Assembly (NCBI RefSeq): GCF_003228315.1
Contig: NZ_CP029693.1
Span: forward strand, 2,046,001-2,110,000
DNA: 64,000 nucleotides
Reading direction: 5' to 3'
From: Pseudomonas putida
GTDB lineage: Bacteria > Pseudomonadota > Gammaproteobacteria > Pseudomonadales > Pseudomonadaceae
Below are positions 1 to 64,000 of the stretch, piece after piece. The translations under genes and the position numbers were made by a program. Each line of letters opens with the position of its first letter. Position 1 is the stretch's first letter. The notes below the pieces were generated by a model. That model was given only the letters and a program-made list of their open reading frames with translations, had not been told where the DNA came from and searched no databases.

Positions 1-207
1 GCGGGGCGCGCGATCATGCAAGCGGTGTGTGCATTCGATGGTCGCCAGATTGGGTCCATCTTCGGGCGCTTCACCGCCCCGGCCTACCCCGGTGAAACCT
101 TCCGCACGGAGATCTGGGTCGATGGCCCGGTCATCTCCTTCCGGGTTCGCAGCATTGAACGCGATGTAGTGGTCATCAATAACGGTCGAGCCGAACTCAG
201 AGGCTGA
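1..207 (+). CDS. MaoC-like hot-dog dehydratase, C-terminal fragment (5' end outside window)
   Basis: The reading frame is open from the first base and ends at TGA 205-207, so only the last 68 codons are inside the window. The tail has an AGRAIMQAVC segment, then an APAYPGETF strand, and closes with VVINNGRAEL. The MaoC proteins at 31391-32260 and 33140-33991 end in the same way (AGRAL..., PMYPGETLR, ITILNNGYVEF). It is therefore the end of a further 2-enoyl-CoA hydratase-type protein of about 285 residues. The catalytic Asp/His motif lies upstream of the window and cannot be checked. A short-chain dehydrogenase follows 26 bases downstream on the same strand, probably in one operon. Confidence 0.75.
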   Translation, partial: AGRAIMQAVCAFDGRQIGSIFGRFTAPAYPGETFRTEIWVDGPVISFRVRSIERDVVVINNGRAELRG

Positions 208-233
208 AACCAATAACAACAAAGGAGCACCTC

Positions 234-1058
234 ATGACACCCAATGACATTCGCCTGGACGGTAAAGTCGCCCTGATTACCGCTGGCGCCAATGGTATCG
301 GCGCCGGCATTGCCGTGAACCTGGCCCGCTTCGGCGCCCGCGTGGCCATCGCCGATATCGACCGCGCGAGCGGCGAGCAGTTGGTGCAAACCATCGAGAA
401 AGAAGGCGGCCGGGCGCTGTTCCTGGAAACCGACGTCAACCACACGGAGCAGGTCACTGCCGCCGTGGCACGAACCGCCGAGCATTTCGGCCGCCTCGAT
501 ATTTTGGTCAATAACGCCGGTGGCGTGCGCAATAGCAGTTTTCTGGAGCAAAGCGAGCGAAGCTGGCGGCGTCATATCGACTTCAATTTCATCAGCATGC
601 TGACAGCCACCCAAGCAGCCGCGAAGGTGATGGTGGAAGCCGGCCAGGGCGGCACCATTATCAATATCGCCAGCAGCGAAGGCTTGCGCGCGGCGCCGGG
701 GTTTGCCGTGTACGCCGCTTGCAAGGCCGGCATGATCAGTTTCAGCCGTTCGATGGCATTGGAGCTTTCCGGGCATGGCATTCGCGTGCATGCATTGGCG
801 CCGGACATGATCATGACCGAGGGTCTGAGGCCCTATATGGAGGCCGGCGGCGAAGCAGGCAAAGCCGCCCGCGATCGTTACATCCCGCTTGGGCGCACCG
901 GATCGACCGATGAGTTGGCTGGCGTTGTGGTGTTTCTGGTGTCGAACATGGCGTCCTATGTCACCGGCTTGACCGTGCCGGTGGATGGCGGTGCCATCGC
1001 CTCCAGTGGCTGGACCCGGTCGCCCACCACCGGCGAATGGAACCTCTACCACGCTTGA
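234..1058 (+). CDS. Short-chain dehydrogenase/reductase (SDR)
   Basis: Classical SDR of 274 residues, predicted to be an NAD(P)-dependent hydroxyacyl-CoA or alcohol dehydrogenase in the cytoplasm. It has the Rossmann motif near residue 17 (TAGANGIG, where TG is more usual), NNAG near residue 92, a catalytic Ser in IASSEG and the YAACK version of YxxxK. The Asp after the second strand (ADID) favours NAD over NADP. The start ATG is preceded by AGGAG. It lies just after the truncated MaoC gene, and a perfect 14-bp hairpin follows, so it probably ends that operon. The exact substrate is unknown; a role in the surrounding beta-oxidation-type pathway is inferred. Confidence 0.85.
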   Translation: MTPNDIRLDGKVALITAGANGIGAGIAVNLARFGARVAIADIDRASGEQLVQTIEKEGGRALFLETDVNHTEQVTAAVARTAEHFGRLDILVNNAGGVRNSSFLEQSERSWRRHIDFNFISMLTATQAAAKVMVEAGQGGTIINIASSEGLRAAPGFAVYAACKAGMISFSRSMALELSGHGIRVHALAPDMIMTEGLRPYMEAGGEAGKAARDRYIPLGRTGSTDELAGVVVFLVSNMASYVTGLTVPVDGGAIASSGWTRSPTTGEWNLYHA

Positions 1059-1065
1059 GCAGCAG

Positions 1066-1101
1066 CCGAAGGCTTGCGGTAAGTAATCCGCAAGCCTTCG
1101 G
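1066..1101. terminator. Bidirectional hairpin between convergent genes
   Basis: A perfect 14-bp stem (CCGAAGGCTTGCGG and its complement) surrounds an 8-base loop between the SDR stop at 1058 and the thiolase-like stop at 1109. There is no long T run on either strand. It is placed to end transcription from both sides. Confidence 0.7.
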
Positions 1102-1108
1102 GCACCGG

Positions 1109-2290
1109 TTACTCGCTGGACAACAACACGGCCCCGGCCAATGGGCCGCCGCCATTACTCGCCACCGCCAGGTGCGGTTGACCCGGTACTTGCCGGGCCC
1201 CGCCTTCGCCGCGCAACTGGACCACGGCCTCATGCACATGGCCGAGCCCATGAAGACGTCCGGCCGACAGTTGGCCGCCGTGGGTGGCCATTGGCAACTG
1301 GCCGTCCAAGGCAATACGGTGACCGCCTTCGACGAACGCCGCCGCCTCACCGCGCCCACAGAAACCCAGCCCCTCCAGCCACAGCAGACTGAGAAAACTG
1401 AAGCCGTCATACAGCGCGGCAACCTTCACGTCGGCAGGCTTGTAGTCGGTACGCTGCCAAAGCCGCCGACCTGCCTCTTCGGCGCAATAGCGCGTCAGAT
1501 CGCCCATCTGATCCCAAGCGTCACGGCCGGTGAACGGGCCGCAGATTGATTCGATGTTGACCGGCCGCGAGCGCAAGTCCGGCGCCGTATCACGGTGAGA
1601 AACGATCACCACCGTCGAACCATCCACCGGCACGTCGCAGTCGTACAGGCAAAGCGGCGTCGACACCATGCGCGATGCCAGATACTGCTCCATGCTCAGC
1701 GGCTCGCGATAGACCGCCTTGGGATTAAGCGCCGCATTGCGTCGGGCATTGAGCGCAACCGCCGCCAGCTGCTCGCGGGTCGCGCCAAACTCATGGAAGT
1801 AACGGCTGGCAACCAGCCCCACCCAGTTGGCCGCCGACGCCGCCTGAAACGGCACCTGGAATTCGCCAAAGCCCGATACACGCCCTTCTCCTCCTACGGA
1901 GCTTGAGCGCACGCCCGTGGCCAGCGCGCTGGATTCGGTGACGGTGCGAAAACAGATGACGTGCCTGGCCTGACCCGAACCGACTGCCATGCAGGCATTG
2001 ATCAAGGCGCTCATCTGCGTCGCTTCGTTACCGGCACTGTACCAACCCAGCTCCAGCCCCAGCGATTCCTTGACCTGACCAATAGACACCGGGGAAAAAG
2101 CCGGCATATCGGCACGGTAGCCCGGCCAGCTGGCAACACCGTCGATGTCCTTGCGGTCCAGGCCGGCATCCTCAAGGGCCGCCAATATGGCTTCCAGCGT
2201 CAGGTCCAGGCCACTACGTCCCAGCCTGCGACCCACTGCCGATTGCCCGATGCCGGAGATGATCGCTTGGCGCTCTGGAGCCGTGGTCAT
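1109..2290 (-). CDS. Thiolase-fold lipid-transfer protein, Ltp2-like
   Basis: Protein of 393 residues of the non-decarboxylating thiolase / sterol-carrier thiolase superfamily. It begins AIISGIGQSAVGRR and ends with a THGGQLSAG...GLGH segment and a SNGGG loop, as in Ltp2-type proteins. The nucleophile position of true thiolases (NACASGS, seen in the gene at 29095-30282) reads INACMAVGSG here, and the last catalytic Cys is absent from SNGGG. Thiolysis is therefore doubtful. In actinobacterial steroid degradation Ltp2 is a retro-aldolase that works with a DUF35 domain; such a domain is encoded at 23742-24113. The start ATG at 2290 was chosen because homologous sequence begins there; an upstream extension has no domain content. 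Confidence 0.75.
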   Translation of the reverse strand: MTTAPERQAIISGIGQSAVGRRLGRSGLDLTLEAILAALEDAGLDRKDIDGVASWPGYRADMPAFSPVSIGQVKESLGLELGWYSAGNEATQMSALINACMAVGSGQARHVICFRTVTESSALATGVRSSSVGGEGRVSGFGEFQVPFQAASAANWVGLVASRYFHEFGATREQLAAVALNARRNAALNPKAVYREPLSMEQYLASRMVSTPLCLYDCDVPVDGSTVVIVSHRDTAPDLRSRPVNIESICGPFTGRDAWDQMGDLTRYCAEEAGRRLWQRTDYKPADVKVAALYDGFSFLSLLWLEGLGFCGRGEAAAFVEGGHRIALDGQLPMATHGGQLSAGRLHGLGHVHEAVVQLRGEGGARQVPGQPHLAVASNGGGPLAGAVLLSSE

Positions 2291-2405
2291 GAAAATTCCT
2301 CTAGTTTTTGATCTCGAGTCACCGCCGCTCTCCGTTTCGGATTTGGCGATATGCAATTGTCGGGGTCTTGAGTATTGACCCACCTGCAACACTGCGGCAG
2401 ACTCT

Positions 2406-2430
2406 AAAAAATGTCAAACAGTCAGTTATT
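2406..2430. promoter_or_regulatory. Putative regulon operator, copy 1
   Basis: The right arm CAGTCAGTTATT matches 10 of 12 positions of the consensus arm. The left arm AAAAAATGTCAA matches 8 of 12. It lies between the divergent thiolase-like gene (start 2290) and the acyl-CoA ligase (start 2545) and could control both. Confidence 0.5.
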
Positions 2431-2544
2431 GGAATTTGCGGGTGTTACGCAGGTCTGGAACTGGCGCTAAGATAGCGGGAAATCTCTGCTCTCGTCCCGA
2501 GCGTGGAGAGGCACCTACAAAAACAATATTCGAGGTGAAGATCC

Positions 2545-4170
2545 ATGGCAGCACGTGAACCCGGCTGGAGCACTGACCAGCTAGACACCATCAACGCCGT
2601 CTTGCAGCGCGCTACCGAGAAATATGGTGACCGCCAGTTCATGGATTTTCTGGGCGACACCTACAGCTTTGCCGATATCAACCAGACCGCCTGTCGCCTG
2701 GCCAATGGCTTGAGCAAACTTGGGGTCAAGAAAGGCCAGACCGTGGTCACGCTGCTGGATAACTCCGCCGACGCTGTCTTTATCTGGTTTGCCATCAATA
2801 AACTCGGTGCCGTCAGTGTGCCGGTCAACACGGCACTCAAGGGTGAGTTCCTGCGTCATCAAGTGGGCGACGCCGCCGCCAACGTGGTCATCGCCGAAAG
2901 CGATTACGCCGATCGGGTCGCGGCCATTGCTGACAGGCTGCCTGAGCTCACCACCCTGGTTCACCGCGGTGCCGTACCGACCGTAAGCATCAAGCAGACA
3001 CTGCTGGCCTGGAATGACCTGCTCAGCGACGACGCCAGCGAGCCGGACGTGCAGGTCATGCCCCATGACCTCGCCATGCTGATCTACACCGGCGGCACCA
3101 CCGGCCCTTCCAAGGGTTGCATGGTCAGCCACAACTATACCTGCAGCCTGGCGCGTCAAATGCTGGTGATTACCAATCGCCAGGAAGACACCATTACCTG
3201 GTCGCCGCTGCCACTGTTCCACCTCAATGCGGTGGCCACCACGGTCGTTGCCAACATGATGGTCGGTGCCCGGATCGCCATTTACCCGCGCTTCTCGGTG
3301 TCCAATTTCTGGCCGCAGATCCTACGTACCGGCGCCAACGATGTGCAATTGCTCGCCGCGATGATGCCCATGCTGGCAGGCGCGCCGGACAACGAATCCA
3401 GCCTGCGCTGCCGCGGCCAGGTCAAGGCCGTCTGGGGGGCGCCGTTCCCAGAGGCTGTGCAGCAACAGTGGAAGGAACGATTCGGTGTCACCCACACCGT
3501 CTGCGGCGGCTTTGGTCTTACCGAGTGCTCGCTGCCGAGCATTCTGCCGTTCGGTACGGTTGGCAAGCCGGGCAGTTCCGGCCTGCGCAACACCGAAGAC
3601 TTCGACGTGCGCATCGTTGACGACAACGATGTCGAGCTGCCGCCAAACACCCCAGGCGAGATCATTGTTCGCCCACGCAAGCCCAACGTCATGTTCGACG
3701 GCTACTGGAAGCGTCCGGAAGACACGCTCAAGGTCATGCGCAACATGTGGTTCCACACCGGCGATATCGGCAAGTTCGACGAGGATGACTTCTTCTATTT
3801 CGTCGATCGCAAGAAAGACTATCTGCGTCGTCGCGGCGAGAACATCTCCAGCTTCGAAGTGGAAAGTGCCTTCCTGCAGCACGAAACCGTTGATGAGGTC
3901 GCCGCGCACGCCGTGCTCTCAGACCTGGGCGAGGATGAATTGAAGGTCACCATTACCCTCAAGCCAGGCAACGCGCTCAGCGAGGAAGAGCTGTGCCGCT
4001 GGGCCGCCGACCAGATGCCCTACTACGCGGTGCCCCGCTACATCGAGTACCGCTCGGCGCTACCGAAAAGCCCGCTGGGACGCATCTACAAGTTCCAGCT
4101 GCGCGATGAAGGCGTGACGGCAACCACGTGGGACCGGGAAAAGTCCGGCCTGAAACTGGCCAAACGCTAA
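2545..4170 (+). CDS. AMP-forming acyl-CoA ligase
   Basis: ANL-superfamily ligase of 541 residues that activates a carboxylic acid to its CoA thioester through an acyl-adenylate. Visible motifs are the phosphate-binding loop IYTGGTTGPSKG (about residue 178), the GFGLTEC adenine segment, TGD near residue 408 and the C-terminal hinge DRKKDYLRRRGENISS. The last domain has the catalytic Lys context SPLGRIYKFQ. It is about 40 percent identical by eye to the ligase at 9041-10693, so the cluster has two paralogues, probably for different intermediates. The start ATG is preceded by GAGGTGAAG. An alpha/beta hydrolase follows immediately. The substrate is unknown. Confidence 0.88.
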   Translation: MAAREPGWSTDQLDTINAVLQRATEKYGDRQFMDFLGDTYSFADINQTACRLANGLSKLGVKKGQTVVTLLDNSADAVFIWFAINKLGAVSVPVNTALKGEFLRHQVGDAAANVVIAESDYADRVAAIADRLPELTTLVHRGAVPTVSIKQTLLAWNDLLSDDASEPDVQVMPHDLAMLIYTGGTTGPSKGCMVSHNYTCSLARQMLVITNRQEDTITWSPLPLFHLNAVATTVVANMMVGARIAIYPRFSVSNFWPQILRTGANDVQLLAAMMPMLAGAPDNESSLRCRGQVKAVWGAPFPEAVQQQWKERFGVTHTVCGGFGLTECSLPSILPFGTVGKPGSSGLRNTEDFDVRIVDDNDVELPPNTPGEIIVRPRKPNVMFDGYWKRPEDTLKVMRNMWFHTGDIGKFDEDDFFYFVDRKKDYLRRRGENISSFEVESAFLQHETVDEVAAHAVLSDLGEDELKVTITLKPGNALSEEELCRWAADQMPYYAVPRYIEYRSALPKSPLGRIYKFQLRDEGVTATTWDREKSGLKLAKR

Positions 4171-4194
4171 ATGACGGCGGCCAAGGAGTTTGCC

Positions 4195-5046
4195 ATGCAA
4201 CCTACACCTGTCTGGTTCACCGGCGGTGCCGGCAATCGCCTGGCCGCTGATGTTTCCGGACCGGAGGACGGCCCACCGATCTTGCTGTTGCACGGTGGTG
4301 GCCAGACCCGCCACTCCTGGTCACGGGCACATCGGACACTGGCCAGCGCGGGGTACCGGGTAATCTCCCTGGATGCCAGAGGACACGGGCAATCGGACTG
4401 GATCGAAAACGGCGACTACGGCCCGCAATCCCAAGTCGAGGATCTGCTTTCGGTCATCGACACCTTGGGAGCGGCGCCTGCGCTGGTGGGTGCGTCGATG
4501 GGCGGGGTCAACTCATTGCTCGCCTGTGCATCGGACCCGAGGCTGGCCTCGTGCCTGATTCTGGTCGATGTCACCCCGCGCCTGGAACTTGAAGGAATCG
4601 AACATATCTTCCAGTTCATGACCGGTAATGCCGATGGATTCGGCTCGCTGGCAGAGGCGGCTCAGGTCGTCAGTGCCTACAATCCTCATCGCAAGCAAAC
4701 GAGCGATACCCGCGGGCTGGAGAAGAATCTCCGACTGCGTGATGACGGGCGTTGGTACTGGCACTGGGACCCGCGTTTCATGGCCGGAGATCATCGTCAG
4801 AAGGTTGCCCGCATAGCCCAACGGATGCAGGACGCCGCTGGCAAAATCAATATTCCAACCCTGCTGGTGCGCGGACAACAAAGCGATGTGGTCAGCCCTC
4901 AGGGCGCACAAGAATTGCAGGCGATGATTCCTCATATGACTTTCGTCGACGTGGAAGGCGCAGGTCATATGGTGGCTGGCGACAAGAACGACCTGTTCAA
5001 TGCCGCCATTATCGAGTTCCTCCAACGCCACTACCCGGCACACTAG
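4195..5046 (+). CDS. Alpha/beta-fold hydrolase
   Basis: Alpha/beta hydrolase of 283 residues. It has the oxyanion segment LLLHGGGQTRHSW, the nucleophile elbow GASMGG with Ser near residue 110, and a late catalytic His in GAGHMVAGD; the acid is likely the Asp in the LLVRGQQSDVVS region. The start ATG at 4195 has AAGGAG six bases upstream. An in-frame ATG at 4171, directly after the ligase stop, lacks such a site. The gene is the last of the ligase operon and is followed by a strong terminator. It may cleave an ester, lactone or C-C bond in the pathway, which cannot be distinguished here. Confidence 0.85.
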   Translation: MQPTPVWFTGGAGNRLAADVSGPEDGPPILLLHGGGQTRHSWSRAHRTLASAGYRVISLDARGHGQSDWIENGDYGPQSQVEDLLSVIDTLGAAPALVGASMGGVNSLLACASDPRLASCLILVDVTPRLELEGIEHIFQFMTGNADGFGSLAEAAQVVSAYNPHRKQTSDTRGLEKNLRLRDDGRWYWHWDPRFMAGDHRQKVARIAQRMQDAAGKINIPTLLVRGQQSDVVSPQGAQELQAMIPHMTFVDVEGAGHMVAGDKNDLFNAAIIEFLQRHYPAH

Positions 5047-5069
5047 AAGAGGGCAGCGCGCATCACTTC

Positions 5070-5095
5070 AAGGGCCGTCGCGGGCCCTTTTTTTT
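5070..5095 (+). terminator. Rho-independent terminator
   Basis: The stem AAGGGCC/GGCCCTT is followed by a run of eight T, just after the alpha/beta hydrolase stop. The convergent gene ends at 5098. Confidence 0.8.
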
Positions 5096-5097
5096 GA

Positions 5098-6147
5098 TCA
5101 GCGAAACGCAAAGTGCGTGGCGTGTGGCGCCGGCAGATCGAGGATGGAGCGACAGCCGGGTGCCGCTGCCACGACCCCCGGCACAAAGTTGACCGCCCGC
5201 GCGGCGTTCAGCGCTGCAGCGTGGTCCGTCCCATCTTCACCCGCCTGAGCCGAGAGCTCACAGCAGATGCGGGGTAACCCCTCAATCTCAACCCGCCAGT
5301 TGGGTTCGTCCGCCCGCTGCCGCCAGCCCGGGCCGAGCGCCAGACGGGCAACCTGCTCGTTCACGATCTCAAGGAAAGGACGACCGTCGCAATAGGCGGT
5401 GAAGGTCCATCTCACCCCGGCCGGGGTTCCAGCAGCGATGTGCAGTCCACTGGCCTGGAGCACCATGTCCTCCGGGGCCAGCGCGTATTCCTTGTTGGTG
5501 ATTTTCACATCATCCAATACCAGCCCCAGGCCGTCGGCCACCATGCGAGCGGATTGACGCATGCCCCACAGCCATAGGTTGTCCACCATGGCGCCGCTCG
5601 TTTGCTGCTGCACGGGAATGCCGAATCCGCAACCCTGACTCAATTGCACGGCGGACGGATAGTGGGCGTTGTAGCCACGCTGCCAGGCCCGGATCAACGT
5701 GACCCGGCCGGCGTAGCCGGAAACGAACAAGGGCAACACATCACTGATCAAACCGGGGATATTGCCCCCGGCAACCAGCGTGGTGTTACCCGCCTGGCAA
5801 GCGTCTTCCAGTGCCGCCAGTTCCGGTTCTCCCTGCAGGTACCATCCGCCAATACCGGAATACACATTGATACCGCGGCGCAGGAAACGCTCCACAATAT
5901 CGGGGCTCCACGATTTACCGTGCCATAACGCGCAATCGGCCGGCACGGCGAGCAGCTTTTCCAGATTGCATGTCGCCGTAATGCCCATGGCCCCGATGCC
6001 GCTCAGAAGACCTGCATCGACGCCCTCCTTCTTTTCGTCATGGACGAGCACACCGGCAAGCTCCATCCCGGGATGCCCCTTGAGAAGGCGGATGATTTGA
6101 CGGCCGACGCCGCCGGTATAACAGACGATAACCCGAAGTTTTTTCAC
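5098..6147 (-). CDS. DapB-like NAD(P)-binding dehydrogenase
   Basis: Protein of 349 residues with an N-terminal Rossmann segment (VIVCYTGGVGRQIIRLL) as in dihydrodipicolinate reductase-type proteins found in catabolic clusters. The GGNIPGLISDVLP helix near residue 120 is typical of that group. It is not biosynthetic DapB, which is about 270 residues. The GTG start at 6147 was chosen because GGAG lies eight bases upstream and the Rossmann strand begins directly after it. The longer frame to 6189 would add a non-homologous leader. It is the last gene of a minus-strand operon with an MFS transporter and two thioesterases. The reaction is unknown. Confidence 0.7.
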   Translation of the reverse strand: MKKLRVIVCYTGGVGRQIIRLLKGHPGMELAGVLVHDEKKEGVDAGLLSGIGAMGITATCNLEKLLAVPADCALWHGKSWSPDIVERFLRRGINVYSGIGGWYLQGEPELAALEDACQAGNTTLVAGGNIPGLISDVLPLFVSGYAGRVTLIRAWQRGYNAHYPSAVQLSQGCGFGIPVQQQTSGAMVDNLWLWGMRQSARMVADGLGLVLDDVKITNKEYALAPEDMVLQASGLHIAAGTPAGVRWTFTAYCDGRPFLEIVNEQVARLALGPGWRQRADEPNWRVEIEGLPRICCELSAQAGEDGTDHAAALNAARAVNFVPGVVAAAPGCRSILDLPAPHATHFAFR

Positions 6148-6208
6148 CGCGATACGCTCCAGAGCCCTCAGGCGCAAGTGACATGGCAAAGGGGGTGAAC
6201 AACCTGAC

Positions 6209-7081
6209 TCAATCGCGCTCGCCCATCAGGCAATCCTGTGCAATCGATGCCAGTAATTGTCGCTGCTGGTCATAGATCCGCACATTGGACAAGGCACGCC
6301 CCGATCGCAGGCTGGGGCTGTCACAGACGAACAGCAGCCACTGATCGGCGCGGCAAGGACGATGAAACCAGAGGGAATGGTTGAGGCTGGCGATAAACAG
6401 ACGGTCGCGCGCCTCGATCAGGGCGACATGGTGCAAAATCGCCGCGCTGTTGACCCAAAAATCACTGAGATAGGCCAGGCCAGCCGCCTGCATTGCGTCA
6501 TCTTCGGGCAAGCGTTCGTGCAGCTTTACCCAAAAGACCAGGTTCGGCTCACTGGAAGGCTGGCACAGGTAGCGCTGCGGTTCGACGATGCGCAATTGCG
6601 CGCAGCTTTTTTCAAACCGTCCCCAGTCCGCCCGGCCGCCGTGACGCAACTGAGTCATCATGGGCAGTTCTTCAGGGTCTGGTACTTGCGGCGGCGCTTG
6701 GACATGAAAGAAGCCTTCAATGGGAACCTGAAAGCTGACCTGAGCATCGATCACACGCCGCGTCTGTTGCATCCCACTGACATGAAAGCTGGCAAAGCGT
6801 TTGCCCTCCTGCAGCGGCGTCACCTGATAGGTAATCGGCAGCGTCGGCAGCGCACCTTGCAAAAACAGGCAATGCAGCATCGCTGGCTGCTTGTCCGGGC
6901 AACAGTGCCGGGCCGCCAGAAACGCCTGCGCCAACAGTTGCCCACCAAAAACGCGGCCATTGAGGTTGGCATCGTGAACGTCACCGGTAAAAACCAGTGG
7001 ACCTTGTTCAGTGAGACACAGCAGGTCCGCCAATACCTGCTGATTCCAGAGCCGGGCTTGCGCAACATCAGACAGGTTCAT
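6209..7081 (-). CDS. Acyl-CoA thioesterase II (TesB-like)
   Basis: Double hot-dog thioesterase of 290 residues that hydrolyses acyl-CoA. It has FGGQLLAQA near residue 45, a conserved QVSF strand, and the second hot-dog with SLNHSLWFHRP close to the C-terminus. The family is usually about 285 residues, so the ATG at 7081 fits and the upstream frame is not needed. It lies 19 bases after a PaaI-type thioesterase gene. In this setting it may release dead-end CoA esters and keep free CoA available, or release a product acid; this is inferred. Confidence 0.85.
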   Translation of the reverse strand: MNLSDVAQARLWNQQVLADLLCLTEQGPLVFTGDVHDANLNGRVFGGQLLAQAFLAARHCCPDKQPAMLHCLFLQGALPTLPITYQVTPLQEGKRFASFHVSGMQQTRRVIDAQVSFQVPIEGFFHVQAPPQVPDPEELPMMTQLRHGGRADWGRFEKSCAQLRIVEPQRYLCQPSSEPNLVFWVKLHERLPEDDAMQAAGLAYLSDFWVNSAAILHHVALIEARDRLFIASLNHSLWFHRPCRADQWLLFVCDSPSLRSGRALSNVRIYDQQRQLLASIAQDCLMGERD

Positions 7082-7100
7082 CGGATTTCCCGGCAGGTTG

Positions 7101-7538
7101 TCAGAGAATGGAAACCGGACGCTTGATGTATTTGAACGTACCGGAGGCGGTGGCGAGCAACTCACCCGCTTCATTGCGCACCTCAGCGTCGCAGAACGCC
7201 AGTGAGCGGCTGCTCGATCGCAGGAAACCCTGCGCATTCAGAATGTCACCCGCCACCCCGCCGGGGCGCATGAAGCTGCTCTTCATCTCCACGGTGACGC
7301 AATGCTGGTCGCGCCCGGAAGCGAAGGTGCTGCAGGCCATGACAACATCCATCAGGGTCATGATCAGCCCACCGTGAGCGCTGCCACCGCCGTTCATGTG
7401 GAAACCCTTGAGCCGGACCTGAAGTCGCGCGCCCTCCTCGTACATCTGCGGCGCCCCGAGAATTTCCAGGTGCTGCATCAAGGGATCAATACCCTGGTCC
7501 GCCATGAGATTGGCCAGGAAAGCTGCACCGTCTGCCAT
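7101..7538 (-). CDS. PaaI-type hot-dog thioesterase
   Basis: Single hot-dog protein of 145 residues. It has GGGSAHGGLIMTLMDVVMA near residues 50-68, where the HGG and Asp correspond to the active-site region of PaaI/4-hydroxybenzoyl-CoA thioesterases, and the strand VTVEMKSSFMRP. It lies between the MFS gene (16-base gap) and the TesB-like gene, so two structurally different thioesterases are co-transcribed. The substrate is probably an aryl- or alkyl-CoA of the cluster. Confidence 0.85.
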   Translation of the reverse strand: MADGAAFLANLMADQGIDPLMQHLEILGAPQMYEEGARLQVRLKGFHMNGGGSAHGGLIMTLMDVVMACSTFASGRDQHCVTVEMKSSFMRPGGVAGDILNAQGFLRSSSRSLAFCDAEVRNEAGELLATASGTFKYIKRPVSIL

Positions 7539-7554
7539 AGGTTTATCCTGTGCT

Positions 7555-8892
7555 TCAAAGCGAGGTTCGAGAAACGGGTTGGCCCATGGCCAATGGCTCG
7601 CCTGCAGGTGAACGCTCAGGCGTCGCCATGCCGTCGAAGCGCGGATAGCGACCCAGCGTCAGCAACAGCACCGAACACAGCGGGAAAGCCAGGACGCAAT
7701 AGGTCAGCATCGAGTCGTAGGTGCCGGTGCGGGAAAACAGAATTGCAAAGCCAAAGGGTGCGAGGGTGCTGCCCAGGCCAATGACGCCCATGTGCAGGCT
7801 GTAGACCCTGGCGTAGTCGCGCATGCCGAAATAACGCGCCATCAGGAAAGCCGCGATGTCCATTTCCGCACCGGCACCGAGCCCCACCAGAATCGAGCCG
7901 AGCATCAGAATGTGCATGTCGCTCTGGGTCATGAAAATCAGGCAACCAAAGGCCGGGGTCAGCAACACCACGAAGGCCACGCCCGGTGCCCATAACCGAT
8001 CGATCAAGTAACCGACCACGACCCGGCCGAGTACCAGGGAAACGCCATAAATGCTGAACACACTGGCCGCATCCGCCGCCGAAAGCCCTTTGTCGCGCAG
8101 CATGGGCACGGTATTGATCACCATGCCGATCATCGCCGTCACCGCCAGCAGCAGCGCAAAGTTACAGACCCAGAAGCGCCGTGACCGCGCGGCTTGACGC
8201 AACTCCATGCCCGGCAACTTGACCGCTTCGACATCAGCGCCGACAGCCACGGCCATTTGCTTGATCAGCGGCGCCGCGGTGGACAGCCAGCACAGCGACA
8301 GCGGCAACGTCACCAACAACGGCAACAGACCCAGCACCCAATAGCCCGCGCGCCAGCCCCATTGCCCGATCGCCCAGCTCAACACCGGCGGCAGTACCAA
8401 TGCCGCGAGCCCGGTACCGGAGAGAATGATTGCCAGGGCCAGGCCCCGGTTAAGGTCAAACCACAGGTTAACCAACTGCGTCCAGGTCACCTGCATGGTC
8501 CCAAGCCCGGCAAATGCTAACAGCGCGTAACCGCCGTACAGCTGCCAGATGGAGCCAGTGTTGAAGGTCATCAACGCATAGCCCAGTGCCAAGGCCACCA
8601 GCGAACACAAGGTCACCGGACGAATGCCGTAGCGTTTGAACAACCAGCCTGTGATCTGGATGGAGATCACCGAGCTTGCGAACAAAAAGGAAATGGCCGG
8701 CTGTATCTCGCCCCGAGTCCAGCCAAAGGCTTCCTGCAAGGGCACGATCATGGAACCGAAGGCATACAGCGGCGCGACGCTGACGGAAGTGCCAATGCCG
8801 ATCAGGGCGAGGATGAGCACCCTCCACCCCAAGCGAAACTCGGCAAAATTGATGGCCAGGGACGTTCCAGGCTTTTCAGATGAGCGAGACAT
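7555..8892 (-). CDS. MFS transporter, OFA/monocarboxylate-like
   Basis: Protein of 445 residues with about 12 hydrophobic helices. A central hydrophilic loop near residues 205-225 separates the two six-helix halves. Features typical of oxalate/formate-antiporter or monocarboxylate permeases are the N-terminal SVAPLYAFGSMIVPLQEAFGWTRGE segment, seen here in shortened form, and SIYGVSLVLGRVVVGYLIDR in helix 7-8. It is the first gene of the operon with thioesterases and the DapB-like protein, about 105 bases downstream of operator copy 2. Uptake of the carboxylate substrate is the simplest role; export of an intermediate is possible. Confidence 0.82.
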   Translation of the reverse strand: MSRSSEKPGTSLAINFAEFRLGWRVLILALIGIGTSVSVAPLYAFGSMIVPLQEAFGWTRGEIQPAISFLFASSVISIQITGWLFKRYGIRPVTLCSLVALALGYALMTFNTGSIWQLYGGYALLAFAGLGTMQVTWTQLVNLWFDLNRGLALAIILSGTGLAALVLPPVLSWAIGQWGWRAGYWVLGLLPLLVTLPLSLCWLSTAAPLIKQMAVAVGADVEAVKLPGMELRQAARSRRFWVCNFALLLAVTAMIGMVINTVPMLRDKGLSAADAASVFSIYGVSLVLGRVVVGYLIDRLWAPGVAFVVLLTPAFGCLIFMTQSDMHILMLGSILVGLGAGAEMDIAAFLMARYFGMRDYARVYSLHMGVIGLGSTLAPFGFAILFSRTGTYDSMLTYCVLAFPLCSVLLLTLGRYPRFDGMATPERSPAGEPLAMGQPVSRTSL

Positions 8893-8997
8893 GCAGACAC
8901 TCCATCAGCTTTTTTTTCAGTTTTTCAGCTAGCAAGAGCTCAAAGATCGAGAGACATTCAGCGAATATCGCGCTGCCCATTTCAACCTTTAGAGCCC

Positions 8998-9022
8998 AAT
9001 AACTGACTTATTGTTATTTTTA
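8998..9022. promoter_or_regulatory. Putative regulon operator, copy 2
   Basis: The left arm AATAACTGACTT matches 10 of 12 positions. The right arm is weak (about 7 of 12). It sits upstream of the MFS-thioesterase operon and just beyond the end of the ligase gene that reads toward it. Confidence 0.5.
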
Positions 9023-9040
9023 CTGATCATCACCTTGCCT

Positions 9041-10693
9041 TCAACGCTTGTCAAATGTCACGTTGGCCTTGACCCGATCCCAGGTCGCAGCCGTTACCCC
9101 TTCATCGCGCAACTCATACTTCAGAATCCGCCCGACCGGGCTGCGCGGCACTTCAGTGCGAAACTCGATGTAGCGCGGCACCGCATAGTAGGGCACGCGG
9201 TCGATGGCCCAGCGACACAGCTCCTCCTCCGTCACGCTACTGCCGGGACGCAGTACCGCGGTGACCTTGACTTCATCCTCGGACAACTCGGAAAACACGG
9301 CATGGACCGCGACATCCTCGATCTGCGGATGCGCCGCGAAGGTTTTTTCCATCTCATAACTGGAGATGTTTTCCCCGCCACGGCGCATGTAATCCTTCTT
9401 GCGGTCGAGGAAAAAGAAGAAGCCTTCTTCGTCGATCATGCCGATGTCGCCCGTGTGGAACCACATGTTGCGCATGACTTTGAGTGTGTCGGCAGGACGA
9501 TTCCAATAGCCCTCGAACATCACGTGTGGCTTGAGTGGACGCACAATCAGCTCGCCCGGGGTGCCATAGGGCAACTCGACATCGTTGTCATCGACCACGC
9601 GAATATCGAAGGAGTCGCAACGCTTGCCGGCACAGTTGGGCTTGTAAGGATCACCGAACGGCAGCATGGTCACGATGGCGCACTCGGTCAGGCCAAAACC
9701 TGCCCCACCTACGGCGTGCCGAACGCCGAAGCGCTCACGCCAGCGTTGCTGCAACTCAGGTGGAAATGGCGCGCCGTAGACCTTGTCCAGTTGCCCGTAG
9801 CAACGCTTCATCGCGTCGTTGTCAGGCGCACCCGCCAGCAGCGGAACCATTGAAGCCAGCAGGTTCGCCTCATTGGCGCCGCTGCGCTCGATATCCGGCC
9901 AGAAACCCGACACCGAGAAACGTGGATAGACCACCGCGCGCGCGCCAATCATCAAGTTGCACAACACCGTGGTCACCGTGGCATTGAGGTGAAACAGCGG
10001 TAGCGGCGTCCAGGTAATCGACTCTTGCGTGCGACCCAGGCAGATGATCATCTGCCGCGCTTCGTTACAGGCGTAGTTGTGGCTGATCATGCAGCCCTTG
10101 GACGGCCCGGTGGTACCGCCGGTGTAGATCAGCATGGTCAGATCGCCCGGTGCGACCTTGACGTCAGGATCATGGGTATCGTCGCTGCGCAGACTTTCCA
10201 GGGCGACGATCTGCTTGTCGCCAAGGCATTCAGCGGGCGCTTCACCGCGATGGACAAGGACGCGCAAGTCCGGCAACTGATCGGCAATCAGGCCAACACG
10301 TTCGGCATAAACGGTTTCGGCGATGACCACCGCTGCATTGGCGTCGGCAATCTGATGACGAAGAAATTCACCTTTGAACGCAGTGTTCACCGGCACGCTG
10401 ATGGCACCCAGTTTGTTCAGGGCGAACCACATCAACACCGCATCGCAGTTGTTGTCGAGAATCGTCACGACCGTCTGGCCCTTGACCACACCCAGCGTAG
10501 CCAGGCCATTGGCGAGACGACAGGCCTCACGCTGGATGTCGTTGAAGGTCAGCACCTGCCCCAGAACATCAAGGAACGGTTTATCTCCGAATTCGCGGGC
10601 TGCACGACGGACCACATCGTTGACCGTATCGGACTCGCCCGCAGACCACCCTGGCAGTGCTTGCGGATTCTGGATTGAAGGCAAAAGGGTCAT
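9041..10693 (-). CDS. AMP-forming acyl-CoA ligase (second copy)
   Basis: ANL-family ligase of 550 residues. It has MLIYTGGTTGPSKGCM near residue 190, GFGLTEC, TGDIG near residue 420, DRKKDYMRRGGENISS and SPVGRILKYE at the C-terminal catalytic Lys. The ATG at 10693 overlaps the TGA of the upstream SDR by four bases, which implies translational coupling and supports this start over a TTG 30 bases upstream. It closes a six-gene minus-strand run of kinase, acyl-CoA dehydrogenase, three SDRs and this ligase. It is a divergent paralogue of the ligase at 2545-4170. Confidence 0.88.
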   Translation of the reverse strand: MTLLPSIQNPQALPGWSAGESDTVNDVVRRAAREFGDKPFLDVLGQVLTFNDIQREACRLANGLATLGVVKGQTVVTILDNNCDAVLMWFALNKLGAISVPVNTAFKGEFLRHQIADANAAVVIAETVYAERVGLIADQLPDLRVLVHRGEAPAECLGDKQIVALESLRSDDTHDPDVKVAPGDLTMLIYTGGTTGPSKGCMISHNYACNEARQMIICLGRTQESITWTPLPLFHLNATVTTVLCNLMIGARAVVYPRFSVSGFWPDIERSGANEANLLASMVPLLAGAPDNDAMKRCYGQLDKVYGAPFPPELQQRWRERFGVRHAVGGAGFGLTECAIVTMLPFGDPYKPNCAGKRCDSFDIRVVDDNDVELPYGTPGELIVRPLKPHVMFEGYWNRPADTLKVMRNMWFHTGDIGMIDEEGFFFFLDRKKDYMRRGGENISSYEMEKTFAAHPQIEDVAVHAVFSELSEDEVKVTAVLRPGSSVTEEELCRWAIDRVPYYAVPRYIEFRTEVPRSPVGRILKYELRDEGVTAATWDRVKANVTFDKR

Positions 10694-11529
10694 GCTTGTG
10701 AGCTCCGGTAATGGGGTGAGCAATCGCGTGTCAGCCGCTTCCAGCGCTGGCCGGCAAGTTCGAGAGAGTTTTCGTGGGTCAGCACGTAAAAGCGTTTTTC
10801 ATGAATGGCGATCAACAACTGGATTGCCACCTGGTCGGCCGTCACCGATGCGCTGTGCAAGGCTTTTTGCGCGTGCTCATGAAAGGCTTTCGCTGCTGCG
10901 CCGGGAGGCGCGGCCCGGGATTCGACATGGTCACCGCCTGGCCCGGTCAAACCCGTGGGCACCAGCCCTGGGCACAGCACTGAAACGGCGATATCAGCAC
11001 CCAGACTCTTGAGTTCCAGATCCAGGGATTCCGAGAGTGCGACAAGTGCCGCCTTGGCTGCGGCGTAAGGGCTGATGAAAGGCAAGGCCATCAAGCCCCC
11101 CATGGAAGCGGTGTTGACGATATGCCCCTCCCTGCCCTGCTCGAGCATCATCGGCACAAAACTGTGCAAGCCGTTGACCACCCCAAGCAGATTGACGTCC
11201 AGTACCCGCCGCCAGTTCGCCAGGTCATGCTCCCAACTGCAGCGAGGCAAGTCCCCGGTTATTCCTGCGTTATTGCACAGCAGATCAACGCCACCTTCTG
11301 CCCTGACCCGCTCAGCCAGCTCAGCCATCGAACCCGGGTCGCTGACATCGGTGGGCACTGCCGTTACCTGCCCTGCATCGAAGCTTTGCACGGCTGCCTC
11401 GAGTCTCTCTCCCGGTAAATCCGCGAGTACCACATGCATGCCTTCGGCCACAAACAACCGCGCCATGGCCAAGCCCAGGCCACTGGCAGCGCCCGTCACT
11501 ACGGCCCTTCTGTTAGCAAGTTCCAACAT
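10690..11529 (-). CDS. SDR family dehydrogenase
   Basis: SDR of 279 residues with TGAASGLG near residue 13, NNAG near residue 86, SMGG with the catalytic Ser and YAAAK. The C-terminal part is longer than in minimal SDRs. The ATG at 11529 has GGGAG eight bases upstream; a GTG nine bases earlier lacks this. It is the third of three consecutive SDR genes and overlaps the ligase start by four bases. The substrate is unknown. Confidence 0.85.
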   Translation of the reverse strand: MLELANRRAVVTGAASGLGLAMARLFVAEGMHVVLADLPGERLEAAVQSFDAGQVTAVPTDVSDPGSMAELAERVRAEGGVDLLCNNAGITGDLPRCSWEHDLANWRRVLDVNLLGVVNGLHSFVPMMLEQGREGHIVNTASMGGLMALPFISPYAAAKAALVALSESLDLELKSLGADIAVSVLCPGLVPTGLTGPGGDHVESRAAPPGAAAKAFHEHAQKALHSASVTADQVAIQLLIAIHEKRFYVLTHENSLELAGQRWKRLTRDCSPHYRSSQA

Positions 11530-11557
11530 GAAGCTCACTCCCTATTCGAGCCAGGTC

Positions 11558-12331
11558 TCAGCGTACGGGCACCGTTCCGCCGTCCACACTCAGGGTTTGC
11601 CCGGTGATGAACCGAGCGCCGTCACCGGCGAGAAAAACCATGACAGGTGCCAGATCGCGATCTGCATTACCCAGCTTGCCGCCCAGCGGAATGATCGACG
11701 CCAGATGCCGATCATGGGCAGTCAGTTCTCCGGGCGTCATCTTGGCGCGATGGGCGTCGTACATCGGCGTCCAGATCATCGGCGCCACCGCATTGACCGT
11801 GATCCCGTAACGCGCCCACTCCTGCGCCACTGTGCGCGTCCAGGCAAGTACTGCGCCCTTGGAGGCCGCATAGTGAGCCGCCCCAGGCATGCCGGTCAGG
11901 CCGGCGGCCGAACCAAAGTTGATGATGCGCCCGCCACGCTCGCGCATATGCTCGAAGGCCGCCTGGTTGGTGTGGAGGGTGCCGCGCACATTGACGTCAA
12001 AGATCAGGTCCCAATGCTTCTGGCCGATATCCTCGGCCGGTGCAGTGCGTTCGACACCGGCGATGTTGGCCATGGCATCGAGCCCGCCCATGAGGCCAAC
12101 GGCAGCCTCGAATACCGCGGCGACCTCGCCGCGGTTGGCGATGTCGCAGTGATAAAAGGTGACGGCACCCGGGAATTGCTCATTGACCTGAGCGGCGGCT
12201 TGCTCGCCTTCGGCGTCCAGTACATCCAGGGACGCGACCTTTGCACCCTGGGCGGCATAAGCGCGCACGACGCTGGCACCAATGCCACGCGCGCCGCCCG
12301 TGACGATAATTTTCTTACCTTGGAGCTGCAT
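11558..12331 (-). CDS. SDR family dehydrogenase
   Basis: Classical 257-residue SDR with TGGARGIG at residue 12, a SLDVLD segment giving an NAD-type acidic residue, YAASK and the closing FITGQTLSVDGGT motif typical of FabG-like enzymes. A hydroxyacyl-CoA or ring-alcohol oxidation step is likely. It lies between two other SDR genes on the same strand with gaps of 28 and 53 bases. Confidence 0.87.
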   Translation of the reverse strand: MQLQGKKIIVTGGARGIGASVVRAYAAQGAKVASLDVLDAEGEQAAAQVNEQFPGAVTFYHCDIANRGEVAAVFEAAVGLMGGLDAMANIAGVERTAPAEDIGQKHWDLIFDVNVRGTLHTNQAAFEHMRERGGRIINFGSAAGLTGMPGAAHYAASKGAVLAWTRTVAQEWARYGITVNAVAPMIWTPMYDAHRAKMTPGELTAHDRHLASIIPLGGKLGNADRDLAPVMVFLAGDGARFITGQTLSVDGGTVPVR

Positions 12332-12384
12332 GTTCCTGCCTCTTGTTGTTATTCAGGTGTTATGCGCAGTTGCAAGCGGACCGC

Positions 12385-13143
12385 CTAGGGCAGCCCGCCG
12401 TCCACCTTGATCAAAGAGCCGGTCGTATAACTGGAGTAAGGGCTTGCCAGGTAAAGCGCCGTGGTGATGATTTCTTCCGGTTTGCCTGGTCGGCCAAGGG
12501 CATTGGCGCAGGTTTCGCGCATCTCTTCAGTCCAGGCCTTGGAAATGTCAGTGAGGAACGGTCCCGCCGAAATGGTGTTGACCCGTACCTTGGGACCATA
12601 TTCCTGCGCCAGCCCTACGGTCATGGCGTTCAACGCAGCCTTGGCCCCCGCATACGGCACGATCTGTGGTGATGGACGCAGGCCACCGGTGCTGCTGACA
12701 TTAATGATCGAACCGCCCTTGCCTGCGGCCATACGCTGGGCAACCAATGCACCGAGGCGAAAGGGTCCCTTGAAGTTCAGGCTGACGACCTTGTCAAACA
12801 GCTCCTCGGTGACCTCATGTGAAGGCACGGCCGGCGACATGCCGGCATTGTTGACCAACACGTCGAGGTAACCGAATTCGGCATAGGCGACGTCGACCAG
12901 GCGCTCGACTTCCTGCCATTTGCCAACGTGACAGGCCACCGCCAGCGCGCGCCGGCCCAGCGCCCGCACTTGCTCGGCAACGGCCTCGCAGGCATCGAGC
13001 TTGCGACTGGCAATGATCACATCGGCACCCGCCCTGGCGAACGCCAAAACCATCTGGTAACCCAGGCCTCGGCTACCGCCCGTGACCAGCACGACTTTGC
13101 CGGTCAGGTCGAACAACGACTCGTGGTTAGTTGAATCGGTCAT
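12385..13143 (-). CDS. SDR family dehydrogenase
   Basis: SDR of 252 residues with TGGSRGLG near residue 20, ASRK after the second strand, which suggests NADP preference, NNAGMSP, a Ser in NVSSTGG and YAGAK. It is 15 bases downstream of the acyl-CoA dehydrogenase gene on the same strand. The NADP-type residue pattern separates it from the neighbour at 11558-12331, so the two may run in opposite redox directions. Confidence 0.86.
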   Translation of the reverse strand: MTDSTNHESLFDLTGKVVLVTGGSRGLGYQMVLAFARAGADVIIASRKLDACEAVAEQVRALGRRALAVACHVGKWQEVERLVDVAYAEFGYLDVLVNNAGMSPAVPSHEVTEELFDKVVSLNFKGPFRLGALVAQRMAAGKGGSIINVSSTGGLRPSPQIVPYAGAKAALNAMTVGLAQEYGPKVRVNTISAGPFLTDISKAWTEEMRETCANALGRPGKPEEIITTALYLASPYSSYTTGSLIKVDGGLP

Positions 13144-13158
13144 TGCAAATTCACCGTC

Positions 13159-14457
13159 TTAATTGTTCAGGATGTGCGCGTAGCGGGCCCGCGCTGCCGC
13201 GATCTTCGGCGGCAGGTGTTCGCTGGGGAACATGCCTTCAGCGGGTTTGTAGCGACGCAGCAGCTCACGGGCCACGGTCACCCGGTGGACCTCGGTGGGG
13301 CCGTCAGCCAGGCCGAATGTCGGCACATTCATCCACATGTAGGCCAAGGGTGTTTCGTAGGTCGCGCCCAGGGAGCCGTGAAGGTGCAGCGCTCGCTGAA
13401 CGATGTCGTGATAGATCTTGGCCATACCGACCTTGACCATGGCGATGTGAGCGCGAGCCTGGCGCGGATCGCCATGGCTGCGATCGATGATCCAGGCGGT
13501 CTTCATGACCAGCAGGCGAAATTGCTCAAGCTCGATCTGGCTGTCGGCAATCATCGTCTGCACGGTCCCCATATCGGCCAGCAGCGTGCCTTGGGTACGC
13601 CGACTGAGCGCCCGTTCACACATCATGTCCAAGGCCCGCTGGCACTGCCCGACGATCCGCATGGCGTGATGCACCCGACCACCACCGAGGCGCGCCTGCG
13701 CCACCGCAAAGCCACCGCCCTGCTCGCCCAGCATGTGATCGAGCGGTACGCGCACGTTGTTGTAATGCAGATAGCCCTCAGTCGCCTCATCCATTTCCAG
13801 GCGCTCGCCCATGTAAGGCGCATTGCGGATGATCTCCAGGCCTTCGGTCTCCCGAGGCACGATGAACATCGACATGCGCTTCTGGATAGGGGCCTCGGGG
13901 TCGGTCACTGCCAGCACCAACACGAATTCGGCATATCGTGCGTTGGAGGAGAACCATTTCTCACCGTTGATGACCCAATGGCCACCCTCACGCACAGCCG
14001 TGGTGGTGAACACCCGTGGGTCTGCACCACCCTGCGGCTCGGTCATGGAAAAGCAGGAAACGATATCGCCATCGAGCAGCGGCTGCAGGTAGCGTTCCTT
14101 TTGCTGCGGGGTGCCGAACATGGCAAGAATTTCAGCGTTGCCGGTGTCCGGTGCGGCGGTGCCGAACACGGTTGGCGCCCACAAGGAGCGCCCCAGACGC
14201 TCGTTCATCAAGGCCAGAGCGACCTGGCCGTAGCCTTCTCCACCCAGCTCCTCACCGAGGTGACAGGCCCAAAGTTTCTGGCGTTTGACCTCGTCCTGCA
14301 GCGGTTTGAGAATGGCCCGTGAGGCTTCGTGGCGAGTGTTGTAAACCACACTCACCGATGGAAACAGCACGTCCAGCGGTTCCACTTCCTCGACCAGAAA
14401 ACGGTCGATCCAATCCAGCTTTTTTTGGAACTCAGGGTCGGTCGAAAAATCCCACAT
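13159..14457 (-). CDS. Acyl-CoA dehydrogenase, LvaC/ACAD10-11-like
   Basis: FAD-dependent acyl-CoA dehydrogenase family protein of 432 residues. Motifs are SMTEPQGGADPRVF in the FAD-binding middle domain, VINGEKWFSS, and near the C-terminus ADGPTEVHRVTVARELLRRY. The last motif is typical of the group that pairs with an acyl-CoA kinase. In Pseudomonas putida levulinate catabolism LvaA phosphorylates a 4-hydroxyacyl-CoA and LvaC helps remove the phosphate. Here the kinase-like gene lies directly upstream (33-base gap), so the same two-step removal of a gamma- or delta-hydroxyl is inferred. The start ATG is at 14457. Confidence 0.85.
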   Translation of the reverse strand: MWDFSTDPEFQKKLDWIDRFLVEEVEPLDVLFPSVSVVYNTRHEASRAILKPLQDEVKRQKLWACHLGEELGGEGYGQVALALMNERLGRSLWAPTVFGTAAPDTGNAEILAMFGTPQQKERYLQPLLDGDIVSCFSMTEPQGGADPRVFTTTAVREGGHWVINGEKWFSSNARYAEFVLVLAVTDPEAPIQKRMSMFIVPRETEGLEIIRNAPYMGERLEMDEATEGYLHYNNVRVPLDHMLGEQGGGFAVAQARLGGGRVHHAMRIVGQCQRALDMMCERALSRRTQGTLLADMGTVQTMIADSQIELEQFRLLVMKTAWIIDRSHGDPRQARAHIAMVKVGMAKIYHDIVQRALHLHGSLGATYETPLAYMWMNVPTFGLADGPTEVHRVTVARELLRRYKPAEGMFPSEHLPPKIAAARARYAHILNN

Positions 14458-14490
14458 GGTATTTCCCCAGACAGCGTTTTAATGGACCGC

Positions 14491-15558
14491 TCAGGCGGCA
14501 GAGATGAGTTGGCGAGCCTTGGCCATCAGCCAGGTGGCGTAGTTGTGCAGGTAGTCGCCCATTTCCTTCGGCGCCTTGCCGACCAGGGAGCGCGCGTAGG
14601 TGCCTTCGAGCAGGCAGGCGAGCTTGTAGCAGGCCAACACGAAGAACCACGCCAGGCTGGACAGATCGCGACCGGTCAGTTCGCCATACAGTGCAATCAG
14701 TTCACTGCGGGACATGAACCCATCCCAAGGCTCAACCACCGGCTTGCTGCCAGCGCCCGGAATCTGTGGGTCGCCCGGTTCACGCCAGGATGTCAACACC
14801 CAGGCAAGATCCAGCAGCGGGTCGCCAAGGGTCGACAGCTCCCAGTCGATCAGGCCGCTGATGCGCGGTGACTCTAGAGAAAACATCACGTTGGGCCACT
14901 GATAGTCGCCATGGATGATGCCGATGCGGCCATCTTGCGGGACGTTGTCCGCGAGCCAGCGACCCACTTCATCGACGCTGGGCAAGCCACTTTGCTGATA
15001 GCCGGGGGTATCGCGATAACCATCGAGCTGCGAGCGCCAGCGATCGACTTGGCGACCATGCCAGTTCTCGGGACGGCCGAAGTCCGCGAGCCCGGCCTGC
15101 TGATAGTCCACCTGACTCAGCGACGCCGCCGCACGAACGAAGGCTTCACCCATCTGGTAGCGCCAACTCGCATCGGTGGCATAGCGGCCTTGCAATTGAC
15201 CGGCCGGAGAGAAGCCTTCAAGCGGCTCCATGAGGAAGAAGTTCACGCCCATCATCGAGCTGTCGGTACAGACAGCCAAGAGCGCCGGATGAGGGACGTC
15301 GCTGCCCGCCAGCGCCTTGAGCACCCGGGCTTCTCGCAACATGGTTTCATTGCTGTTGGCACGCAGATGTCGAGGTGGACGGCGCAGCACCATTTGCCGG
15401 GTGCCGCGGTTGAGCATGAACAGATTGTTCTGCGAGCCGCCGGTCAGCTGGCGGACTTCGGTGATCGGGCCGTCGCCGGGCAGGCCTGCGTCGTCAAGCC
15501 ACGGCTGCAACACGGACCAATCGAGCAAACCGTCGAAATCGGGAAGTGTCGGCTTCAT
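14491..15558 (-). CDS. Acyl-CoA kinase, APH/ACAD10-type phosphotransferase
   Basis: Aminoglycoside-phosphotransferase-fold protein of 355 residues. It has VRQLTGGSQNNLFML as the N-lobe, the catalytic HGDYQWPNVMF loop near residue 210 and IDWELSTLGDPLLDLAW as the metal-binding segment. These match the LvaA/ACAD10-11 kinase domain group, which phosphorylates hydroxyacyl-CoA, rather than antibiotic kinases. It is followed 33 bases later by the matching acyl-CoA dehydrogenase. The MarR gene ends 104 bases upstream on the same strand. Confidence 0.84.
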   Translation of the reverse strand: MKPTLPDFDGLLDWSVLQPWLDDAGLPGDGPITEVRQLTGGSQNNLFMLNRGTRQMVLRRPPRHLRANSNETMLREARVLKALAGSDVPHPALLAVCTDSSMMGVNFFLMEPLEGFSPAGQLQGRYATDASWRYQMGEAFVRAAASLSQVDYQQAGLADFGRPENWHGRQVDRWRSQLDGYRDTPGYQQSGLPSVDEVGRWLADNVPQDGRIGIIHGDYQWPNVMFSLESPRISGLIDWELSTLGDPLLDLAWVLTSWREPGDPQIPGAGSKPVVEPWDGFMSRSELIALYGELTGRDLSSLAWFFVLACYKLACLLEGTYARSLVGKAPKEMGDYLHNYATWLMAKARQLISAA

Positions 15559-15662
15559 ACGAGGCGACCTCCCCCGCTGCGGTTCGGTTCAGCCCCTGGC
15601 AAGCGCCGATCATATCGGCCCTGCATGCGTAACGAAGTCTCCATCATCCGCTTTCCCCATCG

Positions 15663-16184
15663 TTATTGTTGTTCGGTCACTCCTTGCGCAGCGGCGTTCT
15701 TGTCCTGCTCAAGGTTTCGGCGCACTTGTCTCAACACTTCCAGCGTCTGATCCAGAGCCGCCACATCCAGGCCCTGGGAAATACGCTCGGTCCACTCGGC
15801 ACTTTCCTGGTTCACCTGTGCATACACCTGACGACCCAGTGGGGTGGCAACCAACTGCTTGGACGTTTTGTGATGCGGGTTTTCCTCGTAGCTCACATAC
15901 CCTTCTGCGGCCAGCACGTCAGCCAATCGCTGAATGGCTTGACGCGTGTAACCCAGACTGCGGGCAATCCGTGCAACGGTGGGTGGCTCGACCGCCAACA
16001 CCACCGAGGCCAACACGAAGGTCTGGCCAGGGCCGCCCAATACTGATGGACGCTTGACGCTCATGACCCGGCCATGCAGACGCAAGACCTCATCCACCAA
16101 TTCTCCGAGACGACCACCGACCTCGCTATGAACCGAATGATCGAAGGTCGGCGCAGGCCTTTCCTCGGCTTTCTTGCTAGCCAT
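15663..16184 (-). CDS. MarR-family transcriptional regulator
   Basis: Protein of 173 residues with a winged helix centred on residues 65-115 (VARIARSLGYTRQAIQRLADVLAAEGYVSYE, given here only as the region). That segment is the recognition helix and wing of MarR proteins. It probably binds a CoA-ester or acid ligand. It precedes the kinase-dehydrogenase-SDR-ligase run on the same strand. An inverted repeat, AAACTGACA and TGTCGTTTT six bases apart, lies just upstream of the start and could be its operator. Confidence 0.84.
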   Translation of the reverse strand: MASKKAEERPAPTFDHSVHSEVGGRLGELVDEVLRLHGRVMSVKRPSVLGGPGQTFVLASVVLAVEPPTVARIARSLGYTRQAIQRLADVLAAEGYVSYEENPHHKTSKQLVATPLGRQVYAQVNQESAEWTERISQGLDVAALDQTLEVLRQVRRNLEQDKNAAAQGVTEQQ

Positions 16185-16201
16185 ACTGACACCTCACTTC
16201 C

Positions 16202-16225
16202 AAACTGACAACATGCTGTCGTTTT
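16202..16225. promoter_or_regulatory. Inverted repeat upstream of the marR gene
   Basis: AAACTGACA and TGTCGTTTT are separated by six bases, 18 bases upstream of the MarR start codon. Seven of nine arm positions pair. The arm resembles the 25-bp regulon motif, but the spacing differs (six bases instead of three between the cores), so a separate MarR operator is the simpler reading. Confidence 0.4.
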
Positions 16226-16299
16226 ATTTTATCTGATTTAGTCAAATACAACACCGTGTATGAGCCTCATCGTCAGCGCACGACTCTACAGACACAACA

Positions 16300-16319
16300 A
16301 GGGGGAGCAAGCTCCCCCT
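16300..16319 (-). terminator. GC-rich hairpin after SDR gene
   Basis: AGGGGGAGC and GCTCCCCCT pair with a two-base loop between the SDR stop (16340) and the marR start (16184). On the minus strand it is followed by TTGTTGTG. It probably separates the SDR transcript from marR. Confidence 0.55.
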
Positions 16320-16339
16320 GGGTAAATCGTGTTGAACAC

Positions 16340-17074
16340 TCAGACTCCGCAGGCCGTATAGCCCCCATCAATCGGCAAGAGTGCCCCGGTAATGAACGAG
16401 GCAGCCGGAGAACAGAGGAACACAATGCCCTGCGCAATTTCCTCCGGTTGCCCCCAGCGCCCCAAGGGTGTGCGCCCCAGCACCCGGGTATTTCGCTCGA
16501 CATCAGCCGACATGCCACGGGTCATCGGCGTGTCGGTCCAGCCTGGCGCTACCGCATTGACGCGAATGCCTTCCTTGCCCCACGCCACAGCCAGGCTCTT
16601 GCTCAACTGCACGACACCGCCTTTGCTCGAGGCATAGGCAGGTGCTGTCGGACTACCGAAGGAGCTCATCACTGACCCCAGATTGACGATGCAACCGGCG
16701 CTGGCCGCCAGCAGATCCCGTGCGGCGTAACAGCAACGCATGGTGCCGAACAGGTTGATCTCCAGAGTACGCAGGAAACCTTCTTCGGTGAACTCACTGG
16801 CACCGCGGCCGATGCCTGCGGAGTTGATCAGAATGTCGAGCCGGGAAAGCCCGGAAAAATACGCTGTGACAGCAGCGGAGTCGGCGACATCGAGCACGGC
16901 GAAATCGACAGCGGCCAGCCCGCTGTCATCCTGGCAGGACTGGACCTCCGCCAGAGACACACCGGTCGCCTTAACCGTACATCCAGCCTCCAGCAGTCTG
17001 CGAACAGTCGCAAGGCCAATACCACTTGTACCGCCGACTACCAGGGCCGTTTTATTGTGCAAATCAGTCGCCAT
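16340..17074 (-). CDS. SDR family dehydrogenase
   Basis: SDR of 244 residues with VGGTSGIG (V replaces T of TGxxxGIG), NSAGIG, SVMSS with the catalytic Ser, YASSK and a C-terminal ITGALLPIDGGY. ATG 17074 is used. It has its own upstream region with operator copy 3 fifty bases before the start, and a hairpin follows it, so it may be a single-gene transcript. It is divergent from the amidohydrolase at 17308. The substrate is unknown. Confidence 0.84.
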   Translation of the reverse strand: MATDLHNKTALVVGGTSGIGLATVRRLLEAGCTVKATGVSLAEVQSCQDDSGLAAVDFAVLDVADSAAVTAYFSGLSRLDILINSAGIGRGASEFTEEGFLRTLEINLFGTMRCCYAARDLLAASAGCIVNLGSVMSSFGSPTAPAYASSKGGVVQLSKSLAVAWGKEGIRVNAVAPGWTDTPMTRGMSADVERNTRVLGRTPLGRWGQPEEIAQGIVFLCSPAASFITGALLPIDGGYTACGV

Positions 17075-17123
17075 AACCGCTCCTACTCAAGTCCCTTGGG
17101 CATCCCTCTGACACCCGACAACA

Positions 17124-17148
17124 ACAAGATGACATAGAGTCAGTTTAT
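17124..17148. promoter_or_regulatory. Putative regulon operator, copy 3
   Basis: The arms ACAAGATGACAT and GAGTCAGTTTAT each match 8 of 12 consensus positions and are separated by one base. It lies 50 bases before the SDR start at 17074. Confidence 0.4.
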
Positions 17149-17250
17149 AGCGCTACATCCACAGCATTTGAACGACACCATGAAAACCCAGCAAAACACT
17201 AGGATTAACCTAGATAATGGTGCTTTTTAAGAGGAAGCTTGACGCAGAAA

Positions 17251-17275
17251 AATAACTGACATATGGTCATCTTTA
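17251..17275. promoter_or_regulatory. Putative regulon operator, copy 4
   Basis: The left arm AATAACTGACAT matches all 12 consensus positions. The right arm TGGTCATCTTTA is degenerate. It ends 32 bases before the amidohydrolase start at 17308. Confidence 0.5.
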
Positions 17276-17307
17276 CCAAAACAACACGCCTGCAACCCGA
17301 GGTCAGC

Positions 17308-18498
17308 ATGCCAACCGTCAACTACCCGATCTACGACGTAGACCGTCATTTTTACGAGCCACCGGAAGCATTCCTGCGCCATCTGCCCAAGCAGTTCCGC
17401 AAAGAGTTCCAGTACGTGCAGATCAATGGCCGCACCAAACTGGCGGTTGGCGGCGTATTGAGCGACTACATCCCTAACCCTACTTTCGATGTGGTCGCCG
17501 CACCCGGCTCCCATGAAATGTGGTATCGCGGTGAAAACCCGGAAGGTCTGTCACTGCGTGAGTTCGGTGGCGACCCAGTACCTTCCCATCCCGCCTTCTT
17601 CAACGGTGAAGCGCATCTGAAGGTCATGGATGAGCAGGGTATTCATGCCGGCTTGTTTATTCCGACACTCGGTTCGGTCATTGAAGAACGCCTGTCACAC
17701 AAACCGGACGCCATTGCCGCCCTGTTCCATTCGTCCAACCAATGGTTGGCCGAGGAATGCGGTTTTGCCCGTGAGAACCGCCTGTTTCCGGTACCGATGA
17801 TCAACCTCATCGATGTCGATAAAGCCGTACAGGAACTGGAATTCGTCCTTGCTGCCGGGGCACGGGTAGTCGGCGTTCGTCCGGCACCCGTGGCAGGTTT
17901 GACCGGTGGCCGGTCGATGGGCTTCACCGAGTTCGACCCCTTCTGGGCTCGCGTCAACGAAGCGAAGATTTTCGTCATGCTGCACGTTTCCGACTCCGGC
18001 TACGACAAGATCAATAGCTGGTGGACGGCGGGTGGCAAGGGTGAATTCAGGCCGTTCGAGAAAGAACCATTCGGCGAAGTGCTGGACTGGATGGGTCGTG
18101 CCATCTCCGACACCTTGGCGGCTTTGATCTGCCATGGCGTTTTCGATCGCTTCCCTGATGTGCGCGTGGCGTCGTTGGAAAACGGCACCTCCTGGCTGGA
18201 GCCACTGCTGGGACGCCTGGCACACATCTACAAGAAGATGCCGAAGTCGTTCAAACGCGATCCAGTGGAAACCTTCCGCCGTCATGTGTTCGTTTCACCG
18301 TTCTATGAAGATCCAGTGGACAAGCTCATCGATTTGATCGGCGTCGAACGCGTACTGTTCGGCAGCGACTGGCCGCACCCGGAAGGCCTCACCCACCCGC
18401 GGGACTTCTTCAAAGACATCGACATGCTTGATGAAGCACAGACCCAACGCGTCATGAGCACCAACCTCAAGGGTTTGCTTGAGGGTGTTCGGGACTGA
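17308..18498 (+). CDS. Amidohydrolase-2 family TIM-barrel metal hydrolase
   Basis: Protein of 396 residues of the PF04909-type metal-dependent TIM-barrel family, related to ACMSD-like decarboxylases and hydrolases. It has the N-terminal metal motif DVDRHFYEPP (DxH in place of HxH), ICHGVFDRFPDVRVA near residue 275 and a late FGSDWPHPEG with the metal-binding Asp. The start ATG at 17308 follows GAGG; a TTG/ATG further upstream overlaps operator copy 4 and is unlikely. Members occur in beta-oxidation-type clusters for bulky substrates, where they may hydrolyse or decarboxylate ring-opened CoA esters. A second member is at 40198-41523. The reaction is not known. Confidence 0.82.
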   Translation: MPTVNYPIYDVDRHFYEPPEAFLRHLPKQFRKEFQYVQINGRTKLAVGGVLSDYIPNPTFDVVAAPGSHEMWYRGENPEGLSLREFGGDPVPSHPAFFNGEAHLKVMDEQGIHAGLFIPTLGSVIEERLSHKPDAIAALFHSSNQWLAEECGFARENRLFPVPMINLIDVDKAVQELEFVLAAGARVVGVRPAPVAGLTGGRSMGFTEFDPFWARVNEAKIFVMLHVSDSGYDKINSWWTAGGKGEFRPFEKEPFGEVLDWMGRAISDTLAALICHGVFDRFPDVRVASLENGTSWLEPLLGRLAHIYKKMPKSFKRDPVETFRRHVFVSPFYEDPVDKLIDLIGVERVLFGSDWPHPEGLTHPRDFFKDIDMLDEAQTQRVMSTNLKGLLEGVRD

Positions 18499-18515
18499 TA
18501 CCGAATGCGGAAACC

Positions 18516-18548
18516 AAAAAAGGCATGAGCATCCCTCATGCCTTTTTT
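18516..18548 (+). terminator. Rho-independent terminator
   Basis: AAAAAAGGCATGAG and CTCATGCCTTTTTT form a fully paired stem with a 5-base loop, 17 bases after the amidohydrolase stop. Runs of A and T on both sides allow function in either direction. The following 197 bases up to 18745 show nothing recognisable. Confidence 0.88.
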
Positions 18549-18745
18549 ATTGACCAAAGGAAGCCTTGGCGACTTTCCCTTTAGCTTTGCCGCAATCTGA
18601 AGCCCCACCGGTTGTATCGGTGTTTTCCAGCACGCTTCATCACCATGATCGGCAAATGCGGCCTATTGTTGTCGGTGACGACAGGTAGCAATCGACCCAT
18701 TGCGGTCGGTGGGCAACACCAACACTTCCAGTGTCGTCAACGGCA

Positions 18746-19663
18746 CTACAAGTCCCGAGCCCAAGTCTGGCTGACGAGGTCTTTTCCGAAGCTGTGTACC
18801 TGTTCTTCTTCGACCAGTTGAAAACCTGCTTTCTGGTATAGCTTTCGGGCATCGCAAAGCACGCTGGTTGTCCAGAGGATCATGCTCTTGTAGCCCACGT
18901 GCCGCGCAAATCGGAGACTCTCTTCCAGCAACCGATTGCCGATTCCCATGCCTCTGGCACTCGCATCCACATACAGCATCCGCAGCTTGGCGGTCGTCTC
19001 ATCATGTCTGACGACAAAGACCGAACCGATGACCATGCCATCTTTTTCCGCGATCCAGCACCGTTCGCAAGACTGATCGAACTCACGCAGGTATTTGGCG
19101 ACGATTTCCGCCACCAGCGCTTCGAATTCCGTATTCCAACCGTATTCGCGGGCATAGAGTTGGGCTTGCTGCTGAACGACAATGCCCATGTCACCCGCTC
19201 GTGGATCGCGCAGAAGGTAGGAAGGATCCCTGTCGCCCAATTGCGTCTGTATCCGTCTCATGGCTTGGATCAATTGCTCTTGCTGTGGCTCAGGCAAGCC
19301 TTGCAGCATCACCACGACTTCTTCACGAGCGGCTTGCTCCAGCGAGGCCAGCACGGTACGACCTGGATCGGTGAGCTGGATTTGAGATGCTCGGGCATCG
19401 GTTGCCGAGCGAGTCCTGCTGATCAATCCTTTTTTCTCGAATCCGCCGATGACTCGACTGAGATAGCCAGCATCCAGGCCAAGCATATGGCAGAGGTCTG
19501 AACTCTTCAGGCCAGCACTGGCGCCCAATTCATAAAGGATGCGTGCCTCGGTCAAGGAAAATTCGGCTTGAAGCAGGTGCTCTTGCAGTGCGCCGATCTG
19601 CCGGGTGTAGAAACGGTTAAAGCGGCGGACTGTGTCAGCACGCTCCATGATGGTTGCGATCAT
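18746..19663 (-). CDS. MarR-GNAT fusion: transcriptional regulator with acetyltransferase domain
   Basis: Protein of 305 residues. The N-terminal half (about 1-145) is a MarR winged helix (TEARILYELGASAGLKSSDL..., LSRVIGGFEKKGLISR). The C-terminal half (about 155-305) is a GNAT fold with DASARGMGIGNRLLEESLRFAR, where the R-x-x-G-x-G/A loop binds acetyl-CoA. Such fusions are common in proteobacteria and often lie next to targets they regulate. The substrate of the GNAT part is unknown. ATG 19663 is used. An AT-rich inverted repeat directly upstream is a likely autoregulatory operator. Confidence 0.87.
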   Translation of the reverse strand: MIATIMERADTVRRFNRFYTRQIGALQEHLLQAEFSLTEARILYELGASAGLKSSDLCHMLGLDAGYLSRVIGGFEKKGLISRTRSATDARASQIQLTDPGRTVLASLEQAAREEVVVMLQGLPEPQQEQLIQAMRRIQTQLGDRDPSYLLRDPRAGDMGIVVQQQAQLYAREYGWNTEFEALVAEIVAKYLREFDQSCERCWIAEKDGMVIGSVFVVRHDETTAKLRMLYVDASARGMGIGNRLLEESLRFARHVGYKSMILWTTSVLCDARKLYQKAGFQLVEEEQVHSFGKDLVSQTWARDL

Positions 19664-19672
19664 GAAAACCTC

Positions 19673-19699
19673 AATATAGTTGCTTTTGGCAATTATATT
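19673..19699. promoter_or_regulatory. Inverted repeat in the marR-GNAT promoter
   Basis: AATATAGTTGC and GCAATTATATT pair at 10 of 11 positions with a 5-base loop, 9 bases upstream of the marR-GNAT start. The position and AT-rich arms fit a MarR-type autoregulatory site. Confidence 0.55.
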
Positions 19700-19931
19700 A
19701 TTGACTCAGGCAACCATGTCAATCCTGCGATGGTCAGGTGCAACGGCAGTTTACGGTTAAGACGTATTGGGTCTGACCGTCTGCTTTTGGCCGATTTCTG
19801 GCTGTGTCCTCTTCCGCCACGACCCATCAAACCCTATCCACCCGGTCATACCGTGCTACCAAATTGCCGCAACGACTACAGCAATCGAAATCACCCATTA
19901 TCCGAGACCCCCACCACTCGCATTGCGCCCC

Positions 19932-21944
19932 TCAAATCCGAAACGCCCCAATCTCCTTCCGCAAAGCATTCACCAACCCATGTAAATCCTGACTCGCCTG
20001 CTCCGCCCGAATAACGCCTCTAGAGGTCTGCTCGCCCACCTGACTGATGTCGACAAGACTCTTGTCGATCTCCATCGAAACCTGGGTCTGTTGTTCCGCC
20101 GCAACGGCTATCAGCTGACTCTGCTCAACGATCAGCCCTGTAGCCCGGACGATGTTCTCCAGCGTCTGTTGCACTTCATCGGCTTGGGTGACTGTAGTTC
20201 CTGCAGTCTTGTGGCTGTTGCTCATGGCTTTGACTGTCTCGGCTACCCGGCTGTGCAAGTTGCCGATCATCTGCTCGATCTCCAGTGTCGATTGCTGCGT
20301 ACGTCGCGCAAGCGTGCGCACTTCGTCGGCGACCACCGCAAATCCCCGGCCCTGCTCGCCGGCGCGGGCGGCTTCAATGGCCGCGTTGAGTGCGAGCAGA
20401 TTGGTTTGTTCAGCGATATTGCGGATCACCTCCAGGACCTGGCCTATCGCCTCGCTGTCAGCCGCCAATTGATGAATCAAGTGCATCGCCCCATCGATTT
20501 CCCCCGCCAATCGCTGGATTGCACCGACCTGCTCTCGCACCCTTAGACGGCCCTGTTCGGTTTCCCGGTTCACCTCTCGGGCGCTGCTGACCGCACTTTC
20601 CGCGTTGCGTGCGACTTGGCGTGCAGTCACCGCCAGCTGGTTCATGGCTGTGGCAACGACTTCCAGTTGCTCACGTTGCCCGGTTACCTCACGCGCGCTG
20701 GAGCGGGCAACCGATTGCACCAGATCGCTCTGTTGGCCGACCTGCAAGACCACGCCATCGACTTGCCTGATCAGGTGCTGGATCTGTCCAACCGTACCGT
20801 TGAACACCGTACCGAGCGCTGCCAATTCGTCCTTGCCCAGGACCTCGAAATGAACAGTCATGTCGCCTTGAGCGACTTTGCCCATCACCCGACTCAAGTC
20901 ATCCAGGATTCCGCGCGTCGCCAAATAAAAAGCACCGTACAAGTAGGTGATCAACAACAGAATGGCGAGTGACGCCACCGACAACAGGATCATTTCGCCG
21001 CGGGCCTGTCCAAGCCGCTGTTGCAATGACTGGGTGAGCGATGCCAGTGCTGCATCGTTCAGCCCTTGAACCTTGTCACTCAAGCCGGTCATCTGATCGA
21101 AATAGGCAGGCCACTGCTGCATTGGCTCCGCCGCATTGAGGATTTGCTCATCGAGTAGTTGCTTGCCTCTTTCGATGCTTTGCAACCCGACCTGCAGCGC
21201 GGGTGCAAGCGAACGTGCAATGTGCGCGTCAAAAACCTGGAATTTCTGCGCACTTTCGACACCGACTCGATCCATCCCCACCATCAATTGCTCCAGGGCA
21301 ACGCTATCGGCGGCACTTGGGTAGCCTTGGCCCAAGGTGATCGAGCCCAGTGTCCGGGCATTGTTCAGCAGCGCCGACAGCCTTGGCACTTGAACTGCGA
21401 TCAGGGTACTGAGCTGACGCACGCGCGGCTCATCGTTCTGGCTCAGCCCCGCCTGCTCGACAATACTTTCCAGCAGAAGCGCACCTTGCGCCGCCAACTG
21501 ACCGCTCAATTCCGAGCGGGGGGCTGCGCCTTCGGTTTTGCGCAAGGTTTGCAGCCCCTGGACCAACGCTGTGAGTTGACGCTCAATCGTCGGCGAACCA
21601 AGGCCAGAAATGTCCAGCCGGCTGATTGTGGAGACGGCAGCCTCTTCAGCCCGTTCGATCCGCTGGGTGATATCGCTTTTCTTTTCCACCTGGCTCACCC
21701 GCTGCCGGATCTGGGCCAGATCCTTGAGCAGGTCAAGCTGTTGCTGCAATTGCACAGACTCGCGAACCGCCGCCAGGCTGCCGAGTACCGCTGCACTGAC
21801 CCGCCACTGGTGGTAGGCAATGCCGACCAGGTACGTATTGGCCCCCAACAGAGGCACGAAGAATAAAACACTGATCAGGCTGAATTTCATGGCGAACCCC
21901 AGACGGTTCATCAGCCAGATTCCCGGATAGAACAAAGCCTTCAT
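19932..21944 (-). CDS. Methyl-accepting chemotaxis protein
   Basis: Chemoreceptor of 670 residues. TM1 is at about 19-42, a long helical periplasmic sensor domain runs from about 43 to 315, and TM2 is at about 318-340 ([20 protein letters not shown], region only). HAMP follows, then the signalling domain with the hairpin tip [20 protein letters not shown]. It follows an MFS gene by 32 bases on the same strand, so transport and taxis may be co-expressed. The ligand is unknown; the periplasmic part looks like a four-helix bundle rather than a Cache domain. Confidence 0.9.
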
Positions 21945-21976
21945 GCTGCACTCCTTCCCTTATTGTTTTTATAGGT

Positions 21977-23560
21977 TCAGCGCACCAGGCGCTCACCGAT
22001 GAAATGCGAAACCTTCGGTGGGCCATCGCCACAGTGAAAGGCTCTGACTTTCGCCTCAGCCTGCTGGTCGGCAAGGGTGGTTCGGGTTTGCTGACGCAGA
22101 TAGTCCGACCATGAATCGACAATGAATCGCTCGAGGTAGTGATCGGGATGGTCCAGTTCCCGGTAGATCCGCCAAAAGCTGGCGCCATCCCGGCGACGCT
22201 GGGCACCGATACGGTTGATCTGACGGAGGAATTCTTCGCGACTCTGCGCACTGACCTGATAGGCGATCTGCACCGCGACCGGTCCCTCGCCTGGCTCGAG
22301 ACCGACAAAATTGAAAGCCGGCAGCTCTGCGCTCGACGGGGTGACTTCGTCGTCGTTACCGAGCCACGCCGGGTAGCGCCACATCACCAGCATCGACAGT
22401 GCCACCCCCATGGCTGCGAGCATCAACGCTGTGCGACTGTCGAAGTGACTGGCCGCCGCCCCCCACAACGCGCCGCCGATGGCCAGGGAGCCCTGAAACA
22501 CCAGCATGTAGATCGCCACTGCGCGAGCGCGAATCCACGGTGCAACTGAAGACTGGATGGCGACCAGGTTGCTGGTACCGACAGCGAGCCAGCCGATGCC
22601 GGCGAAAAACAGCGCCACACACTGCACTGCCGTGCTGGACGCCAGCGCCACCAACAGACAATTGAGCGCATACAACAATGCGGCCAGCGCCAGCATCAGA
22701 TTCAGCGACATCCGGGCGCGCACCATGGGCATCAGAAAAGCCCCTACCATGGTGCCCACGCCAAGACTGCCCAACAGCACGCCATAGTTCCCGGCGCCGC
22801 CCGACTCGCTGGCGACCACCGGCAACAGCGCCCACAGGCCGCTGGCTGCACCGACAAAGGCAAAGGTGCGCAAGCATTGCTCACGCATCACCGCCGAGTG
22901 CCGCACGTAGCGCAACGTGCCGCGCAACCCGGCCCAAAGCGTTTCGGGTGGCAGGCTTGTATCACGGGACGGTACTTTCATGCTGATCACCACCAGCAAC
23001 GACCCCAGCAACAGCAGCCCACAAATGGCAAACACACTGACCACATTCGACATGGCTACCACGCTGCCGGCCAGCGCTGGGCCAACCGCACGCGCTGAAC
23101 TGTAGGACAACGACGAAAGCGCCAGCGCCGAAGCCATGTAGGGTCGTGGCACGGACTCGGCTTGTGTGGTGTACCAAGCCGGCCCTTGCAGCGCAAAACC
23201 AATACCGAAACAAAACGTCAGCCCCAGCAACAGCCAGGGCGTGACCAGGCCCAGGGCACTGCAGGTGATCAAGGTGGCAGCCGTGCAAAACATCCCTAGC
23301 TGGGTGACCAGCAGATAACGACGTCGATTGAAAATATCGGCGAACACACCACCTGGCAGCCCAAAGAAAAACGCTGGCAGGCTGATTGCCGTCTGCACCA
23401 GCGCCACCAACATCGGTGAGCTGGTCAGCGACACCATCAGCCAGGCAGCGCCTACGTTCTGCATCCAGATCGCCAGGTTCATCGCCAACGCGCCCAGCCA
23501 CAAGGCGCGGAACGAGGCAAATCGCAGCGGCGCCCATAACGAATTCAAACTGTCTGTCAT
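21977..23560 (-). CDS. MFS transporter with C-terminal soluble domain (MFS_3 type)
   Basis: Protein of 527 residues. The first 400 residues hold 10-12 hydrophobic helices with LPAFFFGLPGGVFADIFNRRR between helices 2 and 3, as in EntS/MFS_3 exporters. The last 100 residues form a soluble ferredoxin-like domain (VAVQIAYQVSAQSREEFLRQI..., region only) that accompanies this subfamily. ATG 23560 is used because the transporter homology begins there; the longer frame covers the operator region. It is divergent from the DUF35 gene and upstream of the chemoreceptor. Export of a toxic acid or drug is inferred. Confidence 0.82.
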   Translation of the reverse strand: MTDSLNSLWAPLRFASFRALWLGALAMNLAIWMQNVGAAWLMVSLTSSPMLVALVQTAISLPAFFFGLPGGVFADIFNRRRYLLVTQLGMFCTAATLITCSALGLVTPWLLLGLTFCFGIGFALQGPAWYTTQAESVPRPYMASALALSSLSYSSARAVGPALAGSVVAMSNVVSVFAICGLLLLGSLLVVISMKVPSRDTSLPPETLWAGLRGTLRYVRHSAVMREQCLRTFAFVGAASGLWALLPVVASESGGAGNYGVLLGSLGVGTMVGAFLMPMVRARMSLNLMLALAALLYALNCLLVALASSTAVQCVALFFAGIGWLAVGTSNLVAIQSSVAPWIRARAVAIYMLVFQGSLAIGGALWGAAASHFDSRTALMLAAMGVALSMLVMWRYPAWLGNDDEVTPSSAELPAFNFVGLEPGEGPVAVQIAYQVSAQSREEFLRQINRIGAQRRRDGASFWRIYRELDHPDHYLERFIVDSWSDYLRQQTRTTLADQQAEAKVRAFHCGDGPPKVSHFIGERLVR

Positions 23561-23623
23561 CGAAGCCTCGCCTTCTCTGATGCAGTCCTTGCGCTTGACT
23601 GGCGAAAGGAATGACCGCATATT

Positions 23624-23648
23624 AAAAACTAACTGTTTGACAGTTTTA
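23624..23648. promoter_or_regulatory. Putative regulon operator, copy 5
   Basis: The arms AAAAACTAACTG and TTGACAGTTTTA each match about 8 of 12 consensus positions. It lies 64 bases upstream of the MFS_3 start. Confidence 0.4.
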
Positions 23649-23695
23649 TACCAGATAGGACAACAAGAATCGACAATCCAGTGCCATACACCGTC

Positions 23696-23720
23696 AATTA
23701 CTGACACTGTGGCAGTTTAG
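23696..23720. promoter_or_regulatory. Putative regulon operator, copy 6
   Basis: The left arm AATTACTGACAC matches 10 of 12 positions. The right arm GTGGCAGTTTAG is weaker. It ends 21 bases before the DUF35 start at 23742, so it would cover that promoter. Confidence 0.5.
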
Positions 23721-23741
23721 TGATCATGGAGCAGGCTTTCG

Positions 23742-24113
23742 ATGACGACTATTCGCCCCGACGCCGACTTTCAGGAATTTCTGAAGCAAGGCCAATTCAT
23801 GCTCCAGCGCAGCCGCTCGAGCCAACGCTGCTTTTTTTATCCTCGGGTGCTTGAGCCGCGAACCGGCAATACCGACCTGGAATGGGTGCAAGCCAGCGGG
23901 CTTGGCACCGTCTACTCAGCGACGGTTATCCGCCCCAAGCCTCCCGCACAGCCCTACAACGTGTCCCTGGTCGACCTTGATGAAGGTCCGCGAATGATGA
24001 CGCGCATTGAAGGCATGCCCGCCGAACAGGTCACGATCGGCCTGCGTGTCAAGGCGCGCATCGTCGAGGAAGTTGACCAGTTTTTTGTCGTTTTCGACCC
24101 ACACCACCACTAG
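23742..24113 (+). CDS. DUF35 OB-fold acyl-CoA-associated protein
   Basis: Small 123-residue protein with the OB-fold half of DUF35. The segments are GLGTVYSATVIRPKPPAQPYNVSLVDLDEGPRMM (region only), MTRIEG and IGLRVKARI, ending in FVVFDP. Such proteins bind thiolases or MaoC hydratases (Ltp2 and ChsH2 partners in steroid catabolism). The N-terminal zinc ribbon usually has four Cys; only one Cys (QRCFFYPR) is present here, so zinc is probably not bound. It is the first gene of a run with an SDR, a CoA-transferase and two acyl-CoA dehydrogenases. The likely partner is the Ltp2-like protein at 1109-2290, more than 20 kb away. Confidence 0.8.
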   Translation: MTTIRPDADFQEFLKQGQFMLQRSRSSQRCFFYPRVLEPRTGNTDLEWVQASGLGTVYSATVIRPKPPAQPYNVSLVDLDEGPRMMTRIEGMPAEQVTIGLRVKARIVEEVDQFFVVFDPHHH

Positions 24114-24123
24114 GCGATAGATC

Positions 24124-24897
24124 ATGAAAAATCCGATGTCACTTGCCGGTCGCACGATTGTCGTGACCGGTGCCGGTCAGGGAATCGGCCTGGGCATTGC
24201 ACGCCTGGCCATCGAATTGGGTGCCAACGTCGCAGCTGTCGACCTCAATGCCGATGCCCTGCACAGCGCTGCCCATGAGCTGGGCGAGCACTATCTGCCA
24301 CTGGCGGGCAGTGTCAGTGACCAGGCCTTCGTACAGTCGGCCGTGGAACAGGCTGTCAGCCACTTCGGGGCCGTCCACGGTCTGGTCAACAACGCCGGCA
24401 TTGGCCGGCCGGCCATGATCGAAAAGATGACGCTGGAGCAATGGCAACAGGTGATCGATGTGCACCTGACAGGCTCGTTTTTCTTCACCCAGGCGGTCGG
24501 CCAGCATCTATTGCAACGCGCTCGGGCGGGCGACAGCGCGCCGGGCTCGATCGTGTTTATCTCGTCCGATGCCGGGCGCCGCGGCAGCCTCGGCCAGATC
24601 AACTATTCGGCGGCCAAGTCCGGCATGTTCGGCATGGCCATGACAGCTGCACGGGAATGGGCAAAACACGGCATCCGCGCAAACGCGGTGTGTTTCGGCA
24701 TGGTGGAAACCGCCATGACCGAGAAGGTGCGTACCGATCCGAAGTTTCTCGAAACCTACCTGGCGCAGATTGCACTGGGTCGCTTCGCCTCTCCTGAAGA
24801 AGTTTCAGTCCCTGTCTGCTTCCTGCTGTCCGAAGCGGCTTCCTATATCACCGGCCAGGTCCTTTCGGTCAATGGCGGGTACACCATAGCGGTATGA
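24124..24897 (+). CDS. SDR family dehydrogenase
   Basis: SDR of 257 residues with TGAGQGIG at residue 15, VDLNAD after the second strand (NAD type), NNAGIG, SSDAG with the catalytic Ser and YSAAK, ending in ITGQVLSVNGGY. It is ten bases after the DUF35 gene and overlaps the next start by four bases (ATGA), so it is translationally coupled to the CoA-transferase. A role in oxidising a hydroxyacyl-CoA of the same pathway is inferred. Confidence 0.87.
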   Translation: MKNPMSLAGRTIVVTGAGQGIGLGIARLAIELGANVAAVDLNADALHSAAHELGEHYLPLAGSVSDQAFVQSAVEQAVSHFGAVHGLVNNAGIGRPAMIEKMTLEQWQQVIDVHLTGSFFFTQAVGQHLLQRARAGDSAPGSIVFISSDAGRRGSLGQINYSAAKSGMFGMAMTAAREWAKHGIRANAVCFGMVETAMTEKVRTDPKFLETYLAQIALGRFASPEEVSVPVCFLLSEAASYITGQVLSVNGGYTIAV

Positions 24898-26135
24898 CTA
24901 TGCACAATATTGCCAAAGAAGCACTTGCAGGCCTGCGCGTACTCGACATGACCCGGGTCATTGCCGGCCCTTATGCCGGACAGATACTCGCCGACCTCGG
25001 CGCCGACGTCCTCAAGGTCGAACGCCAGGGCGAAGGCGACGATATCCGTCGCATCGGCCCGCCATGGATCAAGGGCACCGAGAACGAACCCCACCAGGAG
25101 TCCACCTACAGCCAATCGGTCAACCGCAATAAGCGCTCGATCAGCGTCAATTTCGCTGAGCGCGAAGGCGCCGAGCTATTGCGCCAGCTGGCGGCCAAAT
25201 CGGACATCCTGCTGGAGAACTACCGGACCGGCACCCTGGCCAAATACGGCCTGAGCTATGAAGAGCTGCGCGAGATCAACCCGCGCCTGATTTACTGCTC
25301 TATCACCGGTTTCGGTCAGACCGGCCCCTACGCCAACCGGTCTGGTTATGACTACCTGATCCAGGCCATGGCCGGGGTGATGTCGGTGACCGGTCACCGC
25401 GACGAACACGCCGGCGATGGCCCCATGCGAGTCGGTGTTCCAGTGGCGGATATCTGCGCCGGCCTCTACGCCGCCATCGGCGTACTGGCCGCGGTCAATC
25501 ACCGCCATGAGAGCGGTGAGGGCCAGCACATCGATGTGTCGCTGTTCGACTCCCAGGTCGCCGCACTGCTCAACACCTTTTCTGCCTGGTTCAACGGTGG
25601 CAAGGAGCTGGGCCGCACGGGTAACGATCACCCAAGCGCATCGCCTTATGGTGTTTACGCGGTGGATGACGGCTTTATCCTGGTCGCGACCTTCAATGAC
25701 CGCGAATTCGCCCGGCTAGCCGCCGCTGTGGACCGCTCCGAGTGGATCGAAGACCCCCGCTTTGCCCGCAACGGTGCGCGTGTCGCCAATCGCCAGGAAC
25801 TGTCGGCGCTGCTTACCGAGGCGTTGCGTGGCCGTGGCAAGGATGAGTGGATCGCCCACCTCAATGCCGCCACCGTGTCCTGCGGACCGATCAACAGCAT
25901 GGCCGACCTTGAGCGCGACCCGCATGCCATTGAGCGCGAAATGATCGTACCGCTGGAACACCCGGTCAATGGCACGATTCGTACCGCGGCAAGCCCGATG
26001 CGGTTTTCCTCGACGCCGGTTCAATACAAGTCGGCGCCACCGACTATCGGCGAACACACCAGTGAAATTCTCGGTGACTGGCTGGGGATGAACCCGGCGC
26101 ACATCGAAGAACTGCGTCAACGCAACGTCATCTGA
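24894..26135 (+). CDS. Type III CoA-transferase, CaiB/BaiF family
   Basis: Protein of 413 residues that moves CoA between carboxylic acids through a covalent aspartyl-CoA intermediate. It has VLDMTRVIAGPYAGQILADLGADVLKVE at the N-terminus (region only), NRNKRSISVNF, and RVGVPVADICAGL near residue 180, in which the Asp is the catalytic residue of the family. Start ATG 24894 overlaps the SDR stop by four bases. It offers an ATP-free way to activate the substrate with CoA from a downstream product, beside the two ligases. Confidence 0.88.
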   Translation: MTMHNIAKEALAGLRVLDMTRVIAGPYAGQILADLGADVLKVERQGEGDDIRRIGPPWIKGTENEPHQESTYSQSVNRNKRSISVNFAEREGAELLRQLAAKSDILLENYRTGTLAKYGLSYEELREINPRLIYCSITGFGQTGPYANRSGYDYLIQAMAGVMSVTGHRDEHAGDGPMRVGVPVADICAGLYAAIGVLAAVNHRHESGEGQHIDVSLFDSQVAALLNTFSAWFNGGKELGRTGNDHPSASPYGVYAVDDGFILVATFNDREFARLAAAVDRSEWIEDPRFARNGARVANRQELSALLTEALRGRGKDEWIAHLNAATVSCGPINSMADLERDPHAIEREMIVPLEHPVNGTIRTAASPMRFSSTPVQYKSAPPTIGEHTSEILGDWLGMNPAHIEELRQRNVI

Positions 26136-26145
26136 GGGATCTGTC

Positions 26146-27306
26146 ATGACATCAACCTTCAGTTTCAAACCCTTGCAGCTGCCTGCCGCCCTGGAGCCTT
26201 TACGCCAGGAAGTCCGGTCTTTTCTGCAGGACAGCGCCAGCCAATGGTCGGGCTGGAAGATCGGTCACTCCTGGACGGGGTTCGACCGCGAATTCAGCCT
26301 AGAAGTCGGTCGCCGCGGCTGGATCGGCATGACCTGGCCAAAAGCCTACGGCGGCCACGAGCGCTCCGGCCTGGAGCGATACGTGGTGGTCGAGGAAATG
26401 CTCGCTGCAGGCGCGCCGCTGGGTGCGCACTGGTTCGGCGACCGACAGAGCGGCCCCCTGCTCTTGCGCCTGGGCAGTGAAGAACAGCGTCGCCGCTTCA
26501 TTCCACTCATCGTCAAAGGCCAGGCCTCGTTTTGCATTGGCCTGAGCGAACCCGACTCGGGCTCGGACCTGGCTTCGCTACGATCGCGCGCTACCCGTGT
26601 CGCCGGTGGCTGGCGACTTAATGGCCGCAAGGTCTGGACCACCAACGCACACCTGTGCGACTTCATGATCGGGCTGTTCCGCACGGGTGCCAGTGCTGAC
26701 GCGGAGCGCCACAAAGGCCTTTCTCAGTTCCTGATCGACATGCGCTCATCCGGCATCGAAGTACGCCCCATTCACGATCTGACAGGCGAAGCGCACTTCA
26801 ATGAAGTCGTCTTCGACGATGTCTTCGTTCCCGACGATATGCTGGTGGGGCAAGAAGGTGACGGCTGGAGCCAGGCCACGGCGGAGCTGGCTTTCGAACG
26901 CAGCCAACCGGATCGCTATATGAGCAGCTTTCCTCTGCTGCCCTTGACCATCGAAGCCCTGCATGGCGACCACAAGGCCGACCGTCTGGCGGCACGAAAA
27001 CTGGGAGAGGCCTACGCGGAATTGACGGTGTTGCGCGAGATGTCGCTGTCCATCCTTGGCCAACTTCAGGATGGCCACTCCCCTGCCAAGGAAGCCGCCC
27101 TGGTCAAGGACCTGGGCAATACCCATGAGCAACGAATCCCGGAGCTCGTGCGCGAATTGCTCGACACGCCATCCACCCTTGTCAGGGGTAACAAGTTGAG
27201 TGAATTGCAGGGTTTCCTCGTACAGAACGTGCCGAGCTTCTCCCTGCGTGGCGGAACACGCGAAATTTTGCGCGGCATCATTGCCAAGGGGCTTGGACTG
27301 CGATGA
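26146..27306 (+). CDS. Acyl-CoA dehydrogenase, subunit 1 of a likely heteromer
   Basis: Acyl-CoA dehydrogenase of 386 residues with GLSEPDSGSDLASLRSRA and LNGRKVWTTNAH in the middle domain, and SLRGGTREILRGI at the C-terminus where the Glu sits in the FAD-loop of the family. It is followed by a second, shorter family member that overlaps it by four bases. Such adjacent pairs form alpha2-beta2 enzymes for bulky acyl-CoA in steroid side-chain catabolism (ChsE1-ChsE2 type). This gene keeps the FAD-binding C-terminal motif, whereas the partner does not. Electrons would pass to ETF (42650-44329). Confidence 0.87.
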   Translation: MTSTFSFKPLQLPAALEPLRQEVRSFLQDSASQWSGWKIGHSWTGFDREFSLEVGRRGWIGMTWPKAYGGHERSGLERYVVVEEMLAAGAPLGAHWFGDRQSGPLLLRLGSEEQRRRFIPLIVKGQASFCIGLSEPDSGSDLASLRSRATRVAGGWRLNGRKVWTTNAHLCDFMIGLFRTGASADAERHKGLSQFLIDMRSSGIEVRPIHDLTGEAHFNEVVFDDVFVPDDMLVGQEGDGWSQATAELAFERSQPDRYMSSFPLLPLTIEALHGDHKADRLAARKLGEAYAELTVLREMSLSILGQLQDGHSPAKEAALVKDLGNTHEQRIPELVRELLDTPSTLVRGNKLSELQGFLVQNVPSFSLRGGTREILRGIIAKGLGLR

Positions 27307-28364
27307 GTGACGACATGAACATCAGCGAAATGCTCGCAGAACAAGTGAACCGACTCTTCACTGACCGTATCGATCGCCAGACCTGGGTCGATGCTGAAGA
27401 TGGTCGCCCGGCGACAGTCCTCTGGGCCGAGATCGAGCAGTTGGGCATCCCCCTCGCCATGTGTCAGGAACAGCATGGCGGCGCCGGCCTGAGCTGGACC
27501 GAGAGTGAACCGATGTTGCGTCTGTGTGGCACCCATGCGGTTCCTTTGCCCGTCGGGGAAACGGCCATCGCAGCGTGGGCGCTTTCCTGTGCCGGACTGC
27601 AAGTGCCTGAAGGTCCCATGGCGGTATCGACCAGCGTGTATCAACTGGATGGGCAAGATCGCTTGCTGGGTCGTGACCCGCAATTAAGCTGGTTGCCGCA
27701 GGTCGAGCATGTCGTATTGCTCGCCGAGCGCGAAGGCGACCTGTACCTATGCCTGGTTAGAGCCAGTGAAGGTGAGCAGCAAATAGTCGAAACCCTCGAC
27801 CGCCTTCCCTGCGCGCAATGGAACCTGAGCAACACGCGTCCCGAACAGTTTGCAGCCGCACCGCCAATACTTGGAACGAGCACGCTGCAACCGCTGATCG
27901 CTGTGCTCAGAAGCATTCAGATGGCCGGAGCTTTGGCTAAGGTGCTGGAGTTCTGTGTGGACTATGCCAACACCCGTGTGCAGTTCGGCAAACCGATCGG
28001 TAAGTTCCAGGCCATTCAGCACATGATTGCCGAGCTCGCCTCCCAAGCAGCGGCAGCCCAGGTTGCTGGCCTGTACGCGGCACGCATGATCGATGCAGGT
28101 AATCCGTTCCAGGCGGCGGCAGTGGCCAAGGCACTGGTTGGAAAGGCCGCAGGACGCGCTGCCGCCATGGCCCACCAGGTGTTTGGTGCCATTGGCGTGA
28201 CCGACGAGCACAGCCTTCACTACTACACCCGACGCCTGTGGCAATGGCGCGCGGATGCCGGTAGCGAACACTACTGGGCAGAACGTCTGGGCCAACAGAT
28301 TTTGGCTCGTGACGGTGCGGCCTTGTGGAGCAGGCTGACCCAACCGATGGAACAGTCTGCCTAG
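27303..28364 (+). CDS. Acyl-CoA dehydrogenase, subunit 2 of a likely heteromer
   Basis: Protein of 353 residues. The last half has the acyl-CoA dehydrogenase C-domain: NTRVQFGKPIGKFQAIQHMIAEL (region only), HQVFGAIGVTDEHSLHYYTRRLW. The middle FAD/acyl-binding strands are short and the GGTxEI motif of the partner is missing, as expected for the degenerate subunit of a heterotetramer. It overlaps the upstream dehydrogenase by four bases (ATGA). It is probably active only with that partner. It ends the plus-strand operon; a hairpin follows. Confidence 0.83.
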   Translation: MSDDMNISEMLAEQVNRLFTDRIDRQTWVDAEDGRPATVLWAEIEQLGIPLAMCQEQHGGAGLSWTESEPMLRLCGTHAVPLPVGETAIAAWALSCAGLQVPEGPMAVSTSVYQLDGQDRLLGRDPQLSWLPQVEHVVLLAEREGDLYLCLVRASEGEQQIVETLDRLPCAQWNLSNTRPEQFAAAPPILGTSTLQPLIAVLRSIQMAGALAKVLEFCVDYANTRVQFGKPIGKFQAIQHMIAELASQAAAAQVAGLYAARMIDAGNPFQAAAVAKALVGKAAGRAAAMAHQVFGAIGVTDEHSLHYYTRRLWQWRADAGSEHYWAERLGQQILARDGAALWSRLTQPMEQSA

Positions 28365-28375
28365 CATCAGGATGT

Positions 28376-28401
28376 TGTCGGCCTTGCTTGCAGGGCCGAC
28401 A
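28376..28401. terminator. Hairpin between convergent genes
   Basis: TGTCGGCC and GGCCGACA pair across a 10-base loop, between the acyl-CoA dehydrogenase stop (28364) and the folE stop (28421). There is no long T run. Confidence 0.6.
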
Positions 28402-28420
28402 CGCTCTCAGTTTCTTCGTA

Positions 28421-28981
28421 TCACTTCTGGCTTCTGATCAACTGCAAAAACTCTTGGCGAGTGTTGGCACATTCGCGCAACTGTCCGAGCATGACCGAGG
28501 TCGTCATCATTGAGTTCTGCTTTTCCACGCCGCGCATCATCATGCACAGGTGCTTGGCTTCAATCACCACGGCGACACCGACGGCATTGGTGACTTGCTG
28601 GACCGCTTCGGCAATCTGCCGAGTCAGGTTTTCCTGAATCTGCAGGCGGCGCGCAAACATATCGACGATGCGGGCAATCTTCGACAAGCCCAATACCTTG
28701 CCGGACGGAATGTAGGCCACATGCGCCTTGCCAATGAACGGCAGTAGATGGTGCTCGCACAACGAGTACAGCTCGATATCCTTGACGATCACCATTTCAT
28801 CGTTGTCCGACTCGAACAGCGCACCGTTGACGAGTTCTTCGACGGTTTTCTGGTAACCATTACACAAATACTGCATGGCCTTGGCCGCACGTTTTGGGGT
28901 GTCCAGCAACCCTTCACGTTCGACATTTTCACCAAGCCCCTGAAGGATGGCCTGATAGTGCTGCGACAACTGCTCGCTCAT
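28421..28981 (-). CDS. folE: GTP cyclohydrolase I
   Basis: Enzyme of 186 residues converting GTP to 7,8-dihydroneopterin triphosphate for folate or tetrahydropterin synthesis. [18 protein letters not shown] carries the zinc Cys and the two His, and KHLCMMMRG carries the second zinc Cys. The length fits bacterial FolE. ATG 28981 is used; the upstream extension has no family content. It is an odd guest in a catabolic cluster. Pseudomonas genomes often hold more than one folE, so this may be an extra copy, possibly supplying a pterin cofactor. No pterin-dependent hydroxylase is visible in the window. Confidence 0.93.
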
Positions 28982-29045
28982 ATCGCCCTCACGAAACCAC
29001 GCCGGCCAACACCTGCGCAGACAAATCAATCGACTGGAAGAAAGC

Positions 29046-29073
29046 GGGCTCGTTTAGCAAATCAAACGAGCCC
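29046..29073 (-). terminator. Hairpin terminator after the thiolase gene
   Basis: GGGCTCGTTT and AAACGAGCCC pair with an 8-base loop, 22 bases beyond the stop of the minus-strand thiolase gene and upstream of folE. On the minus strand a T-containing tail (GCTTTCTT) follows. Confidence 0.7.
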
Positions 29074-29094
29074 TTGGGCCTGGAGCGCTGCAGA

Positions 29095-30282
29095 TCAGAT
29101 CCTTTTCAGAATGGTGACGACGCAGGCGCCGCCCAACCCGACGTTGTGCTGCAGCCCCAGGCGTGCGCCAGGTACCTGGCGATCACCCGCCAACCCGCGT
29201 AAATGCCAGGACACTTCAGCAATTTGTGCCAGGCCCGTCGCCCCCAATGGATGCCCCTTGGACAACAGTCCGCCGGATGGGTTGGTGACCACCTTGCCCC
29301 CATAGGTGTTGTCGCCATCGAGAACGAAGCGTTCGCTGCCGCCTTCGGCGCACAAGCCCAGCGCCTCGTAGCTGATGATCTCATTGGATGAGAAGCAGTC
29401 ATGCAGCTCGACCAGATCCAGGTCCTGCGGCCCGACACCTGCTTGCGCATAGGCTTGCTGAGCAGCCCGCGAGGTCATGCCGGCACCGACCACTTGGATC
29501 ATGCTGCCGGACTCGTAGCTTTGCGGTCCGTCGGTGGTCAGGCTCATGCCGGCGATCTCCACGCAATTGGCCAGGCCATGTTTGCGTGCATAGGCTTCGG
29601 ACACCACCACTGTCGCTGCGGCGCCGCAGGTCGGCGGACAGCACATCAGGCGCGTCAATGGACCAAAAATGGCTGGCGAACCCATGACCTGCTCCAGGGT
29701 CAGCGGGTCAGTGAACAGTGCGTAAGGGTTGCGCCCGGCATGGCTGCGGGCCTTGACCGAAACCCGACCGAACAGCTCGGCAGTCACGTTGTATTTTTCC
29801 ATGTACTCGGCACCCGCCCCACCGAAGTACTGAGGCCCAGTGGGCGCCAGCTCGTCCCAGCCACGGATGCGTCGAGTGGCCTCATCGATACGCACAGTGA
29901 TTGGCGTGCGGGCAGCGGCGTCACTGCCAGCCAGGGCACCGGGATTCATTTGTTCGAAACCAACGGCCAAGGCAACATCGACAACCCCGCTCATGACCGC
30001 CTGACGCGCCAGAAACAAGGCCGAAGAGCCGCTGGCACAGGCGTTGTTGACGTTGATCACCGGAATCTGCGTCAACCCCGCATGGTATAGCGCCGTCTGC
30101 CCAGAGCAGGTGTCACCGGAAACGAAACCGGCATACGCCTGCTGTACCTGACCATATTCAATACCGGCATCCTTGAGGGCACTGGCAATCGCCTGTGCGC
30201 CCATGACGTCATACATTTCACTCTTGCCTGGCTTGGTGAACTTGACCATGCCAACACCGGCGACCAGAACTTTATTGCTCAT
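29095..30282 (-). CDS. Acyl-CoA thiolase, SCP-x type
   Basis: Thiolase of 395 residues with the nucleophile motif NNACASGSSALFLA near residue 90, LHDCFSSNEI, GHPLGATGLAQ with the catalytic His and a final VGLGGACVVTIL that places the second catalytic Cys. This is the full set for 3-ketoacyl-CoA thiolysis. Sterol-carrier-x-type thiolases handle branched or bulky acyl groups. ATG 30282 was chosen because GGAG lies six bases before it; a GTG 12 bases earlier has none. It follows the SDR at 30334-31197 by 51 bases on the same strand. Confidence 0.89.
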   Translation of the reverse strand: MSNKVLVAGVGMVKFTKPGKSEMYDVMGAQAIASALKDAGIEYGQVQQAYAGFVSGDTCSGQTALYHAGLTQIPVINVNNACASGSSALFLARQAVMSGVVDVALAVGFEQMNPGALAGSDAAARTPITVRIDEATRRIRGWDELAPTGPQYFGGAGAEYMEKYNVTAELFGRVSVKARSHAGRNPYALFTDPLTLEQVMGSPAIFGPLTRLMCCPPTCGAAATVVVSEAYARKHGLANCVEIAGMSLTTDGPQSYESGSMIQVVGAGMTSRAAQQAYAQAGVGPQDLDLVELHDCFSSNEIISYEALGLCAEGGSERFVLDGDNTYGGKVVTNPSGGLLSKGHPLGATGLAQIAEVSWHLRGLAGDRQVPGARLGLQHNVGLGGACVVTILKRI

Positions 30283-30333
30283 GCTGTTCTCCACAGGACG
30301 ATGCGCGTCCGAGATGAGTTGATCGGTGCTTGC

Positions 30334-31197
30334 TTAACGAGCGAAATCCATGATGGTCAGGGCAGTTTCCGAGCGGAAAACCTTGTCCTCTTCAGCGGCC
30401 AGACGCTGGGCACTGAACTGCGGATCGACGCCACCACCACGAATGCCTTCAGCCGACACCAGCTTCAGTTCTCGCACGCTCTGACCAGAAGCAAACAGGC
30501 AATGCCCGGTGCGCTGACCGGATAGCTCACTGACCATGTAAAGCACCACCTGGGCCACATGCTCGGGCGCCAACTGAGCCTTGCTGATTTCGTCCATCAA
30601 TGGCGCGGTCAGCGCGGAAACCGCGGCCGGTGCGAGCGTCCAGACCCGCACGCCGAATTTGGCAGCCTCGATCGCCAGCACATTGGAGAAGCCCCAGGCA
30701 CCACATTTGGACGCTGCGTAGTTGGCCTGGCCAAAATTGCCAACCAGCCCGGACGTGGAAGAGGTGTTGACGATGACCCCGCCACCGTTCTCCTTCATCC
30801 AGCCAAATACCGGTTGAGTGACGGCGTACATGCTCTTGAGGTTGACCGCGATGACTGCATCCCAATCCGCTTCGCTCAACTTGAGGAACGATTTGTCGCG
30901 AAGGATCCCGGCGTTGTTGATCAGGATATCGGCGCGTCCGAAATGCTCCAGTGCGGTTGCGCACAAGGTCTGACCGCCTTCGACGGTCGAGATGTCCTGG
31001 GTGTGGGCGACTGCCTGACCACCGCTATCGCGTATCCCCTGCGCCACTGACTCGGCAATATAGGCACCGTTTTCGTCACGCCCCAGGTCATTGACCACAA
31101 TGGCCGCGCCCTCGGCGGCTAGCAACGTTGCATAGGCAGCACCCAGCCCGCGCCCGGCACCGGTGATGATTGCGACTTTCCCACTCAATAAAGCCAT
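30334..31197 (-). CDS. 3-hydroxyacyl-CoA dehydrogenase, MFE-2-type SDR
   Basis: SDR of 287 residues with TGAGRGLGAAYA near residue 12, VVNDLGRDENG after the second strand, NNAGILRDKSF, SSTSGLVGNFGQANYAASK with the catalytic Ser, Tyr and Lys. NDLG and LRDKSF are hallmarks of the dehydrogenase unit of peroxisomal multifunctional enzyme 2, so (3R)-hydroxyacyl-CoA oxidation is likely. The C-terminal 60 residues extend beyond the SDR core. It is divergent from the MaoC hydratase at 31391, which would make its substrate. A paralogue is at 35055-35957. Confidence 0.88.
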   Translation of the reverse strand: MALLSGKVAIITGAGRGLGAAYATLLAAEGAAIVVNDLGRDENGAYIAESVAQGIRDSGGQAVAHTQDISTVEGGQTLCATALEHFGRADILINNAGILRDKSFLKLSEADWDAVIAVNLKSMYAVTQPVFGWMKENGGGVIVNTSSTSGLVGNFGQANYAASKCGAWGFSNVLAIEAAKFGVRVWTLAPAAVSALTAPLMDEISKAQLAPEHVAQVVLYMVSELSGQRTGHCLFASGQSVRELKLVSAEGIRGGGVDPQFSAQRLAAEEDKVFRSETALTIMDFAR

Positions 31198-31313
31198 TGT
31201 CTGTCTCCAAAACGTTCTTGTTATGAGCGAGGCCTCGGACACCCAACTGAACCTCAGTCACTAATTTATGACGAATGGCCTGTTTTTAGCGGCCCCACAT
31301 GAATACTACACCG

Positions 31314-31338
31314 CATAACTGACTATTTGACAGTTTTA
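31314..31338. promoter_or_regulatory. Putative regulon operator, copy 7
   Basis: The left arm CATAACTGACTA matches 9 of 12 positions and the right arm TTGACAGTTTTA 8 of 12. It lies between the divergent SDR (start 31197) and MaoC (start 31391) genes. Confidence 0.5.
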
Positions 31339-31390
31339 ATGTTAAAGGCAATGCTATGGCTCAGCAACCACCCTGGCCGAGGAATAAAAC

Positions 31391-32260
31391 GTGTCTCTCG
31401 ATTACCAACGTATAAAAAACTGGTCCATTCCAGAGGCCAGACAAACCTACAGCGAACGCGACACCATCCTTTATGCATTGGGTGTCGGTGCCGCTACCTG
31501 CAACCCTCTCGCCGCCGAGGACCTGCAGTACGTCTACGAGCCTGGCTTGAAGGCGTTGCCGACCATGGCCAGCATCCTGGCCGGCGGCGCATCCTGGCTG
31601 GCCGATCCGGAAACCGGAATTGACCTGAGCAAGGTCCTGCATGGCGAACAGTTCCTGACCCTGCATCAGCCCCTTCCCGCTCACGGTGAAGTGATCGGCC
31701 GTGACCAGGTCGACGAAATTTTCGACAAGGGTGCTGACAAGGGTGCGGTGATGTACATGTCGCGGCGCATCTACTGCGCGCGCACTGAAACGCTACTGGC
31801 GACCTCGAAGTGGTCGACCTTCATGCGTGGCAACGGCGGCTTCGGTGGCTCGGCCGAAGGCCAGCCCAAGCCGCACCCAATCCCTACAGACCGGCCTTGC
31901 GATTTGAGCATCGAGCTGGAAAGCCGTCCTGAGCAGGCCGTGATTTATCGCCTGTCCGGAGATTTGAATCCCTTGCACATCGACCCGGCCTTTTCCGCCC
32001 TCGCCGGTTTCGACAAGCCGATCCTGCACGGCATGAGCAGCTATGGAATGGCTGGCAGGGCACTGATCAAGTTGCTTTGCGACAACGACCCCGCTCGACT
32101 GCGGGAGCTGAACCTGCGCTTCGCCGCACCTATGTATCCCGGTGAAACGTTGCGTATCGAAGCCTGGCGCGAAGGCCCTGGCCAGGCCTCTTTCAGAGTG
32201 ATTGCTACACAGCGCGACATCACCATCCTCAACAACGGTTACGTTGAGTTCGACGCATGA
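31391..32260 (+). CDS. MaoC-type 2-enoyl-CoA hydratase (hydratase 2)
   Basis: Double hot-dog protein of 289 residues that adds water to a trans-2-enoyl-CoA to give the (3R)-hydroxyacyl-CoA. The C-terminal half holds the hydratase-2 motif YRLSGDLNPLHIDP near residue 190, with catalytic Asp and His, followed by KPILHGMSSYGMAGRAL. The N-terminal half is the inactive hot-dog that binds the acyl chain. Start is GTG 31391. The pair of MaoC and divergent MFE-2-type SDR gives two successive beta-oxidation steps. It overlaps or abuts the crotonase gene. Confidence 0.89.
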   Translation: MSLDYQRIKNWSIPEARQTYSERDTILYALGVGAATCNPLAAEDLQYVYEPGLKALPTMASILAGGASWLADPETGIDLSKVLHGEQFLTLHQPLPAHGEVIGRDQVDEIFDKGADKGAVMYMSRRIYCARTETLLATSKWSTFMRGNGGFGGSAEGQPKPHPIPTDRPCDLSIELESRPEQAVIYRLSGDLNPLHIDPAFSALAGFDKPILHGMSSYGMAGRALIKLLCDNDPARLRELNLRFAAPMYPGETLRIEAWREGPGQASFRVIATQRDITILNNGYVEFDA

Positions 32261-32280
32261 CTGACAACAGGAAAACCATC

Positions 32281-33081
32281 ATGGAATACCAAGACATCAG
32301 CTACGAAATCATCGGCCACGTGGCCCGCATCAGTCATAACCGGCCAGGCAACGCCAACGCCGAATCGGAAAACTTGCTCGCCGAACTCGACCACGCTCTG
32401 GATCTGGCGAAAAAGGACGACAATGTCCGCGTGCTTATCATTGGCGCCATAGGCAAGCACTTTTCGGCCGGGCACGACTTGATGGATGGCATGGAAAAAC
32501 GCGGCGAATTCTCGCCCGAGCAGCACTGGCTGTGGGAAAGCGAACACTACCTGGGCAACGCTCTGCGCATCTGGGACTTTCCAAAACCAACGATCGCTCA
32601 AGTACAAGGTGCCTGCATCGCCGGTGGTTTCATGGTCGCCAACATGTGCGACATCATGATCGCTGCCGACGACGCCTTCTTCAGCGACCCGGTCGCCCAT
32701 AGCCTGGCTGCGGCCTCGGTGGAAACACTGGTCCATCCTTGGGTAATGGGCATTCGCAAAGCCAAGGAATTTCTGTTCACCGGGCAGAAAATCAGCGCAA
32801 GCGAAGCCAAGGAATGGGGCATGGTCAACCATGTGGTGCCACGCGCGGAACTTGAGCAATACACCATGAACATGGCCGAGCACATCGCCAAGGCACCCCC
32901 CATTGGCTTGCGCATGCTCAAGCGTTCGATCAATCGTTCGGCTGACATCATGGGTTTCCGCAATTCGATCATGGCGCACTTCGACACTCACATCCTCAGC
33001 ACCTCGACCAACGAGCACTACGCCGTAGCCGCCGCTGGCATGCGCGCCTCGCTCGAAGCCGCCAAGAAAGCCCAATCCTGA
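32281..33081 (+). CDS. Crotonase-fold enoyl-CoA hydratase-like protein
   Basis: Crotonase-superfamily protein of 266 residues. The oxyanion-hole segments are GKHFSAGHDL near residue 60 and GACIAGGFMVANMCDIMIA near residue 110. Aligned with rat enoyl-CoA hydratase, both catalytic Glu positions are replaced: Met in AGGFMVA and Val in FSDPVA. Simple hydration is therefore unlikely; isomerase, hydrolase or C-C-cleaving activity is possible. An in-frame ATG at 32257 overlaps the MaoC stop (ATGA). ATG 32281 is preferred for its AGGA, but the choice is open. A GC hairpin follows. Confidence 0.84.
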   Translation: MEYQDISYEIIGHVARISHNRPGNANAESENLLAELDHALDLAKKDDNVRVLIIGAIGKHFSAGHDLMDGMEKRGEFSPEQHWLWESEHYLGNALRIWDFPKPTIAQVQGACIAGGFMVANMCDIMIAADDAFFSDPVAHSLAAASVETLVHPWVMGIRKAKEFLFTGQKISASEAKEWGMVNHVVPRAELEQYTMNMAEHIAKAPPIGLRMLKRSINRSADIMGFRNSIMAHFDTHILSTSTNEHYAVAAAGMRASLEAAKKAQS

Positions 33082-33089
33082 GCCCCAAC

Positions 33090-33111
33090 GGGCAGGCCTG
33101 CGGGCCTGCCC
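33090..33111 (+). terminator. GC hairpin after the crotonase gene
   Basis: GGGCAGGCC and GGCCTGCCC form a 9-bp stem with a 4-base loop, with no T run. It lies inside the operon between the crotonase and the next MaoC gene, so it may act as an attenuator or RNA-stabilising element rather than a full stop. Confidence 0.45.
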
Positions 33112-33139
33112 ATCCGTGTCATCGCCTGGAGCAACCGTA

Positions 33140-33991
33140 GTGTCCCTTGATTATCAAACGCTAATGAACTGGCCGTTTGCGGCCTCCACTCGCACCTACG
33201 GCAGAGCTGACAGCATTCGCTTCGCCAAAGGTTTCGGTGCGGGCGTCGACCCCAGCTGGCAGGATATTGATAGCCGCTTTATCGATGACAACCCGGCATT
33301 GACTGGCCTGCCAATGAGTGCCGTAGCCTTGGCTGATGGTGAGTTCTGGCAGCAAGATCCGCGCAGCGGGATCGTCTGGCAGCAGATGGTGCATGCCCAG
33401 GAGAGCCTGCGTGTACATCGCCCTCTGCCGGTAGAAGGAAGCGTGGTACTGACCCAGAAGATTAAAGACGTGTTCGATCGAGGGGATAAAGGTGCCTTGA
33501 TGGTACAGGAGCAACTGCTCAGCGATGAGCAGGGTAATCCGTTGGTGAGCATCGAAGTGACCACGGTATTACGTGGTAACGGCGGTTTTGGCGGCCAGCC
33601 GCAACCCTCACAGCGCCCAGAAGCCATTCCTGATCGCCGTCCTGATTGCACGCTGGAAATCCGCACCCCCGAGGGCGCCGACACCTTGTTCCGGTTATCG
33701 GCCGACATTGCGGTCGCCGCGCAGGCGCAAGCGGACACGCAGCAATACATGCTGCGCGGATTGGGCTGTTTTGGTTTGGCCGGGCGAGGTGCTTTGCTAA
33801 TGGCCTGCGACAATGAACCCGATCGCCTGCGCGCCATTGGCGTGCGCTATGCCGGGCCGATGCTGACAAGTGAAACCATGCGCATCGACTTGTGGCACGT
33901 GCGCTCGGGTTTTGCGCTGTTCAAGATGCACGCCTGCGAACGCGATGCGCCGGTGCTGAGCCACGGCTTCATCGAGTTCGACCCAGCCTGA
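33140..33991 (+). CDS. MaoC-like protein with lost catalytic motif
   Basis: Double hot-dog protein of 283 residues, clearly homologous to the MaoC at 31391 (SLDYQTLMNWPF start, RGNGGFGG linker, AGPMLTSETMRI end). The active-site segment that reads SGDLNPLHIDP in that protein reads SADIAVAAQAQAD here, so the general acid/base Asp and His are gone. It may be a structural or acyl-binding partner of an active MaoC protein, or an enzyme with new chemistry. GTG 33140 was chosen because GGAG is eight bases upstream. It ends three bases before the convergent TetR stop. Confidence 0.82.
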   Translation: MSLDYQTLMNWPFAASTRTYGRADSIRFAKGFGAGVDPSWQDIDSRFIDDNPALTGLPMSAVALADGEFWQQDPRSGIVWQQMVHAQESLRVHRPLPVEGSVVLTQKIKDVFDRGDKGALMVQEQLLSDEQGNPLVSIEVTTVLRGNGGFGGQPQPSQRPEAIPDRRPDCTLEIRTPEGADTLFRLSADIAVAAQAQADTQQYMLRGLGCFGLAGRGALLMACDNEPDRLRAIGVRYAGPMLTSETMRIDLWHVRSGFALFKMHACERDAPVLSHGFIEFDPA

Positions 33992-33993
33992 AA

Positions 33994-34740
33994 TCAAGGC
34001 TGGGGTTCAGTCTCCTCCGGGGCCACAGCGTCTTCAGCTGTGGCTTTGGAAGCGCCATTTTTGGGTTTGGTCAGAGCTGCCGCCCTCATGCTGGCACTGT
34101 CGGTGGGTTGCCCGATCAGAGTCTGTACGACTATTCGAGCAATGGCCGCATTGACACGCTTGGCACCAAGCCCTCGCTCCATGACCACCGGGTCCAACGC
34201 CGCCAAGCGCTCCATTGCCGCATGCAATACAGTGGCCTCTGCATATGCGTCGCTTTTTTTGCGTCCGCCCATGGGTGGATTGACCGCAAGGATCAGCTTG
34301 GCAAAGCGTTCGATGAACGGGATATAGGTGTTCATTCGCAGCTCTTCGAAACGAGGGTCGCCACGGTCTGCTTCCAGGTTTCGATAACGCAACACCTCGC
34401 GATGACGGCTCCAGACCATGTTCAATGATTCGATAATACCCAGCGCTTCTTCCTCGTAACGCGCAGGGTTCCAAGGCTTTTCAAGCAAACGTGCTACTTC
34501 AGCCATCTCCTCGCCGGCATCAAGACTCAGCGCATACAGCACATCCTGCACATCATCGAAATACATATAAAAGCTTGCCGATGACGTACTCGCCGCCTTG
34601 GCAATGGCCACTGCGGTGATATCCGGCAGCGGGTGCGTATAGAGCAATCGGCGTGTGGCGGACATCAGCCGCTGCCGGGTTTCCAAGCCTTTGCGTCCGA
34701 GCGTCTGGCCCTGCTTGTTCATCGTGACGTCGTTTGCCAT
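33994..34740 (-). CDS. TetR/AcrR-family regulator, probable master regulator of the cluster
   Basis: Protein of 248 residues. The N-terminal HTH is at about residues 20-65 (ITAVAIAKAASTSSASFYMYFDD, region only), followed by a helical ligand-binding domain. The last 40 residues are a charged, low-complexity tail. TetR proteins in such clusters are usually repressors released by a CoA-thioester. Operator copy 8, the best palindrome, lies in the 314-base gap between this gene and the divergent SDR at 35055, which fits autoregulation. That this protein binds all eleven copies is inferred. Confidence 0.88.
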   Translation of the reverse strand: MANDVTMNKQGQTLGRKGLETRQRLMSATRRLLYTHPLPDITAVAIAKAASTSSASFYMYFDDVQDVLYALSLDAGEEMAEVARLLEKPWNPARYEEEALGIIESLNMVWSRHREVLRYRNLEADRGDPRFEELRMNTYIPFIERFAKLILAVNPPMGGRKKSDAYAEATVLHAAMERLAALDPVVMERGLGAKRVNAAIARIVVQTLIGQPTDSASMRAAALTKPKNGASKATAEDAVAPEETEPQP

Positions 34741-34957
34741 GGGTTGAGTCTCGCTCCATCAAATCGAAAAAATACGGGTATCGCTGATCCGAAAACAAAA
34801 AAGCTGCATCAACCGGTTCTTGGCTCCAATCGGCTCCAAAAAACAACAATCGAACAGCTATTGGTGAAAACTATACAAACTGGCCTGCGCACGCAACTGT
34901 TGTTTCCCTATCGATTCTCTACCGAAACGGCAAAACGACAGCTTGCCGTACAAAATC

Positions 34958-34982
34958 AATAACTGACATAATGCCAGTTATT
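34958..34982. promoter_or_regulatory. Putative regulon operator, copy 8 (best palindrome)
   Basis: The left arm AATAACTGACAT and right arm ATGCCAGTTATT pair at all positions except one mismatch pair, separated by a single base. It lies 218 bases from the TetR start (34740) and 73 bases before the SDR start (35055). It serves as the reference for the motif. Confidence 0.65.
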
Positions 34983-35054
34983 ATGATAGCGTCACCCAGC
35001 CAAGCCGATACACAACCCAAATCGGAAACCGCACTCAAAACGCAGGAGACGGGC

Positions 35055-35957
35055 ATGCCATCCATGGTTCAAGACAAAGTCGTCGTTATCACCGGAGCCG
35101 GTAGCGGTATCGGCCGCGAATATGCTCTCGCTTTTGCCGCGGAGGGCGCGCGGGTGGTCGTCAATGATCTGGGGCGCACCCCGGATGGCGGCAGCGCTGC
35201 CGAGGCAGTCGCCGAAGAAATACGCCAGGCGGGTGGTGAAGCCGTGGCCAGCATTGAGAGCGTAGCCCAGTGGGACTCCGCACACCGCATCGTCGAATGT
35301 GCACTGGATCAGTTCGGTCGAATCGATACGGTCATCAACAACGCCGGCATTGTGCGCGACCGCTTCTTCTTCAAGATGAGCCTTGAAGAATGGCAGGCGG
35401 TGGTCGACGTGCACCTCAATGGCTCGTTCTACGTCGCCCGTGCCGCCGCCCCCTATTTCAAGGAGCAGGCCAGCGGTAGCTACATCCATATGACCTCCAC
35501 CAGTGGCCTGATCGGCAACCCCGGACAAGCCAACTACGCAGCAGCCAAAATGGCCGTGGTCGGGCTCTCCAAAAGCATCGCACTGGACATGAAGCGCTAC
35601 AACGTGCGTTCGAACTGCATCGCCCCCTGGGCGTGGACCGCCATGACCGCTTCAGTGCCGACCGACACCCCCGAAGCCGCTGCGCGCATGGAAAAACTCA
35701 AACTCATGGAGCCGCGCAAGATTGCCCCGTTGGCCGTGTACCTGGCGAGCGACGCGGGGGCCGGTGTTTCCGGGCAGATTTTCGGTGTGCGCGCTAACGA
35801 GATTTATCTGTTCTCGCAATCCCGGGTCATCCGCTCGGTGCATCGCAGCGAGGGCTGGACCGCAGAAACCATCGCCGAGCACGCGATACCGGCCATGCAG
35901 ACCTCCTTTTATGCGAACACGCCATCACCAGAGCTGACTACCTGGGATCCGATCTGA
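35055..35957 (+). CDS. 3-hydroxyacyl-CoA dehydrogenase, MFE-2-type SDR
   Basis: SDR of 300 residues with TGAGSGIGREYA, VVNDLGRTPDG, NNAGIVRDRFFFKM, TSTSGLIGNPGQANYAAAK. The NDLG and VRD segments match MFE-2-type dehydrogenases, as in the paralogue at 30334-31197. The C-terminal extension (about residues 250-300) carries a SRVIRSVHRSEGW segment typical of the group. ATG 35055 has AGGAG six bases upstream; the ATG at 34971 lies inside operator copy 8 and is rejected. It is the first gene of an operon with a single hot-dog MaoC, a Zn dehydrogenase, rubredoxin and its reductase. Confidence 0.88.
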   Translation: MPSMVQDKVVVITGAGSGIGREYALAFAAEGARVVVNDLGRTPDGGSAAEAVAEEIRQAGGEAVASIESVAQWDSAHRIVECALDQFGRIDTVINNAGIVRDRFFFKMSLEEWQAVVDVHLNGSFYVARAAAPYFKEQASGSYIHMTSTSGLIGNPGQANYAAAKMAVVGLSKSIALDMKRYNVRSNCIAPWAWTAMTASVPTDTPEAAARMEKLKLMEPRKIAPLAVYLASDAGAGVSGQIFGVRANEIYLFSQSRVIRSVHRSEGWTAETIAEHAIPAMQTSFYANTPSPELTTWDPI

Positions 35958-35998
35958 TCCCTCGTTCCCGACTTTGCAACCAGACACGAGATAACAAG

Positions 35999-36475
35999 AT
36001 GAGCGAACCAGAAACCATTGGCATTGGCTTTCCCTGGGAAGACCTCCCGGTAGGGCGCACTTTCAAAACACTCGGGCGTACCGTGACCGAGGCCGACATT
36101 GTCAACTTCATTTCTGCGACCGGGATGCTCGAAGTGTTGTTCACCAACGTCGAGTTCCTCAAGGAGGCCGGATTCAATGGCCGCCTGGTACCGGGTGGGC
36201 AAGTGTTCTGCTTCGCGGAGGGGCTTCTTTTCCAGACCGCCCTGCAAGGTGTTGGCGTGGCTTTTCTGCACACGGAGCTGGATATCAAAGGGCCGACCTT
36301 TGCCGGCGACACTCTGCATGTTGAGGTCGAAGTCATTGAATCCAGGGCAAGTAAAGGCAAGCCTGGCATGGGGCTGGTGCGCACCCGCAACCAAGTAGTC
36401 AAACAGGACGGCACCGTAGTGATGGTGTATACGCCGCTGCGCCTGGTAAAGGGCCGCGCCAATCTGGCCGGCTGA
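35999..36475 (+). CDS. Single-domain MaoC-like hot-dog protein
   Basis: Hot-dog protein of 158 residues. It starts FPWEDLPVGRTFKTLGRTVTEADIVNFISATGML (region only), as in MaoC proteins. The active-site SGDxNPLHxD motif is replaced by SATGMLEVLFTN, so the usual Asp and His are missing at that place. RLVPGGQVFCFAEGLL forms the hot-dog helix. Comparable proteins are subunits of heteromeric hydratases. It is placed between the MFE-2-type SDR and the Zn dehydrogenase. The exact activity is uncertain. Confidence 0.78.
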   Translation: MSEPETIGIGFPWEDLPVGRTFKTLGRTVTEADIVNFISATGMLEVLFTNVEFLKEAGFNGRLVPGGQVFCFAEGLLFQTALQGVGVAFLHTELDIKGPTFAGDTLHVEVEVIESRASKGKPGMGLVRTRNQVVKQDGTVVMVYTPLRLVKGRANLAG

Positions 36476-36497
36476 ACCCACTCAACGAGGCCACCCG

Positions 36498-37517
36498 ATG
36501 AAACAAGTACGCTTGTATGGCATTCAAGATCTGCGAGTCGTCGACGTGCCGATGCCTGAGGCCGGTCCGCTCGATGTGATTGTAAAGGTCGCTATGTTTG
36601 GCATCTGCGGTAGCGATCTTGGCTTTGCCCGCGACGGTTACATTGGTCGACCGGGTGGTCAGCCCTTACCGCTGGGACATGAGCTGGTTGGCACCATTCA
36701 CGCCGTCGGCAGTGATGTGCAAAATATCCAGCCAGGCCTGCGAGTGGTGGTAGACCCCATGAAGGGCTCGAGCCGCATTGGTACAGGGGACCCTGACCAC
36801 GGCGGCTTTGCCGAGTACTTGCTGGTGCGAAATGCACGACTGGGCGAAACGCTGTTCCCCTTGACCGACTCGCTGGACTTCCAGCGTGCCGTACTGACCG
36901 AACCCATTGCTGTGGGCATGCATGGCCTGAACCAGGCTGGCGTCAACACTCAAGATCGTGCCGTTGTCTTTGGGGCAGGCCCGATTGGCCTAGGTGTAAT
37001 AGCCGCATTGAAGTACCGCGGAGTGGCCAAAGTGGTTGCCGTGGACTTAACCGACGAGCGACTGGAGCGCGCCCGTCAACTGGGAGCGGACCATGTCATC
37101 AACCCCGGTCGTGCCGATTTGCAATCAACACTCCAGGAATACCTGGGCATGCGAACCGCCAAGCTCACTGGGCTACCCGTAGTCGATGCCTCGTTGTACA
37201 TCGACTGTGCCGGGCATGGCCCGCTGCTGGAGCAAATGGTGGACATGGCCGGGGAAAAATCACGGATCGTGGTACTGGCGACGCACAAGAAGCCGGTTCA
37301 ACTGAACATGATCCAGGTGATGATCAAGGAGCTCGTACTGATCGGCTCCCTCTCCTATCCCGATGAATTTCCGGAAGTCATCGAGATGCTCAGCGATTCA
37401 CAGCTCGATATCACCCCAATGCTCAGCCACTCGTTCGATTTCGCTCAGTTCGCCGAAGCCTTTGCCATGGCCCAGGTCCCCGAACTGTCCGCCAAAGTCG
37501 TCGTCAGGGTGGCGTGA
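36498..37517 (+). CDS. Zn-dependent alcohol dehydrogenase (MDR family)
   Basis: Medium-chain dehydrogenase of 339 residues. GICGSDLGFARDG provides the first catalytic zinc Cys, and LGHELVG provides the His and Glu. GAGPIGLGVIAAL near residue 160 is the NAD-binding motif, followed by VAVDLTDERL. The four-Cys structural zinc lobe is absent: that region reads DPMKGSSRIGTGDPDHGG. It probably oxidises an alcohol group on the substrate or an early intermediate. It is co-transcribed with rubredoxin and its reductase (52-base gap). Confidence 0.85.
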   Translation: MKQVRLYGIQDLRVVDVPMPEAGPLDVIVKVAMFGICGSDLGFARDGYIGRPGGQPLPLGHELVGTIHAVGSDVQNIQPGLRVVVDPMKGSSRIGTGDPDHGGFAEYLLVRNARLGETLFPLTDSLDFQRAVLTEPIAVGMHGLNQAGVNTQDRAVVFGAGPIGLGVIAALKYRGVAKVVAVDLTDERLERARQLGADHVINPGRADLQSTLQEYLGMRTAKLTGLPVVDASLYIDCAGHGPLLEQMVDMAGEKSRIVVLATHKKPVQLNMIQVMIKELVLIGSLSYPDEFPEVIEMLSDSQLDITPMLSHSFDFAQFAEAFAMAQVPELSAKVVVRVA

Positions 37518-37569
37518 CACTTAAACGACGACTCTCCATTTCCACGCGTTAAGAAGGTGCACGACGATC

Positions 37570-37737
37570 ATGAAAAAGTGGCAATGTTTTTTTTGCAGTT
37601 ACATCTACGACGAAGCACTCGGCGCGCCGGCCGAGGGCATTCCCGCCGGCACGCGTTGGGAAGATGTCTCCGAAGACTGGATTTGCCCGGAATGCGGCGC
37701 CACCAAAGAAGACTTCGCCATGCTGGAAATCGCCTGA
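37570..37737 (+). CDS. Rubredoxin
   Basis: Small iron protein of 55 residues with one Fe bound by four Cys: CFFC at residues 6-9 and CPEC at 39-42, the typical spacing. Typical rubredoxin signs are the aromatic SYIYDEALG stretch, IPAGTRWEDV and DWICPECG. It carries electrons from the reductase encoded next (26-base gap) to an oxygenase such as an alkane hydroxylase or P450. No such oxygenase is in the window, so the acceptor lies elsewhere or is unusual. Confidence 0.93.
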   Translation: MKKWQCFFCSYIYDEALGAPAEGIPAGTRWEDVSEDWICPECGATKEDFAMLEIA

Positions 37738-37763
37738 AACAGGCCGTCGCCGGGAGACTGTAA

Positions 37764-39026
37764 ATGAGCCAACCTGAATCCAGCTGCACCCTGATTGTCG
37801 GCAGCGGCCATGCCGGCTGCGAAGCGGCCATTTCGCTGCGCCAGAACGGTTACACCGGGCGCGTCGTTCTGATTGGCAATGAAGTCAGCCTGCCCTATCA
37901 GCGCCCTCCCCTGTCCAAAGGCTTTCTGGCCGGTACGGTCGATGATCAGGCCTTGCTCATTCGTCCCGCCGATGCTTATGAAAAGGCCAACATCGAGACG
38001 CGTCTCGGCGTTCAGGTGGTGAGCCTGAACGCCGCACAAAAGACCATTGAATTGTCCGATGGCAGCAGCCTGGGCTACAGCCATTTGATTCTCGCCACCG
38101 GCAGCCGGCCGAGACAACTTGCCATCCTGGACTCAGAGCGCCCCCTGGCAAACGTGCATTATTTGCGCACCCTCGCTCATGCGCAGCAGATGCGCGAGCA
38201 AATGCTCGAAGGCAAACGCCTGGTCATCATTGGTGGAGGTTACATTGGCCTGGAGGTCGCTGCCGTGGCGCTCAAGCGAGGGCTCAAGGTCAGTTTGATA
38301 GAAAGCATGGACCGGCTTCTGGCACGTGTAACAGCCCCGGATGTCTCCAGTTTCTATCAGCACGTTCATCAGGCTGAAGGGGCAAAACTGCACCTCAATG
38401 CCCAACTCGATCGTTTGAATCTCGACACCACGGGTGAACGGGTTGAATCGGTTCAACTCAGCGATGGCAGTGTGTTCCCCGCCGACCTGGTTTTGGTTGG
38501 GATCGGTGCCATTGCCAATACCGAGCTGGCCGAGCAAGCGGGACTAGAAATCGACAATGGCATTGTGGTCGATGAGTACACTTACACCAGCGACCCATTC
38601 ATTCATGCCATTGGTGATTGCTGCAGTCATCCAAGCGAGCTCTACGGTCGCCGGCTGCGCCTGGAGTCTATTCCTAATGCCGTTGAGCAAGCCCGGACGG
38701 CGGCACTGGCGATCTGCGCCAAGCCCTTGCCCTATCGTTCGGTACCTTGGTTCTGGTCCGATCAGTACGACCTGAAACTGCAAACTGTCGGCTTGTCACA
38801 GGGTCACGACCAGACCTGCCTGCGCGGCTCACCGGCTTTGCGTTCGTTTGTTGTGTTCTACCTGCGCGAGGGCATGGTGATTGCCGCAGACTGCATCAAT
38901 CGCCAATCGGAATTCGCCTTGATCAAGAAGCTCGTTCAGGGACGACAAAAACCCGACATCCCAAGCCTTGTCGACGATTCAATGTCACTCAAGGACATCC
39001 TCGCTCAAATGACTACCCCCGCCTGA
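37764..39026 (+). CDS. NAD(P)H-rubredoxin/ferredoxin reductase, FAD-dependent
   Basis: Protein of 420 residues with an N-terminal FAD motif (LIVGSGHAGCEAAISLR), an NAD-binding motif near residue 155 (VIIGGGYIGLEVAAVA) and VDEYTYTSDPFIHAIGDC as the second FAD contact. This is the domain order of the ferredoxin/rubredoxin-reductase family used with P450s and ring hydroxylases. It follows rubredoxin by 26 bases, so it is the likely NADH-to-rubredoxin reductase. A hairpin ends the operon. Confidence 0.9.
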   Translation: MSQPESSCTLIVGSGHAGCEAAISLRQNGYTGRVVLIGNEVSLPYQRPPLSKGFLAGTVDDQALLIRPADAYEKANIETRLGVQVVSLNAAQKTIELSDGSSLGYSHLILATGSRPRQLAILDSERPLANVHYLRTLAHAQQMREQMLEGKRLVIIGGGYIGLEVAAVALKRGLKVSLIESMDRLLARVTAPDVSSFYQHVHQAEGAKLHLNAQLDRLNLDTTGERVESVQLSDGSVFPADLVLVGIGAIANTELAEQAGLEIDNGIVVDEYTYTSDPFIHAIGDCCSHPSELYGRRLRLESIPNAVEQARTAALAICAKPLPYRSVPWFWSDQYDLKLQTVGLSQGHDQTCLRGSPALRSFVVFYLREGMVIAADCINRQSEFALIKKLVQGRQKPDIPSLVDDSMSLKDILAQMTTPA

Positions 39027-39041
39027 GTAATGCAGGCCGCA

Positions 39042-39059
39042 GCGCCGGTTATCCGGCGC
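39042..39059. terminator. Hairpin between convergent genes
   Basis: GCGCCGG and CCGGCGC pair around a 4-base loop between the reductase stop (39026) and the Cache protein stop (39074). There is no T run. Confidence 0.55.
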
Positions 39060-39073
39060 CGCTCTCTCACACC

Positions 39074-39931
39074 TTACGGCTTGTCCTGGTAGTAACCGAC
39101 AGCGACCAGATACGAACCTACCCGGCGGAAAAACGCATGCTTGTTCTCGACCCGGTTGGTCAATGGATTTGTCCAAAGGTATTGATACTCTCCTGTCCCC
39201 TTGCGCTGAGATATGCGCAGAATGGGTGCCCCTAATGGCTGACCATGGGCGTCCTTGAGGGTACTGAAATCCACGCCCAGCAAACGCTTATTGAGGCCAT
39301 GAGCAACAAAGCGCCGACTGTTCAGATCAATCACGTAAGGGTACAGATCATCCTGACGAAACGCCGGGTTCGCCTGATTGATGGCATCCAGCGTGGAAGC
39401 AGGGTTGGATGCGATGGCATCCGCAACCTTGTCGAGCATCAACCGGGCATTTTCCGCAGACTCCCGTGAAATGAAGTAGCCCACGGCGAAGAGTTTGTCA
39501 TCGACGCGACGGTAGTAGACGACCTTGTTCTCGTCGCGGTCGCCACTCCAGTTTTTCCAGTGGTATTGAGCCTTCCGCACGCCCTGGCCTGACTCGGTCC
39601 GCAGGGCCTCGGAGAAAGCCGTCTTCAATTCTTTTGGCAAGACCTCACCGACGTTCTTCCCGATCAGATAACTGGACGGACCGCCACTTGCCAGCATTAC
39701 GCCACTGGTATTGAGCACCAGCACATAACAGTTGTTATCAACAAAATCCCCCTGGCGACTGAAAGCCGCCATGGCACTTTCGTGATGCTCCTGATAATAA
39801 AGAACTGCACGCTCAAGCAGAGCCCTTGCCCCCTGACCATCGTCCTGAGGCTCTGCGGCCCCGGCCTGAACGGTTATCAGCAGAAATATCCAGCACGCTA
39901 CCCACCTGCCCGCCCCTTGAAACAGTTTCAT
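39074..39931 (-). CDS. Periplasmic double-Cache (Cache_2-like) protein
   Basis: Protein of 285 residues with an N-terminal signal peptide (about residues 1-25, WVACWIFLLITVQAGAAEP). Two similar Cache modules follow at about residues 30-155 and 165-285. Each ends in a strand with YYRRVDDKLFAVGYF or FFRRVGSYLVAVGYY. There is no C-terminal membrane helix or output domain, so it is a periplasmic ligand-binding protein rather than a full receptor. It may present a small carboxylate to a chemoreceptor or sensor. Operator copy 9 lies 40 bases upstream of its start. Confidence 0.82.
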   Translation of the reverse strand: MKLFQGAGRWVACWIFLLITVQAGAAEPQDDGQGARALLERAVLYYQEHHESAMAAFSRQGDFVDNNCYVLVLNTSGVMLASGGPSSYLIGKNVGEVLPKELKTAFSEALRTESGQGVRKAQYHWKNWSGDRDENKVVYYRRVDDKLFAVGYFISRESAENARLMLDKVADAIASNPASTLDAINQANPAFRQDDLYPYVIDLNSRRFVAHGLNKRLLGVDFSTLKDAHGQPLGAPILRISQRKGTGEYQYLWTNPLTNRVENKHAFFRRVGSYLVAVGYYQDKP

Positions 39932-39970
39932 GCCCTGCACCTGCACCTGCACCGTTAGATAAAGTTACAA

Positions 39971-39995
39971 ATTAACTGACATAGTATCATTTGCC
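39971..39995. promoter_or_regulatory. Putative regulon operator, copy 9
   Basis: The left arm ATTAACTGACAT matches 11 of 12 positions. The right arm GTATCATTTGCC is weak (6 of 12). It lies 40 bases upstream of the Cache gene start (39931). Confidence 0.42.
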
Positions 39996-40053
39996 CTGGG
40001 CAGCCATTCAACTTCCATGATGCACGGTGGTGCAGCTTGTCAGCGATAAAGTC

Positions 40054-40078
40054 ATTAACTAACAATGTGTCGGTTATT
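40054..40078. promoter_or_regulatory. Putative regulon operator, copy 10
   Basis: The right arm GTGTCGGTTATT matches 10 of 12 positions and the left arm ATTAACTAACAA 9 of 12. It lies 120 bases upstream of the amidohydrolase start at 40198. Confidence 0.5.
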
Positions 40079-40197
40079 GCTTGCCGAGACACGGCAAAAG
40101 CCTTAATGTTCTCCCAGCTAAAAACAAAAACCTGAAGCAGCCCGTGATGCTGGCCCTGCCTGGCCAGCGGCAGCATACGAAATGGAGACAGCAGCCA

Positions 40198-41523
40198 ATG
40201 AAAGTCGATGACTTGATCCTGATTAGCGTTGACGACCACATCGTAGAGCCTCCCACCATGTTCGATCAGCACCTGACAGTGGAGCAAAAAGCCTTCGCTC
40301 CCAAAGTGCTCAAAGACAAGAATGGTGCGGACTACTGGCTCTTCGAAGGCCGTCGCGCTGGCAATATCGGATTGAATGCCGTGGTCGGGCGCAACCGCGA
40401 AGAATATGGCTGCGAGCCCATTTCATTCGAGCAAATGCGCAGAGGCGCATGGGATATCAAGGCGCGCATCGATGACATGAACGCCAACGGCCTGCTGGCT
40501 TCGTTGAACTTCCCTAGCGTCGTGACCTTCGATGGCAGTCTGTTCCACCAGTTCGATAACAAGAAAAACGCGTTGACCCTGCTCAAGGCCTACAACGACT
40601 GGCATATCGACGAATGGTGCGGCAGCTTCCCGGGACGCAACATTCCCAATGCCATTGTTCCGTACTGGGACATCAACGCTACCGTCGAGGAAATCAAGCG
40701 TGTGGTTGCCAAGGGCTGCCACGCCATCAGCTTCACCGACAACCCGTCCCTCAAAGGCCAGCCGAGCCTGCATGACGCCCACTGGGAGCCACTGTGGAAG
40801 GTCTGCGCGGAAAACAAGGTCGTCATCAATATTCATATCGGTTCCGGCGCCCAGGCTCCGCATGCCTCAATGGACACTCCGATCGACGCATGGATCATCA
40901 CCATGCCGATTTCCATCGTCAATTCGGCGGCCGACTGGCTCCACCTCAAGGCCTTGCAGCGTTATCCGGACCTGAAGATCGCCTTGTCCGAAGGCGGCAT
41001 TGGCTGGATTCCATACTTCCTGGAGCGCGCAGACTTCGTGCACGACCACCACCGCGCCTGGACCTATGCCGATTTCGGTGGCAAGAAGCCAAGCGAAGTG
41101 TTCCGCGAGCATTTCCTCACATGCTTTATCGATGACAAGTTCGGCCTGAAGAACCTCGAAGACATCGGCGAAGACAACGTGGCCTACGAGTGCGATTACC
41201 CGCACTCCGATACCGTCTGGCCAGAGTGCCCCGATCGCCTGATCGAAACAGTCTCCCACCTGCCGGCCAGCACCATCGACAAGATCACCCATGGCAACGC
41301 CATGCGTCTCTACAACTTCGATGCGTTCAGCCTGATGGGAGGTCGCAATAATTGCACCGCGGGCGCGCTGCGCGCTCAGGCAACCCACATTGACACCCGT
41401 CCGCAATCGTTCGGTGGCCCGGCGCCGCTGGCTGAAGGCGAAACCCGTCGCTGTGTGACCTCGGGCGACATCATCAAGATGTTCACCCAGGTATCCAAGG
41501 AAGACGGCAAAATCGAAGCGTGA
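40198..41523 (+). CDS. Amidohydrolase-2 family TIM-barrel metal hydrolase
   Basis: Protein of 441 residues of the PF04909-type family. It has the N-terminal metal motif SVDDHIVEPP, GWIPYFLERADFVHDHHR near residue 275, and YECDYPHSDTVWPE as the late metal Asp region. It is larger than the family member at 17308-18498 and only distantly similar. ATG 40198 follows GGAGACAGCAGCC; the longer frame upstream overlaps operator copy 10 and has no homology. It is a single plus-strand gene. Members of this group are common in actinobacterial and pseudomonad clusters for bulky acyl-CoA, but their reactions are mostly unknown. Confidence 0.82.
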   Translation: MKVDDLILISVDDHIVEPPTMFDQHLTVEQKAFAPKVLKDKNGADYWLFEGRRAGNIGLNAVVGRNREEYGCEPISFEQMRRGAWDIKARIDDMNANGLLASLNFPSVVTFDGSLFHQFDNKKNALTLLKAYNDWHIDEWCGSFPGRNIPNAIVPYWDINATVEEIKRVVAKGCHAISFTDNPSLKGQPSLHDAHWEPLWKVCAENKVVINIHIGSGAQAPHASMDTPIDAWIITMPISIVNSAADWLHLKALQRYPDLKIALSEGGIGWIPYFLERADFVHDHHRAWTYADFGGKKPSEVFREHFLTCFIDDKFGLKNLEDIGEDNVAYECDYPHSDTVWPECPDRLIETVSHLPASTIDKITHGNAMRLYNFDAFSLMGGRNNCTAGALRAQATHIDTRPQSFGGPAPLAEGETRRCVTSGDIIKMFTQVSKEDGKIEA

Positions 41524-41530
41524 AGCAAAA

Positions 41531-41557
41531 AACCCTCACGGCTAAGCCGTGAGGGGC
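41531..41557 (-). terminator. Rho-independent terminator of the etfBA-aldo/keto reductase operon
   Basis: CCCTCACGGC and GCCGTGAGGG pair with a 3-base loop (stem bases 41533-41555). On the minus strand it is followed by a run of T, so it mainly ends the minus-strand operon. It can also serve the plus-strand amidohydrolase. Confidence 0.8.
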
Positions 41558-41564
41558 ATCCAAC

Positions 41565-42593
41565 TCAATGATCGACATCGATCTGCGAATGAAAACCTGC
41601 GTTGATCAGGTTTTGATACTTGTTTAAATAATCGTAAGGGTAATGGGCAGCCGGCTTGCCTGACGCACCCAGTTCGGCCAGACACGCCGAGTCCAGATCA
41701 AACTCAAGACACCCCATATTGTCCACTAACTGAGCATGCGTCCTCACGCCCAACAGCGGAATGACATCCGGTTGTGCACGCAACCAGTTCAAGGCAACTT
41801 GCGCAGGAGTCCTGTCAATTTTCCTGGCGATTTTGCCTACGGCCTCGGCCATGACCAGCCCGCGCTCATCCAGTGATTTCATTGCCGCGACATCCAGACG
41901 CTTTCTCTCGCCCCCCGCTACTTCGGTGCTGTACTTGCCGCTTAGGATCCCGCTCGCCAATGGAGACCAGGCAGCCAGACTCAACCCTTCGCTGCGGCAC
42001 ATCGGCAACACTTCATGTTCGATCGAACGCTCGAGCAAGTTGTACTCGGCCTGCATGGCGATAAAGGGTGTCCAGCCGTTGGCACGCGCCAATGTATTGC
42101 ATTTAGCCACAACCCAGGCGGGGGTGTTGGAAATACCGAGGTAAAGCACCTTGCCCTGTCTGACCAGGTCATCCAGAGCTCGCAGCATTTCCTCGATCGG
42201 CGTCAATGCGTCCCAAGCGTGAACCCAGAGCAAATCGATATAGTCGGTACCCAGTCGTCGCAAGCTTGCTTCGACCGAGCGGTGCAGGCTTTTACGATGA
42301 TTGCCGCCGGCGTTGATGTCCTGGCCACCCGGAAGTGCCAGGGAATATTTGGTGGTTACCACCATTTGATCGCGATGGCCCTGCAACAATCGCCCCAGCA
42401 TCTCTTCGCTGGCACCGCCTGCATAGATTTCATTGGCGGTATCAAGGAAGTTGCCGCCTTGATCGCGATAGTGCGAATAAAGCCTCGCCGCTTCGACCTC
42501 CTCCGTGCCCCATCCTTGGTTGCCGAATGTCATGGTACCCAGGCACAGCTCCGACACCCGCAGACCGGATCTTCCCAAAAGCTTGTAACGCAT
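41565..42593 (-). CDS. Aldo/keto reductase
   Basis: Protein of 342 residues with the (alpha/beta)8 NADPH reductase signature: CLGTMTFGNQGWG near residue 18, NFLDTANEIYAGG with the catalytic Asp and Tyr, GTDYIDLLWVHAWD with the His, and the late cofactor loop IPLLGVRTHAQLVDNM. ATG 42593 is well supported by AAGGAGG four bases upstream. It lies 56 bases after etfA on the same strand. It may reduce an aldehyde or ketone intermediate. The family has broad specificity, so the role is not fixed. Confidence 0.88.
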   Translation of the reverse strand: MRYKLLGRSGLRVSELCLGTMTFGNQGWGTEEVEAARLYSHYRDQGGNFLDTANEIYAGGASEEMLGRLLQGHRDQMVVTTKYSLALPGGQDINAGGNHRKSLHRSVEASLRRLGTDYIDLLWVHAWDALTPIEEMLRALDDLVRQGKVLYLGISNTPAWVVAKCNTLARANGWTPFIAMQAEYNLLERSIEHEVLPMCRSEGLSLAAWSPLASGILSGKYSTEVAGGERKRLDVAAMKSLDERGLVMAEAVGKIARKIDRTPAQVALNWLRAQPDVIPLLGVRTHAQLVDNMGCLEFDLDSACLAELGASGKPAAHYPYDYLNKYQNLINAGFHSQIDVDH

Positions 42594-42649
42594 GATGCCT
42601 CCTTCAACGGTCAGCAAGGCGAGCTGACGCCCGCCTCGCTGCAAGTGGA

Positions 42650-43579
42650 TCAGACCAGCTGTTCAAATTCCGGCACAGCTTCGAACAGATCTGCCACCAG
42701 GCCGTAATCGGCCACCTGGAAGATCGGCGCTTCTTCGTCCTTGTTGATCGCAACGATCACTTTGGAGTCTTTCATGCCGGCCAGGTGCTGGATCGCGCCG
42801 GAGATACCGACGGCGATGTACAGCTGAGGCGCAACGATCTTGCCGGTCTGACCGACCTGCATGTCGTTGGGTACGAAGCCTGCATCGACCGCAGCGCGCG
42901 AAGCACCCACGCCAGCGCCCAGCTTGTCGGCCAGGGCGTACAGGTGTTTGAAGTTGTCACCGTTCTGCATGCCACGGCCGCCAGAAACGACGATCTTGGC
43001 AGCGGTCAGTTCAGGACGATCGGACTTGGCCAATTCTTCGCCAACGAAGCTGGAGATGCCAGCGTCGCGTGCAGCAGCAACGGCTTCAACAGCGGCCGAA
43101 CCACCGGTCGCGGCAACCGGGTCGAAACCGGTGGCACGCACGGTGATCACCTTGACCGCAGCGTTCGACTGAACGGTAGCGATGGCGTTACCGGCGTAGA
43201 TCGGACGCTTGAAGGTGTCAGCGCTTTCTACCGAGATGATCTCGGAGATCTGGTCAACGTCCAATGCAGCGGCAACGCGCGGCAGGATGTTTTTGCCGTT
43301 GGAAGTAGCGGCAGCCAGGATGTGGCTGTAGCCCTTGCCCAACTCGGATACCAGAGGGGCAACGTTTTCCGGCAGCTGGTGAGCGTAAGCGGCGTTATCG
43401 GCCACCAACACTTTCGCCACGCCAGCCACTTGTGCAGCGGCTTCAGCCACGGCGCCAGCGCCCTGACCTGCAACCAGAACGTGGATGTCGCCGCCGATTT
43501 TGGCAGCGGCGGCAACGGTATTCAGCGTGGCCGGAGCCAGCACTTTGTTGTCGTGCTCGGCAATAACCAGAATTGTCAT
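42650..43579 (-). CDS. etfA: Electron transfer flavoprotein, alpha subunit
   Basis: ETF alpha subunit of 309 residues, which accepts electrons from acyl-CoA dehydrogenases. It has the C-terminal FAD-binding set: [54 protein letters not shown] and [23 protein letters not shown] (regions, shown in parts). ATG 43579 directly follows the etfB stop. Pseudomonas usually has a housekeeping etfBA. This copy may be a dedicated or duplicated set for the three dehydrogenases of the cluster, or the main copy if no other exists. Confidence 0.95.
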
Positions 43580-44329
43580 TTAGATCACCTTCGCTTCGTT
43601 TTTCAGTTTCTCGACCAGCTCAGCCACCGACTTGACCATGATGCCGGCACTACGGGAAGCCGGCGCTTCGACTTTCACGATCTTGTTGGTGGAGGCGGTG
43701 GAAACGCCCAAAGCGTCCGGAGTCAGCGTCTCGAGAGGCTTCTTCTTGGCTTTCATGATGTTTGGCAGAGACGCATAACGCGGCTCGTTCAAACGCAGGT
43801 CGGTGGTGACGATGGCCGGCAGTTTCAGGGAAACGGTCTGCGCGCCGCCGTCGATTTCGCGGGTCACGGTAACGCTGTCGCCGCTGATTTCGACTTTCGA
43901 AGCGAACGTGCCCTGACCGTAGCCGCTCAGTGCCGCGAGCATCTGGCCAGTCTGGTTGTTGTCGCTGTCGATGGCCTGCTTGCCAAGGATCACCAGCCGG
44001 GGCTGTTCCTTGTCGACAACGGCTTTCAACAGTTTGGCCACGGCCAGGGACGTCAGCTCTTCGGCGGATTCAACGAGGATTGCGCGGTCGGCACCCAGAG
44101 CCAGCGCGGTGCGCAGCTGCTCCTGAGCGGCGGACGGGCCTACGGAAACGACGACGACTTCAGTCGCGACGCCCTTCTCTTTAAGGCGTACGGCTTCTTC
44201 CACTGCGATTTCGCAGAATGGGTTCATCGACATCTTGACGTTGGCGAGGTCGACGCCGGAATTGTCCGCTTTGACGCGAACCTTGACGTTGTAATCGACC
44301 ACTCGTTTGAGAGGGACCAGGATTTTCAT
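43580..44329 (-). CDS. etfB: Electron transfer flavoprotein, beta subunit
   Basis: ETF beta subunit of 249 residues. It has [20 protein letters not shown] at the start, [39 protein letters not shown], which is the AMP/adenine segment, and [20 protein letters not shown] with the recognition-loop Leu region. ATG 44329 gives the standard N-terminus; an ATG six bases earlier is less likely. It is the first gene of the etfB-etfA-aldo/keto reductase operon and faces operator copy 11. Confidence 0.95.
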
Positions 44330-44426
44330 GTGCATTCTCTATTTGGCGATAACAGGAAAAAAAGGCCGAAATGACCTGCACTCCACTCTTGTTCCCGCCT
44401 GAAAAAATGTCAACATCTAAGGCGCC

Positions 44427-44451
44427 AATAACTGACATTTTGTTATTTTTT
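44427..44451. promoter_or_regulatory. Putative regulon operator, copy 11
   Basis: The left arm AATAACTGACAT matches all 12 positions. The right arm TTGTTATTTTTT matches about 8. It lies between the divergent etfB (start 44329) and aconitase-domain (start 44513) genes and could control both etfBA and the glc operon. Confidence 0.55.
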
Positions 44452-44512
44452 TGATAAAAAGCCAGCTATAGTATGAACGTCACCCTTCGACTGAATCCTG
44501 GAGGTACACCCC

Positions 44513-44812
44513 ATGCTTTACGCCTATCAACAATATTTGATGGCCTGTGAAAAAGCAGGCATGGCACCGAGATTCCTGAATGCAGAGCAAACAAATGGCC
44601 TGATTGAGCTGCTTCAGAACCCACCAGCATTTGAAGAGGCTGTGCTGGTCGACCTGTTTGCCAATAAGGTTTCGAGTGAAACGAAAGCCATGAAGCTGAA
44701 AAAGAGTTATCTCCAGGCAATTATCTCTGGCGAAATCTACTGCCCAATCATTGGAAAGCAACGGGCCAGCGAGATGCTGGAGCAATCGCCGGACGATGCC
44801 GAACTCATGTAA
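44513..44812 (+). CDS. Free-standing aconitase B N-terminal (HEAT-like) domain
   Basis: Protein of 99 residues. MLYAYQQYLMACEKAGM, FLNAEQTNGLIELLQNPP, EEAVLVDLFANKVSSE, YLQAIISGEIYCPIIGKQRA match, in the same order, the first about 90 residues of aconitase B (AcnB: MLEAYRKH..., LNAEQTAGLVELLKNPP..., LVDLLTNRVPP). In AcnB this HEAT-like domain governs substrate access and dimerisation. Here the frame stops with no catalytic domain or Fe-S motif after it. GGAGG lies 11 bases upstream of ATG 44513. It begins the operon that continues into the glc genes, so it may be a regulatory or interaction partner of AcnB. Its function is unknown. Confidence 0.75.
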   Translation: MLYAYQQYLMACEKAGMAPRFLNAEQTNGLIELLQNPPAFEEAVLVDLFANKVSSETKAMKLKKSYLQAIISGEIYCPIIGKQRASEMLEQSPDDAELM

Positions 44813-44823
44813 GGGATTTTCCA

Positions 44824-45276
44824 ATGCCTCGCTTCAGACAGCGTGCCTCGGAGGAGCTTCAGGCTGGGGACAGCTTCACAGCTTCCCGCCGCTTTAACCT
44901 TGAAGACATCCAGCTTTTCACGAGATTTTCTCGGGACTATCAACCTGCATTTTTCGATGTGTGTTGTGCCGAGGCCGCTGTTTTTAAAGCACGTGTTTCC
45001 CATGAGTTGTTGACGGCCAGCCTGGTCACCGAAATCGGCAGGAAAATTGGCTGGGTAGGTGACCGCATCACCTTCCACTTCACGCAGCCGGCCTATACCG
45101 GGGACATGATCACCTGCCACTGGGTCATCAAGACTTTGAGCAATCAAGGCCGTGCAATCGCCAAAATCACGATGACCAACGAAGCGGGAGTGACAGTAAT
45201 GGACGCCGAAGCCTGCGGGGTTGTTTCGTCGTTGGCCGGTCACAACAATAAGAAAGGGTTGTCTGCCCCAATATGA
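44824..45276 (+). CDS. Small MaoC-like hot-dog protein
   Basis: Hot-dog protein of 150 residues. FSRDYQPAFFDVCCAEAAVF sits where MaoC enzymes have SGDxNPxHxD, so an Asp is kept but the His is Phe. ARVSHELLTASLVTEIG is the hot-dog helix (usually HGML), and TFHFTQPAYTGDMITC is the following strand. It starts 11 bases after the aconitase-domain gene and overlaps glcD by four bases. It may be a hydratase for a short acyl-CoA, or a thioester-binding subunit. Confidence 0.75.
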   Translation: MPRFRQRASEELQAGDSFTASRRFNLEDIQLFTRFSRDYQPAFFDVCCAEAAVFKARVSHELLTASLVTEIGRKIGWVGDRITFHFTQPAYTGDMITCHWVIKTLSNQGRAIAKITMTNEAGVTVMDAEACGVVSSLAGHNNKKGLSAPI

Positions 45277-46772
45277 ATATCCTTTACGACGAACGCGTTG
45301 ATGGGGTTCTCCCCGCCACCGATAAACACGCGCTTTTGCAGGCATTGCGTGAGCAAATGCCCGACCTGGAAATCCTGCACTGCCAGGAAGAGCTCAAACC
45401 CTATGAGTGCGACGGTTTATCCGCCTACCGCACCACACCCATGCTGGTGGTGTTGCCTCGCGAAATCGAGCAGGTCGAAAAACTGCTGAAGATCTGCCAT
45501 CAGCAGCGTGTTCCGGTGGTTCCTCGCGGAGCCGGCACAGGCCTGTCGGGCGGTGCACTGCCACTGGAAAAAGGCGTGCTGCTGGTAATGGCACGCTTCA
45601 ACAAAATTCTTGAAATCGATCCCGCTGGGCGGTTTGCCCGCGTCCAGCCGGGAGTGCGCAACCTGGCGATCTCTCAGGCCGCCGCACCCCATGGTTTGTA
45701 TTACGCCCCAGACCCCTCCTCGCAAATCGCCTGTTCCATCGGCGGCAACGTCGCGGAAAACGCTGGCGGTGTGCACTGCCTGAAATATGGCCTGACCGTG
45801 CACAACCTGCTGAAAGTGGAAATGCTCACGGTGGACGGCGAACGCCTGACCCTGGGCTGCAATGCCCTCGACTCGCCAGGTTTTGATCTGCTGGCACTGT
45901 TCACGGGCTCCGAAGGCATGCTCGGGGTGATCACGGAGGTGACCGTCAAGCTGCTACCCAAACCACAATCAGCCAAGGTGTTGCTGGCAGCATTTGACTC
46001 CGTGGAAAAAGCCGGTCGTGCAGTCGGCGATATCATTGCTGCCGGCATCATCCCCGGTGGCCTTGAGATGATGGATAACTTGGCCATTCGCGCCGCCGAG
46101 GACTTCATCCACGCCGGTTATCCAGTCGACGCCGAAGCCATCCTGCTGTGCGAACTTGACGGCGTCGAGGCCGATGTCGACGACGACTGCGAGCGCGTCC
46201 GACGAGTGCTGGAGCAAGCCGGTGCCACCGAAGTGCGCCAGGCCAAAGACGAAGCCGAACGCGTGCGCTTTTGGGCCGGACGCAAGAATGCCTTTCCCGC
46301 TGTCGGGCGCCTCTCGCCGGATTATTACTGCATGGATGGCACCATCCCGCGCCGCGAACTGCCCGGTGTTCTGCGGGCAATCGCCGAGTTGTCCGCCGAA
46401 TACAATTTGCGCGTCGCCAACGTCTTCCACGCCGGCGACGGCAACATGCATCCGCTGATTCTGTTCGATGCCAACACGCCCGGAGAACTGGATCGCGCCG
46501 AAGCCCTGGGCGGCAAGATCCTCGAACTGTGCGTGAAGGTCGGTGGCAGCATCACCGGCGAACACGGTGTGGGCCGGGAGAAAATCAACCAGATGTGCGC
46601 ACAGTTCAGCGGTGACGAATTGACTCTGTTCCACGCGGTCAAGGCGGCCTTCGACCCCAGCGGCCTGCTCAACCCCGGAAAGAACATTCCCACCTTGCAT
46701 CGATGCGCCGAGTTCGGCGCCATGCATGTGCACATGGGGCAGTTACCCTTCCCTGAACTGGAGCGTTTCTAA
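45273..46772 (+). CDS. glcD: Glycolate oxidase subunit GlcD
   Basis: FAD-linked oxidase of 499 residues, the catalytic subunit that oxidises glycolate (or D-lactate) to glyoxylate. The FAD-binding PCMH domain has VPRGAGTGLSGGALP near residue 90 and SIGGNVAENAGG. The C-terminal cap has NVFHAGDGNMHPL and GSITGEHGVGREKI, with conserved His residues. ATG 45273 overlaps the MaoC-like stop by four bases. No glcC regulator gene adjoins it, unlike the standard glc locus. Confidence 0.94.
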   Translation: MNILYDERVDGVLPATDKHALLQALREQMPDLEILHCQEELKPYECDGLSAYRTTPMLVVLPREIEQVEKLLKICHQQRVPVVPRGAGTGLSGGALPLEKGVLLVMARFNKILEIDPAGRFARVQPGVRNLAISQAAAPHGLYYAPDPSSQIACSIGGNVAENAGGVHCLKYGLTVHNLLKVEMLTVDGERLTLGCNALDSPGFDLLALFTGSEGMLGVITEVTVKLLPKPQSAKVLLAAFDSVEKAGRAVGDIIAAGIIPGGLEMMDNLAIRAAEDFIHAGYPVDAEAILLCELDGVEADVDDDCERVRRVLEQAGATEVRQAKDEAERVRFWAGRKNAFPAVGRLSPDYYCMDGTIPRRELPGVLRAIAELSAEYNLRVANVFHAGDGNMHPLILFDANTPGELDRAEALGGKILELCVKVGGSITGEHGVGREKINQMCAQFSGDELTLFHAVKAAFDPSGLLNPGKNIPTLHRCAEFGAMHVHMGQLPFPELERF

Positions 46773-47830
46773 TGCCTGCTCAACACTCCAACGACGCTGG
46801 CGCAGAGCTTTTGCAACAGGTTGAACATGCCCTGCGCAACCATGTCCCGTTGCGCATTCAGGGAGGGAACAGCAAGGCTCATCTGGGTCGCGAGGTGCGC
46901 GGTCAACTGCTCGATACCCGCGCGCATCGCGGCATTGTGACCTACGACCCTACGGAATTGGTGATCACGGCACGCGCCGGCACGCCGTTGGCCGAATTGA
47001 ACGCAACGCTGGACGCCGCCGGGCAAATGCTGCCGTGCGAACCACCGCACAGCGATGACGGTGCCACCCTTGGTGGCATGGTTGCGGCCGGCCTGTCGGG
47101 GCCACGCAGACCGTGGGCCGGCTCGGTTCGCGACTACGTGCTGGGAACCCGCGTCATTACCGGTCATGGCAAGCATCTGCGCTTCGGTGGCGAAGTGATG
47201 AAGAACGTGGCGGGCTACGATTTGTCGCGCTTGATGGCTGGCAGTTTTGGCTGCCTCGGACTGCTGACCGAAGTGTCCCTCAAGGTCCTGCCAAAGCCGC
47301 GACATAGCCTCAGCATCACCCTGGAAATGAACACCGAGCAGGCCCTGCTGAAACTGGCGCAGTGGGGGCAACAACCCATCCCCATCAGCGCGGCCAGCCA
47401 TGACGGACAACGTTTGAATCTGCGTCTGGAGGGCGGCGAAGGCTCGGTAACGGCAGCGCATGATCGTTTGGGCGGCGAACTGCTCGACGCCGGTTACTGG
47501 AGCGAACTGAATGCCCAGCGCCTGGCATTTTTTGCCGATGACCGCCCGCTCTGGCGCCTGTCACTGCCGATCCACACCGGCCCATTGAGCCTGCCAGGCG
47601 AGCAACTGATCGATTGGGGCGGTGCCCAGCGCTGGCTGAAATCCAGCGCCGAAGCCGAGACCATCCGCGCCATTGCCAGTCAAGCTGGAGGACATGCCAC
47701 CTGCCATGCAAATGCCGAGCAGCCATTCCAGCCACTGGCGGCACCGCTGCTGCGCTACCAGCAATCGCTCAAGTCACAACTGGACCCACAAGGGATTTTC
47801 AATCCAGGCCGAATGTACGCAGAGATCTGA
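46772..47830 (+). CDS. glcE: Glycolate oxidase subunit GlcE
   Basis: FAD-binding subunit of 352 residues. It has YDPTELVITARAGTPLAEL near residue 55, DDGATLGGMVAAGLSGPRRPW and KNVAGYDLSRLMAGSFGCLGLLTEVSLKV (region only), and a short C-terminus with FNPGRMY. Its ATG overlaps the glcD stop by one base (TAATG). GlcE and GlcD carry the two flavin domains of the glycolate oxidase complex at the inner membrane. Confidence 0.93.
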   Translation: MPAQHSNDAGAELLQQVEHALRNHVPLRIQGGNSKAHLGREVRGQLLDTRAHRGIVTYDPTELVITARAGTPLAELNATLDAAGQMLPCEPPHSDDGATLGGMVAAGLSGPRRPWAGSVRDYVLGTRVITGHGKHLRFGGEVMKNVAGYDLSRLMAGSFGCLGLLTEVSLKVLPKPRHSLSITLEMNTEQALLKLAQWGQQPIPISAASHDGQRLNLRLEGGEGSVTAAHDRLGGELLDAGYWSELNAQRLAFFADDRPLWRLSLPIHTGPLSLPGEQLIDWGGAQRWLKSSAEAETIRAIASQAGGHATCHANAEQPFQPLAAPLLRYQQSLKSQLDPQGIFNPGRMYAEI

Positions 47831-47832
47831 TC

Positions 47833-49065
47833 ATGCAAACCACCTTGAGCGAAAAAGCCCAGCGTCTGGAGCGCGCCGAAGAAGCCGAAAGCATCTTGCG
47901 CAGTTGCGTACATTGCGGTTTCTGCAATGCCACCTGCCCGACTTACCAACTGTTGGGTGATGAACTGGATGGCCCGCGCGGGCGCATCTACCTGATCAAG
48001 CAAGTGCTGGAAGGCAACGAAGTCACGGCCAAGACCCAGCAACATCTGGACCGTTGCCTGTCATGCAGAAACTGCGAAACCACCTGCCCTTCCGGTGTCA
48101 ATTATCACAATCTGCTGGACATCGGTCGTGCCGTGGTTGATCAGGCGGTGCCGCGCAGCACGGGTCAGCGCCTGTTGCGCCATGGCTTACGGTCCTTGTT
48201 GCCCAACCCGCTCCTGTTCAAGCCCTTGCTGAAAATCGGCAAAAGCTTGCGCCCTGTATTGCCTCAAACCGTACGGCTGAAATTGCCGCGACACATCACC
48301 CAGGCAAAACCCCGGCCGACGCGAACGCTCGCACGAACGATGTTAATGCTCGAAGGCTGCGTGCAGCCAAGCTTGTCCCCGAACACCAATGCTGCCACCG
48401 CGCGGGTTCTGGATCGCTTGGGCATCAGTATCACGCCAATCAGCCAGGCTGGATGCTGTGGCGCGGTTGACTACCACCTCGACGCGCAGCAAGCGGGGCT
48501 GGAGCGAGCCCGGCGCAATATCGACGCCTGGTGGCCGGCTATCGAAAGTGGTGCCGAGGCGATCGTGCAAACCGCCAGCGGCTGCGGTGCTTTTGTCAAG
48601 GAATATGGCCATCTGCTCAAGCATGATCCGGCGTATGCCCAGAAGGCGACCCGGATCAGTGCCATGAGCAAGGATCTGGTCGAGGTCCTGCAAGCGGAGC
48701 CTTTGGAACAACTTGGCGCTCGCAGCGAGCAACGCCTGGCCTTCCATTGTCCGTGCACACTGCAACATGCCCTCAAGCTCGGCGGCGCGGTCGAAAGCGT
48801 TCTGACTCGCCTGGGATTTCATCTCACCGCCGTGCCCGACAGCCATCTTTGTTGCGGCTCTGCGGGTACCTACTCAATCACTCAACCCACGCTGTCGCGT
48901 CAGCTGCGCGACAACAAGATGAAGGCGCTGGAGAGCGGCTCACCCGCCGTTATTGCCACCGCCAACATCGGCTGCCAAACCCACCTCGACAGTGCCGGCC
49001 GCACCCCGGTTCGGCACTGGATCGAAGTGGTGGAAGATGCCATTCACTCACAGGAAAACCCATGA
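47833..49065 (+). CDS. glcF: Glycolate oxidase iron-sulfur subunit GlcF
   Basis: Protein of 410 residues that passes electrons from the flavin subunits toward quinone. Two 4Fe-4S motifs are present: CVHCGFCNATCP near residue 26 and CLSCRNCETTCPSGV near residue 77. Two CCG-type repeats follow: QAGCCGAVDYH and DSHLCCGSAGTYSI. ATG 47833 lies two bases after the glcE stop. The length matches the family. Confidence 0.94.
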   Translation: MQTTLSEKAQRLERAEEAESILRSCVHCGFCNATCPTYQLLGDELDGPRGRIYLIKQVLEGNEVTAKTQQHLDRCLSCRNCETTCPSGVNYHNLLDIGRAVVDQAVPRSTGQRLLRHGLRSLLPNPLLFKPLLKIGKSLRPVLPQTVRLKLPRHITQAKPRPTRTLARTMLMLEGCVQPSLSPNTNAATARVLDRLGISITPISQAGCCGAVDYHLDAQQAGLERARRNIDAWWPAIESGAEAIVQTASGCGAFVKEYGHLLKHDPAYAQKATRISAMSKDLVEVLQAEPLEQLGARSEQRLAFHCPCTLQHALKLGGAVESVLTRLGFHLTAVPDSHLCCGSAGTYSITQPTLSRQLRDNKMKALESGSPAVIATANIGCQTHLDSAGRTPVRHWIEVVEDAIHSQENP

Positions 49066-49463
49066 ACAGCAAAGCCGTATTGAGCCAGAACGAAGTCGGC
49101 CTGATCCTCGCTGCCGCGCGCAGCGAAGCCCAGCTCAACCAATGGAATGTCTGCATTGCCGTAGTGGATGATGGCGGTCATCCGTTGGCCCTTGAGCGCC
49201 TGGACGGTTGCGCGCCTATCGGTGCCTACATCGCCACGGAAAAGGCCCGGACTTCGGCCCTCGGTCGACGCGAGTCGAAAGGCTATGAAGAGATGGTCAA
49301 CGGTGGGCGTAGCGCATTCCTCTCGGCGCCGCTGGTGACCTCCCTCGAAGGTGGCGTACCCATTGTTGTCGAGGGTCATGTAGTGGGCGCAGTCGGCGTT
49401 TCCGGCGTCAAGGCCGACCAGGATGCACAGATTGCCGCAGCCGGCGTCCGAGCCTTGAATTGA
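49062..49463 (+). CDS. glcG: GlcG/HbpS-family protein
   Basis: Protein of 133 residues with the GlcG/HbpS fold: [25 protein letters not shown] near residue 30 (region only), [16 protein letters not shown], and [29 protein letters not shown] near the end. The family binds heme or small ligands, and the glcG gene is usual in glc operons. ATG 49062 overlaps the glcF stop by four bases. Confidence 0.9.
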
Positions 49464-49474
49464 GAGAAGACCCC

Positions 49475-51652
49475 ATGACTGATTACGAAAAAATTCACGG
49501 ACTGCAGGTCGCGCCTGCCCTGCTGGCATTTATCGACGAAGAAGTCCTACCCGGTACCGGCGTCGACGCGGACACCTTTTGGAGCGGATTCTCCGACCTG
49601 GTCCTGGAACTGGCACCGGTCAACCGCGCCTTATTAGCTGAACGTGAGCGTTTGCAGCTGGAATTGGACATCTGGCATAAAGCCAATCCAGGCCCCATCA
49701 CCGATATGCCGGCGTATCGCGCGTTCCTGTCCTCAATCGGCTACCTGCAACCACAACCTGCGCAAGTACAGGCCAGCACCACCAAAGTTGATCGCGAAAT
49801 CAGCCAACAGGCAGGGCCGCAGCTGGTCGTGCCCGCCATCAACGCACGGTACGCCTTGAACGCAGCCAATGCGCGTTGGGGCTCCTTGTATGACGCCCTG
49901 TACGGCAGTGACGTGATCAGCAGCGACAACGGTGCCGAATCCGGCATGGGATACAACCCGGTGCGTGGCGCCAAAGTGGTGGCCTTTGCTAAAGCCTTCC
50001 TGGATGAAGCCTTGCCATTGCAATCAGGTTCACACGCCGACGCCACTTCGTACCGCATCTTAGGTGGTGCGTTGGCTGTCATGCTCAAAGGCGATCAGCA
50101 CACCACGCTACGTCAGCCCGAAAAATTGGTGGGTTACCAAGGTACGGCCACCGCACCGACGGCCGTCGTTCTGCGCAACAATGGCTTGCACATCGAGATC
50201 CAGATCGATCCGACGAGCCCGATCGGGCGTAGCGACGCCGCTTCGGTGAAAGACCTGCTGATCGAATCGGCTTTGTCGACCATCATCGACTGCGAAGACT
50301 CCGTCGCGGCCGTCGATGCCGACGACAAGGTACGGGTATATCGCAACTGGCTGGGCCTGATGAAGGGCGATCTTTCAGAGACGCTGGAGAAGAACGGCAA
50401 AACCGTCACCCGCCGACTCAACGCGGACCGTGTATACACTGGCGTCGACGGTACTGCCTTCAAACTGCACGGCCGCGCCCTGCTGCTCATTCGCAACGTC
50501 GGACACTTGATGACCAACCCGGCCGTACTCTATGGGAATAACCGGGAGATTCCCGAAGGCATTCTGGACGGCATGGTCACCAGCCTGATCGCCCTGCACG
50601 ATCTAAAGCGCCAAGGCAACTCGCGCACCGGCAGCGTCTACATCGTCAAACCGAAAATGCACGGGCCAGCCGAAGTTGCCTTCGCCGAGCGCTTGTTCAG
50701 CTGTATCGAAGACGTGTTGCAGCTGGAACGGCACACGCTGAAGATGGGCATCATGGACGAGGAGCGCCGCACCAGCGTCAATCTCAAGGCTTGCATTGCT
50801 GCGGCGGCGTCACGTGTCGCCTTTATCAATACGGGGTTTCTCGATCGCACTGGCGACGAGATGCACACCGCCATGGAAGCTGGCGCGATGCTGCGCAAAG
50901 GCGACATGAAAAGCAGCGCCTGGATACAGGCCTATGAGTACAACAATGTCCTAGTCGGCTTGAACTGCGGATTGCGCGGCCGGGCACAGATCGGTAAAGG
51001 CATGTGGGCCATGCCCGACTTGATGGCGGCCATGGTCGAGCAGAAAATCGCGCACCCGAAAGCAGGCGCGAACACTGCCTGGGTGCCGTCCCCAACTGCT
51101 GCGACTTTGCACGCCTTGCACTACCACAACGTCGACGTAGCGGCGATTCAACAAGAGCTCGAGGGGATTGACCTGGCAGCTGTTAGTGACGACCTGCTCA
51201 ATGACCTGCTGACCGTGCCAGTTGCTGTTGACGCTAAATGGACGGCGGAGCAAATCCGCGAAGAAGTGGAAAACAACGCACAGGGTCTGCTTGGTTATGT
51301 GGTGCGCTGGGTCGAGCAAGGCGTGGGTTGCTCCAAAGTGCCAGATATCCATGATGTTGGTCTGATGGAAGACCGCGCCACACTCCGTATCTCCAGCCAG
51401 CACATCGCCAACTGGCTGCGTCATGGTGTGATTGACCAACAGCAGACGCTGAAGATCCTGCAGCGCATGGCGCATGTGGTGGATCAGCAAAATGCTGGCG
51501 ATCCGCTGTATCGACCGATAGCTTCCGACTTCGAAGGCTCGGTAGCATTCCAGGCGGCTTGTGCGCTCGTGTTCGAAGGGTTGCACCAACCGAGTGGTTA
51601 TACAGAGCCGCTTCTGCATCGCTTCCGTGCCGTATTTAAACAACAGAAATAA
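49475..51652 (+). CDS. glcB: Malate synthase G
   Basis: Full-length enzyme of 725 residues that condenses glyoxylate with acetyl-CoA to malate. Family segments include [49 protein letters not shown] and [21 protein letters not shown] (region only), followed by [29 protein letters not shown] (region only). ATG 49475 is chosen; a TTG 15 bases upstream gives a non-conserved extension. It completes glycolate use (glcDEF to glcB) and removes the glyoxylate made by GlcDEF. A strong terminator follows. Confidence 0.95.
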
Positions 51653-51688
51653 ATGTTGACCGAATTCCCTTACCTTGTTGAAAAACAA

Positions 51689-51716
51689 AGCCCTGGAGGT
51701 TCGCGGCTCCAGGGCT
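51689..51716 (+). terminator. Rho-independent terminator of the glc operon
   Basis: AGCCCTGGAG and CTCCAGGGCT pair with an 8-base loop, followed by TCTATTTT, 37 bases after the glcB stop. Confidence 0.82.
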
Positions 51717-52123
51717 TCTATTTTCGCCTCCATCCCTTAATGGTTTGACGAACGTAACCAAGACATTACCAGCGTCGTTTTGATATTTCACTACGACTTA
51801 GGTTAAACGTGTTTAGTAAGGAAGCATGGGAGAGAACCGCTGAACGATTTAGCCAATATCGGTCCTTCGTGACGGTCAGAGATCATTCAAAAACGTTCCC
51901 TGAAAGTTAATCCCTACCTGATGTTTGAGTACCTACTGGCGCAAGGCGCAGTCGCACATCTCGCAGTGAGCCTGGTTAGCTAGGAATGCGCCCCCGATTT
52001 TTCAAGGATCTCGGGTGCCGGCAGCGCTGCACAGCCTAGAGGTCATCGCCTAAAGGTCAATCGTTGAACCACGAGTTATAGATTAAGAACGGCTGTGGGA
52101 ATACCCACGTTATTTTCGTCAAC
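51717..52123. other. AT-richer intergenic boundary, no gene seen
   Basis: About 400 bases separate the glc terminator from the first gene of the accessory region. I see no reading frame with coding character, no tRNA-like fold and no clear repeat. Base composition falls relative to the catabolic cluster, so a boundary of an inserted segment is likely within this stretch. Confidence 0.5.
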
Positions 52124-52612
52124 TTACTGCGCATCTGTATGACGCGAAGGTAAAAACGATATTTCTAAAGCATACGCAACTGCTTTCTTTGCATCTCTAC
52201 GAAGTGTTTCTCGGAAAAGTAATTGCTTATCAAGTGGTACTGCAGCGCCCTGACCTGAATGCCTGTGTAGTATTGGATTCCTTTGATCTCGCAACCATTC
52301 AGCCTTGGCTTTAAGTTGATATTTGTTGAGGAAATCCAGTGACTTTAGTCCTCCCTTATTGAAAGCTGCCAAGCTTACCTCCACGACAGCTTGCGCAATC
52401 ACGATTGTCGCAACCCAGGCACCTGCACAGAACACATGCTCAAGCTCTCGAATAAGCGTTTCAACCTGTGGGTGGCTGTTCCAATCTTCAGGGCCCAGAT
52501 GAATTGATTCAAACATCCTGAATTGACCGTGCCGAGCCTGCCATTCTTGTGGGCGGGGGCATACACCCAATTGATCATATTTCGCGGTGCGATCCAAATC
52601 CGTGTAAATCAT
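52124..52612 (-). CDS. Hypothetical protein with HEPN-like RNxxxH motif
   Basis: Protein of 162 residues with no family recognised with certainty. It is all-helical by appearance: a helix near residues 50-85 (VETLIRELEHV..., VIAQAVVEVSLAAF), then LKAKAEWLRDQRNPILHRH at about 100-118. R111, N112 and H116 give the RNxxxH motif of HEPN ribonucleases and DUF4145-like proteins. It lies 110 bases downstream of the membrane-protein gene of the E2-E1-JAB operon, same strand, and may belong to that transcript. HEPN assignment is an inference. Confidence 0.55.
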   Translation of the reverse strand: MIYTDLDRTAKYDQLGVCPRPQEWQARHGQFRMFESIHLGPEDWNSHPQVETLIRELEHVFCAGAWVATIVIAQAVVEVSLAAFNKGGLKSLDFLNKYQLKAKAEWLRDQRNPILHRHSGQGAAVPLDKQLLFRETLRRDAKKAVAYALEISFLPSRHTDAQ

Positions 52613-52722
52613 TTTTCACTTGGTCCTTAGTAAACTTCCCGCTCCGAAGGCGAGTTTGATCTCTTCTCGAGTAACCATTGTCCGTAGAGAGTTGCCCATC
52701 GAAGTCAGGTAGGAGCCTCCGA

Positions 52723-53535
52723 TTACGTTTGTCCAGGCGGTGGGGAGGAACTCTCTATCTTTGATACGCTCTTGCGTGCGGGCGTCTTCCTGGCAGGAGT
52801 CTTCGACTGTGCTAGAAAAGACTCACAGCTAAGAATCAGCTCACGGCCATAAGCTCGCGAGGCGTCAAAGACTGCATTGCGATTTACCGCAAAGATCATG
52901 TATGCAGCGTGTGCTACCGCTACAATTAAAACCAACGTAGTTTTGCTACCCAATGGGGCTTCAATATCCCATGACATATGCCAAAGCATAAGTATGCAAA
53001 TTGCTACCACTAAAACGTTAAGTAACAACGCAAAATGTTTGACACCGAGCAGGTTTCGGCGAAAGCCATATGTGACGTTCTCTCCGAATAAGATCGGAAA
53101 GACTTTCGAGTTGCGAGTATTTTGGCGAAGCCACACTCCGCACTGACCATAGAACACGTCTGCAGCGCTCTGATTTTCGTGCTCTTCTTCAGGACTAGGC
53201 ATTGCCACCTTCAGCATTCCAGCGAGAAACTCTCGATATCGCTCTTTCGAGTGACTATCAATGGTCTGATCGTTTCGGCGAAACATGACGATCGATGGAA
53301 TACCGCCTTGCTCTTCGTAGATTTTTGATTCTATTTTGCGACCGCGAGCACGTGAAAAATCCGCGATAGCGAATAGCATGACAAGTAGGCCCAGCGACGC
53401 AATCATGTTCGAAAGTCCGAATGTCTTCCACGAAATCATGAGTGCCAGCGCAGCGAGTGCCGGCGCCGCTGCAATAATGGCTGGGAACAACCTTGCACGA
53501 ATAGAATAGGCGTCGAAGAACTTAAAAATCTCCAT
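52723..53535 (-). CDS. Four-helix membrane protein, candidate effector of the E2-E1-JAB system
   Basis: Protein of 270 residues with two pairs of hydrophobic helices, at about residues 15-35 and 43-62, then 164-184 and 194-214. A cytoplasmic middle part of about 100 residues has EEQGGIPSIVMFRRND and SKERYREFLAGML. The C-terminal tail is basic with a KTPAR tandem repeat. ATG 53535 overlaps the MBL stop by one base (TAATG), so the longer frame starting at 53622 is rejected. Small membrane proteins at the end of conjugation or nucleotide-signalling operons often are pore-forming killers in phage defence; that role is inferred here. No family name is certain. Confidence 0.7.
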   Translation of the reverse strand: MEIFKFFDAYSIRARLFPAIIAAAPALAALALMISWKTFGLSNMIASLGLLVMLFAIADFSRARGRKIESKIYEEQGGIPSIVMFRRNDQTIDSHSKERYREFLAGMLKVAMPSPEEEHENQSAADVFYGQCGVWLRQNTRNSKVFPILFGENVTYGFRRNLLGVKHFALLLNVLVVAICILMLWHMSWDIEAPLGSKTTLVLIVAVAHAAYMIFAVNRNAVFDASRAYGRELILSCESFLAQSKTPARKTPARKSVSKIESSSPPPGQT

Positions 53536-54596
53536 TAAAGACTCTCCACTTCGCTGGTAAATTCCTCCGCCACCGCCGGAACTGTATTGGGATGACCGGA
53601 GCCGTGGGAGTGAGAAATCCACTTAGTGCGGGTGGAGTAGACCTTGAAACCCCTACGCATGAAAGCGTTCGTCACCTGTGCTCGAGGGTAGTCGAGCTTA
53701 TTTGACCCGACCGAGCAAAAAGCAGTACCGACCACGCTGCCTGGTGGTTGCTTGAGGCCAAGCCACCGGTCCAAAACTGAAGGCGTGACATTATGCCTGC
53801 TTCCATGGTGGGGCACTTGCACGAACTTGGGCCTGCTGAGACCAAGCTGAGTTCCATAGTCAGCAGCCTCCGCCAACCCGATGGGACCAACGTCAGCGGT
53901 AAGCAGAACGCCCTTGCCTTCGAGTACGGCATATTGCACGACGCAACTTTCATTGGACGCGGACGTCTCGGTGTTTCTCGCGAGCGTTTCGATATCCCAG
54001 CTTTCCAGCACCCTTTTTGCGCCTTCGATTAAAGACCGCAGTAAGCCGTATTCTTGTGAATCGGCCGCTTCGGCGGTGTACCTGTTGGGTGACTTGCCAA
54101 AATCGGGGATCGAATTGACGTACCGTTCTCTCGTTGGTGCTAGCACGGTAAACGCGCCGATTTGTGCACCTTGAAACACCTCGTGGATGTACGTCCCCTT
54201 TTCGACGGCAAGCCTCTCCAGCTCTACCAAATACGGATGCCTGTCCTTGATGTTGTCGATCAATCCTTGCAGGGTGAAATTACCGTGGAAGTGATGGAGG
54301 ATTTGATTGGCATACAGCCAAGGCCTGTTCATCCAAAGATTTTTGACCTCAAGATGCTCCATCACACCAATCAGCCCAGTCGCATGATCATCATCAGCGT
54401 GCGAAAGCACCATGTGACTGATGTGATATCCCGGATAAAATGTATTGATATGCGTGCTGATGGTCTCAGCCGTCGCAGTGCGCCCTCCATCGATTACATG
54501 AAGGTAATAGCCGTTAACGTCATCACCGTAACGGATGATGATTGCGTCGCCGGAGCCTTCTCCCACCGGCAAAAAATCGATCTCATAGTTCATCAT
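53535..54596 (-). CDS. MBL-fold metallohydrolase (ComEC-like), second of the operon
   Basis: Metallo-beta-lactamase-fold protein of 353 residues. Metal-site motifs are SHADDDHATG (H66, D68, D70, H71, with Asp in place of the second His), a VLLTADVG strand near residue 240, and VPHHGSRHNVTPS near residue 270. The set is complete for a binuclear centre of the ComEC/Rec2 hydrolase-like group. There is no signal peptide or membrane helix. ATG 54596 overlaps the stop of the E2-E1-JAB gene by four bases, and its own stop overlaps the next gene. The substrate (nucleic acid, nucleotide or peptide bond) cannot be told. Confidence 0.85.
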   Translation of the reverse strand: MMNYEIDFLPVGEGSGDAIIIRYGDDVNGYYLHVIDGGRTATAETISTHINTFYPGYHISHMVLSHADDDHATGLIGVMEHLEVKNLWMNRPWLYANQILHHFHGNFTLQGLIDNIKDRHPYLVELERLAVEKGTYIHEVFQGAQIGAFTVLAPTRERYVNSIPDFGKSPNRYTAEAADSQEYGLLRSLIEGAKRVLESWDIETLARNTETSASNESCVVQYAVLEGKGVLLTADVGPIGLAEAADYGTQLGLSRPKFVQVPHHGSRHNVTPSVLDRWLGLKQPPGSVVGTAFCSVGSNKLDYPRAQVTNAFMRRGFKVYSTRTKWISHSHGSGHPNTVPAVAEEFTSEVESL

Positions 54597-56833
54597 GCGG
54601 CGTCCTTATAGCGAACAATGAAGGAGATTTCGTTTCTGGCGACAATAACCATCAATGCTGGCAACCCCTCAACACTCATCTTGCGATGAACCGTATTCAG
54701 CAGAATTTGATCATCCTGACTTGAGCGTGCCGGAACTCCATCTGGGTGTGAATGCCACTCGCCTTGGTAGTCGACCACTCGGGCAGTTCTACGATGTACC
54801 TCTTCGAGTGCCTCCTGCTGCCCCTCTTCACCTCTGATGAAGTGCCTGGGACTGGATTGGCTATCGGGTGGCGTGGGCAGCACGTCAACGATGACGAGGG
54901 TCCTGGCCTTCAAATCGGTAACCCCTACGATGGAGCCACCAATTTCATTGGGAAGCGCGATGAGGCGTGCTTGCTTGAGCTTATCGATGAGCGCTGCATC
55001 GTATTTGATGGTCCAGCCGTTCGAGGTCGTGGTGCAAACCTCGGACAAAGAAACCTCGTGAGAGGCGACCGCGCCTGACTGCTCCTCATAAGTCCAGACG
55101 CAGAGACGCGCTTCAGGCTTTGCCACTGACCGGCGTAACTGACGCGAAAGAATGCCGGCGTGAACATGGATGCACTCATTGGACAGGCGCACCGAAATGT
55201 CCCGACAGCCGCCGCCCACCCATCGATCACCGAAATGGTTCGCTAGGTGCTCCCGCCCCCAGTCACTGCTGAGTATCGCCCGATAATATTGGCCTTCGAT
55301 TCCGTCGACGCGCTGCTGTCGTGCCTGATCCTCGAGCATCATCACGCTTGAAAGCCCCGATGGCGTTAAAAACAGGCTCGCCGTACGTGGGGCGTCGGCC
55401 GTGCGAGCCAACTCACGGGGCACCTGAAAGGTCGTCGTCACATCTACAACCAGCTGGGCTTGTGACAGAGCACTGAGCACCTCTTCGTCCTGTGACAAGA
55501 TGCTTTTTGCGACAGCCACTGGCGATGGTTCATTGGGGTAGATCCAGGATGCAAGGTCTCGCATAACATCGGCTTTAGCTAGGCCAATGTCACAGTCGGA
55601 CGCTACATGGCGACTGAGGTTATGCGGCATCAGTCGATCTGGATCTACGAATGTCCAGTGCCCCCATTGTTGCCTAATCCAAAGGTCTGACAGTGCACTG
55701 CCAAGTGCGCCTACACCGGCCAAGACGCCATCGAACTGAGCGCTTTCCGGCGTCACCGCTGACAAGTCTTGCGCCATCTTGGTCGTAAGCGCCGCGCGTA
55801 CCTCAACAGGCACTGGCGCCAGAGAGCGCCAGGCAGTTCCCCGCTGCCCACCCACCAGTGCGATGCGCATGCAATGCCCTTGCACATTGGGCAGACCTAG
55901 CATGTCAAATGCTTTAGCAAGGGCGAACAGAGAGGTGGTCATCATGAACCCCAAGACGTCCGTCCGTTCAGGCTCACCCTGCCTAGTACGGGGAATCCAC
56001 AAGAGAATGAGGATGCCTTCGCCTATCCCCTCTGAAGGTGAAACTCCCTCAGAGATGGCTTCAAACACACTGTCGTAAAGTGGCTCTGACAGGTCACTGC
56101 CCCATATCTCCAGCTGTTCCTGTAATGCCCCGAGTGTGTCTGGCAATTCGACCACGGTGGTCGCGTCCACCGGCGGAACTGCGATGGAGACCACCCGTAT
56201 AGCTTTGGATTGCGATGCCTGTGATGAAGGCACCGCACGCAGGATGACTGAATCACTTCCTCCGACCCTTCCGATGGTCAGCGTTTTTCCGCCAACGGCC
56301 GCGTACTCAGCGTAGTTCGAAGGCAGAATTAGCTGAAAGGGACTCATGTAGAAAAGCTGCTCCAGCGGCTGATCATCCCGGTGCAACTTCAACTGCGCTG
56401 AATCGCGCAGCCACCAAAACATCCGCGCAATGAAGCGCTCGGGTGTCCAACTTAGCTGTACCGCCGCCCAGTCGGCATCATACAAACACAGTGTCCGCGG
56501 ACGCCCAGGTGCTCTTGGGTGCTGATGTGAATGCGCAGGAAAGTCCTTGCGTAAGGCATGAACCAAAATCGGAACGCGGTACTGGGGATTGATACCTATG
56601 GCAAGGCGTTCCTGCCGACGAATCCCAGCTGGATTGCCGGAGTCGACGGTGCCGTCACCCGCATTGATGATGATGTACTCCGTGCGAGACATTTTCGACG
56701 CTTCACATCGCAACTCGCGGACCTCAATGTAGGGGCTCGCGCAACAAGCTCTCAGCAGTGCAGCCGTCTCGGGGTAAAGCTCATGCTGCCGAGACGGCTC
56801 TAGCACTTCGCCAAGCACGAAATACTCGATCAT
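54593..56833 (-). CDS. E2-E1-JAB fusion: ubiquitin-like conjugation and deconjugation enzyme
   Basis: Protein of 746 residues with three domains. Residues about 1-175 form a prokaryotic E2-like domain with the TLCLYDADW segment and a likely thioester Cys at 116. Residues about 365-560 form a ThiF/E1 adenylation domain: LAGVGALGS at 371-379, VDPD at 395-398, Arg408 in LSRH, Lys420, and a GGGCRD segment with Cys543 as candidate E1 Cys. Residues about 615-740 form a JAB/JAMM metalloprotease with Glu630, H694-S-H696-P and Ser704-xx-Asp707, all catalytic residues present. In CBASS the same activities are split between Cap2 and Cap3. It overlaps both neighbours by four bases. Confidence 0.85.
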   Translation of the reverse strand: MIEYFVLGEVLEPSRQHELYPETAALLRACCASPYIEVRELRCEASKMSRTEYIIINAGDGTVDSGNPAGIRRQERLAIGINPQYRVPILVHALRKDFPAHSHQHPRAPGRPRTLCLYDADWAAVQLSWTPERFIARMFWWLRDSAQLKLHRDDQPLEQLFYMSPFQLILPSNYAEYAAVGGKTLTIGRVGGSDSVILRAVPSSQASQSKAIRVVSIAVPPVDATTVVELPDTLGALQEQLEIWGSDLSEPLYDSVFEAISEGVSPSEGIGEGILILLWIPRTRQGEPERTDVLGFMMTTSLFALAKAFDMLGLPNVQGHCMRIALVGGQRGTAWRSLAPVPVEVRAALTTKMAQDLSAVTPESAQFDGVLAGVGALGSALSDLWIRQQWGHWTFVDPDRLMPHNLSRHVASDCDIGLAKADVMRDLASWIYPNEPSPVAVAKSILSQDEEVLSALSQAQLVVDVTTTFQVPRELARTADAPRTASLFLTPSGLSSVMMLEDQARQQRVDGIEGQYYRAILSSDWGREHLANHFGDRWVGGGCRDISVRLSNECIHVHAGILSRQLRRSVAKPEARLCVWTYEEQSGAVASHEVSLSEVCTTTSNGWTIKYDAALIDKLKQARLIALPNEIGGSIVGVTDLKARTLVIVDVLPTPPDSQSSPRHFIRGEEGQQEALEEVHRRTARVVDYQGEWHSHPDGVPARSSQDDQILLNTVHRKMSVEGLPALMVIVARNEISFIVRYKDAA

Positions 56834-58020
56834 TTCCCGCTACCGGCCCGGGGCACCACGGCCGCCGCGACCGAAGTAGTCGTGGCCCCAGCCAGTGCAG
56901 CAGCCACTGCGGCCAGCTTAACCTTCCCGCTGGACTCCACGGTGAACTCAAGAACGGCCTGGTCTTTGAGATCCCCGGTGCAGCCAAACCAGCCATCCAC
57001 GTCATCCAGGATGTCCTTGTACTCCCGCTTCGCCCGGATGTTCGGTGGATCAATGTCATCATCGAGAATCGCTTTGCTGCTCGCAACGATGGTGGCGCCG
57101 TCGCGAGCTTGGCCGAGGGCATTGCGCGCGCCCTCGTTGAGCTTGGCTTTTTCCCCCTTCTCTGACCAGCTGTCATAGGACAGGGTGCGCCAGGAGCAAT
57201 GGTGTGGCGCGAGCAGCAAGTCGTACTCAAGGGTTTCGGGGGTTGCCTCGAAGCGTTCCCACATGCGCTCCCAGATGAGCACCGCCGCATCGCCGCCCAC
57301 CAAGAACCGAGTTTTAGTCGTGGCGTACGCCGATGGGGAGATTTCGATGTTCATGACAACGCTGGACTCGTTCTTGCTGAGCTGTTCTTCAAGAGCGGAG
57401 TCATCATCATGCGGCGCAGGAGCCAGCAGGTGCGCTTTGAAATATGCGGGATAGTCCTCACCATCAATGCGGCTGAATTTTTCGCCGGACTTGATGACGA
57501 TGGGGCCGAGGCTATCCGTTTTGCCCTTGAGATCCTCGCCCATGATGAGGATGCGGTTGCCACTTCCCGCGCTTCGATAACTGCGCCAATACTCGACCCG
57601 ACGGCGAGCCTCCTTGTCGAAAGCGGCTGCGTCGTCACACAACGTGTGACTGGACGAGCGGCGTCGGAAGATCAGCGGCGACGACCAGAGCTCCCGAATT
57701 AGGATGCGCTTGTCCTCTTGGGCCAGATTATCGTCAGGGTAGTTGGCGGGATTGCCCAGCCAGAAATGCTTGCTCAGCCCGCGGCAATGATCCTGGTCCG
57801 GGTGGCTCAGAAGAAAGGCATCCACAAACGGACGCTGATCCTTGTCAATGAGCAACCGCTTGCGAAGCGCACTCGCAACGTCAGGCGTTTCGTCGTCCGA
57901 ATCATCGGCCGCTGCGCGAATATTGCTGTCAATGAGAATGGTCGTGACCCGTGTGTCAGCAAGCCGCACCAGGGACATGTCACCATTGCCGACTTGGAAA
58001 AACGTGATCTTCGCTGCCAT
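56830..58020 (-). CDS. MBL-fold metallohydrolase, first of the operon
   Basis: Metallo-beta-lactamase-fold protein of 396 residues. LLSHPDQDHCRG gives H73, D75, D77 and H78, FLVGGDA near residue 240 and LLAPHHCSW near 270 give the remaining ligands. It is larger than the second MBL and has a different insert (about residues 85-215) rich in charged residues. The last 35 residues are Ala/Val/Gly-rich and end PRAGSGK, which could be a flexible tail. It begins the operon and its stop overlaps the E2-E1-JAB start by four bases. Whether its C-terminus is a conjugation target is only a guess. Confidence 0.84.
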   Translation of the reverse strand: MAAKITFFQVGNGDMSLVRLADTRVTTILIDSNIRAAADDSDDETPDVASALRKRLLIDKDQRPFVDAFLLSHPDQDHCRGLSKHFWLGNPANYPDDNLAQEDKRILIRELWSSPLIFRRRSSSHTLCDDAAAFDKEARRRVEYWRSYRSAGSGNRILIMGEDLKGKTDSLGPIVIKSGEKFSRIDGEDYPAYFKAHLLAPAPHDDDSALEEQLSKNESSVVMNIEISPSAYATTKTRFLVGGDAAVLIWERMWERFEATPETLEYDLLLAPHHCSWRTLSYDSWSEKGEKAKLNEGARNALGQARDGATIVASSKAILDDDIDPPNIRAKREYKDILDDVDGWFGCTGDLKDQAVLEFTVESSGKVKLAAVAAALAGATTTSVAAAVVPRAGSGK

Positions 58021-58150
58021 AGATCCCTCCCCGGGTCGCAGTGCGAGCTTGAGAAAACCTTCACGTCAGTTAAGATACGTATAGAAAAACGACCCGTCTA
58101 CATTTTATGCGAATATTTTTTATACCCATTAATCGCTTGGCTAAATACTC
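58021..58150. promoter_or_regulatory. Divergent promoter region of the defence-like operon
   Basis: This 130-base, AT-rich gap separates the minus-strand MBL-E2-E1-JAB operon from the plus-strand WYL regulator. It contains a palindrome ATACGTAT at 58075-58082 and AT-rich hexamer-like stretches on both strands. The WYL protein may bind here, as BrxR and CapW repressors do in front of their own operons. Confidence 0.5.
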
Positions 58151-59026
58151 ATGACGAATCCGACTGCACGCACCGGGCGCTGGGGGCAAGATAGACGCCT
58201 CGAATTCATTGACTTCAGACTATTCTGGGAGGGCCGGCTCAATCGCGCTGATTTGACGGCATTTTTCCGCATATCGGTTCCCCAGGCGTCGCTAGACCTT
58301 GCGGCCTATCAAGAGTTAGCGCCAGGCAACATGATCTATGACCGCACACAAAAGACCTACGTGGCGGCGCCTACATTTATGCCCGTGCTGACTAGCCCGA
58401 ACAGCGGCCATTACCTCAACGAACTGCTGTGGCGGGAAATCGGAACCGTAGCCGCCAGCGATAGCTTCATCGGGTGGGTGCCGCCTGCCGCAAGCCTGCC
58501 GTCGCCCACCCGCCAGGTAGATGCGCAGATTCTCATCAGCCTGATCAGAGCGCTGCAGAAGGGTGAGGCGCTTACCGTCGACTACCGCTCGATGACTCAT
58601 TTCGACGAGCCAACGTTGCGCACCATCCATCCAGCGTCATTTGCACACGATGGCTTCCGGTGGCATATCCGAGCCTTCTGCTTCACATCGCAGATCTTTA
58701 AGGATTTTGTTCTGGGACGAATTGCTGCAGTAGTGGATTCTCTTCCCCCACCCTCACCGGTCCCCGAAGACACAGAGTGGGAGACCTACATAGACGTAGT
58801 GATTGGGCCCAACCCCACTTACCCACCCAACAAGCGCAAAGCGATCGAGCACGACTACCAAATGGTGGATGGAGAAACCAAGATCCGAGCGCGCAAACCG
58901 CAACTCTATTACCTCAAGCGGCGCCTTAACCTGAACGACACCCCGGGCGCCCCTGTTGATGAGCAGCAACAGATCGTTTTGCTTCGTATCGAAAAACATT
59001 TGCCTGCTACAAAGCTGCAGTCTTAA
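58151..59026 (+). CDS. WYL-domain transcriptional regulator, BrxR/CapW-like
   Basis: Protein of 291 residues. It has an N-terminal winged helix (about residues 15-80, RLEFIDFRLFWEGRLNRADL, ending in a strand with VAAP) and a central WYL domain (about 150-205, ALTVDYRSM..., ...RWHIRAFCF, FVLGRI). A C-terminal WCX-like part follows. The order and length fit BrxR/CapW repressors that keep phage-defence operons silent and are released by a ligand. It is divergent from the E2-E1-JAB operon and would control it. The ligand and the state that lifts repression are unknown. Confidence 0.85.
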   Translation: MTNPTARTGRWGQDRRLEFIDFRLFWEGRLNRADLTAFFRISVPQASLDLAAYQELAPGNMIYDRTQKTYVAAPTFMPVLTSPNSGHYLNELLWREIGTVAASDSFIGWVPPAASLPSPTRQVDAQILISLIRALQKGEALTVDYRSMTHFDEPTLRTIHPASFAHDGFRWHIRAFCFTSQIFKDFVLGRIAAVVDSLPPPSPVPEDTEWETYIDVVIGPNPTYPPNKRKAIEHDYQMVDGETKIRARKPQLYYLKRRLNLNDTPGAPVDEQQQIVLLRIEKHLPATKLQS

Positions 59027-59081
59027 GCCTGATAACGACACCGCAACTGTTTGCCCTCGGTTCATTGAATTCAGGAAAGCC

Positions 59082-59825
59082 ATGAGACCTTCGCCGAAGA
59101 AACACTACCTTTATAGGCATTTCGATGCGACTGGCCGACTTCTATATATAGGGACTTCTCTCAATGCTGTTTCCAGGCTTTCCCAACACCGACGTACAGC
59201 GTCCTGGGCAGACGATATAGCTCGGATGGATATAGAAAAACATCTTTCGGAATGTCAGGCGAAAGCCGCGGAAGAGGCCGCAATCGGACAGGAAGCACCG
59301 CTGCACAATGTTAATCACCAAATGCCTGGGCGGGACTCAAGTGTTCCGCAAAAAGGTAAAACGCGAAAGCTCGTAACAGCTGAACGTTTGTTTGACGTCC
59401 GCAACGTTGGTTATTGCATTCGTGATACAGCGGCAATTCTCGCGCGCATTTCAATTGCTGCCAAGGAGGTGGCCATCGAAGGGGATTACCAGACGAGCAC
59501 ATTTTTAGGCGTCAGATTCACATTGCAAAACAACCTATTTGCTGAGGAGCAACGACTTGAGGAGTTGTTTAACGCTTTGCCACCGCGCCCGGCGCCTTCG
59601 AGGCATATTCTTTTGGTGAATACAGTCGATACGTTTCCGCCAAACATTGAAACAACCGAGTGCCGTATTTCTATCATTAGCCCGTGGTGGCTGACACGCC
59701 TCTGCACGGACCATCTTGGCAATCGTGAAGACTACGACTTGGCCTACCCAAGCGATATTGCGCCTTCACTTTCTGGCTACGCTAGGGTTATTCAGCATCT
59801 ACTCAGCCTTGTCGAGGCCCGTTAG
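59082..59825 (+). CDS. GIY-YIG-domain protein
   Basis: Protein of 247 residues. The N-terminal GIY-YIG fold has YLY at 9-11, YIG at 22-24, Arg32 and His36 (SRLSQH) and a Glu in AKAAEEAAIG near 64, which completes the usual set of the nuclease family. The rest (about 80-247) is of unknown fold and may bind DNA. The ATG at 59082 has AGGAAA upstream; the longer frame overlaps the WYL gene. It follows the WYL gene by 55 bases on the same strand. It may be a nuclease of the defence island, but this is not shown. Confidence 0.7.
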   Translation: MRPSPKKHYLYRHFDATGRLLYIGTSLNAVSRLSQHRRTASWADDIARMDIEKHLSECQAKAAEEAAIGQEAPLHNVNHQMPGRDSSVPQKGKTRKLVTAERLFDVRNVGYCIRDTAAILARISIAAKEVAIEGDYQTSTFLGVRFTLQNNLFAEEQRLEELFNALPPRPAPSRHILLVNTVDTFPPNIETTECRISIISPWWLTRLCTDHLGNREDYDLAYPSDIAPSLSGYARVIQHLLSLVEAR

Positions 59826-60933
59826 TAGCTCAAGCATGTGCCGTTGACATAGGAAATATCTAAGGGTCGATGGAGTTCGTGTGCCGCGTATAACAATAAA
59901 TACCCACATCAAACGATATCCACCATTTCTTATGCACAGGTAGCCTGGATTCAACCCCATCGTTGGATGGGTCGCCAACTCACGCAAAAATATACCGTCG
60001 TGTCCGAGACGGGTTGACCACATCAGCGAAAGAACAGCCCAAACCAGCCGTATTTTTTTATCGTCCGCTTTCGGATATTTTTTGGATGTTTTGACGATGA
60101 CGCCGGCGCTTTGGGTCGTTCTCTGCCGATCACGCCCACAAATCATGCTGATCACCTCATACAAACGACTGGTCAGCTCAAATGCCTACGGGGAGGCAAC
60201 GGGAGTTCGATTTCGCAATTGCTGTTAACCACTTTTTGGCGTTGTTAACCTCAGTGGTTTACAGATCGAAAAAGCGGTTTACAGGCGTTAAAAAACCAAG
60301 CGAGCGATCGGGTCATGTCACAACCAATTTTGCAGGCCTGCCATCCTCAGCGCACCGGTCAACCGGCATACGACTGGCCTCCGACATCCCCCTCTAGGCA
60401 TCAGTCACGACACTGCATCTGCGCCCTTCCCCCAGCACGAACACTTCAGCAGTGGGTGCGCTTAACGTCCCCATTATCGAGGTGAGCATCGGCCTAACTG
60501 CAGCGCCGCCGACCGCACCACCCACCCGCCGATACACCACCAACGGTTTGCCACTCCAGTGGTGGCGACTGGTCCGAAAAGCAAAACCGCGGCGCAGTGA
60601 CTGCGCAGAGTATGCCCCGTCAGAAGCACCGCGGTGCAAAAAAAGCCAATCACAAACTACGCGAGAGACTATTCGCGTTGACTTGCCCTGCTGCTAGGCA
60701 ACCCCATCGGTGAATGGCGCGAAACACTGGTGCTTGATTGAGGCCGCGGAGCACCAGCCCATGCTGACAAGCGTACACCGGGCAAAGCCGCTGTAGCGCG
60801 GGGAGCAGCAGGGTAGGCCACGATGGTCACGAACGGTCTTACTCCTGACACGTATCATTTCCAACGTTTGCCCTTCAAACCACGAAATATTCGCGACCTG
60901 CCAGCGCGCCATGGGAAACCGTCACCAACCGCA
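59826..60933. other. 1.1-kb stretch without a confident gene
   Basis: Short reading frames exist on both strands, at 59799-60164 minus (121 codons), 60452-60697 plus (81 codons) and 60394-60639 minus (81 codons). None has a recognisable domain or a good ribosome site, and codon use is mixed. No tRNA, hairpin array or insertion-sequence end was found. It may hold decayed mobile-element sequence. Confidence 0.4.
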
Positions 60934-61467
60934 TCAAGCCCGAAGCGGAAGCCGACTGTAGCCAGCCTGTTCCAGCAGCTTGCTCGTCTGCGCTATGTCC
61001 AGGCGCTGACGTTCAGGGTCCTCGAAGTCGGTATAAAACTCAGCACAGCCACCCACCACATTCCAAGCATGAATCTCAGTTGCGCCTTTACCGAGCATTT
61101 TCAGAAGTAGCTGTTTAAGGCTCCTCGCGGGCGTTAGATATTTTTTGTACGGATTGCCTTTGGCGATGTAGTCATCCCAATTCAGTCGTATGGGAAAGCG
61201 GAAGCCTTCCATGTGATCCGACAGGTCCAAAATAAGGTTGAAGGACAAAAAATCGATCCGGACTCCTGGTAACTCTTGGGCCAAGATTCTATTCAAAACA
61301 TTGTCACGACCTTCATCAGTGTTATACAAACTGGTCCATGCGCCTTTTTTTGAAGATTGCACGACCACAATGTGCGCCCGTTGAATCATTTCGGAGTCGT
61401 CAATCACGATCGCGTATTCGGCGACGCAGGGTTGACGATCGTTGCCCGCATACACAATTTGCTTCAC
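60934..61467 (-). CDS. Hypothetical protein
   Basis: Protein of 177 residues, not recognised. It has alternating strands and helices with AEYAIVIDDSEMIQRAHIVVVQSS in the N-terminal third (region only), LSFNLILDLSDHMEGFRFP in the middle and a charged C-terminus. There is no signal peptide or membrane helix. Start is GTG 61467 with GGAGG upstream. It lies 36 bases after the gene at 61504-62202 on the same strand, so the two form a likely operon. Their role is unknown; position in an accessory region is the only clue. Confidence 0.55.
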   Translation of the reverse strand: MKQIVYAGNDRQPCVAEYAIVIDDSEMIQRAHIVVVQSSKKGAWTSLYNTDEGRDNVLNRILAQELPGVRIDFLSFNLILDLSDHMEGFRFPIRLNWDDYIAKGNPYKKYLTPARSLKQLLLKMLGKGATEIHAWNVVGGCAEFYTDFEDPERQRLDIAQTSKLLEQAGYSRLPLRA

Positions 61468-61503
61468 ACCACCTCCATCATGAGCAACGACTGCGCTGAC
61501 CTA

Positions 61504-62202
61504 CTAACTTAAAAAAGCGATTAACTTGCTGCCGAACCGCGTCGTCTGTTTGGAAAAACAGCTTTCATGACTCAGCACCAGTTCCATTTGTTTTACGTCC
61601 ACGAAACCCTTCTGATAAAGATCAGCCCATACGGTATCGAGGATTTCGCGATTACGCGTCAGCTCAGGCATGGCGTGCTCGACCACCTGGGACAGAGACA
61701 CTGCGGTGCGATAGGGTTCAGCCCGATTGTTGTCTAGGAACCACTGATTCGGATTCTCAAAAAGTTTGAGTAACCTGATGTGGGAAACCGTGCACACATC
61801 TACAAAATGCAGAAAAATTTGTCGATAGTCATCGCTCGGACATCCGGGTAATGCAGAGTTGATGGCGGCATTGCGTAACGCCTCAAGCTTTTCTGCCTGA
61901 TGGTTTCGCAGTGAGATGTTGCACACCTCCGCGACTGTGCTGATGAACGCTTCGTTTTCTTGAAGCCCCGCTTCGGTCACAATTCCTTGTGCAATGAGAT
62001 CGTTTAACCCTTCCCCGATTTGCCGGATGACCTCGGCACGTCGTTTGCTCAGTGGCGCCTCGAATATGGAGTTGAAAAACTCCAAGGCAGGGCTGCCGAT
62101 CATCGGAAGTGCGCCAATGGCCGCTCTGACTGCACGGTGCAGCTTTTCCTCGACGGGCTCTACCGCGGGCTCCATTCTTTCCAAATCAATAGGTTGCACC
62201 AT
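61504..62202 (-). CDS. Hypothetical protein, accessory-region type
   Basis: Protein of 232 residues. The N-terminal half has an IGALPMIGSPALEFFNSIF stretch, hydrophobic and Gly/Pro-containing, followed by SKRRAEVIRQIGEGLNDLI. I have seen this pattern in proteins of defence-rich regions but cannot name a family. The rest is helical. ATG 62202 has AAGGAAG upstream; the longer frame to 62373 adds a hydrophobic segment (about 20 residues) that may or may not be translated. It is the first of a two-gene unit with the gene at 60934-61467. Confidence 0.55.
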   Translation of the reverse strand: MVQPIDLERMEPAVEPVEEKLHRAVRAAIGALPMIGSPALEFFNSIFEAPLSKRRAEVIRQIGEGLNDLIAQGIVTEAGLQENEAFISTVAEVCNISLRNHQAEKLEALRNAAINSALPGCPSDDYRQIFLHFVDVCTVSHIRLLKLFENPNQWFLDNNRAEPYRTAVSLSQVVEHAMPELTRNREILDTVWADLYQKGFVDVKQMELVLSHESCFSKQTTRFGSKLIAFLS

Positions 62203-62922
62203 GATCTGCCAACTTCCTTTTTGCATGCCGTGATAAATGCAGTAGCAAACCGCCACTATCGAGGCAGAGATAATACTCGCAAAGTACCTGCTTTCGAAAA
62301 CTACCCTGAGCCCAGGCGCGTCGGTGCAACCGCATCGCTGGTGGATTCGCTGATGCCTCCCGCTCCCTCCCAACCAAATGCCTCGGTACTGCGGCCCGGG
62401 GCCCGCTATCCGCAGGGTTGCAAAAAAAGCTCAGGGATTGGAGCGTCTGGACTGCTCAAACCTGCCCATTCGCGCACTACGCCAGGATGATGGGGCCGTT
62501 CGCCTGCAATTAAGGTTGTGTAGCGGGGTGCGAAATCGATCGCGGTTCGGTGACTCACCTGAGCCAATACACCATCAACCACCCAACGGTGCCTACGCAG
62601 CGGCATGCGGCGCCGGATCAGTCGTTGAAAACCCTCTCGCGTGAATGCGATTCAGACAACCGTACATTGCAGCAAACCGAGACAACGGAAATGACGCTCT
62701 GTAACGGATTCCAGCATTCGTGAATCCGATTCTGGCTGTATCTGTAACACGGTATTATATTATGTAAGGATCTCACTCAGTGACACGACGCTGAGTCACT
62801 GGAGTCTGCGTTCCCTTCCTGACGCGATCCTGCCCGGTACTCCTCGCTGTCGCAAAAAATCGGGCCAGCCCTGAGCTGCGTACCGCCGGCGAGGCAAAAA
62901 GCACCGATGAACGGTCATGACC

Positions 62923-62945
62923 CGGGATAACCCCGAGTTATCCCG
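62923..62945. terminator. Perfect 9-bp stem-loop with T-rich tail
   Basis: CGGGATAAC and GTTATCCCG pair around a 5-base loop and are followed on the plus strand by CGCTATTTTT. It can be a terminator of transcription coming from the left, or a binding site; no gene directly upstream reads into it. Confidence 0.5.
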
Positions 62946-62991
62946 CGCTATTTTTCACCTAAAACAAGCGTTCGATTTTTTGCTTTGTACA

Positions 62992-63017
62992 CTGTAATTA
63001 CATGCAACGTATTACAG
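62992..63017. promoter_or_regulatory. Inverted repeat, likely autoregulatory operator of the KfrA-like gene
   Basis: CTGTAAT and ATTACAG flank 12 bases, and the perfect palindrome TGTAATTACA at 62993-63002 overlaps the left arm. It lies 21 bases before the start codon, where binding would block transcription, as KfrA does on plasmids. Confidence 0.6.
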
Positions 63018-63038
63018 CGTGAAAAACAGGGGGAAGAC

Positions 63039-63761
63039 ATGGCCCGTACAGGCATCAACAAGCAGCTGGTGCAGCAAGCGAAAACGGCATTGCTGGCCCA
63101 AGGAAAGCGCCCCACCATCGACGCGCTACGCATCGCGCTGGGCAATACGGGATCCAAAAGCACGATTTCCCATTATCTCAAGGAACTCGACGAACCACCC
63201 AAGGCCACTCTGGAGCGCCTCACCGAACCGCTGGCGCAGTTAGTTCAAAGCTTGGGTGAACAACTGCAAGCCGAAGCGAATGAACAGCTGAGTAAGACGC
63301 AGGCTCAATTTTTATTGGAAACAACCCAACTGAACGCCCAGTTGCAACGTGCGCAACAGCACTTGGAGGACCAGCAACACAGCATCGATAAACTGACAGA
63401 GCGGCGGCTCACCGAGCAGCAACAGTGGCAAGAAGCAACAAGACGGATGGAACAACAGGCTCAGGAGTTGTCCCTCGCCCAACAAAACAACCATGAGTTA
63501 ACCAGGATGTTGCAGGAGCAACACACCAAAATAGCGTTGCTTGAAAATGAACAGCAACATGCCAACTTAGCTTTTGAACAGTTCCGCCAAGCCCGCCAAG
63601 AGCTGCACGACGCCATTATTCAGCAACATGCAAAACAAATAACACTGCTAATGGAAGAGCGAAGGCAGCAAGCCGACTTGCTGTTGAGCTCACAAAAAGA
63701 ACTGGTCAACCTTAATCGTGAAAATGCCCGACTCCTGCAACAACTACAGAAAATCCTATAA
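63039..63761 (+). CDS. KfrA-like DNA-binding coiled-coil protein
   Basis: Protein of 240 residues. Residues about 1-55 form the KfrA N-terminal HTH (INKQLVQQAKTALLAQGKRP, then GSKSTISHYLKEL). Residues about 60-240 are a long Gln/Glu/Leu-rich coiled coil, including ARQELHDAIIQQHAKQI and LENEQQHANLAFEQF. KfrA is best known from conjugative plasmids, where it represses its own gene and helps partition; chromosomal copies occur on integrated elements. GGGGGAAG lies upstream of ATG 63039. It may mark an integrated element that continues past the window. Confidence 0.82.
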   Translation: MARTGINKQLVQQAKTALLAQGKRPTIDALRIALGNTGSKSTISHYLKELDEPPKATLERLTEPLAQLVQSLGEQLQAEANEQLSKTQAQFLLETTQLNAQLQRAQQHLEDQQHSIDKLTERRLTEQQQWQEATRRMEQQAQELSLAQQNNHELTRMLQEQHTKIALLENEQQHANLAFEQFRQARQELHDAIIQQHAKQITLLMEERRQQADLLLSSQKELVNLNRENARLLQQLQKIL

Positions 63762-64000
63762 TTATCCAATAGCGTAAAACTCTCCGCAGCAGTTCAATTG
63801 ATTGCAGACCAGCCGTACAAAAATTATAAAAATGCAAAGTTCGGCCTCGGCAGAACCTGCCTGAGCAACTCCAAGCTTTATGCCCTGTACGTCTTAAAAC
63901 CATTTTTTTCAGCAGCAATAATTCTCAAAAAGCTCAGCAACACTCATCGCCCACAATCCACGCGTGCACCCCGCAAATCGTTGAATGCGGCCCACGCCCT
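63762..64000. other. Right end of the window, no gene seen
   Basis: The last 239 bases are AT-richer and have no reading frame with coding character on the plus strand. A minus-strand frame of 68 codons at 63712-63918 overlaps the KfrA-like gene and has no recognisable content. Confidence 0.5.

Follow-up and report, generated by a model that had tools for sequence, protein, structure and literature searches.

Two double hot-dog MaoC proteins at one locus

The window, i.e. the whole 64,000-nt stretch of DNA analysed here, carries on one strand two genes for double hot-dog MaoC proteins, with a crotonase gene as the sole gene between them. We refer to the upstream, intact protein as I and to the downstream paralogue as D. 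The features at this locus are as follows.

31391..32260 (+): I, an intact double hot-dog (R)-enoyl-CoA hydratase of the hydratase-2 type, 289 aa, GTG start (MaoC_dehydratas PF01575, 97 bits; MFE-2_hydrat-2_N, 83 bits)
31955..31984 (+): SGDLNPLHID motif of I, residues 189-198 (Asp191, His196), intact in 14/14 I proteins
32257..33081 (+): crotonase between I and D (NF006140, 333 bits)
33140..33991 (+): D, a double hot-dog MaoC paralogue apparently without the catalytic housing, 283 aa, GTG start, GGAG at 33128-33131
33320..33379 (+): D-specific conserved block AVALADGEFWQQDPRSGIVW, residues 61-80, N-terminal central-helix region (mean identity 0.91 in D versus 0.79 in I)
33698..33736 (+): SADIAVAAQAQAD, the motif remnant in D, with Asp189 (33704-33706) retained and model pLDDT <50 at residues 193-197
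33994..34740 (-): TetR-type regulator, adjoining D in 12 of 13 relatives' regions, though not in genome G086 (locus L032) nor on a Massilia plasmid

The frame at 33140-33991 translates free of stops, and in a pairwise alignment its product is 35% identical to I (101/289) over the whole length. Pfam MFE-2_hydrat-2_N matches both proteins, with 34 bits for D, while the catalytic MaoC domain is found in I and goes unreported in D at an E value of 0.01. The segment YRLSGDL of I aligns ungapped with FRLSADI of D at the motif Asp; SGDLNPLHID as a whole corresponds to SADIAVAAQAQAD, in an alignment with a 5-residue gap. For the crotonase, comparison with homologues suggests a start at ATG 32281 rather than at 32257. 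The 58-nt gap between crotonase and D holds a GC-rich inverted repeat (33090-33111, GGGCAGGC...GCCTGCCC), spotted by eye, with no T run. Scans of 31200-34200 returned no promoter-like sites (1.0 in shuffles) and one terminator-like site (2.9 in shuffles).

We then tabulated the motif in 14 D proteins: that of the window, those of 12 Pseudomonadaceae genomes and one from a Massilia putida plasmid. L030 was omitted, its D protein being identical to that of L033 (the motif is absent there too), as were L005-L009, which are the same records as L029, L036, L039, L040 and L031. The motif acid is retained in all 14 (Asp in 11, Glu in 3). The motif His and the NPLH stretch are missing from every one, and the Asn from 13, L031 being the exception. 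At the later LHG, Arg stands instead of His in 14/14, and the Gly is kept in 14/14. Residues that follow the retained acid differ in both length and letters among the homologues. By comparison, the motif is intact in all 14 I proteins and in 23/23 other double hot-dog MaoC proteins. The motif loss is neither a sequencing error nor a chance event. The initial annotation had the motif replaced in D, as it is, and described D as lacking the catalytic Asp and His; the loss of His is general among the D proteins, whereas an acid persists at the Asp position in each of them.

Predicted structures of D and I

The single-chain AlphaFold model of D has a mean pLDDT of 89.7 and a pTM of 0.87, with the low-confidence dip confined to the motif remnant. 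Its top match among solved structures is 1s9c, hydratase 2 of human MFE-2 (Z 29.8 over 264 residues), followed by Arabidopsis enoyl-CoA hydratase 2 (Z 29.3), 3khp (Z 29.1) and 1pn2 (Z 24.6). 3khp is HtdY, as given in PMC7161113. The closest solved structure to I is likewise 1s9c (192.7 bits). Both I and D thus have the MFE-2-type double hot dog that marks the hydratase-2 fold, and the description of D as a double hot-dog MaoC paralogue beside an intact one is borne out by the shared Pfam domain and by the models of both proteins.

The models diverge around the motif. In that of I (pLDDT 88.0), helices at 182-187, 194-196 and 199-204 precede the central helix (214-229), in a stretch with block mean pLDDT values of 65-77. 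The model of D has no helix in the motif stretch ahead of its central helix (207-222). Given this, it appears that the housing itself has been lost from D, and not just one residue. Hydratase 2 of human and yeast MFE-2 (1s9c, 1pn2) and mycobacterial HtdY are sequence relatives of D and, like D, full-length double hot dogs. However, the Asp/His motif of these enzymes sits in an overhanging segment, whereas D is devoid of the His and, in its model, of the helices of that segment. With His in 0/14 and no housing helices predicted, we treat D as a homologue of the family and do not class it as an active hydratase.

Distribution and gene order

Of 398 genomes sampled from the genus, 6 contain D, and of 298 from the family, 9 do (the genome of the window counts in both); of 369 from the class, only the window's own does. 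The genus and family genomes that contain I are exactly those that contain D. At the orthologue thresholds applied to the Pseudomonadaceae sample, 14 distinct genomes have both genes and none has just one. Among plasmid records, 180 have a D relative; in the best 20 of 180, one stands at 50% (Massilia) and 19 at 32-36%. Phage records gave no match to D.

In 13 of the 14 genomes, I and D lie in one conserved cluster, in the order SDR, CoA-transferase, two acyl-CoA dehydrogenases (ACADs), folE, thiolase, SDR, I, crotonase, D, TetR, SDR, MaoC, ADH, reductase and amidohydrolase, although several of the stretches are truncated where a contig or region stops, and L031 showed no ADH. In G086 the two genes are apart: contig 13 carries D together with the crotonase, and contig 32 carries I, which lies there amid relatives (63-73%) of four further genes of the window. 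On the Massilia putida plasmid (NZ_CP019037.1), the same order is seen for folE, a lipid-transfer protein gene, SDR, I, crotonase and D. Overall, D adjoins the crotonase in 15/15 loci and I does so in 14/15. One caveat here is that co-occurrence of I and D is mostly to be expected anyway, as the genes share one cluster in 14/15 loci. D also marks a conserved catabolic cluster of Pseudomonadaceae and Massilia, of which we found no description in open-licence PMC papers.

Origin of D and selection acting on it

To place D, we built a maximum-likelihood tree of 51 proteins, without the motif columns and with the 23 other double hot-dog MaoC proteins included; the double hot-dog loci L064, L066 and L067 were omitted, since their genus code is the same as that of L063, L065 and L072. 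D and I together form one clade (support 100/98), within which D forms one (100/100) and I another (98/92). The stem branch of D is 0.89 long, and the tree tool flags long branches, including that of D in G086. On this tree, D and I are sister paralogues from one old duplication. The outermost row is G086 in both clades, and Massilia comes next (96/85 in D, only 85/33 in I); such matching branching is as expected if the two had been inherited jointly since the duplication.

Values of dN/dS for D are 0.05-0.20 in five of six pairs, dS being saturated in the sixth, and no D match in the genus and family genome samples contains an internal stop. By these ratios, D is under purifying selection. 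A pseudogene or frameshift reading of D was considered and is ruled out by dN/dS and the open frames. In four distant pairs, where dS is near saturation, dN is 0.29-0.38 for D and 0.15-0.22 for I, which makes D about twice as fast. A contrast like this is seen between the second ACAD of the cluster (0.26-0.43) and the first (0.12-0.14). The ADH and ferredoxin reductase genes are equally fast (0.26-0.45), so the rate alone is no signature. It fits a partner under weaker constraint and also an independent role.

D and I share 36 positions at which a single residue is found throughout both; at another 34, D is invariant, while I has a different residue or varies. Among 15 compared blocks, residues 61-80 make up the only one with higher conservation in D than in I (for residues 261-280 the two are level at 0.80). 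Ten of the 34 D-specific invariant residues fall within this block, a concentration matched in any 20-residue window by 31 of 20000 random placements, in a test that treats the 14 sequences as unrelated and makes no correction for kinship. In the AlphaFold model, the block spans short helices of D's N-terminal hot dog. PMC2698920 describes, as one kind of assembly, the dimer of DdhA, in which double hot dogs pack via their central helices, and it lists DdhA for the MaoC subfamily. We infer that block 61-80 contributes to an interface or a cleft.

Comparison with known hydratase systems

The initial annotation likened I and D, in principle, to ChsH1-ChsH2. In that system, as described in PMC11321319, there is a single MaoC hot dog per chain, the inert one providing the substrate pocket for the other; ChsH2 has Tyr in place of His, retains a three-helix housing and carries DUF35. 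As with ChsH1-ChsH2, only one member of our pair has a complete dyad (His in 14/14 I and 0/14 D proteins, the acid in both). Unlike the single MaoC hot dogs of ChsH1 and ChsH2, both I and D are double hot dogs without DUF35, and D, unlike ChsH2, has no housing in its model. The OB_ChsH2_C domain, fused to ChsH2, is a separate protein in the window (at 23742). The analogy therefore holds in outline, as an inert and a catalytic partner, and fails in arrangement, in that I brings an inert hot dog of its own and D has no housing.

HadAB and HadBC differ from I and D in consisting of separate subunits and in belonging to the mycolic-acid pathway; HadA, HadB and HadC are single hot dogs. According to PMC11321319, catalysis resides in HadB, and the non-catalytic HadA and HadC are believed to bind the acyl chain. 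The same source gives ChsH3, CasD and CasQ as two MaoC domains fused in one chain with no DUF35. In this they resemble I, and the passages of PMC11321319 that deal with them mention no second fully inert paralogue. Inert hot-dog partners are already known in separate-chain MaoC hydratases and as halves of fused ones, MFE-2 included. For a wholly inert second double hot dog beside an intact one, we found no report among open-licence PMC papers.

D as a candidate partner subunit of I

We consider it about an even bet (probability roughly 0.5) that D is a non-catalytic partner subunit of I, with the two proteins presumed to associate physically. The heteromer with one inactive subunit that the initial annotation proposed is plausible, partly supported, and the best reading of four observations taken together: I and D are sister paralogues, occur in the same set of genomes in the sample, are kept by purifying selection in the case of D, and differ by a conserved block specific to D. 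The retained double hot-dog fold of the D model also counts for partnership, as do the I-crotonase-D order on a betaproteobacterial plasmid and the presence of both genes even in G086, where they are on separate contigs. Counting against it, D in G086 lies beside the crotonase and not beside I. Furthermore, I should be complete on its own, with everything that a hydratase of its type needs, since it has its own N-terminal hot dog as well as a catalytic C-terminal one.

Mechanistically, a double hot-dog hydratase would have been duplicated, and the C-terminal hot dog of one copy, D, would then have been stripped of its catalytic housing. Neither half of D would be catalytic. D may have kept the dimer interface without the chemistry and so have replaced one subunit of an ancestral homodimer, giving an I-D hetero-oligomer with fewer active sites per hydratase. 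In such an oligomer, D would brace or shape I, as HadA and HadC do for HadB and ChsH2 for ChsH1, and could stabilise or tune the substrate cleft of I for a bulky acyl-CoA. The effect on substrate binding and the nature of the substrate are inferred. If the proposal is right, the retention of a complete second double hot dog, devoid of housing, alongside the intact one would mean that inert layers can be stacked, and I and D would be a natural pair for asking what a non-catalytic hot dog contributes to a hydratase.

The main rival, a less probable role for D with about one chance in four by our estimate, is with the adjacent crotonase, or as a homodimer, where it would act as an uncapped acyl-CoA binder that holds an intermediate or hands it over between I and the crotonase. 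It is the crotonase, and not I, that adjoins D at every locus, G086 included. Judging from the models, the cleft of D should be open in the absence of the housing. The crotonase has Met and Val at the positions of the two Glu residues of 4k29, as do 6/6 cluster homologues compared, and may therefore be something other than a plain hydratase. However, Glu-less crotonases are unremarkable here: among six others compared (five from this genome and one from the Massilia plasmid), three are without both residues, two have one and one has both, which makes the missing Glu weak evidence. The sister relation of D to I, moreover, favours an interface derived from an ancestral homodimer. An unlikely extension would combine the two ideas, with I, the Glu-less crotonase and D in one complex, where D would be dedicated to cradling the acyl-CoA and relaying it, as the hydrated or enoyl intermediate, from I to the crotonase. 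If true, this three-part complex would amount to a hydratase in which one whole double hot-dog subunit is inert.

It is also doubtful that D is a different enzyme, such as a thioesterase or isomerase, that uses the retained acid on the same CoA ester. The invariance of an acidic residue at the motif position and of the Arg in place of the LHG His would suit such an activity, and several hot-dog thioesterase subfamilies are described as employing Asp or Glu (PMC2698920). Against this, the acid sits at the edge of the low-confidence stretch of the model, and the residues after it vary in a way that a new active site would not. Solved thioesterases are also far poorer matches to the D model, FatA reaching Z 16.8 versus 29.8 for hydratase 2. 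That D is a self-sufficient hydratase in which another residue substitutes for His seems very improbable: the acid and the LHG Gly persist throughout, but the His is gone and the model has no housing helices. Least credible of all is a decaying relic of the duplication, which the long stem and faster evolution of D might suggest, given its low dN/dS, its stop-free matches, its maintenance in beta- and gammaproteobacteria, and the positions held invariant in both families (36) or in D only (34).

The surrounding cluster and its substrate

Further genes of the cluster and its surroundings are listed here.

23742..24113 (+): free-standing OB_ChsH2_C (DUF35) protein (PF01796, 74.6 bits)
26146..28364 (+): two adjacent acyl-CoA dehydrogenase genes (26146-27306 and 27303-28364), which may encode a heteromeric ACAD
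28421..29029 (-): folE, GTP cyclohydrolase I, within the cluster (PF01227, 251 bits)
29095..31242 (-): thiolase (29095-30294) and SDR (30334-31242), divergent from I, conserved neighbours

The first ACAD has its best solved matches in 4x28_A and 6wy9/6wy8_B, chains of heterotetrameric ACADs. For the second, the best match is 2jif, then 6wy8_A, with 4x28_D lower down. The DUF35 protein could form an aldolase pair with a thiolase-like protein at 1109-2392 (-), whose Thiolase_N match is under the cut-off. folE is found in 11 of 13 relatives' regions (it is absent from L030, which is short, and from L032) and on the Massilia plasmid. It is a pterin gene within a beta-oxidation cluster.

A module 50-70 kb to the right of the window (L082, G000:C1:2160001-2180000) contains HsaA-like, HsaC-like and KstD-like genes, all scoring under the model cut-offs: HsaA 391 of 450 bits, HsaC 311 of 450 (the biphenyl-diol dioxygenase model gives 310) and KstD 129 of 789. 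Two further genes of the module, which the profile search assigned to no family, we take to resemble IpdAB CoA-transferase subunits. A clear orthologue of the HsaA-like protein is present in one of four D-bearing genomes (77%) and in one of three D-less genomes (85%). The hint of a steroid from this genome context does not track D in these seven genomes, and we make no claim of a steroid substrate.

At 13159-15558 (-), an ACAD gene adjoins a phosphotransferase (APH) gene, and the same pair is present on the Massilia plasmid; the arrangement is similar to that of hydroxy-acid kinase with ACAD. The left edge of the window cuts through the gene for a third double hot-dog MaoC protein (G000:C1:2045347-2046207), with an intact motif (NGDWNPLHAD), which occupies positions 1-207 (+) of the window.
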